Virus record (IMG/VR): IMGVR_UViG_3300029309_000064
Span: 1 to 51,660 of that record
Source of the DNA: a virus
Length of the DNA stretch: 51,660 nt
Reading direction: 5' to 3' (one strand)
Each line of letters begins with the position of its first letter. The stretch's first letter is position 1. Below, piece by piece: positions 1 through 51,660 of the stretch. Made by a program: the position numbers and the translations under genes. Under the pieces are notes generated by a model. The model ran no database searches. It was not told the origin of the DNA and saw nothing but the letters and a program-made list of their open reading frames with translations.

Positions 1-808
1 ATTGAGGATAATCATCTACGCCTAAAGCGGCAGTTTCGCCTTTAAGATGTGCAGTACTTTGTGGCGAACTCGTGCCAATCCCAACATTTTGACTAGCATC
101 AATACGAATAGCCTCTACGTTTCCTGTGTGCATGGTCATCACATCAGAGCCAGGAAATGCAATAAATGTATTTCCATCTGTATCACCAGCAATATCGTCT
201 ACTTGGAGAGAACCAACATTCGTAATATTGTTATCACCGAAAGAGACATTGCCACTAAAAGTAGTGCCAGCTAGGTTGGTTGTGCTAGTAACAGCAAGAG
301 TGCCGCCAATAGTTGCATTACCAACAACATTTACGTTAGTTGTACCTGTAGGTATTTCTATTACATCTGCGTCAGCATCATTTTTAATTGTAACATCATT
401 AGTGCTACCCTGACCTGTAAGAATAAGACCTTCAGCAGCAGTGTATCCTATTGCAGCATTATCACCAGCAGAAGTATCACCATCTGGTTCAAATGTTGCG
501 GCAGTCATTATACCATCTGTGTCTACAGTACCCTGAAAGAAAGCATCTTTAAATTGTAAAGAAGATGTACCTAAATCAAGAGTATTATCTGTTTTAGGTT
601 TAACTTGAGAAGCACTTATTACAAGGTCTTGTGCAGGACCAACTACAGTAACAGGACCACCTTCTGCAGATGTTCCATCGTGAGTATGTCCACTTGTACC
701 AAAGGCACTTTCAATTGCATCAAATTCGCCATCTAAATCTGAGGCATTAATAACATTACCATCAGCAATATTATTAGATGTGTCGTTCCTAGTGTAACCT
801 GTTCCCAT
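1..808 (-). CDS. Tail fibre protein, N-terminal part (cut by window start)
   Basis: A reading frame opens with ATG at 808..806 and runs off the window at position 1 after 269 codons without a stop. The N-terminus (MGTGYTRNDTSNNIADGN) is followed by a HTHDG segment and then beta-rich, Gly/Thr/Asn-rich sequence. The last visible part contains IRIDASQNVGIGTSSP, a signature common just before the C-terminal chaperone or peptidase S74 region of phage tail fibres. It lies directly downstream of the tail nozzle gene (7-nt gap), as expected for a fibre gene. The missing C-terminus is probably the short fragment at 51,607-51,660. Function inferred: host recognition at the virion tail. Confidence 0.8.
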   Translation of the reverse strand, partial: MGTGYTRNDTSNNIADGNVINASDLDGEFDAIESAFGTSGHTHDGTSAEGGPVTVVGPAQDLVISASQVKPKTDNTLDLGTSSLQFKDAFFQGTVDTDGIMTAATFEPDGDTSAGDNAAIGYTAAEGLILTGQGSTNDVTIKNDADADVIEIPTGTTNVNVVGNATIGGTLAVTSTTNLAGTTFSGNVSFGDNNITNVGSLQVDDIAGDTDGNTFIAFPGSDVMTMHTGNVEAIRIDASQNVGIGTSSPQSTAHLKGETAALGVDDYPQ

Positions 809-814
809 TTTGGT

Positions 815-2797
815 TTACCTTCTCGTGTTTGTACCATATTCTAATGTAATAGCATCTAAAGAAAATGGTGGATCTGTGCTATCTGATTCAAATTGTATTG
901 ACCCTGTAAAACCTGATCCAATTAATTGTGATTCAAACAAAGTCAAAAGTTTATTACTATATACCGCAGATGATCCAAATGTTGCTGAACCATAAAATGC
1001 AACCTCACCTGTATTACTGTCAAAGTTTATTTCTGTTGGTTGTATACTATCTTTCTGATCAAAGTCTAATTTAAGACTCATATCAAACGAAACACTTCCT
1101 TGTGGATCTGTATATAAAAATGCTTTATAAAAAGTTTTACGAATACGAGGATCATTAATTGGCATAAAAGGTGTAGCAAAAGTAGTTTTTATATTAGAAC
1201 CATCAAAGTTATTGCCTTTTTCCATTTGATATAAATAACCATCATCGTTAGCAAATACAATTGTTTCTGTGTTTTGAAAAAATCTACTATCTGCTACAAA
1301 AGCTCTAATGCCACGAAGTTCTGACCAAGCCATTCCTTCTCCACCTTGACTGGCAAATTGTGTTCCAAGAATACCTTGAGCACTTTCTTGTGCAATATTT
1401 GTATTGTAGCCAAATATTCTATATTGTGATTTATCACGAACAACCACACTTGAAAAAGATGTGTTTGCTGCAATAAAATTTATTACTTCTTTTTGTATTG
1501 ATTTAGATACATTACCTAATCCAAAATCACCAATACGATCTGTACCACTTAATAGTCTCAAACCGTCTGGGCCTAAAAACATTACATCGCCACCAACCTC
1601 TTGTATTGTATCTGTATCTACACATCCAATATCTAATGTTATAGGTTGTAAATTAAAGTCTGCATTAGTATTGCCAGTTATTTGTAGTATAGATGTTTCA
1701 GTAAATATAATCAACTGCTGTCTAAATACTATCAGTCCTGTTATTGCTGCTCCCAAGGATATTGTACCAGAACCATTAGATGTTGTAAAGTCATTATCTG
1801 TAAATGGGGCAGTAAAAGTTAATAAAGTACCTTTGCCAAAAAACAAATGATTTTTAAAATTAACTACAAAACTCGAACCAATAACATCTGCAGGAGCAGC
1901 ATTTAATGCAGTAAACGTAGTATTGTCATATACTGCAGGGACATTAGTACCATCTACTATAGCAATCTTTTCTGTTCCTGTAAAATTATATCTAGCAAAT
2001 CTTCTTTTATTAGAGCTTTCTAGTGATGTACTTAAAAAAGTTATTGCAGCATTATCTGCTGGAGAACTAGCCAATGAAGGATTAATTGCTAATGTAGCAC
2101 CGCCAGAGCTTACAGATGCATCTGCAGTTACAGTATATACTTTATCTACACCTGTTATTTTAAAAACATCACCTTCTTGTGGGGCTGCAGTTAGACCATC
2201 TACAACAAGGCTAGATCCAGTTTGTGATGCGCCATTTACAAGTACAGTACCATAACTAGGTACGTTAATATGTGTTATTGCACTGGAAGATACTTTAAAA
2301 AGATCATCATTTCTAGCTACAATAACGTTTTCTAAAAATACACCACAACCAAGTGCAAGGTACTTACTTGTTGTTGTAGCGAATATAACTGTTGTTGCAT
2401 TTGCAGGAGAACTAGCAAGAGAACTTGTAAGAGTTAGTGTAGCTCTGTTGTTTGTAGCATCATATGATACACCACCAGATGCAATAGTATATGTGCCTGT
2501 TACTCCTGTTATTGTAAAAGTATCACCTGCTTCTGGTGTTTGATGTATATTACCTATAATAAGAGTAGTGCCAGATTGACTGCCACCATGTACCACAGGA
2601 GCACCATAGGGTGGAATAATACTACTATTATATTTAGTAAATCCTTCAACTCTACGATAACCACCTTCAATAGAAGGTTCAAAGTTTTTAAGCACCCTAG
2701 CAGACCCTGCAGAATTAATACCTTGTTGCAATGGACTCATATTAGTAATAAGCCCACCACGAAACTCAACAGGGTATGTTTGACGACTTGTTGGCAT
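815..2797 (-). CDS. Tail nozzle / tail tubular protein B-like
   Basis: A 660-residue, almost entirely beta-strand protein. The N-terminal motif (GSARVLKNFEPSIEGGYRRV) is of the kind seen at the start of P22 gp10- and T7 gp12-type tail proteins, where bound N-terminal arms precede a propeller. The central segment VFRQQLIIFTETSILQITG and the following GPDGLRLLSGTDRIGDFG resemble propeller blades of tail nozzles. It is translated just after the adaptor gene (2-nt gap) and before the fibre gene, matching the order adaptor, nozzle, fibre in short-tailed phages. Assignment rests on motif memory and gene order; a generic virion protein is the alternative. Confidence 0.68.
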   Translation of the reverse strand: MPTSRQTYPVEFRGGLITNMSPLQQGINSAGSARVLKNFEPSIEGGYRRVEGFTKYNSSIIPPYGAPVVHGGSQSGTTLIIGNIHQTPEAGDTFTITGVTGTYTIASGGVSYDATNNRATLTLTSSLASSPANATTVIFATTTSKYLALGCGVFLENVIVARNDDLFKVSSSAITHINVPSYGTVLVNGASQTGSSLVVDGLTAAPQEGDVFKITGVDKVYTVTADASVSSGGATLAINPSLASSPADNAAITFLSTSLESSNKRRFARYNFTGTEKIAIVDGTNVPAVYDNTTFTALNAAPADVIGSSFVVNFKNHLFFGKGTLLTFTAPFTDNDFTTSNGSGTISLGAAITGLIVFRQQLIIFTETSILQITGNTNADFNLQPITLDIGCVDTDTIQEVGGDVMFLGPDGLRLLSGTDRIGDFGLGNVSKSIQKEVINFIAANTSFSSVVVRDKSQYRIFGYNTNIAQESAQGILGTQFASQGGEGMAWSELRGIRAFVADSRFFQNTETIVFANDDGYLYQMEKGNNFDGSNIKTTFATPFMPINDPRIRKTFYKAFLYTDPQGSVSFDMSLKLDFDQKDSIQPTEINFDSNTGEVAFYGSATFGSSAVYSNKLLTLFESQLIGSGFTGSIQFESDSTDPPFSLDAITLEYGTNTRR

Positions 2798-2799
2798 AT

Positions 2800-3522
2800 T
2801 TAATTTACTCTAAATGAATTAGCTGACATACGAGTACGATCTAATACAGTAGATCTAACATAATCATATCTATTAATATACAAACTACGCATGTTTTTAA
2901 TTTCATCTATAAACTTGGATTGCACTAAATTAGCTTCTTGTGTTTCTCCTCTAAACATATATGCATAATGCATTGCACCCTCCACAATAATGTATCTAAA
3001 TTGTTCTGGTATAGTAGGAACATCAGTAGCATTAAGTAAATCTATAGGAAGTCTGTAATATTCATATACTACTTTGTATGCTTTATCTGGTGCATTTACA
3101 AATCCAAACTCTTGACTTGGTGCTCTAAATACAAAATCAGGCAACCCTCTAATATTGCTAGTAGTGTTATATTCAGCATCTACGTATTTATTTAAATATT
3201 CTTCATAAGTAATAATATTAAGTTTTTTTGTGTCGTTGCCTAAAGTACTATCTTTTTTAATTCTAAAACTATCCATATCAATTGTTTTAGTATCAGAAGG
3301 GTATGCATATCTAACTATCCCTTCAGTAAGAGTTTCTTCTGTTTCTACATGATTAAAAGGCCATTCATATTCATGTTGATTAATATATCTTATTGCTGAG
3401 TTTACAGCATCTTTAATCATTGAATATTCACCAACTGCACTTGCAAAATTAGAAGATGTAAGCTGTACTTCATTAAGCCTACGATTTAAATCATTTACAA
3501 TGCCAAGATAATCGTAGGCCAT
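2800..3522 (-). CDS. Head-tail adaptor / tail tubular protein A-like
   Basis: A 240-residue protein with an alpha-helical N-terminus (VNDLNRRLNEVQLTSSNF), a conserved-looking YEWPF segment and the phrase VPTIPEQFRYIIVEGAMHYA near residue 185. This pattern, helices around a beta domain with an IPEQF-like loop, is typical of podovirus adaptor proteins such as T7 gp11 and P22 gp4. It lies between a small Ig-like virion protein (adjacent at 3,523) and the nozzle gene. Its expected role is to form the ring joining the portal to the nozzle. Confidence 0.65.
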   Translation of the reverse strand: MAYDYLGIVNDLNRRLNEVQLTSSNFASAVGEYSMIKDAVNSAIRYINQHEYEWPFNHVETEETLTEGIVRYAYPSDTKTIDMDSFRIKKDSTLGNDTKKLNIITYEEYLNKYVDAEYNTTSNIRGLPDFVFRAPSQEFGFVNAPDKAYKVVYEYYRLPIDLLNATDVPTIPEQFRYIIVEGAMHYAYMFRGETQEANLVQSKFIDEIKNMRSLYINRYDYVRSTVLDRTRMSANSFRVN

Positions 3523-3870
3523 TTAACGTTCCTTTAATCTTAATTTAATACTACGTTCTGCTTGACTGCCTGTGCTATCTACCATATTACAGAAAAAAGT
3601 ATATTCAATATTATTTTGACCACCACCAATATTTATAGTTGCAACTGTATCTGTATTTGTTTGAGATACGTTTTGTATGGTATCTGTTGTAGCTGAACTT
3701 GAAGCAGTTGTTAATGTTTGTCCTGCAGCTAATGTAGTTTTGACATCATACGAAGTAGATTTTACAGACCATGTAACTGAACTGATGGTAGCACCAGCAA
3801 GAAATCTTTCCCAATCTACACTATAATCTAATTGTTCATCTGGATCTTTATTAGGCCAACGAAAACTCAT
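3523..3870 (-). CDS. Small Ig-like virion protein
   Basis: A 115-residue beta-sandwich-like protein. It opens with PNKDPDEQLDYSVDWERFLAG and contains a ISSVTWSV segment, then Thr/Ser-rich strands and a basic C-terminal strand (RSIKLRLKER). Small proteins with this KDPDE...DY..DW layout are common among phage tail and head accessory genes. It ends next to the adaptor gene. No enzymatic motif is visible; a structural or decoration role is inferred. Confidence 0.6.
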   Translation of the reverse strand: MSFRWPNKDPDEQLDYSVDWERFLAGATISSVTWSVKSTSYDVKTTLAAGQTLTTASSSATTDTIQNVSQTNTDTVATINIGGGQNNIEYTFFCNMVDSTGSQAERSIKLRLKER

Positions 3871-3872
3871 TT

Positions 3873-3983
3873 TTAATCCTCAGTTGCATACACAGTTCTA
3901 TCTGCTGACGTTGTTTGTCGTTGCACAAAAACTATTCTATTTTCTTCTGGTACTATTACCGTTCTTTCTGCTGAAGTAGACAT
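3873..3983 (-). CDS. 36-residue small virion-associated peptide
   Basis: A short gene starting at ATG 3983..3981, whose first base is the last base of the upstream stop codon (TAATG overlap), so translation is probably coupled. The product begins MSTSAERTVIVPEEN and contains two related segments (SAERTVIVPEE and SADRTVYATEE-like), i.e. a small internal duplication. It fills the gap between the repeat-rich protein and the Ig-like protein. Function unknown; position argues for a minor tail or head component. Confidence 0.6.
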   Translation of the reverse strand: MSTSAERTVIVPEENRIVFVQRQTTSADRTVYATED

Positions 3984-4624
3984 TAGGCTGCTCTTGCTAT
4001 ATAAATTGTACGCCTACGGCTGTATTGATTTTTTACCGATTCAAAATCAAATGCTCTTCCTACTGTAACTGCAGTGCTAATAATACCTGTGCTACTAATA
4101 CTAGCAAGAGATTCTTTTATGTTTACTGTTACAGTATTTATAGAACCTGTAGCTGAAACACCCGTAACTTTTTCAGTTGTTTTGTCTTCTACAGAATTTA
4201 CTGCACCAGTTGCAGATACAGAAGATATAACTATTGTTGAATCTGCAAGTAATACAAGAGTTCCTATTGAACCTGTAGAAGATGTGCCAGTAAGACCTGC
4301 GCCAGTTGCTATTTGAGAAAGGCTATTTACAGAACCAGTACCACTTACTCCTGCACTAATACGTTCTGTAATATCAATTTCAAAACCACCAGCAGATACA
4401 GCTTCTATTGCACTTGTACCTACTACACTAGCAAGAGTTTCTTTTACATTTTCTGTTACAGTATTTACAGAACCTGTTGCAGATACTCCTGCTGGTGTAA
4501 CAACTATAGCAACTACGCCATAATTTGAAGAACCATATTTACCTGTTCCATATATAGCAGGAAGAAAAACAGTTGTTTCTATTCCACCTATTGGTTCAGA
4601 TGATAGTGGGTGGAAACCTAACAT
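3983..4624 (-). CDS. Repeat-rich beta virion protein (VSATGSVNTV repeats)
   Basis: A 213-residue protein. After the N-terminus MLGFHPLSSEPIGG comes a Gly/Tyr-rich segment (YGTGKYGSSNYG), then several imperfect repeats of about 40 residues built on VSATGSVNTVT and ETLASV. The C-terminus is basic (SRRRTIYIARAA). Low-complexity Ala/Thr/Val/Ser composition and strand-like periodicity suggest a beta-solenoid or fibre-like component. It lies between the propeller protein and small tail proteins. No catalytic residues are visible, and I know no defined function. Confidence 0.6.
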   Translation of the reverse strand: MLGFHPLSSEPIGGIETTVFLPAIYGTGKYGSSNYGVVAIVVTPAGVSATGSVNTVTENVKETLASVVGTSAIEAVSAGGFEIDITERISAGVSGTGSVNSLSQIATGAGLTGTSSTGSIGTLVLLADSTIVISSVSATGAVNSVEDKTTEKVTGVSATGSINTVTVNIKESLASISSTGIISTAVTVGRAFDFESVKNQYSRRRTIYIARAA

Positions 4625-4627
4625 AAT

Positions 4628-6355
4628 CTAAGTCGATGTGCTAAACTGATATACTGTATCGTTACTTTCGCCTACAGCATACAATTTTTTTCCACTGTCT
4701 CCAAAACACATCCCTTGGATATAAGTCCCAAAATCACTGGTATTAAGTGTAAAAGATTTACTTGCATATGAGACATTAGAAAGATCCCACGCTGAAGCTA
4801 AATTATACTGATAAATTGTAGAATCCGAATAGCCATGCACGAACATTTTTGTTCCATCGTCAGAAAAATCCATAGTTTCGAATCCCCCACCCTGTGTTGG
4901 ACTATAAGCTCTAGTGTAAGACGCAGTACTAACGTCAAAGGCTGTTGATAGTGCAAATTCTCCAACTTTAGCAGCATTGCGGTCAAGAATAAACATCTTA
5001 GTGCCATCAGTCTTAAACTGCACTTCAAAAGGATTTTGAATTACATTACTGCTCAGACTACCAACAGTTGAACTTGTGTAAGACGAGCTTGCTGTACTAG
5101 TATCGTAATTTGTACTTAGAGTCCAGCTTTGGACTTTTCCCGTCCCATTTGCGGTGGTGAAAACCATATGGCCTGATGATGAATAACAACAACCTGTTAT
5201 TACAGGGGTACTTCCAGAAGGAGAAAGATCACCGCCTGAAGAGTGTGATGCAGTGCTCACGTCAAACGCTGTGCTCAAAGTGTAATAGTGAACATCATCG
5301 CTTGTGTTCCCTGCAATGATCATTTTTGTTCCATCAGCGCTTATATCGACACCCTTGGGTGAACTTTCTTGACCACTTACAGAGAAACTTTTACTCATGT
5401 AAGATGCATTGACAATATCAAAGCTAGAAACAAAAGAAATTGTAAAAGAGTGCGTTACATTTGCAATGTTCGTGCCATCTGACACATCAAATCTAATTGC
5501 TACTGTTCCACCCCCAGAGCTTGCAGGAGTGAGGGTAAATGTATTACCTGACTGATTGCTCACTGGAAAACTTGGTGAACTAAAAACATCTGAGGCTGTA
5601 CCGCTTGTGACAGTGGCAGAAAAACTTAACGTATCTAAATTTGCATCAGTTGCATTAACCGTAATAACGGTATTGCTTCCAGCCGTTAGTGTAAATGTAC
5701 CACCAGAAGAAAGGTTGTTTGCACTTGCTCCACCAGTAGCTTCTGAAAAGCTGCTAATAACAGGAGTTGCATTTGTAATTGTTGCGAGAAGAAAAAAACC
5801 TGACGAAGATTTTACATACAGTTTATTTGCGCCAGTGTCATAATGCAGCGAACCCTCTGAAGCAGATGCTGCATCTGTCAGCATTGCAGATTGATTTGAA
5901 TGTACTGTTACACCAGATGTTATATCACTACTATTTGCAAGCTTAACCCAATTACCTGCATGAGCAAAATACATGGCTCCTTCTCCATGAACGTGATAGA
6001 TACGGCCATGATAGTCAGTAGCGCTGGGCAAGTCAGAAGTACCTGAAAACACCTCTACGATCTGTAAATCTTGTGCCGCAGGTGTGAGAAAGACTGTGTG
6101 AGTACCGCTTCCTAAATTAAGTAAAGAGCCAGTCGAAGAAGACCGTAATGTTCGTGTTAAATTTAACGAAGAGTGGGTATATGTACCTGTTCCAATTTCA
6201 AAAGCAGAGCCACTTTCAATGACATAACCTACGGTCAGTCCATTTAAACTTGATGGAAAAGCATTAAATCCTGTTGCCCCAGACGCAGACAAAGTAAGAG
6301 CACCTGTTCCAGTAGTTGTTGTTGTGGTTTTAACTCTATCTGCAAAGTAAGGCAT
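4628..6355 (-). CDS. Fibre-like virion protein with Ig/cadherin and beta-propeller domains
   Basis: A 575-residue protein in three parts. Residues 1-110 (MPYFADRVKTTTTTTGTG start) resemble N-terminal domains of phage fibre or virion-attached proteins. Residues about 195-310 look like an Ig or cadherin-like domain (VISSFSEATGG ... VSDGTNIANVTHSFTI). From about 315 to the end, repeats of about 55-60 residues combine a DGTKM(I/F) strand with a LSTAFDVSTASY strand, giving at least four blades of a propeller. The last blade ends GKKLYAVGESNDTVYQF. Such propellers often bind glycans or proteins, so a second receptor-binding protein is inferred. A GCGCTGGGC octamer-family site lies at 6,021-6,029. 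Confidence 0.68.
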   Translation of the reverse strand: MPYFADRVKTTTTTTGTGALTLSASGATGFNAFPSSLNGLTVGYVIESGSAFEIGTGTYTHSSLNLTRTLRSSSTGSLLNLGSGTHTVFLTPAAQDLQIVEVFSGTSDLPSATDYHGRIYHVHGEGAMYFAHAGNWVKLANSSDITSGVTVHSNQSAMLTDAASASEGSLHYDTGANKLYVKSSSGFFLLATITNATPVISSFSEATGGASANNLSSGGTFTLTAGSNTVITVNATDANLDTLSFSATVTSGTASDVFSSPSFPVSNQSGNTFTLTPASSGGGTVAIRFDVSDGTNIANVTHSFTISFVSSFDIVNASYMSKSFSVSGQESSPKGVDISADGTKMIIAGNTSDDVHYYTLSTAFDVSTASHSSGGDLSPSGSTPVITGCCYSSSGHMVFTTANGTGKVQSWTLSTNYDTSTASSSYTSSTVGSLSSNVIQNPFEVQFKTDGTKMFILDRNAAKVGEFALSTAFDVSTASYTRAYSPTQGGGFETMDFSDDGTKMFVHGYSDSTIYQYNLASAWDLSNVSYASKSFTLNTSDFGTYIQGMCFGDSGKKLYAVGESNDTVYQFSTST

Positions 6356-6368
6356 ATTTATTTATCCA

Positions 6369-6806
6369 TTAAGCAATACGAATTACGGCAGTACTTGCTC
6401 CTGCTGCAGGAAACTCAATAGTTAAATCTCCTGCTGTAGCACTTACTGTACCACCAAAATCAATTACAGCAATAGCTTTATTAGATGCAGATGAGTTATA
6501 GATAATACAACCATCTGCTGATGTTGTTACATTTGAAAACACTTCATCTGCAAAGTCTACCAAAGCAGTAGTGCCTGAAGTAGTAATAGCTGCACTATCT
6601 AAATTTTGACCCCCTGCAGAATAGTTAGTACCAGATGCTTCATCAGAGTTACCTGTAACATCTGAATAATTAGTTGTTGCTGCATTATACGTACCAGAAG
6701 GTGAAGCTTTAATTAATGCAAGTTTAATTGTATGTGTATCCAAATCATGGATACCGCCAAGCAGTTCGCCTTTAAAACTTGTACACATTGCTGTTGTGAT
6801 AGCCAT
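6369..6806 (-). CDS. Small virion structural protein
   Basis: A 145-residue beta-rich protein beginning MAITTAMCTSFKGELLGG and ending in a hydrophobic strand (AAGASTAVIRIA). Proteins with this N-terminus followed by a DTHTIKLALIK strand and a GTNYSAGGQNL segment are frequent in marine phages between capsid and tail genes. It follows a stem-loop at 6,832-6,856, and its ATG has an upstream GAGGAT-type ribosome site. Probably a tail or decoration protein; the exact role is unknown. Confidence 0.6.
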   Translation of the reverse strand: MAITTAMCTSFKGELLGGIHDLDTHTIKLALIKASPSGTYNAATTNYSDVTGNSDEASGTNYSAGGQNLDSAAITTSGTTALVDFADEVFSNVTTSADGCIIYNSSASNKAIAVIDFGGTVSATAGDLTIEFPAAGASTAVIRIA

Positions 6807-6831
6807 GTTTAGAATCCTCTAGTTAAGTTTA

Positions 6832-6856
6832 AGGGGCCAGCGCTGGGCCAGCCCCT
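6832..6856. terminator. Intergenic GC stem-loop, possible weak terminator or processing site
   Basis: In an otherwise AT-rich gap, AGGGGC at 6,832-6,837 pairs with GCCCCT at 6,851-6,856. The intervening bases contain a second self-complementary core, CCAGCGCTGG (6,837-6,846). On the minus transcript the stem is followed by UUAAACUUAAC, not a true U-run, so it may attenuate transcription or protect mRNA ends rather than fully terminate. It includes one copy of the dispersed GCGCTGGG octamer. Confidence 0.45.
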
Positions 6857-6863
6857 AAAGTAG

Positions 6864-7400
6864 TTATGCAAGTAGATCACGATCCACTTCATTAGCAGAG
6901 CTAGACTGTGAAACATCATCCATGATTAAGCATACAGCATAAACACGAATAATACCACCAGTAATAGTTCCACCTGACGCATGAATTTCTACGTCAACAG
7001 TATCTGCTGATGCAGTAAATACAGGTAGGTTTGAACATACACCTGAAGATGTAATAGCAGGAGTGTGATCTCCTACGGATGCACCATCAAGGTCAAATGA
7101 TGCAGCAAAAATATCTACATCTGTTCCTGTAATACCAACATGAATAGCAGAGTCAGTAGTAGTACCTGTCATTGCAGTAACAACTTTAAAACCTGCATGT
7201 AGGATTAAAGTGTTTGCAGGGACAGCAATAGCTTCAATGATATCATTAGCTGCTAGTGCAGTACCACCGTTTTGTAAGATAGCATCTGCAAGATCAATAT
7301 CGTTCTGCAGAGTTACCATGCTTGCACGTAACTGCTTATTGCCAGTACCGCCATTGTTGGAAGTAGAGGCTGAGTTTGTGCTCATTGAGATAGTAGCCAT
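6864..7400 (-). CDS. Virion protein next to capsid (candidate decoration or auxiliary)
   Basis: A 178-residue protein with a Ser/Thr/Asn-rich N-terminus (MATISMSTNSASTSNNGG), then beta-rich sequence (VPANTLILHAGFKVVTAMTG ... VGITGTDVDIF) and an acidic end (EVDRDLLA). It is encoded 14 nt after the major capsid gene in the same direction. Size, composition and position suit a capsid decoration or head-associated protein. I do not recognise a named family. Confidence 0.6.
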   Translation of the reverse strand: MATISMSTNSASTSNNGGTGNKQLRASMVTLQNDIDLADAILQNGGTALAANDIIEAIAVPANTLILHAGFKVVTAMTGTTTDSAIHVGITGTDVDIFAASFDLDGASVGDHTPAITSSGVCSNLPVFTASADTVDVEIHASGGTITGGIIRVYAVCLIMDDVSQSSSANEVDRDLLA

Positions 7401-7414
7401 AATTCAATCCTCCC

Positions 7415-8488
7415 TTACGCTGCGTTGTACTTGGCAGTAACGATTGCTTCTGGACGAAGTATCTTCCTACCATATAGATGCATACCACGAACAATGTCAG
7501 CAAAGCTGTCTGGATCACGATACGTTTCCGTTTTGTTGATCTGTTCAGCAGTTGCTACTGCGCTGTCGTGTCCAGCAACAATCACACCAAAATTTGCGTT
7601 CTGGTTAGCTGTTCCTGTAGTTCCTGGTCCTGTGCCTACTGCTGGCAAGTTTGATGACACGTAGAAACGGAAACCGTGAAAGTTATTCAGAGTTAGTCCG
7701 TTACGGATACCACCTGACTCACCGTAATCCCCATTCATAAAGCGTGAATCTTCGTCACGAAGAAGCTCCATAAATACAGGGTCAACTACCAGCCATCTCC
7801 CTTGTGTATCAACCTGTTGTTGATCAAGAAGACGTGCCATACGTGCAACAACTTGCAAAGGCGAAGCTACATCATTTGGTATTGACGTAGCACCTGGCAA
7901 ACGTACTGCTAGTGGAATAGAGTGATCCCCTGCAGAACCTGTTGTGATATTGCCAAACGAGTCTTTACGCAGTTTCATGCTTGTAAGCAATTCGTCTGAA
8001 CCTGCAGTTGTTACAGCTTTTTCACCACTTGCTGTGGTATTGGCTGTATCAGCTTTTGAGTGCAGTGAAGACTGCTTGAAACCTGTCATGTAACCAAGAA
8101 CTTCTTGGTCATACTGATCAGCTAGACGATAGGCTGCACGATCAGTGGCAAGTTGCATGAAGTTAACGTGGCTGTGTGCTTCTTCGATGTCATCCATCTT
8201 AAAAGCAAAGTAGTTGGATTTATCAACAACCAGTGTGAAGTCTTCGTCATCAAGGTCTTGCGCTGTTACAGTGGTCCCACGAGTGTAGGATTGCACTGAA
8301 ATTTCAGGTTCCTTGATAATTCTGACTGTATCACCTTGGGCAGAAATCTCCCCAAAATAATCTGAGTTAGTGATGTCTCCAACAGTGGCACTCTTGCGAA
8401 ATGCAAGTTGTACCTGTTTGGAATAGATTATAGGGCTAAAATTACCGTTAGGTAAGTTCCCATAACCTGATGCGGATGAAAAAGCCAT
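7415..8488 (-). CDS. Major capsid protein
   Basis: A 357-residue protein that I read as an HK97-fold coat protein. The N-terminus is followed by FSPIIYSKQVQLAFRKS and a GDITNSDYFGEISAQGDTVRI segment. Next comes the long E-loop-like strand region and the DDIEEAHSHVNFM helix with DQYDQEVLGYM, a pattern common in coat proteins of N4- and HMO-like podoviruses. It directly follows the scaffold gene and has a strong TAAGGAGGA ribosome site 7-8 nt before ATG. It has its own upstream sigma70-like promoter (8,703-8,730) and a leader hairpin, consistent with high expression. Confidence 0.88.
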   Translation of the reverse strand: MAFSSASGYGNLPNGNFSPIIYSKQVQLAFRKSATVGDITNSDYFGEISAQGDTVRIIKEPEISVQSYTRGTTVTAQDLDDEDFTLVVDKSNYFAFKMDDIEEAHSHVNFMQLATDRAAYRLADQYDQEVLGYMTGFKQSSLHSKADTANTTASGEKAVTTAGSDELLTSMKLRKDSFGNITTGSAGDHSIPLAVRLPGATSIPNDVASPLQVVARMARLLDQQQVDTQGRWLVVDPVFMELLRDEDSRFMNGDYGESGGIRNGLTLNNFHGFRFYVSSNLPAVGTGPGTTGTANQNANFGVIVAGHDSAVATAEQINKTETYRDPDSFADIVRGMHLYGRKILRPEAIVTAKYNAA

Positions 8489-8523
8489 AATAAATCCTCC
8501 TTAGATGTTTGCTGGCTTATGTG

Positions 8524-8543
8524 AAGTAAGCCCAAACTTACTT
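8524..8543 (-). promoter_or_regulatory. Hairpin in the capsid-gene leader
   Basis: AAGTAAG (8,524-8,530) and CTTACTT (8,537-8,543) form a perfect 7-bp stem with a 6-nt loop (CCCAAA on the plus strand). It lies about 35 nt upstream of the capsid start codon inside the 250-nt untranslated leader between scaffold and capsid genes. A 5' hairpin of this kind may stabilise the capsid mRNA; that role is inferred. Confidence 0.45.
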
Positions 8544-8702
8544 TAAGGGGCTGACGTTTCTAGGGTGCAAGTGTACTGATCAGGTTAACTTGGGCCTATA
8601 CTTAATCAGGTGTGTCTTAACTTAGTTGTTTGGCTTAGTTTAGTAAGAACACAAAGGTAGCTAATATTATTAGGGCTTTATGCTCTTGTCTTAACATACA
8701 CA

Positions 8703-8730
8703 GTTATACATATAAATTGTGTAATGTCAA
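8703..8730 (-). promoter_or_regulatory. Sigma70-like promoter upstream of the capsid gene
   Basis: On the minus strand TTGACA (8,730..8,725), a 16-nt spacer and TATAAC (8,708..8,703) match the bacterial housekeeping consensus at 11 of 12 positions. It sits just after the scaffold stop codon and would give a leader of about 200 nt ahead of the capsid gene. This implies separate high-level transcription of capsid within the late block by host RNA polymerase. Confidence 0.65.
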
Positions 8731-8737
8731 TACTTTT

Positions 8738-9619
8738 TTAACGTGCAGCACCAGAAAGATCGTAAATAAATTTACCACTACGTATTGACTCCATGATTGC
8801 ATCAGAGTTAGCCTCGTATTCTTGGGCTGTCATCTTTTGCACATCTGACTCACGGAAGCTTCCTGATGTGTCGTTAGTTTCTACTTTGGTTGTGCGTTTA
8901 GTCTTAACTTGAGAAGCTGCCTCTTTAGTAGACTTACGCTTACCTTTTACGTCCATGCCGTTGTCAATCTTGTAAAGATCAATAACACGCACAACAGACT
9001 TAGGATCATCTTGGTTTTCGTACAAGGCATCTTGTACCCACTTAGGTTGTTCCTCTGCCCACTCGTGAAAGTTATCACTAGCGCGTAGATCATCAAAGTC
9101 TTTGTGTATAGAACGTATTTCATCTTCAGCTTTAGAACGATATGTTTCTGCAGCTATCTTATCTAACTCCTGTAGCCTAGCGTCAGCGTTCTTAAACTTT
9201 TCGTTTGCCTTTTTGTCAGCAATAGTTTCTACGATCTGTGCTATCTCAGGATACTTTTTAGCCCAAGCATCTATGCTTTCGTCACTAGCAGGTGGACGTA
9301 CAGAACCATTTTTTGCAGCGTTATCTAGTTTAGCTTTTAGTTCTTTTAGCTCCTCGTTCTGTTTATTTAGATGGCTGCGTAAATCACTATACCGTTTTTT
9401 AAACGTTCTTTCTTCTGCAGATAGTGTCTCTTCTTTATCTTCTGTATTGGCCTCTGCCTCTTTGGTATCGGCCTCTTCGTCACTGGATGATCCCCCTTCC
9501 ATAAGGGCTTTGAGTTCTGCTTCATCCTGTTCTATACGTTTTTTATTTGCATTTCTTGTACTCTTTGATTGTACGAATCCTGCATTTTTTGGTGTCTCCA
9601 CTTCTGCTAGTTCAGGCAT
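8738..9619 (-). CDS. Capsid assembly scaffolding protein
   Basis: A 293-residue, highly charged, coiled-coil protein. It is acidic in residues 30-70 (SSSDEEADTKEAEANTEDKEE), has a long predicted coil (RSHLNKQNEELKELKAKL) and has a basic segment near residue 225 (KGKRKSTKEAASQVKTKR). It lies between portal-side genes and the capsid gene, the standard position. Scaffolds guide coat assembly and leave the head before or during packaging; the basic C-terminal part would contact coat. Identification is by composition and position. Confidence 0.8.
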   Translation of the reverse strand: MPELAEVETPKNAGFVQSKSTRNANKKRIEQDEAELKALMEGGSSSDEEADTKEAEANTEDKEETLSAEERTFKKRYSDLRSHLNKQNEELKELKAKLDNAAKNGSVRPPASDESIDAWAKKYPEIAQIVETIADKKANEKFKNADARLQELDKIAAETYRSKAEDEIRSIHKDFDDLRASDNFHEWAEEQPKWVQDALYENQDDPKSVVRVIDLYKIDNGMDVKGKRKSTKEAASQVKTKRTTKVETNDTSGSFRESDVQKMTAQEYEANSDAIMESIRSGKFIYDLSGAAR

Positions 9620-9713
9620 ATTGTATTCCTTTCTTATATGGGGCCAGCGTTATTGCTGGGTAGCCTTATCGTTGTTTAGTTTAGTATATTTTAGTATTGT
9701 TGTTAGATCACGT

Positions 9714-11828
9714 TTAAGTTACAGCTTTTTTAATTTCTTCAAATTCTCTTTCTTCGTCTACATCTCTAGGTTTTAATGTTCCTGAAATTATATCACGAAT
9801 CCTTTGTTGTTCTCTTAGTCTATCTATTCTATCGCCAGATGCGCTACTACCATAAGATTCAGATATTTCGTAGGGAGACATATCTTTATATCTATCAACA
9901 GAAACACCAGCAGCCCTTGCTAAGTTTTCTATCTCTACATCTGCTCTAGATCTTTCTTCATCTTTTCGTAAACCACCAAGCATTTCAGTAAGTTTAGTAC
10001 CTTTGATTTTTTCTTCTTTACCTGCATACTTAGCTATAGCTTCTGGTGTAGCTGATCTTGATGTTGATGTAATTCTAATATTTGGTAATATTTGGCCTGT
10101 ATCTTTATCAATACGTGTAGCACTTGGTGGTCTTGATCTAGGTCTAAACCCTCCTGCTGCGTAATACTCATCTACATCACCTATTCTTACAATCTCACCT
10201 GTTTCTGTATCTCTTACCGCTTCTTGTACAGGAACATTTTTTAAATCAAATATTTTTAAATTTCTTTTATCTCTTGCTTCTTGAGTAGGAAAACCCCCTT
10301 CATCCAACTCACTATCTTTAAATGGATTAGCTACTACAGGATCATAACCTGAAACACCTAAAGCAGAACCTAGTATATAATTAGTATCTGCAACCGTAGC
10401 ATAGTAAGGATCATCGAATTTAATTTCTGAAGCTCTTGTATCTGCATCCATTATATTTGCAGTCTTTTCAAAAATTGTTTGTGCTCTGTCCCTTTTTTGT
10501 TTTTCTGCAAGTTTTACTAAACCCAAAGCTCCTGCTGGGCCAGCAATAATCGAACCTACTAAACTTAATATACCTTTTTCTACAAAACTTAATTTTAAAG
10601 GATTTCGTTTATTGTCTAAAGAACTGTTTAATTCATCATAGTGATCTTGATAATCTAAAGGCTCCCATTTATCAACATTTTTAGTTTTAAAACTATTTTC
10701 TATTTCTATTTCTTCTTCTCTACGATCTTTTCTAGCAGACTCTACTATTTTTTGTTCTTCTACTACATCTGCTTCTTTTTCACGAAAACCTGAAGGTATT
10801 CTACTTAAAGGTCTACCATTAAAAAAGAATATAGTTACTCTTTGTCCTGTGCTGTCATTTATAAAAACCCTAGGTTCAAAACCTGTAAATAGTGATCCTG
10901 TACCACCGTAACCTCCAAAACCACCGCCTACAGGTTTAGGTACTTCGCGTTCAGGAACAACACCACCCTCTTGCATATTTATAGGTTTGTCTTGTCCTTT
11001 TTTCTCATCTTCTACTTCAAGCTCATCATCTCTAAAGTAAGACTCTTCACCTTTTTTAATACGCTCCCAACCTTCTGCTGCAGACTTTTGTAGCTCTTCA
11101 AAAAACTCCGTACCAAAGTAACGTCTAGTTGCGGCATTAATCATAAACTCATTAGGACTAGCATTAATGGGTATGTCATCACGTACTTCCTCTGGTGTAG
11201 CACCAAGAGGAGCAGTGTTGCCACTAACAGGATCTTTTGTTTCACTTAGTATCAAGTCCATTTCCATCTGCATAGGATTAGTATCAGGAACAGAACCACC
11301 CTCTGCAAAGTCAAGTGTAAAGCCAGTGTTAGCTACTACAGGAGAATCTTTTTTTAAAAAATCTTTGTCAGCATCCAAATAAGCTTTACCTTTACCAATT
11401 TTAAAAGTAAAACCTTTTTTACCTGAAGGTGTATTTTCATAAGTTAGTCTTGAACCAAATGGAACAGCATCTACTTTATCTATAAAACTTATATCTAACC
11501 CTTCATATAAACCCTCATCAGTAGAATAAAGATCTATTACTTTTCTATCTACAAGATCTATATTAGCTATTGTGTTACCTTTAGAATCTTTGAGAGGAAC
11601 AGTGCGGTTTTCATCGCTGACTGATATAGTGTTTGATTCACCTTTGTCATCATCATAATAAGTTACAGTAGAGGGTTGTTTATTATCATCTTTTTCAGGT
11701 CTAGCTCTTGGCCTAATGTTAGGAGAATCATCTCTACCAGCAGCAGCCTGTGATTCTGCGTAAGCTTTTGCTGAATCATAAGCGTCACGAGCCTCTTGCC
11801 CACCTAAACCATAATCTCTTTCAGGCAT
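9714..11828 (-). CDS. Large virion-associated protein between portal and scaffold
   Basis: A 704-residue hydrophilic protein beginning MPERDYGLGGQEARDAYDSA. It contains a segment NASPNEFMINAATRRYFG near residue 230, one hydrophobic stretch around residues 415-435 (GILSLVGSIIAGPAGALGL) and three short glycine-pair motifs (FAEGGSVP, MQEGGVVP, YAAGGFRP) like those in other late proteins here. It overlaps the upstream 62-residue gene by 8 nt. I do not recognise a function; a minor head or ejected protein is plausible. A 94-nt gap with a weak CCAGC/GCTGG hairpin (9,644-9,659) follows. Confidence 0.65.
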   Translation of the reverse strand: MPERDYGLGGQEARDAYDSAKAYAESQAAAGRDDSPNIRPRARPEKDDNKQPSTVTYYDDDKGESNTISVSDENRTVPLKDSKGNTIANIDLVDRKVIDLYSTDEGLYEGLDISFIDKVDAVPFGSRLTYENTPSGKKGFTFKIGKGKAYLDADKDFLKKDSPVVANTGFTLDFAEGGSVPDTNPMQMEMDLILSETKDPVSGNTAPLGATPEEVRDDIPINASPNEFMINAATRRYFGTEFFEELQKSAAEGWERIKKGEESYFRDDELEVEDEKKGQDKPINMQEGGVVPEREVPKPVGGGFGGYGGTGSLFTGFEPRVFINDSTGQRVTIFFFNGRPLSRIPSGFREKEADVVEEQKIVESARKDRREEEIEIENSFKTKNVDKWEPLDYQDHYDELNSSLDNKRNPLKLSFVEKGILSLVGSIIAGPAGALGLVKLAEKQKRDRAQTIFEKTANIMDADTRASEIKFDDPYYATVADTNYILGSALGVSGYDPVVANPFKDSELDEGGFPTQEARDKRNLKIFDLKNVPVQEAVRDTETGEIVRIGDVDEYYAAGGFRPRSRPPSATRIDKDTGQILPNIRITSTSRSATPEAIAKYAGKEEKIKGTKLTEMLGGLRKDEERSRADVEIENLARAAGVSVDRYKDMSPYEISESYGSSASGDRIDRLREQQRIRDIISGTLKPRDVDEEREFEEIKKAVT

Positions 11829-12009
11829 TTACTTCATCCCTCAAATAAGTTAATCTGCGTAGTGCAGCCAGTTCACCTTGAGCACGATATATACCTTCCA
11901 TAGAAGTTTCGTGTTCTAACTTTTTCTGTGATACAGCTATCTTTGCATTTATGTTTTCTAAGAAAGCATCCCATAAAGGTTTATCGTTTACTAGTTTTTT
12001 TATTGTCAT
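11821..12009 (-). CDS. 62-residue helical protein after portal
   Basis: A small charged helical protein (IKKLVNDKPLWDAFLENINA then a coil EGIYRAQGELAALRRL). It overlaps the portal stop by 4 nt (ATGA) and the next gene by 8 nt, so it belongs to a tightly coupled portal operon segment. Similar short proteins commonly follow podovirus portals; function unknown. Confidence 0.6.
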   Translation of the reverse strand: MTIKKLVNDKPLWDAFLENINAKIAVSQKKLEHETSMEGIYRAQGELAALRRLTYLRDEVNA

Positions 12010-14144
12010 GTTCCAGTAAACCCTTGCTCACCTGGAGTTGGTACTGTTCCTGTGCCTATGTTGCCACCCCCAGCACCTGTAGTATCTTGTACGCCTACTC
12101 CTGCTTGCTCTGGTGCTGCACCTGGTGATGGTGGTGCAGGTGGTCCTTGTGGTGCTCCATCTGGTGGAGCAGGTGGCGGTTGTTGAAACTTCTTGAGTAT
12201 CTCTGCTTGTATAGCTGCATCACCTAGAGAGTTTGTTACCTTATCAGGATCAAGGTCCATGCTCTTAGCTATCTCACGTATGATGTAGTCACTTTTTACA
12301 AAAGGCATGAGCGCTGGGTTAGATGCTACACCCATGAACTGCATCAAGCGTTGTGAGCGTACCTCGTTAGCCATTAGACTTTCTGTACCTGATGCCTTAA
12401 CTTCTAGATCACCTTTAATATCACTATCAAAATCAAACTGCATGTTAAATGCAAAGAAAGCCCTACCTATAGGACCGATTAAGTAATCATCTACATTCTT
12501 AACAACATTGCGGATAGAACCATTAGCAGCAGACATAAGCATAGAGATACCAGAAGCAGTACGGCCCACACCAGTGACGCCAGTTTGACCATGCGCGAAA
12601 CTTGGGAACCCTGTACTTTCATCGGCTAACACCCTTGCTTTATCAAACAATTGCATGTTTTCACCTGCTACGTTAGGAAACTTAGTGCCAAAGATACCTT
12701 GTCCTGGTGCTCCCCCTTGCCTACGAAATATCTTACCAGGATACACAGATAAGTCTTGACCTGGAACTAAATTAGTCTCGTCAACTTCGATAATAAGATT
12801 ACCACTTAGCGCTGCATTATCTATTGCCATACGCATAAAACCATTCATAAGGGTCTGTGTATCATCCATATTTTCAGCTATACCTACCCCAAAAAATGAG
12901 TAAGGGTTTAATTCGTATGGTACAGCATAGTAAGGAATACGTGCTGGCTTAAATGGATTCAACACTAAACGTAAAACAGTACCGTTACATATCCAAGCGT
13001 TAACGCTAACTTGCTCTGAGTTCTTTAACTCTTTGGTAATTGTAACACCATTTTCTGCAAGTATATCTGTATCTACGTAACCCCAAAACTCTAGTACTTC
13101 ATATCTATATGGAGCAGAACTATACTGAGATTCATCCTCCATGTCCTGTTCCCAATACTTTTTTTCGTATGACTCACCTAAGTTAATAGCTTCGTTAATA
13201 GACTCCTCTCTAAAAAAAGGTCTTGACTTTAAACCACGCATTTGTGAACGTGTCATGCGGTGACGTTCTACTACAAACTCAGCCTCATCCATATTGTACG
13301 CATCAGGGTCAGGATAAAAGTTCCATATAGAAACGTGACTAGTAGATGGCACAGTCTTAATGGTAGGATTGTAATCGCCTGACTCCATATCCCAATTAGG
13401 ATACTCTTTGTCGATAGCAAATGGTCCCTTCATTATGCCAGTACCAAAAAGCGCCATCTCAAAAGCTGTGTGGCGTAGCTGTTTGTTAGCACCACTTTCC
13501 TCTAGCTGATCATGTATTTTCTTTTCCATCTTCTTAGCTGCAACCATAGCAGGATGAAAAGTAACTGTGCTTTGATTTGTACCTGGACCTTCAATAACTT
13601 TATCACCCATCTGCTCTAGTTTATTTTCTAGAGGACCAAGACGCTTCATGCGGTCATACATAGTCTCGCCAGGTTTTAACTTTTCATCAGGGTCAAATAA
13701 ATAAGAAACCTTTGGTTCTTTTCCAAAGGCTGATGATAGTTCTTCTTGAGCTTGTTCTGCATTAGGGTCTATATTAATGTGTACAGACTCAGCTACACCC
13801 TCTGGCAAAGTAGTAGGATTTACTGTAAGTGGAAAGCGTGAGCTACCAAATAACACATCTACAATCTGTCCATACGCAGCTAGAGTTTTTGTTTTAGTGA
13901 CTTTAACAAATACTCTGGACTTTTCAGTCTCAGTAAACTGCACATCAGGACCATATAAACCACGATAGTTACGATATGCGCGAAGCCATCTATTTTCATC
14001 TGTGTATCTTGCGTCTTCTGCACGTTTAAACTTTTCTGTTACAAAGGCAACCACGCTACCTGCGTCTAGCTCATCTCCATCTTGAACAACAGACACTTCA
14101 TCTGTTTCAAAAAGTTCAGCTTGTTCGTTTTCATTTACTGCCAT
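12006..14144 (-). CDS. Portal protein
   Basis: A 712-residue portal of the long P22/N4-like type. The N-terminal region includes DENRWLRAYRNYRGLYGPDV and VFVKVTKTKTLAAYGQIVDVLF, then a central domain with FEMALFGTGIMKGPF and IWNFYPDPDAYNMDEAEFV. The stem and crown part has NPYSFFGVGIAENMDDTQTL and GRTASGISMLMSAANGSIRNV. The last 60 residues are rich in Pro, Gly and Ala (PPPAPPDGAPQGPPAPPSPG), an unusual flexible tail. It is the dodecameric DNA channel of the head and lies 2 nt after terL. Confidence 0.88.
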   Translation of the reverse strand: MAVNENEQAELFETDEVSVVQDGDELDAGSVVAFVTEKFKRAEDARYTDENRWLRAYRNYRGLYGPDVQFTETEKSRVFVKVTKTKTLAAYGQIVDVLFGSSRFPLTVNPTTLPEGVAESVHINIDPNAEQAQEELSSAFGKEPKVSYLFDPDEKLKPGETMYDRMKRLGPLENKLEQMGDKVIEGPGTNQSTVTFHPAMVAAKKMEKKIHDQLEESGANKQLRHTAFEMALFGTGIMKGPFAIDKEYPNWDMESGDYNPTIKTVPSTSHVSIWNFYPDPDAYNMDEAEFVVERHRMTRSQMRGLKSRPFFREESINEAINLGESYEKKYWEQDMEDESQYSSAPYRYEVLEFWGYVDTDILAENGVTITKELKNSEQVSVNAWICNGTVLRLVLNPFKPARIPYYAVPYELNPYSFFGVGIAENMDDTQTLMNGFMRMAIDNAALSGNLIIEVDETNLVPGQDLSVYPGKIFRRQGGAPGQGIFGTKFPNVAGENMQLFDKARVLADESTGFPSFAHGQTGVTGVGRTASGISMLMSAANGSIRNVVKNVDDYLIGPIGRAFFAFNMQFDFDSDIKGDLEVKASGTESLMANEVRSQRLMQFMGVASNPALMPFVKSDYIIREIAKSMDLDPDKVTNSLGDAAIQAEILKKFQQPPPAPPDGAPQGPPAPPSPGAAPEQAGVGVQDTTGAGGGNIGTGTVPTPGEQGFTGT

Positions 14145-14146
14145 TA

Positions 14147-15724
14147 TTAGTATCCAAATGTTGCGTCAGAAGCCTGAAACCCTGAACGTTGTGATATAGG
14201 ATTAAAATCCCAAAGGGAACTACGTGGTCTTGTCATTATACCATATCTCAGTGCATCATACAAGTGATCTTCTGCATTTGTGTCTACATCTTCGTGGTTT
14301 TTTTTGTCTAAAGGTAAACCAGGAAGCTGTGCTATTATGTTGGTGCAGGAAGAAAAGAATACTAACCTTGGCTCATCAGTAAACTCATCTACCTGCAAAC
14401 GGCGGTGAAGCTCATTTTTACCTGCAACCCTAGAACCTCTAGAACGATCAGAAGGACGCCAACGACACCCCTTTGCGTTCATCTGTTCAGCCAAGGACGG
14501 TCCTGTGTCTCCACGTTTATGCCACAGGGAACTGTCTAACACGCCGTACCTGATACTACCATCTTCACTTTCTGCTTCTAGTATCATATCCGCTAAATCT
14601 GTAGCTGTTACTTTAGAACAATATAACTCTCTATAAACTACAAGTTGTTCGCTTGGCGTGACAGTAAACCATACTACTCCTGTGAAACTACCATAACCGT
14701 AGTCACAAGCTCTAAATCTAGCCCAGCTACGAGGTATGTCATACGGTTCTACTACGTGTATCTTTCTGTTAAACTCAGGAAAAGCTGCACCTTCATTTAC
14801 ATCCCAATTACCTTCTAGTAGCTGCTTACGTTGATGTTCAGGTAACGAAAGAAGCATAGCTTCGTAGTCGCCACTTTCAGCTAAGTAAGGATTATCGAAG
14901 AGACTAGCAGGTATGAACCTACGCTTAAACAGGGGTTGACCAGATTTACTATGCCCTTTGGGAAACTTCAGAACCTCACTAGTCTCTATGTCCGTTGCCC
15001 AGAATGCTGTGTTAGGTTGTGCTGGGTCAATGAACATCTTTTTAACCCAAGAGTGTCCCAATCCACCTGGGTTTGTTGTAGCTCTCATGTATAGCCCTAA
15101 GTCTTTGTTTGCACTACGTAATCTTGAGCGCATATAATTCCAACTGTAAGGGCTACCCCACTGAGTTAGCTCGTCAAAAGCTACGTAGTTAAACGCCTGT
15201 CCTTGATATCTCATAACGTCTGTGTCTCTGTCTAGGTACGACATCCATAATGTGCCGCCTCTAGGTGTAGTCCACTGTGACTTACGCTCTGACCACTTGA
15301 TACCAGGAATAGCTTTAGGGTATAACTCCTGACTTTTTTGTATTAACTCTCTTAGTTCCTCAGTAGTGTGACGTACAAGAAGACCACTAAAATCTGAATT
15401 GTTCATATTACGTAAAGGGTCTGCTAACGTAGCGTAACTCTTGCCACCTCCTGCTGCCCCTCCATACAAAACTTCCCTCTCACTTGCAGCTAAAAACTCT
15501 GTTTGAGGACCAACGTTAGGCTTGAACACTACATTCTGTGCTTCTTGTACGTCATACTCTGCAGGTTTAACCTGCGCTGGGGGTACTTTCGTTGGCGTCT
15601 TCTTCGTAGGTGTAGTAGCCAAATCTTTCTTTTTCGAGGATTTCGATCTGACGTAACGCTTTTTCAAGCCGTTTGGCGTACTCGCGTTTAATCGTAGTAA
15701 GTCTTTTTCTTTTCCTTTCAACAT
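14147..15724 (-). CDS. terL: Terminase large subunit
   Basis: A 525-residue packaging ATPase-nuclease. Walker A is GGAAGGGKS (residues 88-96) and Walker B is YVAFDELTQW. The coupling motif is RATTNPGG. The C-terminal nuclease has an acidic cluster with ACDYGYGSFTGVVWF, GVLDSSLW and NAEDHLYDALRYG. The ATG at 15,724 makes the gene overlap the upstream gene by 158 nt; the overlapped first 52 codons encode only a basic, low-complexity leader before the core, so a shorter start such as TTG near 15,619 is possible. Partner: the small subunit at 16,009-16,377 and the portal. Confidence 0.92.
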   Translation of the reverse strand: MLKGKEKDLLRLNASTPNGLKKRYVRSKSSKKKDLATTPTKKTPTKVPPAQVKPAEYDVQEAQNVVFKPNVGPQTEFLAASEREVLYGGAAGGGKSYATLADPLRNMNNSDFSGLLVRHTTEELRELIQKSQELYPKAIPGIKWSERKSQWTTPRGGTLWMSYLDRDTDVMRYQGQAFNYVAFDELTQWGSPYSWNYMRSRLRSANKDLGLYMRATTNPGGLGHSWVKKMFIDPAQPNTAFWATDIETSEVLKFPKGHSKSGQPLFKRRFIPASLFDNPYLAESGDYEAMLLSLPEHQRKQLLEGNWDVNEGAAFPEFNRKIHVVEPYDIPRSWARFRACDYGYGSFTGVVWFTVTPSEQLVVYRELYCSKVTATDLADMILEAESEDGSIRYGVLDSSLWHKRGDTGPSLAEQMNAKGCRWRPSDRSRGSRVAGKNELHRRLQVDEFTDEPRLVFFSSCTNIIAQLPGLPLDKKNHEDVDTNAEDHLYDALRYGIMTRPRSSLWDFNPISQRSGFQASDATFGY

Positions 15725-16019
15725 CTAAACGCTTCTTCAACCCATCGTGTGTTATGCTTCTGCCTGACTGCGTAGTTAACCATGCTGACACTTGCCTCAA
15801 GCTGTATTGTTTTACGTGTTTTTTAGCTAGTTCAAGTAACTCTAGCTCTTCAGGTATAGGGTTTAACCAATCATTATCCTCTGGATCTACCTCATAACCA
15901 AACGGTATATACTGACTTAATCTTGGTATGCGTTGCCAAAGCTTTACTTTAAATGGTACTCTAGGTAGCATCCAGTATTCGTGTTGTAAAGGACGCTCTC
16001 TTTTAAGTTTAAGCTTCAT
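15567..16019 (-). CDS. HTH-containing protein upstream of terL
   Basis: A 150-residue protein if started at ATG 16,019 (overlapping the terS stop by 11 nt); an upstream ATG at 16,061 would add 14 residues but has no better ribosome site. The centre holds IPEELELLELAKKHVKQYSLRQVSAWLTTQSGRSITHDGLKKRL, described in pieces: helix, then a resolvase-like helix-turn-helix. The tail is a basic coiled coil (YAKRLEKALRQIEILEKERF). Its last 158 nt are also read as the start of terL in another frame. A DNA-binding packaging accessory or recombinase-like regulator is possible. Confidence 0.7.
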   Translation of the reverse strand: MKLKLKRERPLQHEYWMLPRVPFKVKLWQRIPRLSQYIPFGYEVDPEDNDWLNPIPEELELLELAKKHVKQYSLRQVSAWLTTQSGRSITHDGLKKRLDVERKRKRLTTIKREYAKRLEKALRQIEILEKERFGYYTYEEDANESTPSAG

Positions 16020-16377
16020 CTTCGTTTTTTGGTGGCAATATAAATAATCCACCTGGTGCATCTACAGATACTCTCTCTGTTTTTACCACCCCAGCGCGAT
16101 CTAGTATTTGACCTGCAGCCATCATCTTTTCTTTGATGCCTAGCTGGGTAGGATCGTCCAAAGCAGAGGCATATGCAACTGCAGCTTTAGGGCCAACTCT
16201 TGACATGTACGTTTTAGTTGCTTCAAATATCTCATCTTTTAGAGACTCCACTATTGAACTAGTAGATGAGTTATCGTTGTACCCTGCCAGCTTTTTAGCT
16301 TGCACAACGTCACCACCTGCTTCCTCAAAGAGCACTTCTAAGAACCTAGCTTGGTTTTCTGTAAGCTTACGTGTCAT
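16009..16377 (-). CDS. Terminase small subunit-like protein
   Basis: A 122-residue protein beginning MTRKLTENQARFLEVLFEEAGG and continuing DVVQAKKLAGYND, the helix-turn-helix pattern of small terminase subunits. A helical oligomerisation part (GPKAAVAYASALDDPTQLGIKEKM) follows, then a tail rich in Pro and acidic residues (LPPKNEDEA). It starts at ATG overlapping the preceding gene by 4 nt. It lies two genes before terL and should recognise genome DNA for packaging. Confidence 0.77.
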   Translation of the reverse strand: MTRKLTENQARFLEVLFEEAGGDVVQAKKLAGYNDNSSTSSIVESLKDEIFEATKTYMSRVGPKAAVAYASALDDPTQLGIKEKMMAAGQILDRAGVVKTERVSVDAPGGLFILPPKNEDEA

Positions 16378-16622
16378 GTTACCTTCCTGTAGGCTCTGGT
16401 TTTTTTTGCGATCTTTTTAGGTTGAGCCACATGCTGCTTACCTGCCTTAGTGCCTTTTCGTTTAGCTCTGGTTGTAGCGGCATACTCAGCATCGCTAAGA
16501 GACTTAATAGCCGCACTAGGTAAATAACGCTCACCAGTCTTAGCGCTAGGCTTCCCACTCTTTGTGCGCCACTTTTGTTTTGTCCATGACTTGAGACTTT
16601 TTTGAGATTTCTTTAGGGCCAT
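16374..16622 (-). CDS. Small basic protein (82 residues)
   Basis: A lysine-rich protein with SLKSWTKQKWRTKSGKPSAK, then GERYLPSAAIKSLSDAEYAA and TRAKRKGTKAGKQH. This layout is shared by short basic proteins found next to terminase genes in many marine phages and in cyanophages; the family is of unknown function. It overlaps terS by 4 nt and follows a 24-residue Cys-rich gene. Strong basicity suggests nucleic acid binding. Confidence 0.65.
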   Translation of the reverse strand: MALKKSQKSLKSWTKQKWRTKSGKPSAKTGERYLPSAAIKSLSDAEYAATTRAKRKGTKAGKQHVAQPKKIAKKTRAYRKVT

Positions 16623-16697
16623 TTAACAACATTCACACTCTGGATGACATTTACGATTTAATAAAGCACACCATAATCTTTTTAGGTATCTCATCAT
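16623..16697 (-). CDS. 24-residue cysteine-rich micropeptide
   Basis: ATG at 16,697..16,695 overlaps the upstream stop as ATGA and is preceded by a good GGGGAGGAT ribosome site 8 nt away. The product has a basic amphipathic first half (MRYLKRLWCALLN) and ends with five cysteines overall, including CHPECECC. Stop TAA lies at 16,625..16,623, immediately before the next gene. Size makes it easy to miss; the ribosome site and overlap are the support. Confidence 0.5.
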   Translation of the reverse strand: MMRYLKRLWCALLNRKCHPECECC

Positions 16698-16876
16698 GAT
16701 TTGTATCCTCCCCCTGCTTTTTTATAGGCAGAGGCCAGCATTTGAGCTTTTCTCGCTGACCACTGACCTGGTTTTCCTCCCTTGCTACCAGCTTTTATTC
16801 TGGCAAACTGTCGTTTACGCATGGCTGGCTTAGTATAATTTCCAGCTTTATTTACTGTAGATTTAGCTTTAGCCAT
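16694..16876 (-). CDS. Small basic protein (60 residues)
   Basis: A highly basic Gly/Lys-rich protein: KAKSTVNKAGNYTKPAMRKR, then GSKGGKPGQWSARKAQML and a GGGYKS end. I recall near-identical short proteins in the terminase neighbourhood of other marine phages, without known function. It overlaps the 24-residue gene by ATGA. The charge and packaging-gene context suggest a DNA-binding or virion-packaged role. Confidence 0.65.
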   Translation of the reverse strand: MAKAKSTVNKAGNYTKPAMRKRQFARIKAGSKGGKPGQWSARKAQMLASAYKKAGGGYKS

Positions 16877-16888
16877 GCGTAACTCCTC

Positions 16889-17317
16889 CTACTTACCATA
16901 AAACATACCTGATTTACGGTAGTCTTTACTTCCATTATTAATTAAACCACCACGATTTTTAAAACCCATCTTATTACGTACTTCAGTGGGTAGTTTTTTT
17001 AGACCTACATTTCCTGCAGGGGGTTCTTTTAGTTTACCACCTTCAGCCATGTTAGGCGTACCTTGAGGTAAGGGTCTTTGCATTTGTTGTGAGTCCATCA
17101 TGCCTTGTTGACGTTGCATATCAGAAGCCGTAGGATTGTACATAGGCTGTATAGGATTAATAATGCCGCCTACTTGTTTATTCTTGCCCATGTTTTTCTC
17201 CACTCCTTTTATAATCCCTTTGTTACGAGAGGCATAAAATACAGACTCTCCTTTTTTAGGACCATACTGCTCTTTCATAGAGCGCATTATCTTTTTACCT
17301 TTTTTAGTTAAAGGCAT
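16889..17317 (-). CDS. Basic Gly/Met-rich protein with glycine-pair motifs
   Basis: A 142-residue protein with an N-terminal GKKIMRSMKEQYGPKKGESVFYAS segment (given here as a description: a conserved-looking basic helix ending in FYASRNKG). Then comes a Met/Gln-rich stretch (MQRQQGMMDSQQMQRP), followed by MAEGGKLKEPP and NRGGLINNGS. The MAEGG unit recurs in the adjacent Lys-rich protein and in the 704-residue virion protein. No known enzyme motif. Probably a minor virion or packaging-associated protein. Confidence 0.6.
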   Translation of the reverse strand: MPLTKKGKKIMRSMKEQYGPKKGESVFYASRNKGIIKGVEKNMGKNKQVGGIINPIQPMYNPTASDMQRQQGMMDSQQMQRPLPQGTPNMAEGGKLKEPPAGNVGLKKLPTEVRNKMGFKNRGGLINNGSKDYRKSGMFYGK

Positions 17318-17321
17318 AGCG

Positions 17322-17543
17322 TTACATCTTAGTTAGTTTGTAGCCTTTGGCTTTAGCTGCAGAACGCATTTGAGCTAGAGTCATGCCTGTTGCTCCACCC
17401 TTGGCGTAACCTTTTTTCATTTTACCGCCACGGGCCATACCTTTTTTCTTCATAGGCATTTTACCACCTTTAGCCATTCCCTTCTTTTTCATAGCTCCAC
17501 CACGAGCCATACCTTTCTTTTTGTTGTTTTTCTTCATTGCCAT
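17322..17543 (-). CDS. Lysine-rich repeat protein (KKKGMA[RK]GG repeats)
   Basis: A 73-residue protein built largely from four imperfect copies of KKKGMARGG (variants MAKGG and YAKGG). It ends MTLAQMRSAAKAKGYKLTKM, a SAP-like or lysine-rich helix. Net charge is strongly positive, resembling short histone-like tails. The DNA shows matching short repeats, which I interpret as coding rather than a mobile or CRISPR array. A role in DNA condensation is conjecture. Confidence 0.6.
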   Translation of the reverse strand: MAMKKNNKKKGMARGGAMKKKGMAKGGKMPMKKKGMARGGKMKKGYAKGGATGMTLAQMRSAAKAKGYKLTKM

Positions 17544-17548
17544 AGCAA

Positions 17549-18229
17549 TTACTCCTTATCGCTGTACAGATTGTTAAACACTCGTTGCGTATCCCAAACG
17601 TATTCTACGTCTTGCTTAGAGTGAAATATGTTTTGGTTTGGCCTGAAGTCAGGAGCACCTTGTCCTGTTTCAAACCAAGCTGGGTGAGTTACTCTCACTC
17701 TGTTATTGGGCAACGCAACTATGTTACCAGTATATTCTCCTGCATCTAACAACTCCAGCACATGTGATTGTTTATGCTGGGCAGGATCATCTGCTACTTC
17801 GTTATCTGTATAATCAACTGTAAAATAATACTTAGCTGGATAAAACTCATTATCAATCTTTGCAATCCAAGGCGCTGGGCTTGCTCTGTTAAGCACGTAA
17901 ACAGAGTGATAATGTGACATACAATCCCAAGGTTGTGCCATATACGGAGGTAGTTCAGTGGGCCATTCTTCTAGTGGAGTATCAGCTACTAAAGCAGTAA
18001 GGGGCATCCTAGCCCACATAGCTCCTCCGTGAACGTTTAGGTCTTCGTCCGATTCGTCTGACTCGCACCCTGTAAATATAACTTGGAAGCTTAGAGTCCT
18101 GTTTGGCATCGTTGTCACTGCTATCACCATGCAGTGCAGAAACTCTCCGTGATATTCTTCTAAGTTCTTTGTATACTCTCTTCTTACCCATGCTTTAAAA
18201 TAAGGTATGTTACTTTGAAGATACGGCAT
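17549..18229 (-). CDS. Conserved phage protein of unknown function (226 residues)
   Basis: Begins MPYLQSNIPYFKAWVRREYT and carries HGEFLHCMVIAVTTMPNRTL and FQVIFTGCESDESDE. Later come several Trp/Tyr-rich segments (PWDCMSHYHSVYVLNRASP) and an acidic patch. I recall similar proteins near terminase genes in marine phages but no function. It overlaps the upstream gene by 20 nt. Conserved Cys, His and Trp suggest a folded soluble protein. A GCGCTGGGC site (17,872-17,880) lies inside, encoding SPAP. Confidence 0.6.
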   Translation of the reverse strand: MPYLQSNIPYFKAWVRREYTKNLEEYHGEFLHCMVIAVTTMPNRTLSFQVIFTGCESDESDEDLNVHGGAMWARMPLTALVADTPLEEWPTELPPYMAQPWDCMSHYHSVYVLNRASPAPWIAKIDNEFYPAKYYFTVDYTDNEVADDPAQHKQSHVLELLDAGEYTGNIVALPNNRVRVTHPAWFETGQGAPDFRPNQNIFHSKQDVEYVWDTQRVFNNLYSDKE

Positions 18230-18512
18230 CTTTTTCCTTTCGCAATCTTGTTTTAGCTTTTTTAGCTATCTGAACAACTTCTGTTTTGCCCATTACTTTA
18301 GCACGTTGTTCCATAACTGTCAAGATCTGAATTTTTCTTGCGAAAGGTTTTCCTGATTTTCTTACTCTTGCAACAGTTTCCCTTGCATCCTTTGTTGTTG
18401 CAAACTTTATAGGTACAGTATCTTTAGGGTTTTCGTCAGTGTACAACCTACGTCCTGACCCTTTAGGTTTTTTACCTGTTCCTACTTTTGGGTCTTTTCG
18501 TTTTTGAGCCAT
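18210..18512 (-). CDS. Small basic protein (100 residues)
   Basis: Begins KRKDPKVGTGKKPKGSGRRL and continues TDENPKDTVPIKFATTKDAR, then helices with SGKPFARKIQILTVMEQRA and a basic C-terminus. This is a recurrent uncharacterised family near packaging genes in marine alphaproteobacterial phages, by memory. It overlaps the preceding 50-residue gene by 41 nt and the next by 20 nt. DNA binding is suggested by charge only. Confidence 0.6.
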   Translation of the reverse strand: MAQKRKDPKVGTGKKPKGSGRRLYTDENPKDTVPIKFATTKDARETVARVRKSGKPFARKIQILTVMEQRAKVMGKTEVVQIAKKAKTRLRKEKDAVSSK

Positions 18513-18624
18513 TACCTACTATACCTTTTAGTGTTCTAGCTTGACCTTGATGTGTTTTTACAGCTTTGTTTAAACCCTTTATAACACCTTTAACTTTTTG
18601 TTTATTCTGTTTTGTTAATGCCAT
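18472..18624 (-). CDS. 50-residue basic protein
   Basis: ATG at 18,624..18,622 follows an AGGAAAG ribosome site. The product is MALTKQNKQKVKGVIKGLNK then AVKTHQGQARTLKGIVGNG, ending KTKRPKSRNR at TAA 18,474..18,472. The last 41 nt overlap the next gene in a different frame. It fills an otherwise empty 120-nt gap. Composition matches its basic neighbours; function unknown. Confidence 0.5.
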   Translation of the reverse strand: MALTKQNKQKVKGVIKGLNKAVKTHQGQARTLKGIVGNGSKTKRPKSRNR

Positions 18625-18632
18625 ATTCTTTC

Positions 18633-18860
18633 CTATGCTACAATAAAGTCTACGTTTTCACCTACACGGTGCGGATATACTTTATTCATGTTATGAGGAT
18701 GATAAGTATATGCATCTGTGTACTTATACTTATGTACTTTTTTGTCTATAGCTTTTGCTGTTTCTTCTACACGTTGTGTGGAGGGTAAATCAGGTGCAAC
18801 TTTATTAAACGGCATCTGCGGTAAAGGCATATAGTCTAATAAACTTAAGCTTACATTCAT
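18633..18860 (-). CDS. Hypothetical protein (75 residues)
   Basis: I choose ATG 18,860..18,858 because it overlaps the upstream stop as ATGA; a longer start at 18,914 would overlap that gene by 58 nt. The product begins MNVSLSLLDYMPLPQMPFNK and has a Tyr/His-rich middle (YKYTDAYTYHPHNMNKVYPH) ending NVDFIVA. Not recognised. Probably a structural or packaging accessory by location. Confidence 0.5.
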   Translation of the reverse strand: MNVSLSLLDYMPLPQMPFNKVAPDLPSTQRVEETAKAIDKKVHKYKYTDAYTYHPHNMNKVYPHRVGENVDFIVA

Positions 18861-19042
18861 CCTGGTAACATCCAAATTATATAACCAGTAAGGAATACCC
18901 ACAGCGCTATCCAAATGCGATACTCAAATACCCACTTAGCAAAACTCACAGTAAGTTTCCTCCACTCCTGCTTCTTTACCCAGCGCCCTATGTCCATTAT
19001 TAAGTTAGCTAACGTCCATGCACCACTGATGATATTCCACAT
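18857..19042 (-). CDS. Small membrane protein (61 residues)
   Basis: Two hydrophobic stretches flank a basic middle: residues 1-20 (MWNIISGAWTLANLIMDIGR) and 40-59 (RIWIALWVFLTGYIIWML), separated by WVKKQEWRKL. It is Trp-rich and ends with ATGA coupling to the next gene. The layout fits an inner-membrane protein; a holin-type role is possible, but it lies far from the lysozyme gene. Confidence 0.55.
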   Translation of the reverse strand: MWNIISGAWTLANLIMDIGRWVKKQEWRKLTVSFAKWVFEYRIWIALWVFLTGYIIWMLPG

Positions 19043-19048
19043 GTTAAA

Positions 19049-19333
19049 CTACCAAGCCTTACAAGACCAGTAACGTGCAGTAAATTTATCTTTAGCTGTA
19101 TCACAATTGTGCCTAGCACGAAAGCTCTTACGTCTTTCAGGGTTATCTTTCTTGATAGACATGTTAGGGTCCCCAAAACGTACAACTTTTATTTGATCAC
19201 CCTTCTTAGCTAGTACGGCTGACTTCTTTGACTCGCCTGACAAACGTTTAGGCTTGTTATACCCAGGAAAAGTTTCCCCACGATACTTTAACTTACCACT
19301 AGGTAGTCGTTCTACGTCTTTAGTTGTAGCCAT
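19049..19333 (-). CDS. Conserved basic phage protein (94 residues)
   Basis: Contains GKLKYRGETFPGYNKPKRL, then KSAVLAKKGDQIKVVRFGDP and SFRARHNCDTAKDKFTARYW with two Cys (HNC and WSCKAW). The VVRFGDPN and FRARHNC segments form a pattern I recall in many marine phage and cyanophage proteins, unnamed in function. The spaced Cys/His could bind metal. One-base overlap with the first late gene. Confidence 0.65.
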   Translation of the reverse strand: MATTKDVERLPSGKLKYRGETFPGYNKPKRLSGESKKSAVLAKKGDQIKVVRFGDPNMSIKKDNPERRKSFRARHNCDTAKDKFTARYWSCKAW

Positions 19334-19593
19334 TACTCACCGTATCCTCGTGTTCGATTAGGGTCTAGGACTTCATGTGACTCCAAGTACCCTTCCATGT
19401 ACATAGCTCTCTCTACATGATCTAAATCATACTTAATTCCTGTACGATTGTAAATAGCTTCACGCACATAGAATACATCTGACTTAGGAATGTGTACTTT
19501 ATGTAAGAAACGTGTGTCCTCTGATGCTAAAGCTTCATAAAAGTCTTCAATAACAGACTCACTTGCATATAGTTGTACCTTTTTTTTGTACAT
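19333..19593 (-). CDS. First gene of the late block (86 residues, unknown)
   Basis: ATG at 19,593 is preferred over an in-frame TTG at 19,599. The product starts MYKKKVQLYASESVIEDFYE and has charged helices (VREAIYNRTGIKYDLDHVER), ending TRGYGE. No strong ribosome site is visible. It is the promoter-proximal late gene below the candidate promoter at 19,748-19,776. Function unknown. Confidence 0.55.
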   Translation of the reverse strand: MYKKKVQLYASESVIEDFYEALASEDTRFLHKVHIPKSDVFYVREAIYNRTGIKYDLDHVERAMYMEGYLESHEVLDPNRTRGYGE

Positions 19594-19624
19594 TGTCAAG
19601 TCTTTATTTAAGGAAAAAGATAAA

Positions 19625-19703
19625 AAGTACTACAAACGTCTAGATGTACATGAGGGAGAGGAGACACAGATGGAGTTGTATCATCTGAACGTCTGTAGTA
19701 CTT
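19625..19703. promoter_or_regulatory. Long imperfect hairpin in the late leader
   Basis: Bases 19,625-19,634 (AAGTACTACA) pair with 19,694-19,703 (TGTAGTACTT). The stem continues after one mismatch through ACGT/ACGT, then AGATG (19,642-19,646) with CATCT (19,682-19,686) and TACA with TGTA. In total there are about 24 pairs around a 26-nt purine-rich loop (plus strand). It lies between the candidate late promoter and the first late gene, so it would form in the late mRNA leader. Confidence 0.6.
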
Positions 19704-19705
19704 AT

Positions 19706-19870
19706 AGTTTAACTACAAGTTATTATTATTATAGTAGTTATGTAATTATATTATCATATATTTAATTATATGTCAATAGTTTATTTATATTTAATTATAT
19801 TATTGTTAGTTTAACTATAAGTTGTACTATCCTATGTCCAATTCTTTATGTTTTTACTATAAAGTTTAAC
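19706..19870. repeat. AT-rich direct repeats, candidate origin iterons
   Basis: TATATTTAATTATAT occurs exactly at 19,757-19,771 and 19,786-19,800. AGTTTAACTA(C/T)AAGTT occurs at 19,706-19,721 and 19,808-19,823, and its core AGTTTAAC again at 19,863-19,870. Between them the sequence is nearly all A and T. Clustered direct repeats in an easily melted region at the divergence of early and late blocks fit an origin or regulator-binding array. Confidence 0.5.
19748..19776 (-). promoter_or_regulatory. Candidate late promoter
   Basis: On the minus strand TTGACA (19,776..19,771) is followed by a 17-nt spacer and TAATAT (19,753..19,748), preceded by TG one base upstream as in extended -10 elements. 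It points into the late block, about 150 nt ahead of its first gene. Because the region is AT-rich, a -10 match alone would be weak; the perfect -35 and the spacing carry the call. Confidence 0.45.
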
Positions 19871-20955
19871 TTAGCTGCTACTGCTACGCAGTTATACATA
19901 AAAATATACCCTAGTCAAGTAGTAACGTTACGTAACTTTACTCATATTTCTTTAATAGCTTGTATTATTAGACAAACAACCATGTCCGTATACAAAATAT
20001 AGTACTCTAAAAGTAAAAATCCCGTGTGTTGCAGAGTATGTATACATATACGGCATACCCCCCGATGGCCCTCGCCCGACCCCACTATCGTTCTTAGTCT
20101 GATTGCGGCATTTCATAGGTCAAAAGCGACATAGTAAAACTAAAAAGAGCAATTCAAAACCGATTCATACTCATAAGTTATTGTTTTTATTACACTTTAT
20201 TACAGATAGGGTATCAGTAAACTTAGGAATTGGACTTATTTACGTTCAAATCTGGACTGATTCGCTGAAAACAAATAGTGGATGCACAACTTAGAACGAA
20301 TCAGGAACAAACGCAGCTTTTAGAACAACACGAGAACATTACCAGTATATCCCCCATGTCATGCTGCACAGATACACCCCAAGCTTTTTTTGCCATTATA
20401 ATGTATAAAACTTTTTTTGTTTATCGTGCATTTTTTTCTTGCAATATGTTTTTGTTTCGTGTCATGGTTATCACATGGAAAGCAGAACACAGCGAAACAT
20501 TCGAAAGACTAAGTTTCCAACATGACGCACCACGCAAGGCCTAGCAATCAAGTGGGCCACGAATAAAAGACTAAACTAATACTTGACTACCAAACTACAA
20601 ACTGACAGACTAAATGTAACAAAACAGAAAGGACAACCAAAGCGACACACAAAAGATTAGACATAAACGTAGCAATAGCGCATAGCCTAGCGCAAGAATA
20701 AAGCGTGAATGGAGCCTGGATTTCCAGTGCCTCTTGGCCCGACGATAAGTCACGATAGCAATAAATGTGTACGGCACTAAGCTATCTGAAAGAGTTGGCA
20801 TACTCATACCCATTGAAAAGATGATAACCTACTGATTGTCTTTGGATGTTTTTTGTTATGACACAAGCTGACTAATTTAGGCCAACCTAAACTTATGCTT
20901 GACGTATGGGTTGGCTTGTGTCTTACTGAACACATCAACACAATGAGGTGACACA

Positions 20956-21117
20956 ATGACATTATATACCCTACCCCATAAATTTACCGTACATCGTTCT
21001 AAAATAGATGGGACTAGCTTTGTTCTAATGTGTAACGGTAATTTTGTTTCTTGTGCAGAAACGCTAGATGATATTTTTATCACCTATGGTAATCAATTGA
21101 AATATGCAAAAGGGTAA
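20956..21117 (+). CDS. First early gene (53 residues, unknown)
   Basis: ATG at 20,956 follows a GAGGTG ribosome site 5 nt upstream. The product is MTLYTLPHKFTVHRSKIDGT then SFVLMCNGNFVSCAET, ending QLKYAKG, a small beta-like protein. An opposing open frame here lacks a ribosome site. As the promoter-proximal early gene it is a candidate host-takeover or regulatory protein, by position only. Confidence 0.6.
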   Translation: MTLYTLPHKFTVHRSKIDGTSFVLMCNGNFVSCAETLDDIFITYGNQLKYAKG

Positions 21118-21123
21118 GACACC

Positions 21124-21711
21124 ATGACACAATACACACGCAACATTCTTAAAGTGTACAAGCAATGCACTAGTGATGAGATACAACACGGCATGACTTG
21201 GTACGCTGACGCTAAGTCTGACGCTCAAAGCATGGCTGACAAGTACGAGCTACCATTGCACATTGTAGTTGGCGTAATTGCCGCACTCAGTCCGACTAAT
21301 CGCTGGGAGCGTAATTTGATTGACGCTGACAATATGCTTGATGTCTTTGTATCAGGCGGCTATGTTGAAAGCTGTACACCATGTACGTACAAGACGATGC
21401 GAGACAAAGCGTGGTCTATCCTACAGACTACACCACATGACGCTGACGCTGTAGCTTTCATACTCAAAGGGCCAAAGATTACAGACTTCTTTTACTGTAT
21501 TATGGGTGAGAATGTATGCGTCATTGACGGACACGCTTGGTGCATCGCTAACAATGACAGACGCACTATGCAGGAAGTACCAAGCATAGGTAAGAAGCTA
21601 CGTGCTGAACTACAAGAGTGCTACAGACGTGCAGCGAAGAAACATGGCATCACAGCATATCAGATGCAAGCTGCGACTTGGGTAGCGTGGAAACGTATTC
21701 ACAATGTTTAG
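21124..21711 (+). CDS. Helix-hairpin-helix glycosylase-like protein (putative)
   Basis: A 195-residue protein. The first half has HIVVGVIAALSPTNRWERNL, a signature I recall in uncharacterised cyanophage and marine phage proteins. Around residues 115-140 comes GPKITDFFYCIMGENVCVID followed by GHAW, which resembles the HhH-GPD arrangement in which a hairpin is followed by an aspartate (compare VDTHV in endonuclease III-type enzymes). The C-terminus has IGKKLRAELQECYRRAA. A DNA base-excision or DNA-binding role is a hypothesis; no Fe-S cysteine loop is seen. It is encoded 6 nt after the first early gene. Confidence 0.6.
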   Translation: MTQYTRNILKVYKQCTSDEIQHGMTWYADAKSDAQSMADKYELPLHIVVGVIAALSPTNRWERNLIDADNMLDVFVSGGYVESCTPCTYKTMRDKAWSILQTTPHDADAVAFILKGPKITDFFYCIMGENVCVIDGHAWCIANNDRRTMQEVPSIGKKLRAELQECYRRAAKKHGITAYQMQAATWVAWKRIHNV

Positions 21712-21770
21712 GCTTGACAAATAAACTAAACTATGATCTAACTATATCGAACACATAAAGGAGACACATC

Positions 21771-21998
21771 ATGTTCGTACTATTCGCAACCAAGCCACTT
21801 AACGATGGCACTAACGGATTCCGTTTCAACTTTGCAGGTGTCAAAGGTCTGACACGTAAGCGCAAGCACGCGAGCCGTGGCTTCAAGATTACACGTAATG
21901 ATTGCATGACTGCACTGCACTTAGGCAAGCGTACCATCTACGTAGAACAAAAGTTTAACCGTAACACTAAGCGTAAGCTTTGCCACTTTGCAGGTTGA
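21771..21998 (+). CDS. Hypothetical basic early protein (75 residues)
   Basis: ATG at 21,771 is preceded by AAAGGAGAC. The product (MFVLFATKPLNDGTNGFRFN, then a run of basic residues GLTRKRKHASRGFKI) ends KRKLCHFAG. A TTGACA at 21,714-21,719 lies upstream, with only a weak -10, so an internal promoter is uncertain. The opposite-strand frame lacks a ribosome site. Function unknown; charge suggests nucleic acid contact. Confidence 0.55.
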   Translation: MFVLFATKPLNDGTNGFRFNFAGVKGLTRKRKHASRGFKITRNDCMTALHLGKRTIYVEQKFNRNTKRKLCHFAG

Positions 21999-22000
21999 TT

Positions 22001-22168
22001 ATGCTGACACACATGACTAGGGATATCTTGGCAGAGGCATGGCACGATTGTGTCTCTGCAAGAGATAAACTAAAAGCACTAGATGAGTTTTACTTTTCTT
22101 GTGTACACGAAGACACAGTGAAAAAGCTAGACGATAGCTTGCACACAATAGCTGAACTACTCAATTGA
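22001..22168 (+). CDS. Hypothetical helical early protein (55 residues)
   Basis: ATG 22,001 lies just after the upstream stop with a CAGGTT ribosome site inside the preceding gene. The product, MLTHMTRDILAEAWHDCVSA then RDKLKALDEFYFSCVHED, is an acidic helical hairpin. An in-frame upstream ATG at 21,980 would overlap the previous gene and is less likely. Unknown function. Confidence 0.5.
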   Translation: MLTHMTRDILAEAWHDCVSARDKLKALDEFYFSCVHEDTVKKLDDSLHTIAELLN

Positions 22169-22183
22169 ACAGGAGACTGCTTA

Positions 22184-22309
22184 ATGTTTAAGATGTATTA
22201 CGAATGTCCATGTGGTGAAGAGTGGGAAATGGAATGGGAGTGCTGTTGTAATGATCGTTGCCCATCATGCAACAGAGAAAATGAAGCAGTAGATATTGAG
22301 GATATATAG
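22184..22309 (+). CDS. 41-residue zinc-ribbon-like protein
   Basis: ATG 22,184 follows AGGAGA. The product has CPCG near residue 8, then CCCNDRCPSCNRE, giving a CxC ... CxxC arrangement able to bind zinc, and an acidic end (EAVDIEDI). Small zinc ribbons are common phage regulators or transcription inhibitors; here only the metal-site pattern is seen. Confidence 0.55.
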   Translation: MFKMYYECPCGEEWEMEWECCCNDRCPSCNRENEAVDIEDI

Positions 22310-22327
22310 TAAAGGAGATATGAGACA

Positions 22328-22732
22328 ATGACAACTTTTACAAAACCAGTACTACGTGAATTAAGTAATCAACTGCAAACTTTGCTTGACAACAGTAAAT
22401 ACATAGGCACAGCGAAAGGCTTGAACGACTACGCCTTTGAGCTAGGCAACTGTAAATATGACGAAGGCGAAGCTACCTTTCAACTCAAGGTGCTTATCAA
22501 AGGTAGTAAGTCTAGACAAGAGAGAGATCTTGAAGACTTAGCAAAACTCAGTGACCTTGACACAACCAAGATTGCCACATTGCAAGGCATGAAAGTGTCA
22601 CTTGTAGGGTACAACACTAGAGCACGTAAACGCCCTTGGCTAATTCAAGACTTGACAACGGCTAAACAATATGTCTTAGATGATTACCAAGCCAGGCGTT
22701 TGTTTGGTGTAGTAGAAACAGAGGTATCTTGA
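22328..22732 (+). CDS. Conserved early protein of unknown function (134 residues)
   Basis: ATG 22,328 has an AAAGGAGAT site 10-11 nt upstream. The protein begins FTKPVLRELSNQLQTLLDNS, continues FELGNCKYDEGEATFQLKVL and has charged helices (RQERDLEDLAKLSDLD). The N-terminal helix then a GNCKYDEGEATF strand resembles recurrent marine phage proteins of unknown role. It ends 3 nt before the tRNA-like element, so its mRNA may carry that structure at its 3' end. Confidence 0.6.
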   Translation: MTTFTKPVLRELSNQLQTLLDNSKYIGTAKGLNDYAFELGNCKYDEGEATFQLKVLIKGSKSRQERDLEDLAKLSDLDTTKIATLQGMKVSLVGYNTRARKRPWLIQDLTTAKQYVLDDYQARRLFGVVETEVS

Positions 22733-22735
22733 TAT

Positions 22736-22830
22736 GGGGAGTACGCTGGTGCGTTAATCTTATCTGTGGCAATATAGATAAGAGCCTAATTGTCTAGGTG
22801 TGGGGGGTTCAATTCCCTCACTCCTCACCA
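22736..22830 (+). ncRNA. tRNA-like cloverleaf with encoded CCA (possible attP or degenerate tRNA)
   Basis: GGGGAGT (22,736-22,742) pairs with ACTCCTC (22,820-22,826), followed by discriminator A and CCA. A canonical T-arm is present: GGGGG, loop TTCAATT, CCCTC. The middle is non-canonical. Position 8 is A, the D-arm is a 4-bp stem with a 4-nt loop (ACGC/GCGT), and the anticodon-position stem is 7 bp (CTTATCT/AGATAAG) with a 10-nt loop. A CCTA/TAGG stem is in the variable-arm position. Length is 95 nt. It may be a tRNA-like structure, a decayed class II tRNA, or the tRNA-derived attachment site of the integrase encoded 1.5 kb downstream. Confidence 0.55.
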
Positions 22831-22872
22831 TGAAACAAAATATGAGTTTAACAGTTTAGAGGAGACTACACA

Positions 22873-23208
22873 ATGAAACTTACAATCAACACAAACGCTT
22901 TCCCTGATGTACCAGAAGAACACCTCAAGGAAATGCTTGGCATATTACCCTATTGGGTACGTGAGTATAACCTTCTAGGTGAGGGCATGGACATTTTAAA
23001 CTTTATGACTGAACGGTATGGCTTTGGTAGCTTGCACCAATTCAAGGGTGGCGTACAAGAGGACGGTACGTACAGCTATCCAGAAGATCCTGACCTGCCA
23101 TACATAGGAAAGATGAACACACCCAACGGCTACGTGTACTTCTATCAGTACGCTATGCTTGCACTACCGTTGCCTAATGGTGAATACTTTGTAACAAGGA
23201 TGGACTAA
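22873..23208 (+). CDS. Hypothetical early protein (111 residues)
   Basis: ATG 22,873 follows GAGGAGACT. The protein is acidic with DVPEEHLKEMLGILPYWVRE, then SYPEDPDLPYIGKM and an aromatic C-terminal strand (GYVYFYQYAMLALPLPNGEY). It ends MD with the stop overlapping the next start by one base. Not recognised. Confidence 0.55.
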   Translation: MKLTINTNAFPDVPEEHLKEMLGILPYWVREYNLLGEGMDILNFMTERYGFGSLHQFKGGVQEDGTYSYPEDPDLPYIGKMNTPNGYVYFYQYAMLALPLPNGEYFVTRMD

Positions 23209-23360
23209 TGTATTATGTAGAAACAAGAGTAGTGTTTAGAGTTGGTAATGAGTCAGATGCAAAAGACCTTTGGTGGTTAGAGGAAGCAATAGAAAAATAT
23301 CTTAGAGTAAATGAAGAGATTGTTTGTATTGATGCACCAAAGGTGACAAGGATGGACTGA
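23208..23360 (+). CDS. Hypothetical early protein (50 residues)
   Basis: ATG at 23,208 overlaps the previous stop (TAATG), and the gene's TGA overlaps the next ATG (TGATG). The product is MYYVETRVVFRVGNESDAKD then LWWLEEAIEKYL, ending VTRMD. That C-terminal VTRMD equals the end of the previous protein, hinting at local duplication. Unknown function. Confidence 0.5.
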   Translation: MYYVETRVVFRVGNESDAKDLWWLEEAIEKYLRVNEEIVCIDAPKVTRMD

Positions 23361-23536
23361 TGTATATCTTACTTATACTTATGGCTTCTTGGATGGCTAT
23401 GATAATAACGTCAACCTTACTAGTACAGCTAGGCGTAGACAAAAAAGCTATTGACACCATAGATATCTTTGTGATATACGTTCAGATATTCTTAATAACT
23501 TACACACTAAGGAGACTAAAACAATGGATGATGTAA
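23360..23536 (+). CDS. Small two-segment membrane protein (58 residues)
   Basis: The product has hydrophobic residues 2-22 (YILLILMASWMAMIITSTLL), a short loop with VDKKAIDT, a second hydrophobic stretch (IDIFVIYVQIFLITYT) and a basic tail (LRRLKQW). Start overlaps the previous stop by one base and the end overlaps the next gene by 13 nt. A small inner-membrane protein; possible superinfection-exclusion or host-modulation role by position only. Confidence 0.5.
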   Translation: MYILLILMASWMAMIITSTLLVQLGVDKKAIDTIDIFVIYVQIFLITYTLRRLKQWMM

Positions 23537-23688
23537 TACCTCTACAGCAATACAGCGTAGACTTGCAGCGTGAGATTGACGATGCAGAATGGCTTGGCGA
23601 GTTTGATCGTGCTGATGCAGACAAACGAGAGCTTGAAGATGTCAAGCGTATGATTGACAATGGCGAACTATGGTATGCAACATTCTAA
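23524..23688 (+). CDS. Acidic helical early protein (54 residues)
   Basis: ATG 23,524 follows AAGGAGACT. The product (MDDVIPLQQYSVDLQREIDD, then AEWLGEFDRADADKRELE) is strongly acidic and helical, ending GELWYATF. A small acidic protein could mimic DNA or bind a host factor; this is speculative. Codon structure and ribosome site favour it over the opposing frame. Confidence 0.55.
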   Translation: MDDVIPLQQYSVDLQREIDDAEWLGEFDRADADKRELEDVKRMIDNGELWYATF

Positions 23689-23700
23689 GGAGAGAGAGAC

Positions 23701-24006
23701 ATGATTATTGAAGATCAAACAGTAGAAGTAAAAGTATGGGATCACAATGACGCAGTTATCTTTGTGTATGAAAGTATACACGAGAAGACAGATGAATTAC
23801 ACGAGGGTGTACCTGTTTGGAAGGGCTATAAAAAAGTTCTTACTGCCATACCTGTAAACTTTTGTTACGGTTCTTTATCTAAAGATGAACAGCTAGATAA
23901 GGTATGCAAAGTAGCTGATGCATTGAGTGAATTGTACTCTGATGATGATTCAAATGAAATAGGTGTCTCTTACTACATCAACCATGATCCGTATGTAAAT
24001 TGCTAA
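23701..24006 (+). CDS. Hypothetical early protein (101 residues)
   Basis: ATG 23,701 follows AAGGAGAGAG. The protein has an acidic, beta-rich N-terminal half (VEVKVWDHNDAVIFVYESIH) and a helical acidic C-terminal half (KDEQLDKVCKVADALSELYS), ending NHDPYVNC. No family recognised. Confidence 0.55.
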   Translation: MIIEDQTVEVKVWDHNDAVIFVYESIHEKTDELHEGVPVWKGYKKVLTAIPVNFCYGSLSKDEQLDKVCKVADALSELYSDDDSNEIGVSYYINHDPYVNC

Positions 24007-24007
24007 C

Positions 24008-24100
24008 ATGGTAGCTGGATCACAGATAATCTTACCGTTCTTGATAGCTTACGTAGGTGGCTTCATCTACTTCTACTTGAAAGGTAGTGACGAGGAGTAA
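24008..24100 (+). CDS. 30-residue single-span membrane peptide
   Basis: The product is MVAGSQIILPFLIAYVGGFI followed by YFYLKGSDEE: one membrane span with an acidic tail. It starts 1 nt after the previous stop, and a GAGGAGT at its end serves as ribosome site for the next gene. No strong ribosome site of its own; coupling is likely. Confidence 0.45.
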   Translation: MVAGSQIILPFLIAYVGGFIYFYLKGSDEE

Positions 24101-24103
24101 CGT

Positions 24104-24313
24104 ATGGCCTTGTACATTAAAAGAGTTCTTATCGCCCTCTCAGTATTGGTTAATGTAATACTTGGCGGTATGAACAACCAAACGTTTAGCGCTAGGAATT
24201 GGCAATGGAGAAGGGATCGTAAGCCTAACTTGGTTTGGTTGATTGATCTCACAGTAGGGAAAGGACACTGTTCAGAATGTTGGGTTTACTGGAAGACACG
24301 CAGGAAATGGTAA
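24104..24313 (+). CDS. Small membrane-anchored Cys/Trp protein (69 residues)
   Basis: A GAGGAGT site precedes ATG 24,104. There is an N-terminal span (IKRVLIALSVLVNVILGGM), then NQTFSARNWQWRRDRKPNLV and WLIDLTVGKGHCSECW, ending KTRRKW. This order (membrane anchor, NQTFS-type motif, GxHC..CW) recurs in a widespread family of small phage proteins of unknown role that I remember from prophages and marine phages. It overlaps the integrase start by 7 nt. Confidence 0.55.
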   Translation: MALYIKRVLIALSVLVNVILGGMNNQTFSARNWQWRRDRKPNLVWLIDLTVGKGHCSECWVYWKTRRKW

Positions 24314-25197
24314 AGGCTAAGACAGTACAGCAGTTAGTGTACGCATACTTAAAGTCAGATGCGTTTCGCAAGCTAGGCCAAGCTTCACAAAAAGACTACT
24401 ATGACTGCCTAAGTATAATAGAAGATGGATTAGGACATATCAGTCTCAAGTCAGGCTTGACTGTACCTACCATGCAGAAACACTACAACGCTTGGCTTGT
24501 ACGTGGAGTTCATCGTGCAAACAAGATAGCTGCGATCATGTCTATACTTATTAATTGGGCTACGAAGAATAACTTACGTGTCTTCAACCCTATGCCGTAC
24601 ATAGACAAGACACCTAACCCACCTCGCAAAGTTACATGGGAGCCAAGCCAGGTTAAGCTGTTCTTGGATACAGCGTACAGCCAGTGGAAGTGGCGATCCA
24701 TAGGCTTGATTGTACACATGGCTTACGAGTGGGGGCAACGTGTAGGTGATATGCGTATGCTGTTATGGAACGCTATAGACTTAGACAAAGGACGCTGTGA
24801 CTTTGAGCAAAGCAAACGAGGTGAGGCAGTGCACTTGCCTATCAGTGATGGCTTGATGCACGTACTGAGACAACAACACGAAACGTTTAGCTTTCAAGTC
24901 TTGGTAGCTCCACAGATACAGCCTAGTGATGGAGCGTACAAGCCATACACGAAGGAAGGTCTTCACGTACACGTCAATGCAATACTGGAGGAAGCTGGAC
25001 TGCCAAGCCACCTGACAGCTATGGATATGAGGCGTACAGCTATTACTGAAATGGTTGAAGCTGGTGTAGATATAACACAGATCAAACAAGTTAGTGGTCA
25101 CACCAGTATAAATAGCTTGACTCCGTATATCAAACACACGTATACTGGTGCATCAGAAGCATTAGCCCAGCGCAGTGCGTACAAGGATAAAGAGTGA
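24307..25197 (+). CDS. int: Tyrosine recombinase (phage integrase)
   Basis: A 296-residue protein from ATG 24,307 (an in-frame ATG at 24,277 would overlap the previous gene more). The N-terminal SAM-like DNA-binding part is followed by the catalytic domain: R145 (EWGQRVGDM), K170 (EQSKRGEAV), R242 (MDMRRTA), H265 (SGHTS) and nucleophile Y274 (LTPYIKH). The His of the usual HxxR box is Met239. It should catalyse site-specific integration; a candidate attP with a tRNA-type 3' end lies at 22,736-22,830. An octamer GCCCAGCGC lies near its end (25,165-25,173). Confidence 0.87.
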   Translation: MVKAKTVQQLVYAYLKSDAFRKLGQASQKDYYDCLSIIEDGLGHISLKSGLTVPTMQKHYNAWLVRGVHRANKIAAIMSILINWATKNNLRVFNPMPYIDKTPNPPRKVTWEPSQVKLFLDTAYSQWKWRSIGLIVHMAYEWGQRVGDMRMLLWNAIDLDKGRCDFEQSKRGEAVHLPISDGLMHVLRQQHETFSFQVLVAPQIQPSDGAYKPYTKEGLHVHVNAILEEAGLPSHLTAMDMRRTAITEMVEAGVDITQIKQVSGHTSINSLTPYIKHTYTGASEALAQRSAYKDKE

Positions 25198-25829
25198 TGA
25201 AATCTTGTAAAACATGCGGTAAAGATACTGATGAATTATATAAACATCATATAATCCCTATAGCTAATGGAGGTAAAGACAAAAAAGAAAACATTATAGA
25301 TATATGTGTAGATTGTCATAGCATAGCACATGATGTAAGTTTTAAAAGTTCTAAAGGCCCAATTAAAAATGGAATTAAAAAAACAAAAGATGCACATGCT
25401 TACTTCTGTACTCTTGACGATAATTTTTGGTTAAGTTTTTTTGATGATTTGAATTTTGAAAATAACTATCTATATTGCTTTGTATGGGGAGGTTTTATGT
25501 GTGGTGAAATATCTGGATCAGATTTGATACGTATGTTAGAAGATAATTTTAAAAAAAGAAAGAACATAATAAACATAAGTGATAAAACCATAAGAGACAT
25601 TAAAAGTATATATGAATATCGTAAAGAAGTAGATGCATTTAAAGATAAATTAAAGCAGGAAAAATCTAAAAAAAACTACCCATCAAATAGAGTATCTAAA
25701 GTGGACAATAAAAAAATTAAAGAGTTACTAGATCAGGGTTTAAACAAAGCAGAGGTAGCAAGAACTCTTAACGTAAGTAGGATGACGGTTTATAGAGCAA
25801 TTAATATTAAGGATAACACAGATGGATAA
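25197..25829 (+). CDS. HNH nuclease domain joined to resolvase-type HTH
   Basis: A 210-residue protein from ATG 25,197 (GTG 25,194 is an alternative). Residues 1-48 hold an HNH fold: C4-x2-C7, then HHIIPIANGG, ENIIDICVDCHSIAH with the second Cys pair. The C-terminal 40 residues (KIKELLDQGLNKAEVARTLN then VSRMTVYRAI) are a helix-turn-helix like that of serine resolvases. The middle is Lys/Asn/Ile-rich. Base composition is visibly more AT-rich than the flanking integrase and primase, so this looks like a recent homing-endonuclease insertion. Confidence 0.72.
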   Translation: MKSCKTCGKDTDELYKHHIIPIANGGKDKKENIIDICVDCHSIAHDVSFKSSKGPIKNGIKKTKDAHAYFCTLDDNFWLSFFDDLNFENNYLYCFVWGGFMCGEISGSDLIRMLEDNFKKRKNIINISDKTIRDIKSIYEYRKEVDAFKDKLKQEKSKKNYPSNRVSKVDNKKIKELLDQGLNKAEVARTLNVSRMTVYRAINIKDNTDG

Positions 25830-26637
25830 CTACATAGAAGAGACACTGGACTTAACTGAGGGTGAGTCGATACGCAAGGCTTGTCCTAAGTGTGGTAGCA
25901 AGAATACTTTCACTGCACGTAAGGTTGACGGTAGGATTATCTATAACTGTTATAAATTATCGTGCGATCTCAAAGGCATGGTGTCCACAGCTATGACTGC
26001 AGAAGAGATGGATTCTTACTTTAGGAAGCCCTTAGTAGAAACATACAACAATAACAAAGAGTTAACCACCTTTGTTTATCCAGAGAACGTAGTCGATGGC
26101 AGCGCTGCACAAGATGGACAACTACGTAGATTTATTATGCGTTGGCCTATACTTAACCATGAAAAGTTAATGTATGACGTTAAGGATAAACGTGCAGTCT
26201 TTCCTATCTATGAGGATAATAGATTAGTAGATGCAATAGGACGTGCGTTAGATGGAGCTATACCAAAGTGGTATAGATACAATGGTGTAGGAAGTTGCTA
26301 CAAGAGGTGTATAGGTAAACCTAATGGCGTATATGTTATAGTCGAAGATGTTATCAGTGCTATCACTGTGGCTAAACGTATGCCAGGAACTACTGGCTTT
26401 GCTATACTTGGCACTAGCTTGACACAGGATCATCTAGCTGATATAAGTGACAATGCGTCATGCTGTCTGGTTGCACTTGATCCTGATGCACTAAGTAAGA
26501 GTATGCAGTTTAGTAAAAAGATACAACTTTGGACTGACTTACCTGCTTGGGTGTTGCACGTTGAGGATGATATCAAGTATGAACGTAAGAATGATATGGA
26601 TACTTTAAGGAGTCTGATAGATGGAGCGATTGAATAA
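25822..26637 (+). CDS. DNA primase (zinc ribbon plus TOPRIM)
   Basis: A 271-residue T7 gp4 N-terminal-like primase. The zinc ribbon is C21-x2-C24 ... C43-x4-C48. The RNA-polymerase and TOPRIM part includes FPIYEDNRLVDAIGRALDG, the TOPRIM glutamate in VIVEDVISA (E175) and the ALDPDA acidic pair (D220, D222). No helicase domain is attached; the helicase is a separate gene 3 kb downstream. It should make primers for lagging-strand synthesis. Its start overlaps the HNH gene by 8 nt with an AAGGATAAC site. Confidence 0.82.
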   Translation: MDNYIEETLDLTEGESIRKACPKCGSKNTFTARKVDGRIIYNCYKLSCDLKGMVSTAMTAEEMDSYFRKPLVETYNNNKELTTFVYPENVVDGSAAQDGQLRRFIMRWPILNHEKLMYDVKDKRAVFPIYEDNRLVDAIGRALDGAIPKWYRYNGVGSCYKRCIGKPNGVYVIVEDVISAITVAKRMPGTTGFAILGTSLTQDHLADISDNASCCLVALDPDALSKSMQFSKKIQLWTDLPAWVLHVEDDIKYERKNDMDTLRSLIDGAIE

Positions 26638-26758
26638 ACAGAATCCTATAGCTAAAGATTTGCGGCAACCTAAGTACAAGCAACGAGTTATACCTGATAA
26701 GAAAAAACCTAAACCAGTACGGAAAGAAAAGCATAAAGGAAATAAGGATGAAGTATAA
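26621..26758 (+). CDS. Conserved 45-residue basic phage protein
   Basis: ATG 26,621 has an AAGGAG site and overlaps the primase end by 17 nt. The product MERLNKQNPIAKDLRQPKYK then QRVIPDKKKPKPVRKE matches, from memory, a tiny protein found next to primase and nuclease genes in many phages (the NKQNPxAKxLRxPKYKxRV pattern). Function unknown; it is very basic. Confidence 0.65.
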   Translation: MERLNKQNPIAKDLRQPKYKQRVIPDKKKPKPVRKEKHKGNKDEV

Positions 26759-27251
26759 AAAGTCTTGGCAAGAAGGTAGAGAAGCTGAAAAAATATTTAT
26801 CGAAAGAAGAGGTAATAACTTTATCAGAAGGGCTAGTAAAGAAGAAGACATCCATGAACATTGGGATGTTCTAGATAGTGAACTAGGAAGGATAGATATA
26901 AAAGCAGCAAAACGTAAGTATAGACATGGTAGTGTTGACGGTACAGTTTGGTGGGAACTTAGGACGGTAAAGCGTCCCCCTAAAGGCGAATCAAAAGAAG
27001 GCTGGGGAGTGCCTAACGGTATTGATAGGCTTATTGCTGTTAAGATAGAAGATAATTTTTATCTAGTCAAACCAGAGAAAATAATAGAAGATTTACGTGG
27101 GAGATGCAAAGAATATTATCGTGGTGAGTTTGGATTACATTCAAGGCCAGGAAGAGGAGATTTAATGACTATACTACCACATGAGTACGTTATAGAAAAT
27201 GCAACTTGTATTGTAGGGGCATCATCGGAGGTTAAACCATGTATAAATTAA
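26748..27251 (+). CDS. Putative PD-(D/E)XK-like nuclease
   Basis: A 167-residue protein with SWQEGREAEKIFIERRG at the N-terminus, then a candidate active site: HEHWDVLDSELGRIDIKAAK (D-x-K in DIKAAK, with upstream acidic residues). Later come DRLIAVKIEDNFYLVKPEKI and GRGDLMTILP. The order Glu helix, D, (D/E)xK resembles restriction-like and Holliday-junction-type nucleases. The match is by motif only; a DNA-binding accessory is the alternative. It overlaps both neighbours slightly. Confidence 0.55.
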   Translation: MKYKKSWQEGREAEKIFIERRGNNFIRRASKEEDIHEHWDVLDSELGRIDIKAAKRKYRHGSVDGTVWWELRTVKRPPKGESKEGWGVPNGIDRLIAVKIEDNFYLVKPEKIIEDLRGRCKEYYRGEFGLHSRPGRGDLMTILPHEYVIENATCIVGASSEVKPCIN

Positions 27252-27562
27252 TAGCAGCACTGTTTGTGCTTGCAGGTACAGCACACGCAGGTCAACTACA
27301 AAATAAACCTGTCTTATGTGGTAGTGGTGCAGAAGTTTTTGCTACTATTGAACTAGGAGAACAACAACTAATTTATAAAGCAACGCAAGTCACTACAGTA
27401 AGATCTCTTAACGGCGTTGCTCCCGATCCAGTTCTTTTACCTATGTCCATCTTTATGAATTTAGATAAAAAAACTTATACTGTTTTAGAGTATCATCCTA
27501 GCTACAATATGTACTGCATTATAAGTTTTGGCAATCAAGGAGAGTTTGCCAGTGAAGATTAA
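27239..27562 (+). CDS. Exported small protein with signal peptide
   Basis: A GGAGG site precedes ATG 27,239. Residues 1-17 (MYKLIAALFVLAGTAHA) form a classic Sec signal peptide with an AHA cleavage site. The mature part of about 90 residues is beta-rich with three Cys. A periplasmic protein encoded between nuclease and thyX genes is unexpected; superinfection exclusion or envelope modification are possibilities without direct evidence. Confidence 0.62.
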   Translation: MYKLIAALFVLAGTAHAGQLQNKPVLCGSGAEVFATIELGEQQLIYKATQVTTVRSLNGVAPDPVLLPMSIFMNLDKKTYTVLEYHPSYNMYCIISFGNQGEFASED

Positions 27563-28298
27563 AGCAACATATATAAATCATATGGGCAATGATATTACAG
27601 TAGTAAACGCTGCTCGTGTGTCTTTTGGTAAAAGATCAGGAATGATTTGTGTAGATAATGTACTAGGCAAATGGGAGCTTGAAGAAAAAGATAGTAAATT
27701 AATATATTATCTTGCCAAGCACAAACATATGTCACCGTTTGGTCACTGCTTTGTTACCTTTCATGTAAAGGCTCCTATCTTTGTAGCACGTCAACTAGTC
27801 AAGCATAAATTCTTGCGATGGAATGAGATTAGTAGAAGGTATGTTGACAGTGAGCCTGAGTTTTATGTCCCTGAGTTTCGTGAAGCAGTTGCAGATAAAA
27901 AACAGGGATCAGGAGATACTTTAAACTCTGAAAATTTAAGAATACGTTTTGAAAGAGATATGGTAAGTTTTAAACATAAGTACGGGTATCTATTACACCA
28001 AAAGGTTTGTCCAGAGCAAGCACGTATGGTACTACCACAGTCTACCATGACTGAGTGGTACTGGTCAGGTAGCCTTGATGCCTTTGCTGATATGTGTAAT
28101 TTGCGCTGTGCTTCTGATACACAACACGAAACACGCATAGTTGCTACGCAGATTAGTGCTAAGATGCTTAACCTGTTTCCTGTATCGTGGAATGCTTTGG
28201 TAAAAGTTAGTGAACATCAAGCAGAAAAGATGACTGACTTTACAGTATCTCCAAAAGATATATGGAAAGATGGTGATGGAGGGGAGTTGTTTGTATGA
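27552..28298 (+). CDS. thyX: FAD-dependent thymidylate synthase
   Basis: 248 residues from GTG 27,552, chosen because an AAGGAG lies 8 nt upstream and homologues begin MK(I/V)K; a TTG at 27,528 is less likely. It contains [29 protein letters not shown] and the signature R80 [17 protein letters not shown]. The canonical RHR triad is KHK (84-86), as in some phage ThyX. C-terminal [20 protein letters not shown] and [10 protein letters not shown] fit the family. It converts dUMP to dTMP using methylenetetrahydrofolate and FAD. ATGA overlap with guaC. Confidence 0.92.
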
Positions 28299-29320
28299 GA
28301 CTAGAGAATGAAATTAAACTAGACTTTAAAGACGTTCTAATAAGACCAAAGCGAAGCACCCTTGGTAGTCGCAAGCAAGTTGAATTAACTAGAGATTTTA
28401 AGTTTAAAAATTCTCTTGGGGGGTATCAAGGTATACCCATAATGGCTGCTAACATGGATGGCGTTGGTACTTTTGAAATGGCAAGAGCTTTAAAAGAACT
28501 TGGTCTGTTTACTTGTTTAGTTAAGACATACACACCTGAAGAGATCATTGACTTTTTTAAAAGTGATCAACGATTATATCAAAGCGTAGCTGTAAGCATC
28601 GGTATCACTGATGCTGATCTGGTAAAGTGGCACGAGGTTTATTCTCAAGAGCACAGTGTAAAATATGTTTGTATTGATGTTGCTAACGGTTACAGTGAAA
28701 ACTTTGTAGGTTTTGTAAAAGAGTTTAGAGATAGATACCCTGAGATAGTTATCATAGCAGGTAATGTAGTCACTGGTGAAATGACAGAAGAATTAATACT
28801 AAGTGGTGCTGACATAGTTAAAGTTGGTATTGGTCCTGGTTCAGTTTGTACAACAAGAATACAAACAGGTGTTGGCTACCCACAACTGTCAGCTATAATA
28901 GAGTGTGCTGATGCTGCTCATGGTCTTGGTGGTTTAGTTATTGCTGACGGTGGTTGTACCTGTGCTGGTGATGTTGCAAAGGCTTTTGGTGCAGGTGCAG
29001 ACTATGTAATGCTTGGTGGTATGTTTGCTGGTCACGATGAAGGTGGCTCTGAAATAATAGATGGCAAGGTTCAGTTCTACGGCATGAGTTCTAAAGCTGC
29101 TAATGACAAACACTTTGGTGGGCTAAAAGAATACAGAGCATCTGAAGGTAGGGATGTTCAGATACCACACAAAGGAAAAATATCGGGTACGGTTCAAGAA
29201 ATACTTGGTGGTCTTCGATCTTCTTGTACTTATGTAGGTGCAAAAAGTTTAAAGAATTTAAGTAAGTGTACAACTTTTATTAGATGTACCCAGACACACA
29301 ACTCTGTTTTTGTAAAGTAA
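28295..29320 (+). CDS. guaC: GMP reductase
   Basis: 341 residues, close to the bacterial enzyme (about 347). It begins [18 protein letters not shown]. It has [30 protein letters not shown] and the catalytic loop [11 protein letters not shown] with Cys185, followed by TGVGYPQL and the phosphate-binding [30 protein letters not shown] region. No CBS domains, as expected for GMP reductase rather than IMP dehydrogenase. NADPH-dependent conversion of GMP to IMP would redirect host guanine nucleotides to adenine in an AT-rich phage. It is coupled to thyX by ATGA. Confidence 0.88.
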
Positions 29321-29334
29321 AAGGATGCTAGTCA

Positions 29335-29529
29335 GTGTTACCTAGAGAAGCTGCACAGATAGAAGCAGAAAAAACATATGCTGAGTTTATAAGATGGACA
29401 AAGATTGCATGTAAGTGGATTGCAATAACGCTATTTGTGGTTGTGGTTGGTTGTAATAACGGTGTTGAAACAGATAAGGATGCAACAGGAAGTAAATACA
29501 ATGGTGAAGTATATGACCCAAGAATATAG
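29335..29529 (+). CDS. Small membrane or lipoprotein-like protein (64 residues)
   Basis: GTG 29,335 follows AAAGGATG. An amphipathic charged N-terminus (REAAQIEAEKTYAEFIRWTK) precedes a membrane segment (WIAITLFVVVVGC), then a hydrophilic end (NNGVETDKDATGSKYN). The Cys after the segment resembles a lipobox, but the long N-terminus argues for a simple anchored protein. It overlaps the next gene by 29 nt. Confidence 0.5.
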   Translation: MLPREAAQIEAEKTYAEFIRWTKIACKWIAITLFVVVVGCNNGVETDKDATGSKYNGEVYDPRI

Positions 29530-29674
29530 AAAAGATATACGTCCCATGACAGAAGAGGAAAGACAAAGAGCAAAGGAAAAAGAAGCTTACAACACAGTTG
29601 GATTTAACTTATGTGTTAGCTGTGGCTGTCCTACACCTAACACTTGGTGTGAGTTTTGTTTGATGGAGGAATGA
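29501..29674 (+). CDS. 57-residue zinc-finger-like protein
   Basis: ATG 29,501 has a CAGGAAG site. A charged helix (MTEEERQRAKEKEAYNTVGF) is followed by CVSCGC and WCEFC, a four-Cys arrangement likely to bind zinc. It ends LMEE with the stop overlapping the helicase start. A replisome or regulatory accessory is possible by location. Confidence 0.55.
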   Translation: MVKYMTQEYRKDIRPMTEEERQRAKEKEAYNTVGFNLCVSCGCPTPNTWCEFCLMEE

Positions 29675-30894
29675 TGGAGTTAGCATTAATAAGAACCCTT
29701 ATGGACAAGGAGTTCTACGACAATAACAAAGGTATCAGGACGCCTGATAATCTATTTAGTAAAGATGTGCGTGGCATTAAGAGAACCTTAGACTACGCTA
29801 TGGAAACATATGAGAGGAGTATAACACCTGCAGAACTAGAAGGATTATTCTTTACACACAACGTCTTAACTACAGCGAATAAAGATTCGTACAGAGAGTT
29901 GTTCAAGAAGATAAACACAGCAGAACCTATGGCATCTGACATTGCACAGGAAGTTATGGGTAACTTATTTCAGAAGTTAGTAGGAGAGGAGATAGCAAAC
30001 TTAGGTATTAAGTATGTCAACGGTGTAGAGAATACACTGGAGCCTGTGCGTAAGATAATAGAAGACTATCAGGATGACTTCATGCCTAACCTCAAGATTG
30101 ATTGGGGTGACATATCTATAGATAGTCTACTAGAAAAGGCTGACATCCAAGCTAAGTGGAAATTTAACATACCATCACTTAAAAGACGCATAGAAGGTGT
30201 GTCAGGTGGGCATTTAGTTTTGGTAGGCGCAAGGCCAAATACAGGCAAGACATCATTCCATGCTTCTATTATAGCGTCTGATGGTGGGTTTGCTAGGCAG
30301 GGTGCGAAGTGTATAGTTTTATGTAATGAAGAATCCTATGATCGTGTAGGTGCTAGGTATCTAAGTGCTGCATCCAACCTATCTATGGAGGAGGTCAAAG
30401 GTAACTACGCTCTAGCGGCAACAAGGTACAAACCAGTGCACGATAACATCAAGATTAAGGATAGTACAGGTAAAGATATGCGCTGGGTTGAAGCTGTAGT
30501 AAAAGCATACCAGCCTGACATCTTAGTGCTAGACATGGGTGATAAGTTTGCTAGTAAAGGTAACGCTGACTCACATGTGTACTTAAAGGACGCAGCTATA
30601 CACGCACGTAACATAGCCAAGCAGTACGACTGTGCTATTATATGGATGTCACAACTGTCTGCTGATGCTGAAGGTAAAGTATACGTAGATCAATCTATGA
30701 TGGAGGGTAGTAAGACAGGTAAGGCAGCAGAGAGTGACTTGATGATCTTGATATCTAAGAACCCACAAGTAGAGGGCCAAGATGAACAAGATCCACAAAG
30801 ACACTTAAACATAGCTAAGAATAAACTACGTGGTGGATGGCATGGTGTTGTACACTGTGAGTTGGATGGTAGTAGATCAAGGTATACAGCATGA
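29671..30894 (+). CDS. Replicative DNA helicase (DnaB/T7 gp4 helicase-like)
   Basis: 407 residues from ATG 29,671 (ATG 29,674 possible). An N-terminal helical domain is followed by a RecA-like ATPase. Walker A is GARPNTGKTS (186-195). Next is the CIVLCNEESYDRVGARYLSA region, Walker B is DILVLDMGDKF, and the DNA-binding and arginine-finger part contains CAIIWMSQLSADAEGKVYVD and GSKTGKAAESDLMI. It acts as a hexameric fork helicase with the separate primase. ATGA overlaps with the polymerase gene imply coupled translation. Confidence 0.87.
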   Translation: MMELALIRTLMDKEFYDNNKGIRTPDNLFSKDVRGIKRTLDYAMETYERSITPAELEGLFFTHNVLTTANKDSYRELFKKINTAEPMASDIAQEVMGNLFQKLVGEEIANLGIKYVNGVENTLEPVRKIIEDYQDDFMPNLKIDWGDISIDSLLEKADIQAKWKFNIPSLKRRIEGVSGGHLVLVGARPNTGKTSFHASIIASDGGFARQGAKCIVLCNEESYDRVGARYLSAASNLSMEEVKGNYALAATRYKPVHDNIKIKDSTGKDMRWVEAVVKAYQPDILVLDMGDKFASKGNADSHVYLKDAAIHARNIAKQYDCAIIWMSQLSADAEGKVYVDQSMMEGSKTGKAAESDLMILISKNPQVEGQDEQDPQRHLNIAKNKLRGGWHGVVHCELDGSRSRYTA

Positions 30895-32933
30895 GAAGAG
30901 TTCTTGATGTAGAAAACTCTATCACTTTACGTGATGGTAAGATACACAACGATCCATTTGAACCTAGTAACACACTTACACAGGTGGGTGTGCTTTGCTT
31001 AGATACACAACAGCAGTCTCTGCTTTGCTTTGACCATCAAGAAAAAAATAACTCAGAAGACAACAAGTGTAAACTACAGAGGTGGCTTGACTCTACCACG
31101 CTACTAATAGGACACAACTTGCAGTATGACTTGTCATGGTTGTGGGCTAGTGGATTTACTTATGATGGCGACATATATGATACCATGCTGGCTGAGTATC
31201 TGCTTTTGCGTGGACAAAAAGAACCTTTGAGTTTAGAGCAATGCGCCCAGCGCAGACAGTTAGAGTATCAGAAGGATGATACACTAAAGTCTTATTACAA
31301 AAAAGGATATAACACAAATGAAATACCCTTGGATGAACTTAGCTATTATTTGTCTTGCGATCTTCTTAGTACTGGTGAGTTGTACAAATCCATTGAAAAA
31401 GACTATCAAGACCCTGCCTCAACTTCCCTATATAACGTCAGAGACATTACCTTCCGCACCTGCAAGTCCCTTGCCAGAATGTACATGCGAGGGTTCAGGG
31501 TGGATACTACCGCCCTCAAACATGTCCGTGATGAGTTCCAACGAGAGCGAAACGAAATCGAAGATAGATTGCAGGAGCAAGTGCGAACACTCATGGGAGG
31601 AACACCCATAAACTTAAACTCACCAGAACAACTATCTCAAGTTTTCTTTAGTAGAAGAATACACAACAAGAAAGAGTGGGCTGACTTGTTTGAGTTTGCA
31701 GGTACACTTAAAAACTTCCAAGATATAGTAGAGAAGAACAGTGATCTTATCTTGAAGACATACGCTGTGACATGCCCTACCTGTAAAGGTAAGGGAAAAA
31801 CATATAAAGTAAGGAAGGATGGCACAAAGTATGCCAAACCTAATAAATGTAAGGACTGTGATGCAAGAGGCTATCAGCTACGTGAGTTACGAGAGGTTGC
31901 AGGTCTACAGTTTAGAGCGCCTAACAAGTCTTGGATTAGTGCTAACGGTTTTAGCACAGGTAAAGATAAACTAGATGTCCTTATAGCTAATGCAAAAACA
32001 AAAGGTATGAAAGATGCAGAACGATTTATTACGGATGTTAAAAGGCTTTCTGCTATTAGCAGTTATCTCAGTAGCTTTGTGGATGGTATTTCCACCTACA
32101 CTAAAAAAGATGGACTCCTCCACGTTGGACTTACCCAGCATATCACCAGCACAGGTAGATTTTCTGGAAGAAACCCTAACATGCAGAACATGCCAAGAGG
32201 AGGAACCTTCCCTGTAAAGCGTGTGTTTATTTCGCGCTGGGCTGATGGTCACATATTGGAGGCTGACTTTGCCCAGCTTGAGTTTCGCACAGCAGCGTTT
32301 CTTGCACAGGATGACACAGCTATGCAAGAGATAGACACAGGGTTTGATGTACACAGCTACACAGCAAAGGTTATTTCTGATGCAGGGCAACCTACTACTA
32401 GACAGGAAGCCAAAGCTCACACATTTGCACCTCTCTTTGGAGCTACCTCGTATGGCAGAAGTAAAGCAGAGGGTGCGTACTACGAGCACTTTGTAGAGAA
32501 GTACAAAGGTATAGCTAGGTGGCACAAGGAATTAGGTAATGAGGCACTACGCTTTCAAAAGATAACTAACGTAAGTGGTAGGCAATATGCTTTCCCTGAC
32601 GTTACACGTAGAGCGAATGGTAGTGTGTCACACTTTACTAGGATTAAGAACTACCCTGTGCAAGGTTTTGCTACAGGTGATGTAGTACCGCTTGTCTTGA
32701 TAGAATTAGATGCTAGGTTAGAAAAACTACACTCAGGTATAGTTAACAGTGTGCATGATTCTGTAGTTGTAGACGTACACCCAAGCGAAAAAGAATACGT
32801 GGTTGAAATGATAGACACATTGAATGAAGATCTTAATAGTATAGTGGAGGAAGCGTATGGCATAAAAATAAACGTGCCTTTATTACTAGAAGCTAAAATA
32901 GGAAAGAATTGGCTTGACATTAAGGACGTTTAG
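30891..32933 (+). CDS. Family A DNA polymerase with DnaJ-type zinc insertion
   Basis: 680 residues. 3'-5' exonuclease: D6/E8 (LDVEN), N76-x3-D80, Y153-x3-D157. Between exonuclease and polymerase domains lies a zinc module: CPTCKGKG (C295, C298) and CKDCDARG (C320, C323), like half of the DnaJ central domain. Polymerase: motif A EADFAQLEFR (D459); motif B R504-x3-K508-x3-F512 with Phe at the position equivalent to E. coli 762; motif C VHDS (H622, D623). It is the replicative enzyme. From memory this insertion marks HMO-2011-type phages. Two octamers (31,245 and 32,234) lie inside. Confidence 0.93.
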   Translation: MRRVLDVENSITLRDGKIHNDPFEPSNTLTQVGVLCLDTQQQSLLCFDHQEKNNSEDNKCKLQRWLDSTTLLIGHNLQYDLSWLWASGFTYDGDIYDTMLAEYLLLRGQKEPLSLEQCAQRRQLEYQKDDTLKSYYKKGYNTNEIPLDELSYYLSCDLLSTGELYKSIEKDYQDPASTSLYNVRDITFRTCKSLARMYMRGFRVDTTALKHVRDEFQRERNEIEDRLQEQVRTLMGGTPINLNSPEQLSQVFFSRRIHNKKEWADLFEFAGTLKNFQDIVEKNSDLILKTYAVTCPTCKGKGKTYKVRKDGTKYAKPNKCKDCDARGYQLRELREVAGLQFRAPNKSWISANGFSTGKDKLDVLIANAKTKGMKDAERFITDVKRLSAISSYLSSFVDGISTYTKKDGLLHVGLTQHITSTGRFSGRNPNMQNMPRGGTFPVKRVFISRWADGHILEADFAQLEFRTAAFLAQDDTAMQEIDTGFDVHSYTAKVISDAGQPTTRQEAKAHTFAPLFGATSYGRSKAEGAYYEHFVEKYKGIARWHKELGNEALRFQKITNVSGRQYAFPDVTRRANGSVSHFTRIKNYPVQGFATGDVVPLVLIELDARLEKLHSGIVNSVHDSVVVDVHPSEKEYVVEMIDTLNEDLNSIVEEAYGIKINVPLLLEAKIGKNWLDIKDV

Positions 32934-32974
32934 TGGTATAACTAAGACTCTTTTAATATTGAAAGGAAAACAAT

Positions 32975-33826
32975 ATGAGTACAGAAGTTGCACTTAGTGT
33001 AGACAACATGAACCTAGCTGACGCTATGGGTTTCTCAGCGTCTGCAGCAAGTGGTGGTAGTGGTTCTAACTTACACAGGATTACTGCTACTGTAATACAG
33101 GAAGTACATCCAGACACAAACAAGATTGTATCATCCCCTGTATTTAAGATTAGAAAAGATGAAGATGAGTTCTATTCTCGTGAGATAGAGATACGTCTTT
33201 TTGCAGAACGCCAACGCTGGCAGAAGTGGGACAGTGAAAATAATACCTTCCAAAAAACTGTCATGTCTACTAACTTAAATACAGACTTGAAGGATACTTT
33301 AGGTACGTTTAATTTGGGTAGACCTACTGGTTACATCAAAGACTTTAATGGTTTACCTGAGACTACAAAAGATATTATTCGTTCTGTTAATCGTGTTAAA
33401 GTTTACATGGGTATGGTTATCTTTTCAGAACCTTTCTATGAGGGTGGTGCTCACGTAGATACATACGATGGTTTTGAAGTACCTTTTATAGCTGATGTTA
33501 AAAACCGTGAGAGTTTGAAATCAATAGACAATGTTGTTGCTAAGTTGATGAACAAGCGCATCTCTCCAGTAGAGCACACTATTACCTTGACAGGTGATGT
33601 CAGAGCCATGCCTAACGGTAATAAGTATGCGGTGATGCAAGCCTCACTCAATGAACTTGTAACCATTGCTAATGGTGACAACGATGTCCTGCAAAACTTT
33701 GTAGATTACGTTAACAACACTAACGATTATATTCTAAAAAAGTGGGATGAAACACACGTAGAGAAACTTGATGACGAGTCTTCAAAGATTGTATCTAATA
33801 TCGTAGACTTGGAGGACTTTGAATAA
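32975..33826 (+). CDS. Candidate ssDNA-binding protein with acidic tail
   Basis: A 283-residue protein encoded 41 nt after polymerase and before nuclease genes, with an AAAGGAAAA site. It is beta-rich (HRITATVIQEVHPDTNKIVS; VKVYMGMVIFSEPFYEGG) and ends in an acidic, aromatic tail (SNIVDLEDFE), the hallmark used by T7 gp2.5 and SSB to contact replisome proteins. No sequence signature of the OB fold can be verified by eye. The call rests on position, size and tail. Confidence 0.5.
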   Translation: MSTEVALSVDNMNLADAMGFSASAASGGSGSNLHRITATVIQEVHPDTNKIVSSPVFKIRKDEDEFYSREIEIRLFAERQRWQKWDSENNTFQKTVMSTNLNTDLKDTLGTFNLGRPTGYIKDFNGLPETTKDIIRSVNRVKVYMGMVIFSEPFYEGGAHVDTYDGFEVPFIADVKNRESLKSIDNVVAKLMNKRISPVEHTITLTGDVRAMPNGNKYAVMQASLNELVTIANGDNDVLQNFVDYVNNTNDYILKKWDETHVEKLDDESSKIVSNIVDLEDFE

Positions 33827-34683
33827 TGCAACACCCTGCTGAACTGTCTATATATTCTTACCTGAGAAAATCTATTGATGGTAAGGCAGGGATGTCACAG
33901 GAAGTTATTGACAAGATAGCTGACGATATTAAAGAAGCCCTACATAAACAGTTTAACTCTGAGAAACGAAAGTTCAAAGTTAGAATGTCAAATGTAGGGC
34001 GTCCTAAATGTCAGCTATGGTTTGATAAGAACAACCCTGATAAAGCAGAACCTCTACCTGCATCATTCAAGATCAACATGGTTATAGGTGATATAGTAGA
34101 GGCTGTGTTTAAAGGATTGCTCAGAGCATCAGGCACAGAGTTTGAAGATAACGATAACGTGACACTCAAGTTGTCAGATAAAGCAAAAATATCTGGTGAG
34201 TATGACATGATACTTGACGGTAAAGTAGATGATGTAAAGTCTGCTTCACCTTGGTCTTTTCAAAATAAGTTTGAGGATTTCCACAGCCTTAACAAAGGTG
34301 ACTCGTTTGGTTACGTATCACAGCTTGTAGGGTACGCTACTGCTGCAGGTAAAGATGTAGGTGGCTGGTGGGTAGTCAACAAAGGCAACGGTGACTTCAA
34401 GTACGTGTCAGCTTCTGAGGTAGATAAAAAAGAAGTGTTAAAAAATATAGAGGATACTTATGATTACTTAGATAAAGATAAACCCTTTGAGCGTTGCTTT
34501 GAGCCTGTACCAGAAACATATCGTGGTAAAGCCAGCGGCAACTACAAGTTAAGTAAAACGTGTGGCTTCTGCTCACACAAAAAGAAATGTTGGCCTACAC
34601 TTAGAGCATTACCTTCTCAGGTATATAGTGGAAAGCTAACACCCCCAACAGTAGAATATGTCAGTTTATGGAGTGATAGATAA
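33826..34683 (+). CDS. Cas4/RecB-like Fe-S exonuclease
   Basis: 285 residues. The PD-(D/E)XK core is GEYDMILDG (D127) followed by DVKSAS (D136, K138) and the RecB-type QLVGY motif (Q166, Y170). Four Cys, one early (C62 in RPKCQLW) and three late (C246, C249, C255 in CGFCSHKKKC), match the split 4Fe-4S ligation of Cas4 and AddB nucleases. A DNA end-resection role in replication and recombination is expected. One-base overlaps with neighbours (TAATG type). Confidence 0.8.
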   Translation: MQHPAELSIYSYLRKSIDGKAGMSQEVIDKIADDIKEALHKQFNSEKRKFKVRMSNVGRPKCQLWFDKNNPDKAEPLPASFKINMVIGDIVEAVFKGLLRASGTEFEDNDNVTLKLSDKAKISGEYDMILDGKVDDVKSASPWSFQNKFEDFHSLNKGDSFGYVSQLVGYATAAGKDVGGWWVVNKGNGDFKYVSASEVDKKEVLKNIEDTYDYLDKDKPFERCFEPVPETYRGKASGNYKLSKTCGFCSHKKKCWPTLRALPSQVYSGKLTPPTVEYVSLWSDR

Positions 34684-34895
34684 TGACAACAGTAGTAATT
34701 GATGAAGTAGAGTACGATACAGAGAACTTTACAGAAGAGCAAAACAATATGGTAGCTGAGTTGCAATACAATGCAAACATGCAACGTCAACTTACCTATC
34801 AATTAAGTACACTTAAAGCAGTAGGTGAGATCTTAGCATCTCGTGTTAAACAATCCTTAACAGAGAAGAAGGATGACAAAGAAGAGACGTCATAA
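34683..34895 (+). CDS. Small acidic coiled-coil phage protein (70 residues)
   Basis: Begins MTTVVIDEVEYDTENFTEEQ then MVAELQYNANMQRQLTYQLS and ends in a charged tail. Proteins with an I-D-x-x-x-Y start and a two-helix coil occur in many phages near exonuclease or endonuclease genes, function unknown. It overlaps the next gene by 23 nt. Confidence 0.6.
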   Translation: MTTVVIDEVEYDTENFTEEQNNMVAELQYNANMQRQLTYQLSTLKAVGEILASRVKQSLTEKKDDKEETS

Positions 34896-35316
34896 CTCAA
34901 GAAGGTATCGCAGTGGGCTAGAACGTGAAGTCGCTGCGTTCCTAAAAAATAATCAAACTAGAGTCAGGTATGAGGTTTTAAAGATAGAGTGGGAAGACCT
35001 ACGATACAGAACTTACACACCTGACTTTATTTTGGACAATGGTATAATAATAGAAACGAAAGGTATCTTTGACAGTGAAGACAGAAGGAAGCACATAGAG
35101 ATACGTAAGCAACACCCTGAGTTAGATATACGGTTTGTGTTTAGTAACTCTATGGCAAAACTTTACAAAGGTGCTAAGTCAAGGTACTACAACTGGTGTG
35201 ACAAGAATGAGTTTCTTTGGGCGCATCGTGTTATACCTGAAGCTTGGTTAAAAGAAAAGGGAAGACCAACAAAGTTAAAAGTTATACCGTTTAAAGGTAC
35301 AAAAAGGAAAACGTAA
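34873..35316 (+). CDS. T7 endonuclease I-like Holliday junction resolvase
   Basis: 147 residues, like T7 gp3 (149). The active site is SGLEREVAAF (Glu17/19), TPDF (D51) and ETKG (E61, K63), with the same 10- and 2-residue spacing as T7 D55, E65, K67. Basic N-terminus (MTKKRRHNSRRYRSG) and FDSEDRRKHIEIRKQHPELD helix. It resolves branched DNA before packaging and may help degrade host DNA. Confidence 0.87.
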   Translation: MTKKRRHNSRRYRSGLEREVAAFLKNNQTRVRYEVLKIEWEDLRYRTYTPDFILDNGIIIETKGIFDSEDRRKHIEIRKQHPELDIRFVFSNSMAKLYKGAKSRYYNWCDKNEFLWAHRVIPEAWLKEKGRPTKLKVIPFKGTKRKT

Positions 35317-35660
35317 TGCCTTACACAGTGAAGGACGATGAAGTAGCAATACTTTTAAGACCTGCAAGTTTTGATACAGACGGAGAATGGACAGGTGAGT
35401 TAGAAACAAGCTTGGCTTGTGGCGCAATGGTACAGACAGACATGGAAACTATGGGGTATTTAGTTCACTTAGCTACATTAATGGGTACATTTTTATCAAT
35501 GGCTCAAGATGATGAAAATCTGTATGCATCAGTAGCAGAAAGAAGAGACTACATGATAAGCCTTGACAAACAAAATGAATCGGTGTATGAAAGGGTAGAG
35601 GGAACTGATGGTAAGGTTCTTAAACTTACTAAGTGGACTAAAACAGAGGGTAATGCATGA
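35316..35660 (+). CDS. Conserved phage protein of unknown function (114 residues)
   Basis: Begins MPYTVKDDEVAILLRPASFD then GEWTGELETSLACGAMVQTD and has a helical centre (MGYLVHLATLMGTFLSMAQD). The DGEWTG and LATLM pattern recurs in phage proteins near DUF3310 genes, by memory. One-base overlap upstream and 4-nt overlap downstream. Function unknown. Confidence 0.58.
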   Translation: MPYTVKDDEVAILLRPASFDTDGEWTGELETSLACGAMVQTDMETMGYLVHLATLMGTFLSMAQDDENLYASVAERRDYMISLDKQNESVYERVEGTDGKVLKLTKWTKTEGNA

Positions 35661-35890
35661 CTAATATTGATCCAGTAAACAAACCTATACACTATAATCA
35701 AGCAGGTATAGAGTGTATTGATGCTATTGAAGCTATGACAGAAAATATGTCAGGGTATATAGCACCTCAAGCAGCTAACGTACTGAAGTATATATGGCGT
35801 TGTGAATACAAGAACGGCTTAGAAGATATAGACAAGGCAATATGGTATCTACAAAGGATGAAAAAAAGGTGGATGGAGTTTCACAAATGA
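35657..35890 (+). CDS. DUF3310 family protein
   Basis: 77 residues with DPVNKPIHYNQAGIECIDAI, then APQAANVLKYIWRCEYKNGL and EDIDKAIWYLQRM. This is the full DUF3310 pattern (PxHY, ECID, KYxWR, KNGxEDxxKAxWYL), seen widely in phages and sometimes annotated as nucleotide kinase-like; activity is unproven. It sits with MazG and ribonucleotide reductase genes. Confidence 0.85.
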   Translation: MTNIDPVNKPIHYNQAGIECIDAIEAMTENMSGYIAPQAANVLKYIWRCEYKNGLEDIDKAIWYLQRMKKRWMEFHK

Positions 35891-36060
35891 TACAGAAAAA
35901 GTTTAGTGTTACATTTGTATTGAAGGTACAAGAAGATAACAATATATTTTCTTCTGTAGAAGAGGCACACGAGGATGATATATATGATTTAGTACACAAT
36001 ACTTTTCACGATATAGATGACGTGGAACTAGATAATTTAAACGTTAAGGAGAGATGGTAA
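35887..36060 (+). CDS. Small acidic protein (57 residues)
   Basis: ATG 35,887 overlaps the DUF3310 stop as ATGA and has GGAG upstream; an earlier ATG at 35,842 would overlap that gene by 49 nt. The product MIQKKFSVTFVLKVQEDNNI then SSVEEAHEDDIYDLVHNT is acidic, beta then helix, ending NVKERW. Unknown function. Confidence 0.52.
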   Translation: MIQKKFSVTFVLKVQEDNNIFSSVEEAHEDDIYDLVHNTFHDIDDVELDNLNVKERW

Positions 36061-36061
36061 A

Positions 36062-36424
36062 ATGCTCAGTCAAGATGATATTGATGCTTTCAAAAGACTC
36101 AACGATGTAGATTACTTAATGAATGAGTATCAAAGTATGGCTGCGGCAACAGCTATATATGATAAAAAACATCAAGTAATATACCCAGCGCTGGGTTTGG
36201 CTGCAGAAGCAGGAGAGGTAGCTAACAAAGTAAAAAAGATTTTACGTGATGGTAAGTTTGACCGTGAAGGTATATCAGATGAAATTGGAGATTGTCTGTG
36301 GTACATTGCAGCGTTATGCCGTGACTTAAACGTAGACTTATCAGAGATAGCTAAAAATAATATTAACAAGTTGCGTGATCGTAAGGAAAGAGGTACGTTA
36401 AAGGGAAGCGGAGATAAACGGTGA
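36062..36424 (+). CDS. mazG: MazG-like nucleotide pyrophosphohydrolase
   Basis: 120 residues with the single MazG domain: ALGLAAEAGEVANKVKK (E49, E52) and SDEIGDCLWYIAAL (E74, D77), the metal-binding ExxE and ExxD boxes, then an RKERGTLKGSGDKR tail. It hydrolyses (d)NTPs and possibly alarmone-type nucleotides; in marine phages it is a common auxiliary gene. The perfect palindrome CCCAGCGCTGGG (36,184-36,195) lies inside, encoding PALG. GTGA overlap with the next gene. Confidence 0.88.
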   Translation: MLSQDDIDAFKRLNDVDYLMNEYQSMAAATAIYDKKHQVIYPALGLAAEAGEVANKVKKILRDGKFDREGISDEIGDCLWYIAALCRDLNVDLSEIAKNNINKLRDRKERGTLKGSGDKR

Positions 36425-36834
36425 GTATCATAAGTCGAATACCAGAGTTTTATGTAAGTCACTGGCTACTACGAATACCCCTTATAATTATTTTCTTTCA
36501 ACAAGGAATGGATAAACTACCTATAGATCTAGAAACAGCAGAATCATTTGATTTACCGTACTTAGTTTGGTGGTTTGTAGCATGGGGTGAGTTGGGTGCT
36601 TCCATCGGATTAATGTTTGGTGGCTTGGCACACATTGATGGTCTAAAGGATTGGATTGCAAAGTGTGGTGATATGCTTACACGTTTTAGTGGATTCACAA
36701 TTGGATGTATTATGACAGGTGTTATATGGATAGCTAAACCAGAAAGTCTACTAGACGTTTTGTTATATGACCACTTTCATTTACTGCTTTGGGTAGGTGG
36801 TTTATTTTTTGCATTGAGAGGAAACAGAATATGA
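36421..36834 (+). CDS. DoxX-like integral membrane protein
   Basis: 137 residues from GTG 36,421 overlapping the mazG stop. Four hydrophobic segments are visible. The first reads LLRIPLIIIFFQQGMDKLP and the second carries WGELGASIGLMFGGLA, the R..L...F...G..K and GE-type pattern of DoxX/DoxD proteins. Two more spans (FSGFTIGCIMTGVIWIA; HFHLLLWVGGLFFAL) follow. Cellular DoxX proteins act in membrane redox or thiol processes; what it does in a phage is unknown. It is coupled by ATGA to the reductase gene, hinting at a redox link. Confidence 0.6.
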   Translation: MSIISRIPEFYVSHWLLRIPLIIIFFQQGMDKLPIDLETAESFDLPYLVWWFVAWGELGASIGLMFGGLAHIDGLKDWIAKCGDMLTRFSGFTIGCIMTGVIWIAKPESLLDVLLYDHFHLLLWVGGLFFALRGNRI

Positions 36835-38750
36835 GTAACTATTTACCAACGGACTATCAGTCCTTCATACACAAATCAAGGTACGCTAAATACTTTGATG
36901 GTAAAGGGCGTGAGTCTTGGAGCGACACAGTAGAGCGCTACATGGATAACGTAGTGCGCCCAAAGCTAGGTGATGATAGCTACGTAAACAACATACGAGA
37001 TGCTATTCTTAACTTAGAAGTTATGCCATCCATGAGGGCTATGATGACTGCTGGCCCAGCGCTAGAGCGTGACAATACTGCAGGGTATAACTGTAGTTAT
37101 CTACCCGTAGATGACCCTAAGTCCTTTGATGAGGCTATGTTTATCCTCCTCTGTGGCACGGGTGTCGGTTTCAGTGTTGAGAGGCAGTACATCAGTAAGC
37201 TCCCTGAAGTCCCTACTCTCTTCGAGAGCGATACCACTATCGTTGTCAAGGACAGCAAGGAGGGATGGGCTAAGGCGTTTAGACAATTGTTGGCACTCCT
37301 TTGGGCTGGTGAGATTGCTAAATGGGATGTAACTAAAGTTCGTCCTGCAGGTGCAAGACTTAAAACTTTTGGTGGCAGGGCATCAGGGCCAGGACCACTA
37401 GTAGAACTATTTAACTTTGCAGTACAGACATTCAAGGCTGCACAGGGCAGAAAGCTATCCTCAATAGAGTGTCACGACTTGTTGTGCAAGGTTGGTGAGA
37501 TAGTAGTTGTGGGCGGTGTTCGTAGGTCAGCTATGATAAGCCTAAGTAATTTGGATGATGATCAAATTCGCCATGCTAAATCAGGTAAATGGTATGATGA
37601 ACCTGACCTAAACATATACCGTTTTGGCTATCGTTCCTTAGCAAATAATTCAGTAGCCTACGATAAGAAACCCGACAGTCCATCTTTTATGCGAGAGTGG
37701 ATGGCTCTGGTTGAAAGCGGTAGTGGTGAACGTGGTATATTTAATAGACAGGCTGCACAGGTACAGGCTGCTAAGAATGGTAGGCGTGATCCTAACCATG
37801 ACTTTGGCACTAATCCTTGCAGTGAGATCATACTTAGGCCGTATCAGTTCTGTAATCTTACGGAAGTTGTGGTCAGGGCTACAGATGATATTGAAAGTCT
37901 TGAGCGAAAGGTACGTGTTGCAACAATATTGGGAACAATACAATCCTCCTACACTAAGTTTCCCTATCTGCGTAAGGTGTGGCAAAACAATACAGAGGAG
38001 GAGCGATTGCTTGGCGTGTCACTGACAGGCATAATGGACAATCGTTTAATGACACCTAAGAATAAAGGCTTAGAAAAAACACTGGAGCACCTAAAGAATG
38101 TCGCCATTTCTACTAACGATGAACTTGCTGGGCGTCTTAATGTACCGCCCTCTGCTGCAATTAGCTGCGTCAAACCGTCAGGGACAGTCTCCCAATTGGT
38201 TGACTCCGCAAGTGGTATACACGCTAGGCACTCTCCATATTATATCCGTACTGTACGTGGTGATAACAAAGATCCCCTCACTCAGTTTATGAAAGATCAA
38301 GGCATACCCAGTGAGCCGTGTGTATTCAAAGGTGACACAACCACTGTGTTTAGTTTTCCTGTAAAGTCACCCAACGGTGCAGTAACTAGAAATGATATGG
38401 CAGCCATAGAACAGCTAGACTTGTGGCTTACGTATCAACGTCACTGGTGTGAACACAAACCTAGTGTAACTATTACAGTGCGTGACGATGAGTGGATGGC
38501 AGTAGGAGCTTTCGTGTACGAGCACTTTGACGAAATGTCAGGTGTATCTTTCTTGCCACACTCAGATCATACTTATCAGCAAGCCCCATATCAGGATTGC
38601 ACTAAGGATGAGTATGAGTTATTATTAAGTTCGATGCCAGAAAAAATAGATTGGTCTAAGCTTTCTGAGTACGAACAAGAAGACAACACTTTAGCAATGC
38701 AAACAATGGCTTGCTCTGGTGATGTGTGCGAAGTAGTTGACATAACATAA
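36831..38750 (+). CDS. nrdJ: Adenosylcobalamin-dependent ribonucleotide reductase (class II)
   Basis: 639 residues from ATG 36,831 (ATGA with the previous gene). It aligns by motif with monomeric class II enzymes. The redox Cys is C88 (GYNCSYLP), the active-site box is N328-P-C330-S-E332 and the partner is C341, the same spacing as Asn406, Cys408, Glu410 and Cys419 of Lactobacillus leichmannii RTPR. C-terminal CSGDVC provides the re-reducing Cys pair. LLCGTGVGFSVE is also typical. It makes dNTPs from NTPs without oxygen but needs host cobalamin. Confidence 0.9.
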   Translation: MSNYLPTDYQSFIHKSRYAKYFDGKGRESWSDTVERYMDNVVRPKLGDDSYVNNIRDAILNLEVMPSMRAMMTAGPALERDNTAGYNCSYLPVDDPKSFDEAMFILLCGTGVGFSVERQYISKLPEVPTLFESDTTIVVKDSKEGWAKAFRQLLALLWAGEIAKWDVTKVRPAGARLKTFGGRASGPGPLVELFNFAVQTFKAAQGRKLSSIECHDLLCKVGEIVVVGGVRRSAMISLSNLDDDQIRHAKSGKWYDEPDLNIYRFGYRSLANNSVAYDKKPDSPSFMREWMALVESGSGERGIFNRQAAQVQAAKNGRRDPNHDFGTNPCSEIILRPYQFCNLTEVVVRATDDIESLERKVRVATILGTIQSSYTKFPYLRKVWQNNTEEERLLGVSLTGIMDNRLMTPKNKGLEKTLEHLKNVAISTNDELAGRLNVPPSAAISCVKPSGTVSQLVDSASGIHARHSPYYIRTVRGDNKDPLTQFMKDQGIPSEPCVFKGDTTTVFSFPVKSPNGAVTRNDMAAIEQLDLWLTYQRHWCEHKPSVTITVRDDEWMAVGAFVYEHFDEMSGVSFLPHSDHTYQQAPYQDCTKDEYELLLSSMPEKIDWSKLSEYEQEDNTLAMQTMACSGDVCEVVDIT

Positions 38751-38761
38751 AGGAGAATAAC

Positions 38762-38875
38762 ATGTTTGAAGTCATCTCATTTTTTGCTGCTGTGGGTATT
38801 ACAGTCGGTGCTATCACAGAGATTATAATACCGTTGGTTAGCCAAGGCACTGAACTTATAAAGACAGTTCTATGA
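38762..38875 (+). CDS. 37-residue hydrophobic peptide
   Basis: ATG 38,762 has an AAAGGAGAAT site. The product is MFEVISFFAAVGITVGAITE followed by IIIPLVSQGTELIKTVL, one membrane or amphipathic segment. It ends with ATGA coupling to the next gene. Function unknown. Confidence 0.5.
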   Translation: MFEVISFFAAVGITVGAITEIIIPLVSQGTELIKTVL

Positions 38876-39063
38876 AGTGGATACTAATCTTTGTAATGTT
38901 TAATAATGGCGTTCACTATTCTCAAAGCTTGCCTCTCTTGTATGATAATTATGACACATGTAAGATAGCGGCTGAAGATGTAAAGCAAAGATTAGAGGGT
39001 ACTAAACCTAATGATGCTGCATACGCCTTATCTTTCTGTGTAGCTTTACCAGAAGGTGCGTAA
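38872..39063 (+). CDS. Small secreted-like protein with two Cys (63 residues)
   Basis: MKWILIFVMFNNGVHYSQSL resembles a weak signal or membrane anchor, followed by YDNYDTCKIAAEDVKQRLEG and a second Cys in ALSFCVALPEG, giving a likely disulfide. This pattern (YxxYDTC ... C) recurs in small phage proteins by memory. Coupled to the preceding peptide by ATGA. Confidence 0.58.
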   Translation: MKWILIFVMFNNGVHYSQSLPLLYDNYDTCKIAAEDVKQRLEGTKPNDAAYALSFCVALPEGA

Positions 39064-39196
39064 AATAAACTTAGAGGAGGAGGCAAAAAAGTTTCTTGAT
39101 CTGAGAAAGAAAGAAGCTGAACCAGAGGAGTTACGTAAAGAGTTAATAGCTATACTAGAACGTTTTATAAGTGAGCTAAAAAAGAAGGGGCTGTAA
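39056..39196 (+). CDS. 46-residue charged helical protein, last early gene
   Basis: GTG 39,056 overlaps the previous gene by 8 nt. The product (MRKINLEEEAKKFLDLRKKE, then AEPEELRKELIAILERFI) is a charged coiled coil ending KKKGL. Its stop lies inside the convergent terminator hairpin. Ribosome site weak; call based on coding-like composition and the gap it fills. Confidence 0.5.
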   Translation: MRKINLEEEAKKFLDLRKKEAEPEELRKELIAILERFISELKKKGL

Positions 39197-39203
39197 AGCC
39201 CCT
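39186..39203. terminator. Bidirectional terminator between convergent blocks
   Basis: AGGGGCT (39,186-39,192), loop GTAA, AGCCCCT (39,197-39,203) form a perfect 7-bp GC-rich hairpin. On the plus strand it is followed by CTTTACTTTATTC; on the minus strand by CTTCTTTTTTAGC. It lies exactly between the last plus gene and the stop of the last minus gene (39,211). Confidence 0.75.
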
Positions 39204-39210
39204 CTTTACT

Positions 39211-42200
39211 TTATTCTTTTTTCATCTCTCTGTAGTATGATAGTATAGCTTTAAATTGATTTAACTCTGACTCGTTCATGTCTAATGGCGTTTTCATTTT
39301 TAACTTTTTAAGTTCTTCTTCTGTAGCACCTTCATCTCTCAGTTTTTCTAATCGCATATCGTGAAAAAGTTTTTTAGCATTTTTAAATTGCTCACCATCC
39401 CCTGCATAATTCATCACATCGTACTTGTGTTTGTTTTGTTTGTGATGCCTAGATAAGTACGGCATAGCTTCGTTTACTGCATTTCTAGTTTGTTTTAATA
39501 TTTTTTTAACTTCTTTTCTTCTGTAGGTGTTAGTGCCTTGCATAAACTTCTTGTCACTTAAAAGTTTTCTAGCTTTTCTTTCTAGTATAGGACTCACTGT
39601 TTCATTTAACAGCCTGTCATACATAGCTACTCCACTCCTACGACTTGCTGTAAAACCTTTTAAACCTGCCATAGTGTAAACTTTTTCTGATGCAGTTTTA
39701 CTTGGCACAACTTTCACTCCAAAGATAGAGTTTAATGGATTAGGATCGTACAAGTCTCCTCCTCTAGTAGCAACACGCAAGTTAGTAAAATCGTTTTCTT
39801 CATTTGTATCACGAAAGATGTCTAGCATATTATCCACGTAACGTGTAGCTTCAAGAGAGAAAATATCTCCTCCTGTTCTGGCTACCAGTTCTACTTCACC
39901 TTGATCATTTACAACAGCTTTTTGTCTTTTGTCTTTGTGTATGTCTGTGTCGAAGATAAAACCTACTGCTTTATCCAGTATTTGAAAAGGTCTGGTAAAT
40001 CCAGCTAAAAAGCTACCACCTCTTCTTTGTAGTTCTGCAACCCCAGCTTCACCATTTGTTTCATCAAAGAACATGTTTAAGATTCTGTTCATGTCGTTAC
40101 CAAATTGTATGTCTCTAGCGAACTGACCCACACCTATCTGTACGAGCATATCTTGTATCGCCTCTGGAGTAGTGGTAGCGTAGTAAGGTAATGTATCTTT
40201 TTCTATCGTAGGCTCTGCAGGTTTTCCTGGTAAATCTATGCCAAAGATAGATCCTTGTTTGCCTAATTGATTCACTAATCTACCCATAGACATAAACTCA
40301 GACATAGGAAAAGCATTTTTAATATCTATTATTGTGCCGCCACCTACATCTAATTCTGTAGCTTCTAAACCTCTGTCTTGTCTTTCTTGATCCATCCTAG
40401 CTGCCATGATAAGACCAGCAGTGCCTACAGCAGCACGACTAAAAGCTTCCATTGTTTGTATGTCGCCTCTACCTCGCATAATTTTAGCTGTTGCAGGAAG
40501 TAAAGACCAAGGGCCAAGTTGATAAACTGTAGCTATAGTGTTGTTAAAAAACCTACCAAATGGTAAAACAGAACCTAGTACTGGTAAGTTAGATATACTT
40601 TCTACAAACTTAGCTGCACTGCGTATGGCAGGTGCTTGTTCTACTGTAGTGTAGTCTTTTGAGAAAACACTTTTCATTGTAGAGTCCATAGCTAAACCTG
40701 CTATGTCTTCATCTATTACATTAAGGTTGTTATCTCGCATTGCATCAGCAAGTTTAATACCCTTCTTTATCCTAAGATGTTTATCTAACTCTGTCATAAA
40801 CATTTGAGATTTAGTAAAAGTATCTTGTGCTCTAACACCTGTTATATATGTGGCAGCAGCTACATATCTTTCTATAGTTTTGTAAACTTTACTGTCAGGA
40901 TTTATATCAAACTTACTAGCGGAAAGCTCAACACCAGTACCACCTGCAGTCTCGTGTATCAAAGATTTAATATCTTTGTTTTCATCAAGAAACTTCATGT
41001 AAGCATCGTGTGTAGTAAATGGGTCTAGTAAGTTTCTAAACTTCGCGCCCTGCACTTGAAAATAAACTTGTCCTACACGTCTTGCTTCACGTCCTGCTTC
41101 TGTGTTGCCTCGTAGCACACCGTATGCGTAAAACAAACCACCATTCAGAGAGTCAGCTACAGCCTGTCCTAAGTAGTACTGTGACCAGCCAAACACGTTA
41201 GCTGCAGTGGTAGGCACAGATGAGACAAGAGTTCTACGCCATACGTTTTGTAGGTACATAAGTGTCTTAGGTTGCACCTCTCTAGATAAGTAACCTGGTA
41301 GTCCATCCTCTAGGGCATCTCTTATCTCTTTTCTTTCTAGTGATTGATTAATGATGTCGTTACCCATAACAACACCAGCGTTCAGCTTGTTCTTAGCTTG
41401 TGCAAAGACAGAAAGTTCTCTACCTAAACCACTAGAGTAGGATGCTATAACGTCACTAAGTTTAACTTTTGCTGTGGCAACATCACCTAAAGGTAGACCT
41501 GTAGCTTTTTCAAAATCCTTTGATATTGCAAGAAACTCTTCATCAGGCATGACACGTATAACATCAGTTAAAAAGTCAGATATAAATGTGTCTTTATTTA
41601 CTGTAATACCTTTGCTTCTTAAAAAACCCACAAGACCTGTCTCTTTATCTGGTCCTAATAATATCTCTCCAAGCAAACCCTCTGGCATCATTTGATTGCC
41701 ACGTATTTCTTTACCTGCCTCTACCTTTTTAGCCCAAGACTTGTATCCATCACGTATAACTTTTGTAGCTTCAAAGCTTACACCTGCATCTACTGTTCCT
41801 TTAGTAGCAAACTTTTTAAGTGCCATCTCTCTTGTAGCATCACCTAACGAAGAACCACCTACAAACTTTCTAGCACCACTACCTGCTAAACTAAAAGCAG
41901 GAGCTACAGCACCACCTATAAGACCATTTAGTAGGACTTGCTTTTTGTTTATTGCTGTAACAGAATCATCAACGTTTACGTCAAGATAAATGTCTTGTAT
42001 AGCTAAATCTTGAAAAGCAGCTATAGTGGCGTCTGCAGTAAACGTACCACCTAACTCTGCAGCAACACCTTTTAGTCTACGCTTCTTTTCTATATCTCTA
42101 ACTGCACCCATGCCTATAGTACGCAGTGCTTCTCGCCTTGCGTTCATGGCAGCATGATCTAGTGCAACTTTACCTGCACCACTCTTCACTGCGTCCTTAC

Positions 42201-42897
42201 CTAGCTTTTTTATTAGAGATTCTTGTGCTTCAGTTACAGCTTTAGCTACTGCTTGTGATGATGCACCTTTTTTAACTGCCTCTTTATACGCTTGCTTTGT
42301 AACTGCTTTAAGTGCTTTCTTACTAGTCTCTGTAACACCTAATGTAGCGGCTTTACCTAGACCACCAGTGAGTAAACCAATATAGTTTGATGGATCAACT
42401 GCTGCAGCAAAGATGTAATCCTTTATACCATCTATCTTACCGCCTAAAGTTTCACCTCTATTAAAAAGATTACCAAGGTTATCGTACAATCTATATGCGT
42501 CTGCTGCTGCAGCACGATCAGCGTCACTACCTTTTCTAACAAACTGCACTTCACCTGCAAGAGATAGTGTGTTGGTGTTAAACCAACGCATGTGATCTAC
42601 AAAGTCATCGACTAGTTTACTATCGTCTTTTGTAGTTCTGTACTCTTCGCCTTTATGACGTGCCATGTATTCACGTATAGTGTTTAAGTTAGATGGCCTA
42701 TAAAAATCTTCTATCTTTAGTTTTTTATTTTCAGGTATAGTGCTTTCAAATATCTCATCCTCTTTACTGTCTTTTTTATTTAGTAAGTCAGGTATACTTC
42801 CAGTATAAACTTTTTTGTTTGGCACAGTTATAGCTGTACCAACTTTTTTACTGTCTCCAAGTAAGTCAAATATACTACCTTTATAAGCTTCTGTCAT
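39211..42897 (-). CDS. Very large internal virion protein (1228 residues)
   Basis: The last and largest late gene. The N-terminus has two copies of Y(K/T)GSI(F/P)DLL within 40 residues. Then follow long Ala/Lys-rich helices (VTKQAYKEAVKKGASSQAVA), several amphipathic or hydrophobic stretches (GGLGKAATLG; VLLNGLIGGAVAPAFSLAG; VGTAGLIMAARM) and a basic C-terminus. Size, helix content and position match ejection or core proteins such as T7 gp16. No transglycosylase motif is seen. ATGA overlap with the 620-residue gene. Infection role: probably forms part of the DNA ejection channel. Confidence 0.68.
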   Translation of the reverse strand: MTEAYKGSIFDLLGDSKKVGTAITVPNKKVYTGSIPDLLNKKDSKEDEIFESTIPENKKLKIEDFYRPSNLNTIREYMARHKGEEYRTTKDDSKLVDDFVDHMRWFNTNTLSLAGEVQFVRKGSDADRAAAADAYRLYDNLGNLFNRGETLGGKIDGIKDYIFAAAVDPSNYIGLLTGGLGKAATLGVTETSKKALKAVTKQAYKEAVKKGASSQAVAKAVTEAQESLIKKLGKDAVKSGAGKVALDHAAMNARREALRTIGMGAVRDIEKKRRLKGVAAELGGTFTADATIAAFQDLAIQDIYLDVNVDDSVTAINKKQVLLNGLIGGAVAPAFSLAGSGARKFVGGSSLGDATREMALKKFATKGTVDAGVSFEATKVIRDGYKSWAKKVEAGKEIRGNQMMPEGLLGEILLGPDKETGLVGFLRSKGITVNKDTFISDFLTDVIRVMPDEEFLAISKDFEKATGLPLGDVATAKVKLSDVIASYSSGLGRELSVFAQAKNKLNAGVVMGNDIINQSLERKEIRDALEDGLPGYLSREVQPKTLMYLQNVWRRTLVSSVPTTAANVFGWSQYYLGQAVADSLNGGLFYAYGVLRGNTEAGREARRVGQVYFQVQGAKFRNLLDPFTTHDAYMKFLDENKDIKSLIHETAGGTGVELSASKFDINPDSKVYKTIERYVAAATYITGVRAQDTFTKSQMFMTELDKHLRIKKGIKLADAMRDNNLNVIDEDIAGLAMDSTMKSVFSKDYTTVEQAPAIRSAAKFVESISNLPVLGSVLPFGRFFNNTIATVYQLGPWSLLPATAKIMRGRGDIQTMEAFSRAAVGTAGLIMAARMDQERQDRGLEATELDVGGGTIIDIKNAFPMSEFMSMGRLVNQLGKQGSIFGIDLPGKPAEPTIEKDTLPYYATTTPEAIQDMLVQIGVGQFARDIQFGNDMNRILNMFFDETNGEAGVAELQRRGGSFLAGFTRPFQILDKAVGFIFDTDIHKDKRQKAVVNDQGEVELVARTGGDIFSLEATRYVDNMLDIFRDTNEENDFTNLRVATRGGDLYDPNPLNSIFGVKVVPSKTASEKVYTMAGLKGFTASRRSGVAMYDRLLNETVSPILERKARKLLSDKKFMQGTNTYRRKEVKKILKQTRNAVNEAMPYLSRHHKQNKHKYDVMNYAGDGEQFKNAKKLFHDMRLEKLRDEGATEEELKKLKMKTPLDMNESELNQFKAILSYYREMKKE

Positions 42898-44756
42898 TGT
42901 CCAAATGTATCCTGTATGTTAGATATAACTGTGTTAGTAAAAAAGTCTGATAGTAAATTCTTTTCAGCATATCTTTTCCACTCAGACAACAATCTATTTT
43001 TATCATTAACAAAACCTTTTTCTTTAGCAAAATCAAAGAAAAACTTTAATTGATCTTGTGTTCTTTTATTAACCTGCTCTAATAAAGGCTCAGTTATTTC
43101 TTTTTGTGTAATAAGTGTTTTAGGTTTACCAGTTCTTCTATCATTAATGTATACTTGATTATCCTCTGTGATTGAAAAGTTTTGACCTCCAAATCTCTCA
43201 ATTGCTTTTACTGTTATGTCTTCTACAGGTTCTACCTCCGCTTCTTTATCCTCTTTTACTTTCTCTCTTACTTCAGATAAACTTTCTCTACGCCCTGTAA
43301 AAAACTCTTTAACTTCATCTCTAAGAAACTTAAACTCATCACTTTCAAACAGACCTACAGTCTCAGCAGATTGCACAGCCTCTCTTACTTTAGGTACAAG
43401 TGCCTCTTTTTCTTCTTCGTTTGCTGCTTCAAACTCTTCTTTAAGGTCTTTCAATTCTACTCTTATATCAGAATCAAGCAAAGGATCATCTACTGTTACA
43501 TCTTGTTCAACGATAGTATCAAGTGCGTTTCTTTCTGAGAGCATATCTACTTTTGCATATGCTAGTTCTTCTGCTGTCATAGTATCCGTATCAGGTCTAC
43601 CTAGTGCTTCCCCTGTTACATCTTGTTCAGCAACATTATTAAGTACGTTTCTTCCTGAGAGCACATCAAAATTAAATCCTAGTTTCTTAAAATCTTTTAA
43701 TTGCTCTGCATTTCCCTCTATTATATCAGTTCTTAATTTTCCTGTTTCTGAATCTGTATAGGTATATTTAATATCGCCACTTATGCTACCGTCTGGAAGC
43801 CCTATATATTCTATTGTGCCATTATCAGTATTTTGTACAATTCGTTGACCTAGATCTTCGTTGAGAGCCTTAACTACAGCCTTACCAATAACTGTTTGCT
43901 TTTGATCATCTAGTTCAGCCTCTGCTGATACAAGCAACTCGTCTGGTACAATTCCTTTAGGTAGCCCTTGAATAAACTCTTGTCCATATAAACCTATATA
44001 TTTTTGCATTACTTGCGTTTGAGCATCTAAAATTATTTTATTTTGTTCTCCCTCGCCTATAGCTGCTTTAAAAGCAGGTGTTCTACTTACTAGTTTTTCT
44101 ACACCCTCTAACTCTTTAAAAAACTGTTCGTTTGTTTTTAAGGAATCATACACGTCTACGTCAGCTTGCTCTAAAGTTAAAAATACACCAGCACCTTCAG
44201 GAGCTAGGCTTTCATAAGCATCCTGTCTAGCTAACTCTATAGTACGCATTTTATCAGCACCAAGTCTAGATTTGGCTGTGCCTTTAGGGTCAACTGCAAA
44301 CATGCGTTGAAATACATTTCTATTGTCTGTAAGTTCTTTAGTGTCTTCCTCTAAGCTCATCAAGTTACGTGAACGTTCAAAGAACTCCTCTACGTCACCC
44401 TCTTCAAATAAGTCCTCACCCTCTATCAGTGCTCCTGCTTCTGTTGTAGCAAGCTTGCGCCCTCCCAATAAAGCAGATTGTTTTTCCATTGCACCAACAA
44501 ACTTTAACAAACCGCCCTTACCTGCTGCATGGGCTGCTTTTAACATCTCATCACTTGCACCTAAAAACTTACCTTTACTGTATAGGCGCATGTCTTGTGC
44601 AACTAAATCTTTTCTATTGTTAAATATTTTTTTAGCTTCATCATACTCTTCTTCGTACTTATCAGTATAAGCTTTACGTTCCTCTGCTCTTTCAAGTATA
44701 CCTTTGCTTACTTGATTAAGGAAGCCTGTTGTAAATGATTTGTAATCAAAAGCCAT
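42894..44756 (-). CDS. Large helical internal virion protein (620 residues)
   Basis: A strongly charged helical protein starting MAFDYKSFTTGFLNQVSKGI, with coils such as YTDKYEEEYDEAKKIFNNRK. It has an internal duplication around residues 360-420 (LSGRNVLNNVAEQDVTGE and LSERNALDTIVEQDVTVD). It lies between the 204-residue protein and the 1228-residue protein, all probably part of an internal core. No enzyme motif. Function inferred from size and position. Confidence 0.6.
   Translation of the reverse strand: MAFDYKSFTTGFLNQVSKGILERAEERKAYTDKYEEEYDEAKKIFNNRKDLVAQDMRLYSKGKFLGASDEMLKAAHAAGKGGLLKFVGAMEKQSALLGGRKLATTEAGALIEGEDLFEEGDVEEFFERSRNLMSLEEDTKELTDNRNVFQRMFAVDPKGTAKSRLGADKMRTIELARQDAYESLAPEGAGVFLTLEQADVDVYDSLKTNEQFFKELEGVEKLVSRTPAFKAAIGEGEQNKIILDAQTQVMQKYIGLYGQEFIQGLPKGIVPDELLVSAEAELDDQKQTVIGKAVVKALNEDLGQRIVQNTDNGTIEYIGLPDGSISGDIKYTYTDSETGKLRTDIIEGNAEQLKDFKKLGFNFDVLSGRNVLNNVAEQDVTGEALGRPDTDTMTAEELAYAKVDMLSERNALDTIVEQDVTVDDPLLDSDIRVELKDLKEEFEAANEEEKEALVPKVREAVQSAETVGLFESDEFKFLRDEVKEFFTGRRESLSEVREKVKEDKEAEVEPVEDITVKAIERFGGQNFSITEDNQVYINDRRTGKPKTLITQKEITEPLLEQVNKRTQDQLKFFFDFAKEKGFVNDKNRLLSEWKRYAEKNLLSDFFTNTVISNIQDTFGQ
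43490..43670 (-). repeat. 120-bp tandem duplication inside the 620-residue gene
   Basis: About 60 bp ending near 43,550 recur exactly 120 bp downstream, ending near 43,670, with around 80% identity. The strings CTTGTTCA, AAGT(G/A)CGTTTCTT and CTGAGAGCA are shared at the same offset. In protein this gives repeated L-S-x-R-N-x-L-x-x-x-(V)-x-E-Q-D-V-T. Confidence 0.65.
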
Positions 44757-44757
44757 C

Positions 44758-45372
44758 TTACATACCTCCTCTTGACATCAGCCCAGCGCCTTGCTCTTTT
44801 TCCTCTGGAGGTATACCCTCTGTTCCCTGCAAGTCTGCTGCTTCTGGTGGCATTTCTTCTACATCCTCTACATCTTCTGCTTGCTCTTGCTGCTCTAAAG
44901 TATCTGACATTTCTTGTAACAACTGTACGCCTCTGTCATCTGCACTTTCAGCTTCAACACCTTTAGCTATGGCAGCTTGAAACATCATGTGTAGTTTCTT
45001 TTGTTCTTTTTCTTCCTTTTGTACTTTTGGATTAACATCACTAAACTTATAATCTATACCGTATGACTTAGCAACAGAAGCTAAAAACTCAGACAACACT
45101 GGTGCAACTAAAATACCTACATCTAAGTTGTGTTTACCATTCATTACGGATGTCATGTACATAGTCTTAACTACAGGATTAATAGGCACACCCATATCTA
45201 ATACAGTCATAATGTCATCTATAACTTCATCATTACTAAAACTTTTAAAGTAGTACTCTAGTGCCTCTTCTACTGTGTTTAACTCAGGAGGACGTTCAAA
45301 GGGTCTTTCTCCTAACTTGTTTAAAGTAAGAGAGGAGCCAGGTAAAGGAGCATTAAATTGTGATACTTGCAT
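44758..45372 (-). CDS. Virion-associated acidic protein (204 residues)
   Basis: ATG 45,372 is preferred (AGGAAAATAAAG upstream); a start at 45,405 would overlap the membrane gene. It begins MQVSQFNAPLPGSSLTLNKL, has conserved-looking helices (TVEEALEYYFKSFSNDEVID; VGILVAPVLSEFLASVAKSY) and an acidic Glu/Gln-rich tail ending GAGLMSRGGM. The end echoes GGLMSR in the lysozyme protein. Probably a core or assembly protein of the virion. Confidence 0.58.
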   Translation of the reverse strand: MQVSQFNAPLPGSSLTLNKLGERPFERPPELNTVEEALEYYFKSFSNDEVIDDIMTVLDMGVPINPVVKTMYMTSVMNGKHNLDVGILVAPVLSEFLASVAKSYGIDYKFSDVNPKVQKEEKEQKKLHMMFQAAIAKGVEAESADDRGVQLLQEMSDTLEQQEQAEDVEDVEEMPPEAADLQGTEGIPPEEKEQGAGLMSRGGM

Positions 45373-45382
45373 CTTTATTTTC

Positions 45383-45826
45383 CTACTTAGTAAACCCTGC
45401 ACCAAAGTACAGTCCTACGATTGCTGATACTATGTGTGTGTCTAGTGGTGTGATTACAAAGCCTTTTGCCATCTTCCACTGTATTGCTTCCTCTGGTCCA
45501 AACAACCAGTTAAATAAACCACCTGTTGCTTCTGTGTAACCCACATAAACACTAACATCAGGATACCATACTGCAACTAGCTTTGGCAAAACAATAATGC
45601 TAAACACTGCAGATAAAGCTATGATGCGTCTAGTCCAAGCGAAATGACTGTCGTTCTTACCTGCGTTCCTAGCTTCGTTAACTTGCTCTGCTCTAAACTG
45701 TGCAGTCTGGAGCATCATCTTATTTTGCTCTTGGCGATTCTTCATGCTCTGACCCCAGATAGACATAACGCCACCTAGTATTGTAGAGAAGAGCATCGTT
45801 ATAAGTTCTAGTGGTAAGCCTAACAT
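45383..45826 (-). CDS. Three-span membrane protein (holin or internal virion candidate)
   Basis: 147 residues with hydrophobic stretches at the N-terminus (LPLELITMLFSTILGGVMSI), centre (RIIALSAVFSIIVLPKLVAV) and C-terminus (IVSAIVGLYFGAGF). A charged Gln-rich linker (NRQEQNKMMLQTAQFRAEQV) lies between the first two. It follows the lysozyme gene by a 1-base overlap, so a holin is plausible. Similar proteins in marine phages are also annotated simply as structural. Confidence 0.55.
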   Translation of the reverse strand: MLGLPLELITMLFSTILGGVMSIWGQSMKNRQEQNKMMLQTAQFRAEQVNEARNAGKNDSHFAWTRRIIALSAVFSIIVLPKLVAVWYPDVSVYVGYTEATGGLFNWLFGPEEAIQWKMAKGFVITPLDTHIVSAIVGLYFGAGFTK

Positions 45827-47025
45827 TAGATTTCTATATCATCCATTGAGTTGCTTTTATCAAGACCTTGATATACTTTGTCATTACCTGATACGGAAGG
45901 TGTGTATTTGTGTATTTCATTTCCATCAGCATCTTTCCAAATAAAAGAAGGTTTTTCTCTTGTGCCGCCTACAGAAATAGTTTTTACAGGTTTAAAATCT
46001 TTGTCTCCCATCATCAATCCATTGTACTCTTGTGCACGTCTTTTTGAAAGACCCTTACTAGATGTGTAAATTATTTTTCCGTCTTTATCTTTTTTTCTAG
46101 TATTGTCATCATTTCTAGGAGAACCTAATACAACGGACGCTAGAGAATCTTTAGCTGCGTCAAAATCAGGTGTGTCTTTAGATAAAGCTGTAACTAAACC
46201 ATTAGGTAAACTGCCTGTGTTTATATACATAGAAAAAACATTAATTTTTTTAGTATCTGTTAAACCTTTAAATACATCTGGGTATTTTTTATCAGCTTCA
46301 TTATACATTTTTTGATAAACATCTTTTGCTAAAACTCTTCTATCTTTGTACTTTTCAGAATCAGGATCAAACCCATAAGTTTTAGCAGTAGCAGGTAAAA
46401 CACCATAACCTAATGTTTTTATACCTAAGTGATCTATGTGATCTTCTTTGCTTTCTAAATCTCCTATCTTATCTACAAAAGAGTCTATAAAAGATTTAGG
46501 ATCAATAGGTCTACTCATAAGACCGCCAACTACTTTTTTGTCGATGGCTGCACCTCCATCAGCATCGTTGGTGTCAATATCAAGAGGGTCATCACGAGTA
46601 ATAGTTGATAAGGTTTCCATAATTTTACTTTGTAATTTTTTATCATCTATCATTACCTCTGGCTTTGTAATTTTAGTAGGTATGTTAATTAACCCATCTA
46701 CTGCACCATCAGGATTAGCTAAAGATAAATCTAAAATACTTACACCTTCAAGATTAGCTTCTCTAGCTGCGTTTTCTTTTCTAACTGTTTTAGTAGTTTG
46801 TAGTTCATCATCATCGCCACGCATATAATCTTTAAAACCATCCAAGAATCTAGATAGTATACTACCTGCTTTTTCTTGTTGTACAGGTTGCTCTTCTTGT
46901 TCAGGTACATTAGTAATGGTTTTAGAGCCTAGACCTGCTGTGGGTACAGGATCAGGCTTTGCCTCTTCCTGTATTTCCTCATACACATTTTGTATGTAGG
47001 ATGATATTAAGTTTTCTCTATTCAT
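45826..47025 (-). CDS. Virion protein with lysozyme-like domain
   Basis: 399 residues. A disordered N-terminal half is followed by a muramidase-like domain from about residue 185: ESKEDHIDHLGIKTLGYGV gives Glu, then D-x-x-G-x-x-T-x-G-Y-G, the catalytic layout of T4-lysozyme-type enzymes, followed by KKINVFSMYINTGSLPNGLV. The C-terminal 70 residues (SFIWKDADGNEIHKYTPS) resemble a small binding domain. Because it sits among internal virion genes, it may open peptidoglycan during DNA ejection, at lysis, or both. Confidence 0.72.
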   Translation of the reverse strand: MNRENLISSYIQNVYEEIQEEAKPDPVPTAGLGSKTITNVPEQEEQPVQQEKAGSILSRFLDGFKDYMRGDDDELQTTKTVRKENAAREANLEGVSILDLSLANPDGAVDGLINIPTKITKPEVMIDDKKLQSKIMETLSTITRDDPLDIDTNDADGGAAIDKKVVGGLMSRPIDPKSFIDSFVDKIGDLESKEDHIDHLGIKTLGYGVLPATAKTYGFDPDSEKYKDRRVLAKDVYQKMYNEADKKYPDVFKGLTDTKKINVFSMYINTGSLPNGLVTALSKDTPDFDAAKDSLASVVLGSPRNDDNTRKKDKDGKIIYTSSKGLSKRRAQEYNGLMMGDKDFKPVKTISVGGTREKPSFIWKDADGNEIHKYTPSVSGNDKVYQGLDKSNSMDDIEI

Positions 47026-47038
47026 GTATCTCTACTCA

Positions 47039-50000
47039 CTAGAAAATTTTTGTGTAATTGTCAAGCATACCATTAACTACGGCCCCTAAGAAAGTACCTG
47101 CTGCGCCAGCTAAACCTGCGTCTTTTTGTGCGTCTGAATTTATATTGTTTATAGCAAGTCTAGTTTCTCTCTCTAACGCACTCTCAGAACTACTCCAAGC
47201 GTAATTCATTAAGTCACGCTCTTGTTGCCACAACTCAGCTAAACCTTGCATAGTCATATTGTTAGCCGCCATAACTTCTGCCATGTTAGCCTCGTTAAGC
47301 GCAGCAGTATTAGCTGTAGCTACAGCCTGTCTCCACACAGTATTAGCTTGTGCTATTACCAGTTCGTTCTGTGCGTTAAACAAGTCACGCTGATTGTCTA
47401 GTTCAGCTTGAAACTTAGTCATAGAGTTTTCTTCACCTGCGTTAAACTGCTCCATAGCATTACTTTGTGCTATATTAAACTGATTAACTTGTGTGGATAA
47501 ACTATCGAAGAACTGGTTGACTTGGTTTACACTCTCAGCGTTAAACTGCATCTGTGCATTTTCTGCAGCTTGATCAGAGAACACACTCTGTACTAGTGAC
47601 TGTGCTTCAAACATAACAGCTTGTTGTTCGTTATCTAGGTTAGCCATATCCATCTGCAGGAAAGCTTGTGCTTGTTGTGCTTGTGCTTGTTGTCTGTTGT
47701 TTAAATTAGCCATGTCTACATCAGCAAATGCCGCTACGTCAGCCATAAGCTTTGCTTGTTTGTTTGACAAGTTAGCTAAGTCTACTGTCTGTGCAAGCTG
47801 TGCGTTTTGTAAAGCACGAGATTGTTCTGCAGTAAAGTTCATATTAGCTATCTCAGCTATACGTTCTGCTTTAATTACAGCTACTTGTTGTTTGTTAGAT
47901 AGCTCCTGACCTTTCATGGCTGCTTCTATCTGAGCGTTAGCTAGTGCAGTCTGCTGTCTACTTGAAAGTTCCTCTAATCCAATAGTCAGCTTATTACTCA
48001 TATTAAAGATAGCAGTTTGTTGTTCGTTGTTTAACTCTATCTCTCTTTCAGCTACAGAATTAGCTACATTAAACAAAGCAGTCTGTTGTTTGTTATCTAA
48101 CACACGCCCTTCTATAGCTGCACTAGCTACGGCATCCTGTATGAACGCCTGCTGTTTACGTGTAGCGTCACCCATGTTGGCTTCAAAAGCTTGTGTGCTT
48201 TCTAACACTGCCATCTGTTGTTCGTTAGTTAGGTCTTGACCCATCATGGCAGCTTTAACTTGTAAGTTAGATAGTGCTGTCTGTTGTGCATTAGACAGGT
48301 TAGCCATCTCTACTTCTAAGTTTTGTGTTGAACGTAGTATAGACGTTTGTTGTCTGTTTGTCAAGTTAATATCGTTAACTGCAGCGTAACGTGCAGCATT
48401 AGCTATAGCTACGTTAGCGCTAATACTTAGCTCTTGTCCTTGCAATGACGCTTTAAACTGTGCTGTTGCTAGTACAGCCTCTTGTTCATTTGATAAGTTT
48501 TTAAGTTGCAAGTTGGCATTGTTCATGGAGTTCTGTATGCGTACAGCTTGTTCGTTGGACAAGTTAGATAACTTAAAGTTCTGTGCTGCAGCAGCATTAG
48601 CTAGTGCAACAGCTTGTGCATTACGCACGTTTTCCATATCCATAGCTTGAAAAGTGGCTGCATCAGATTGTGCTATAGGTATTGCACTCTCCATAGCTGC
48701 TTGTATCATAGCCGCACTAGACATAGAACTAGCGCCTAAACCACGCGCATTCATAGCTGCAGTTACCCTACGTAACGCACCAGCCGCCCATGCAGGTGTA
48801 CCATCGTTAAATTGTTCCATCAACTTAGATAGCTGACCTTGTACAGTTGATGCAGCACTAACCTCACCCTTTACAGCCTTAGCTTCTAGCTGTTGTGTAA
48901 ATGTAGCGGTAGCGGCTTTAGCTGTAGCTGCATCGTTTAGTGCATCTAACGTCTTAGCTGTAACAATAATCTCTTCGTTATTTACTATCTCGTTTACATC
49001 TACTAATTCATCTGCGCCTACCGTAGTTTCCTCTGCTTCTATATCAGCTACAAACTCTGACTTCTTTTCTTCTGCTGATGCTATTTCATCAAACTTAGCA
49101 GCATCTTTTACTTTAGATTCTTCTTGTTCTGCTATTTTTGTAGGAGTTAAACTGTAGTCTACCTCTGCAGTTGCTTTAGGTGTTTCTGTTTCAAACTTAG
49201 CAGGGTCTACATCTTTTACATCACCCTCAAACTTAGCTGCCTCAGATTTAGTGTATTCATCAAAAAGTTCAGCATCAGGAAACTCACCCTGATCTATGGA
49301 CATTTTTATCTCAGGTATTTGACGTATCACATCTAGTGTCTTAGCATCTAGATCTAGCTGTGCTAATTCTTCAGGGTCCATAGTTTCAGCTTTCATCAAA
49401 GCTTCATCTGATGGTGTGCCTGTAGCTGCAGCAAAGTCTTCTAATGCAGTCTTAACTTTCTCTTGTGACATGACTGCATCGTATATTTCTGCTGAGTTTT
49501 TCTTAGCATCTTGCTCAATACGTGCTTGTATTGTTTCTATATCTGATGCAGTAGCGTTTGGCGACAGGCCATACTTTTCTTGCTTTTCTTCATCTGAAAG
49601 ACCATCAAGGTACGCTAGTGCAGCCTTAACTGCAGGATCATCTACTTTACCTGAATCTTGTGCTTGCTTAACTAAAAGTGTAGCTGCAGTTGCTACTTGT
49701 CCAGTAACCTCATCAATAAGCTGATCATCTTCTACTTTCAAGCCATACACTGTGGGGTTCTGTAAGATAGAGCTAGGGTTAGTTATAGCTTTACCCAGCG
49801 CTTCTGAAGTGGACGGTATGTCTGTAGTCTCTAACTGCTTTTGTTTAGTTGCCAGATCAGCCTGTGTTTGTGTAACTAAAAGTTCTGCGTCCTCTAAATC
49901 TTTTTTTAGTTGTTCAAAATTTGGATCATCACTAGAAACACCACTCAACGCTTTTTGTGCATCGGTGAGCTTTCCCATAGCGCTACTGTATGTTTCTTGT

Positions 50001-50599
50001 GCAGTGTCTAATTTTTGTGATGCTTCAGTTATTTCTGGTATAGGTGTTCCTTCTTTAAGTACTTGTGAACCTTCAGGTGGATCTGTAGGTGCAGGATCAA
50101 CAGGGTCTACTGGCCTTATAAAATAATCATCTCTTGGATCAGGCTGTCTAGGTTGATTTATAGCAGGTTTAGGACCACCTATCCTAGATACCTCTGTATA
50201 ATTTGCAAGAGCAGGATCGTTAAATCCTGTAATAACACCCCTCTCAATAGTGTAACCTGCATCTTTTAAACGTTGTGTATTTCTTCGCACATTAGTGTCG
50301 CCCATAGGAGTGCCAATAGGAATATTTTTAATATCTAAATTACCTGCTCTTACAGCATTAAGGGCAGACTCAGAACTGTCATAAGATGTTGCACCACCAG
50401 CTTGCATACCCATACCAGATAAAGGTCTGCCCTCTACACGTTGCCTAGCTATATCTGTGTATCTGCCTAGCTGAGAGGCAGCACTAGGGCTAGATGCAAG
50501 AAACGCATCCATGTCATCCTTTTGCGCTGGGCCTGTGTAGCCAAACTCTTTAAGGAGTTGGTGCGTTTGATCGTTAGTAAAACCTTTAAATCTTTTCAT
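47039..50599 (-). CDS. Giant internal virion protein with Asn-Gln-Gln repeats (1186 residues)
   Basis: Residues 1-200 are disordered and Pro/Gly-rich. Residues 200-600 are acidic helices (TDAQKALSG, LEDAELLVTQTQADLATKQK). Residues about 675-990 contain about 14 imperfect helical repeats built on L-(S/T/D/N)-N-x-Q-Q-T-A, spaced 22-30 residues. The rest is Gln/Asn/Ala-rich helix ending in a hydrophobic GLAGAAGTFLGAVVNGML segment. It is probably an elongated ejection or core protein. Related repeats occur in cyanophage and marine podovirus structural proteins by memory. Confidence 0.65.
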   Translation of the reverse strand: MKRFKGFTNDQTHQLLKEFGYTGPAQKDDMDAFLASSPSAASQLGRYTDIARQRVEGRPLSGMGMQAGGATSYDSSESALNAVRAGNLDIKNIPIGTPMGDTNVRRNTQRLKDAGYTIERGVITGFNDPALANYTEVSRIGGPKPAINQPRQPDPRDDYFIRPVDPVDPAPTDPPEGSQVLKEGTPIPEITEASQKLDTAQETYSSAMGKLTDAQKALSGVSSDDPNFEQLKKDLEDAELLVTQTQADLATKQKQLETTDIPSTSEALGKAITNPSSILQNPTVYGLKVEDDQLIDEVTGQVATAATLLVKQAQDSGKVDDPAVKAALAYLDGLSDEEKQEKYGLSPNATASDIETIQARIEQDAKKNSAEIYDAVMSQEKVKTALEDFAAATGTPSDEALMKAETMDPEELAQLDLDAKTLDVIRQIPEIKMSIDQGEFPDAELFDEYTKSEAAKFEGDVKDVDPAKFETETPKATAEVDYSLTPTKIAEQEESKVKDAAKFDEIASAEEKKSEFVADIEAEETTVGADELVDVNEIVNNEEIIVTAKTLDALNDAATAKAATATFTQQLEAKAVKGEVSAASTVQGQLSKLMEQFNDGTPAWAAGALRRVTAAMNARGLGASSMSSAAMIQAAMESAIPIAQSDAATFQAMDMENVRNAQAVALANAAAAQNFKLSNLSNEQAVRIQNSMNNANLQLKNLSNEQEAVLATAQFKASLQGQELSISANVAIANAARYAAVNDINLTNRQQTSILRSTQNLEVEMANLSNAQQTALSNLQVKAAMMGQDLTNEQQMAVLESTQAFEANMGDATRKQQAFIQDAVASAAIEGRVLDNKQQTALFNVANSVAEREIELNNEQQTAIFNMSNKLTIGLEELSSRQQTALANAQIEAAMKGQELSNKQQVAVIKAERIAEIANMNFTAEQSRALQNAQLAQTVDLANLSNKQAKLMADVAAFADVDMANLNNRQQAQAQQAQAFLQMDMANLDNEQQAVMFEAQSLVQSVFSDQAAENAQMQFNAESVNQVNQFFDSLSTQVNQFNIAQSNAMEQFNAGEENSMTKFQAELDNQRDLFNAQNELVIAQANTVWRQAVATANTAALNEANMAEVMAANNMTMQGLAELWQQERDLMNYAWSSSESALERETRLAINNINSDAQKDAGLAGAAGTFLGAVVNGMLDNYTKIF
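47630..48575 (-). repeat. Fourteen imperfect LSNxQQ-type coding repeats
   Basis: On the minus strand the motif recurs as LSNEQAV, LSNEQEA, LTNRQQT, LSNAQQT, LTNEQQM, TRKQQAF, LDNKQQT, LNNEQQT, LSSRQQT, LSNKQQV, TAEQSRA, LSNKQAK, LNNRQQA and LDNEQQA. Spacing averages about 24 residues. The plus strand correspondingly shows repeated TGTTGTT(T/C)GTT strings. Confidence 0.8.
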
Positions 50600-51061
50600 C
50601 TATCTAGTTCCTATCCAAACAAAGCCGAAGATAGCGCCAAGGCCCAAAAGGAATACAGCAATCCCTGTTGCCCACTCGATGATTGCTTGTTTAATTTCCA
50701 TTTGTCTATGTTCATGTTCACGTTTTTGCTTCCTTAAATCCGCTTCAATCGCTAATATCTCCTGCCACTTACTAGGGCCATACATAACGGAGATGTACTC
50801 TTTTAGCTCCTGTCTCATAGATGCGGCTTTCTGCTTTGCAGCAAAGATTTCCATAGCTTGAGCTTGTACACCACCGCCTAATGTTTTATACCATGCAGGT
50901 TTCTGGTTTTGTTTTTCAGCGAAGTCAAGGTCAGCTATAGATCCTGCCCACTTAGACAGTTGACCACCCATGTCTTGTAAGTCCTTCCCGACTGCTATCC
51001 CCTTCTTGAGCATCTGAAATGCTGCAGAAGCGCCAGCCAAGGCCGTTACTGGATCAATCAT
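50600..51061 (-). CDS. Virion or membrane-associated protein (153 residues)
   Basis: Begins MIDPVTALAGASAAFQMLKK then GIAVGKDLQDMGGQLSKWAG, has a long charged coil (ADLRKQKREHEHRQMEIKQA) and ends in one membrane segment (GIAVFLLGLGAIFGFVWIG). This layout (MIDPxTA start, coil, C-terminal anchor) is recurrent in marine phages near fibre genes. It may be an internal virion or lysis accessory. It follows the 78-residue gene by ATGA. Confidence 0.6.
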   Translation of the reverse strand: MIDPVTALAGASAAFQMLKKGIAVGKDLQDMGGQLSKWAGSIADLDFAEKQNQKPAWYKTLGGGVQAQAMEIFAAKQKAASMRQELKEYISVMYGPSKWQEILAIEADLRKQKREHEHRQMEIKQAIIEWATGIAVFLLGLGAIFGFVWIGTR

Positions 51062-51294
51062 CTGCGCTCTATGATTCTATCTAGCTTTGCGTCTAGAGCC
51101 TCCAGCCTATCTATTATTCTGTTCATGTCGCTGTTTGCCTCCACCTTAGTCATGTAGTCACGAGCCATCTCCTCTCGCGTCTTATTTAGTAGGACTTGCA
51201 TACGTTGTGTTTCTGTGTGTTGACTACGGATAATCCAGCCTACTATACCAAGTAGGCCAGTTAGTCCAGCACTCCATAGCAACTCCATTTCCAT
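51058..51294 (-). CDS. Small membrane-anchored coiled-coil protein (78 residues)
   Basis: One N-terminal span (LLWSAGLTGLLGIVGWII) is followed by a helical coil (LLNKTREEMARDYMTKVEAN) and a second coil (DRLEALDAKLDRIIERR). The single-anchor plus coil architecture is like class III holins or i-spanins, but neither is proven. Ends by ATGA overlap with the next gene; starts 1 nt after the previous stop. Confidence 0.58.
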   Translation of the reverse strand: MEMELLWSAGLTGLLGIVGWIIRSQHTETQRMQVLLNKTREEMARDYMTKVEANSDMNRIIDRLEALDAKLDRIIERR

Positions 51295-51295
51295 C

Positions 51296-51604
51296 CTACC
51301 AAGGAACTCCGCTCATGGTTGGTGGGTTCTTAAGATTATCTATGCCTTTCGCAAGATTTGCTTCGGTTGCATCCTTGTCTACCTGCGCTTGGACCCATGC
51401 AATGCAGTTAGCTTCTGTAACGCTGTCATAAGCAATAAAGTTGCTATCTGATGGGTCAGGAGTGTGGCTTGTCATGCCATATGAGCTTACAATATGCTCA
51501 CCATCAACTGCTGTGCACCGCCAGTGCAAGGTCTGTATGCCTTTGCTACCACTTGCTGTTTCGTATTCAGTTTGATCAATAGTCCATGTGTATTCGATTG
51601 CCAT
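51296..51604 (-). CDS. Small protein downstream of tail fibre (102 residues)
   Basis: ATG 51,604 has AAGGAG upstream, located inside the end of the fibre gene. The protein is beta-rich with Trp (MAIEYTWTIDQTEYETASGS; LHWRCTAVDGEHIVSSYG), then SDSNFIAYDSVTEANCIAWV and NPPTMSGVPW. Proteins of this DxxYDSVTE...W pattern follow fibre genes in many marine phages; a fibre or assembly role is inferred. Confidence 0.62.
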   Translation of the reverse strand: MAIEYTWTIDQTEYETASGSKGIQTLHWRCTAVDGEHIVSSYGMTSHTPDPSDSNFIAYDSVTEANCIAWVQAQVDKDATEANLAKGIDNLKNPPTMSGVPW

Positions 51605-51606
51605 TT

Positions 51607-51660
51607 TTATGCTCCTTCTAAGGCTGTAATACGTGCTTCTAATTCTTGGATGGTTTTAAC
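51607..51660 (-). CDS. C-terminal end of a tail fibre gene (cut by window end)
   Basis: Reading from 51,660 down gives VKTIQELEARITALEGA and a TAA stop at 51,609..51,607. A short heptad coil followed directly by the stop is the usual end of S74-type phage tail fibres. It is probably the missing end of the gene truncated at position 1, but joining the two window ends directly puts TGT-TAA in frame, so sequence is missing between them. Confidence 0.6.
   Translation of the reverse strand, partial: VKTIQELEARITALEGA

Follow-up and report, generated by a model that had tools for sequence, protein, structure and literature searches.

A conserved tRNA-like RNA family without an anticodon loop in marine DNA phages

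What kind of RNA is encoded by a tRNA-like cloverleaf that sits between two genes of a marine phage and has a long hairpin where its anticodon arm should be? The window, by which we mean the whole stretch of 51,660 nucleotides analysed here, is a 51.7-kb virus record (IMG/VR IMGVR_UViG_3300029309_000064) whose terminase and integrase place the phage among the HMO-2011-type marine podoviruses: the terminase is 83-84% identical to those of Roseobacter phages CRP-603 and CRP-2, and the integrase 44-47% identical to those of CRP-603, CRP-207 and Puniceispirillum phage HMO-2011. The survey that has been published for these phages relied on tRNAscan-SE, and in the RCA phage paper HMO-2011-type isolates are reported without tRNA. 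An earlier note on the window had proposed four identities for the cloverleaf, namely a tRNA-like structure ending an mRNA, a decoy, a decayed tRNA, or an attP core copied from the 3' end of a host tRNA. Our comparison of sequences indicates that the element belongs to a conserved family of tRNA-like RNAs, and that its role is probably something other than codon reading. Elsewhere in the window (28295-29320, + strand), next to a thymidylate synthase, lies an ORF with an IMP dehydrogenase/GMP reductase domain (PF00478, E 1e-72), an unusual nucleotide-metabolism gene for a phage.

The features of the element are collected in the table. The acceptor stem, T-arm, CCA, D-arm, A at position 8 and long hairpin that had been described before are all present in the sequence, and the element indeed starts 3 nt past a stop codon (TGA at 22730-22732). 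The acceptor pairing GGGGAGT/ACTCCTC joins 22736-22742 to 22820-22826 and reaches 8 bp when T22735-A22827 is included; the D-arm follows without the usual 2-nt linker, with A at 22743. The hairpin in the anticodon-arm position (h1) can alternatively be described as CTTATCT/AGATAAG around a 10-nt loop, and smaller loops on longer stems can be drawn as well. The hairpin in the variable-arm position (h2), and the complementarity of its loop to that of h1, were not among the features listed earlier.

Table. Positions of the tRNA-like element, its parts and its immediate neighbours in the window.
Feature	Position	Strand	Evidence or remark
tRNA-like RNA element, complete cloverleaf with its CCA	22735..22830	+	fold z -4.4, matches to covariance model R1, pair counts
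Acceptor stem, 5' strand, TGGGGAGT	22735..22742	+	partner is 22820-22827; 4 double-changed pairs, 80% of cells paired (5 members)
Acceptor stem, 3' strand, ACTCCTCA	22820..22827	+	final A may be discriminator 73
Mini D-arm, ACGC-UGGU-GCGU	22743..22754	+	UGGU loop in 5/5; stem with 2 double changes
Hairpin h1, anticodon-arm position, extended stem	22758..22783	+	TCY/RGA base and (T/A)CTG/YAG(A/T) top paired in 5/5
h1 loop segment GGCAAU	22768..22773	+	6/6 standard pairs with 22789-22794 in 5/5 members
Hairpin h2, variable-arm position, GCCTA-ATTGTC-TAGGT	22784..22799	+	5 bp; C-G to U-A double change in L005
h2 loop AUUGUC, partner of h1 loop	22789..22794	+	
T-arm, GGGGG-UUCAAUU-CCCUC	22803..22819	+	present in 5/5; 3 pairs with double changes
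Encoded CCA	22828..22830	+	sequence comparison of members
134-aa ORF, bounding the insertion site on its upstream side in HMO-2011-type relatives	22328..22732	+	comparison of relatives
Leader with ribosome-binding site ahead of 111-aa ORF	22831..22872	+	

Is such a structure more than chance would give? None of 200 dinucleotide shuffles folds as stably as the element (z = -4.4). A loose tRNA-like descriptor (a T-arm with TTCRA, at least 6 of 7 acceptor pairs, and a 4-bp D hairpin with GG) has one match in the real window and one in a pool of 300 shuffled windows. The perfect GTTCRA T-arm motif, over about 105 related loci, is confined to the elements of the family and two genuine tRNA-Arg genes. 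ARAGORN calls tRNA-Arg (TCT) genes at L108:3978-4054 (CRP-13) and L109:6146-6222 (CRP-9), stretches for which the records shown list no tRNA feature.

Standard gene finders do not see the element. ARAGORN calls no tRNA or tmRNA in the window, and Rfam gives no match there at gathering score, its tRNA models staying below that score; with relaxed thresholds the best match is tRNA-Sec (RF01852), at 23.4 bits against a cut-off of 47. We searched for promoter and terminator signals near the element and found nothing above chance. Short ORFs through the element, or stop-codon readthrough, were considered and dropped, since on inspection the frames are not conserved.

Homologues occur in five other IMG/VR contigs and, with the window, make up five distinct sequences. 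Two of them, in L005 and L010, were found through the 134-aa ORF just upstream, which has no match in Pfam or PHROGs and 15 relatives in IMG/VR; an element homologue directly follows the stop codon of this ORF in these two relatives only, the others having other genes there. A covariance model (R1) built from the window, L005 and L010 found no further member on 96 loci, 80 integrase relatives among them, or on 30 whole records. A pattern on the conserved right half of the element returned 31 stretches, which we then scored with R1: L139 and L154 score 79.6 bits, L155 scores 68.9, and no ordinary phage tRNA exceeds about 26. The pattern fixed TAATTGNC and GGTTCRATTCC, so that their conservation in L139 and L155 is in part a product of the search itself, and left the D-arm, the acceptor, h1 and the h1 loop free. 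Scans with the exact pattern returned only the two known relatives from the viral collections and nothing from the genome collections, and Blast searches against phage isolates and plasmids gave little besides common T-arms. Two groups of candidates were rejected, L134/L135 as a coding stretch and L099-L101 as ordinary tRNAs. On the opposite strand, L005 and L010 have Rfam matches to plastid regions, which apparently reflect a resemblance to the T-arm of plastid tRNA-Ser.

The family is rare, most relatives being without the element, and it spans at least three types of marine phage with unrelated neighbouring genes. These are the HMO-2011-type podoviruses (window, L005, L010); L155, from a 57.5-kb phage whose RNA polymerase is T7-like and whose portal and capsid resemble those of SU10; and L139/L154, contigs 98.8% identical to each other, with their own terminase and RNR and an identical element.

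Evidence that the pairing is kept comes from covariation, counted on the five-sequence alignment with a six-helix structure. Standard pairs fill 94.7% of the pair cells, and 12 pairs show double-sided changes, against a shuffle mean of 4.8; none of 500 shuffles reaches 12, and a control with slid partners gives at most 4. The D-stem reads ACGC/GCGT in the window and GCGT/ACGC in L139, both closing UGGU, and several pairs of the T-stem and of the acceptor covary, the middle pairs of the h1 stem being variable among members. The 5' two thirds of the element are more conserved and the 3' third least. Contacts between the D-loop and the T-loop build the elbow of a tRNA. Here a UGGU D-loop and a UUCRAUU T-loop are kept in all five members, which indicates selection for a tRNA elbow. 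Taken together, these observations bear out the view of the element as a tRNA-like structure: a conserved, covarying fold in five distinct viral sequences, with no decoding loop.

They also speak against a decayed tRNA gene, or a single old defect spread through recombination, a reading that we consider quite unlikely. It would account for the imperfect acceptor stems (those of L005, L010 and L155) and for the rare, patchy distribution. However, the homologues compensate their stem changes, at 12 pairs, and keep their D- and T-loops invariant, and the missing anticodon loop is a trait that all of them share. Moreover, the element is 81-83% identical where the adjacent ORF is 36-79% identical at four-fold sites, a comparison to be read knowing that the element can move independently of the ORF.

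Could the element nevertheless decode? A canonical 7-nt anticodon loop on a 5-bp stem is absent from the family, whose members have either an 8-nt loop or a tetraloop on a stem of at least nine positions; with no 7-nt loop free to read codons, the structure speaks against ordinary decoding. An unorthodox decoding tRNA, read by the ribosome despite the long stem, can be imagined from the 8-nt loop U/G-G-R-Y-A-A-U-A, with a U33-like base, a GRY triplet and A37-A38; variation falls mostly at the would-be anticodon positions 35-36 (GGC, GGU, GAC). But a stem of nine or more positions in place of five, a loop that is not 7 nt long, a triplet that covaries with the h2 loop and relatives without a consistent anticodon make this highly unlikely. 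ARAGORN rejects four of the five members and calls the fifth, L010, a tRNA-His with an implausible loop. L139 scores 23.0 bits with the Rfam tRNA model, whose gathering score is 29, and the tmRNA model matches only an 18-nt T-arm stretch of L010 at 15 bits against 47.

The h1 loop, (U/G)GRYAAUA, seems instead to be engaged elsewhere. Its segment GRYAAU is complementary to AUUGYC of the h2 loop at six of six positions in all five members, whereas the chance of such complementarity is about 0.9% for one unrelated sequence. Pair 37-61 covaries (G.U, G-C or A-U) and is the only pair of the loop helix with a double change; because of this single double change, a shuffle test of the loop helix alone is indecisive, 136 of 500 shuffles doing as well, with slid versions pairing at 53% or less. 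Formation of a loop-loop helix is therefore, in our view, likely and moderately supported. A GNRA tetraloop capping h1, suggested by three sequences and RNAfold, was rejected, since L139 and L155 read GACAAU at that place.

Since no linker separates h1 from h2, it is sterically doubtful that one molecule could hold both full stems and a 6-bp loop helix at the same time. Possible ways out are to open one stem in part and form an H-type pseudoknot, to dimerize, or to alternate between states. One could go further and regard the element as a dimer-forming RNA, in which the h1 loop of one molecule pairs with the h2 loop of another; the perfect complementarity in all five members and the zero-length linker, which makes an intramolecular kissing helix doubtful, would both fit. 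An H-type pseudoknot in which h1 or h2 opens in part is also conceivable, and we hold the dimer to be very unlikely.

The genomic setting is that of an accessory cassette at a variable junction, lying between genes in sense orientation. We base this, from sequence comparison, on two observations. The near-identical phages L004 and L005, whose 134-aa-ORF proteins are 98% identical, differ by a clean 250-bp indel directly after the same stop codon; the insertion in L005 consists of the element and a 44-aa ORF, and its flanks are 86% and 97% identical. In the window, the element occupies the place of a gene present in L002, of which the last 35 nt or so remain at about 22838-22872. More broadly, the 134-aa ORF in the window and in L002-L016 marks a junction at which the next gene is methyltransferase-like, a 111-aa ORF or the tRNA-like element.

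Near an integrase such a cassette might be an attP, copied from the 3' end of a host tRNA and used by the tyrosine integrase, which lies 1.45 kb downstream (24277-25197, + strand; about 1.5 kb had been estimated). The related phage CRP-3 does integrate at the 3' end of tRNA-Met (PMC6918029). The element and the integrase are not linked, however: the contigs of L019 and L020 (which are those of L007 and L006), with integrases 95-96% identical, cover the same stretch without the element. In addition, the 3' part, which ought to be conserved in an attP, is the least conserved, and matches to phage or plasmid tRNAs stop at the common T-arm. On these comparisons, which covered phage and plasmid sequences, the proposed attP origin is not supported, and we regard it as very improbable. 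Close relatives of the integrase are numerous in virus contigs (at least 561 confirmed); among prokaryote genomes, one per species for about 85,000 species, a search found none, and so no host genome is tied to the phage.

The main rival to a role in trans is a purely cis role, in which the element belongs to the operon mRNA: cuts by RNase P, RNase Z or both would part the flanking genes and break their translational coupling, and the released RNA would be functionless. Several facts favour such a role. In the three HMO-2011-type contigs 2-4 nt separate the start of the element from the stop codon that closes the 134-aa ORF; an AGAGGT site at the end of this ORF could serve the next gene in phages without the element, and phages with it have a separate AGGAGAC site downstream. 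On the other hand the flanking genes vary, the upstream contexts of L139 and L155 differ, with the element of L155 lying in a non-coding gap of about 700 nt, and both loops are more constrained than a processing signal requires. The suggestion that the structure ends an mRNA is thus possible, as far as position goes, in those three contigs, and does not extend to L139 and L155. With such unrelated neighbours an independent RNA gene fits better than a cis element bound to one gene, and we consider the cis role rather unlikely.

Two further features of L155 (contig 3300017776_000014) may be recorded here. About 110 nt upstream of its element, at G022:C1:20229-20312 (- strand), lies another unusual tRNA-like fold that ARAGORN misses; it has a T-arm, and a short hairpin, CTGC-AATA-GCAG, replaces its anticodon loop. 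We count the setting of the L155 element, a non-coding gap next to such a fold, in favour of the mimic reading set out below. The element itself is flanked by AGTAT on the 5' side and ATACT on the 3' side, which could lengthen the acceptor helix of the precursor beyond a 7-nt bulge, CTCACCA.

How might an RNA that keeps the top of a tRNA and gives up decoding be of use to a phage? From the sequences we favour a non-decoding tRNA mimic, matured like a tRNA and acting in trans on a host factor that binds the elbow or the acceptor, and we give this reading a probability of roughly one half. The element would be cotranscribed with its operon, host RNase P would cut it free at the 5' end, and the tRNA 3' machinery would mature its 3' end. 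The mature RNA could then occupy some host factor that recognises the elbow or acceptor of tRNAs; candidates are EF-Tu, a synthetase, an enzyme of tRNA processing or modification, and a defence nuclease that attacks tRNAs. The loop-loop helix would stop the anticodon-like loop from pairing with mRNA. CCA is encoded in the window, L005 and L155, but L010 has CCCA and L139 none, so that charging is not assured. A decoy role, as had been suggested, is possible. More tentatively still, and with more doubt than confidence, we can picture a family of mimics in which the variable-arm loop locks the anticodon-like loop, moving as a cassette from one lineage of marine phages to another and diverting a tRNA-binding or tRNA-attacking host factor.

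These considerations bear on the reasons for which phages have tRNA genes: if elbow and acceptor are kept and decoding is given up, the selected role must lie elsewhere. The family also shows a class of RNA genes overlooked by tRNA finders and by Rfam.

How does the family compare with known systems? None of the nearest described structures unites a place in a DNA phage, the absence of an anticodon loop and complementarity between the h1 and h2 loops. Among the closest are tRNA-Sec, which at relaxed score is the top Rfam tRNA model for three members out of five (23.4, 21.2 and 18.8 bits), and the allo-tRNAs, which likewise have a short 4-nt D-loop, a long variable arm and a possible 8-9 bp acceptor (as in L139); some allo-tRNAs are irregular and not chargeable by E. 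coli enzymes (Mukai et al. 2017, reviewed in PMC7609411). The element differs from both in having no anticodon loop, a shorter D-stem, loop-loop complementarity and scores of 19-23 bits against 47; the three matches all stay below the RF01852 gathering score, and a UCA-type anticodon is absent along with the loop. The tRNA-like domain of tmRNA is also the top half of a tRNA without an anticodon, but the element has a D-stem and lacks a tag ORF, a conserved G3-U70 pair (as inspection of the members confirms), an ARAGORN call and an Rfam match at gathering score. Phage tRNAs that evade tRNA-targeting defences (PMC10264068, PMC11555353) resemble it in being accessory genes of tRNA type, located in phage operons and able to counter host defences; they are true tRNAs, however, whose anticodon loops are normal or altered. 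The mascRNA of MALAT1 (cited in PMC4810234) likewise has a tRNA-like fold that does not decode, which serves in the processing of RNA ends by RNase P; it is a eukaryotic RNA with no sequence relation to the element. Finally, tRNA-like structures are well known in RNA viruses (PMC4810234), and those of plant RNA viruses such as TYMV (PMC4810234, PMC5723415) offer a viral parallel, with their imitation of elbow and acceptor and their extra loop pairing; the element shares with them a conserved tRNA-like fold in a viral genome, here supported by covariation over five members, and is unlike them in lying between genes of a DNA phage, in its plain acceptor stem rather than a pseudoknot, and in having no sequence relation. 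A conserved non-decoding tRNA-like structure across several types of DNA phage would be a new viral RNA family.
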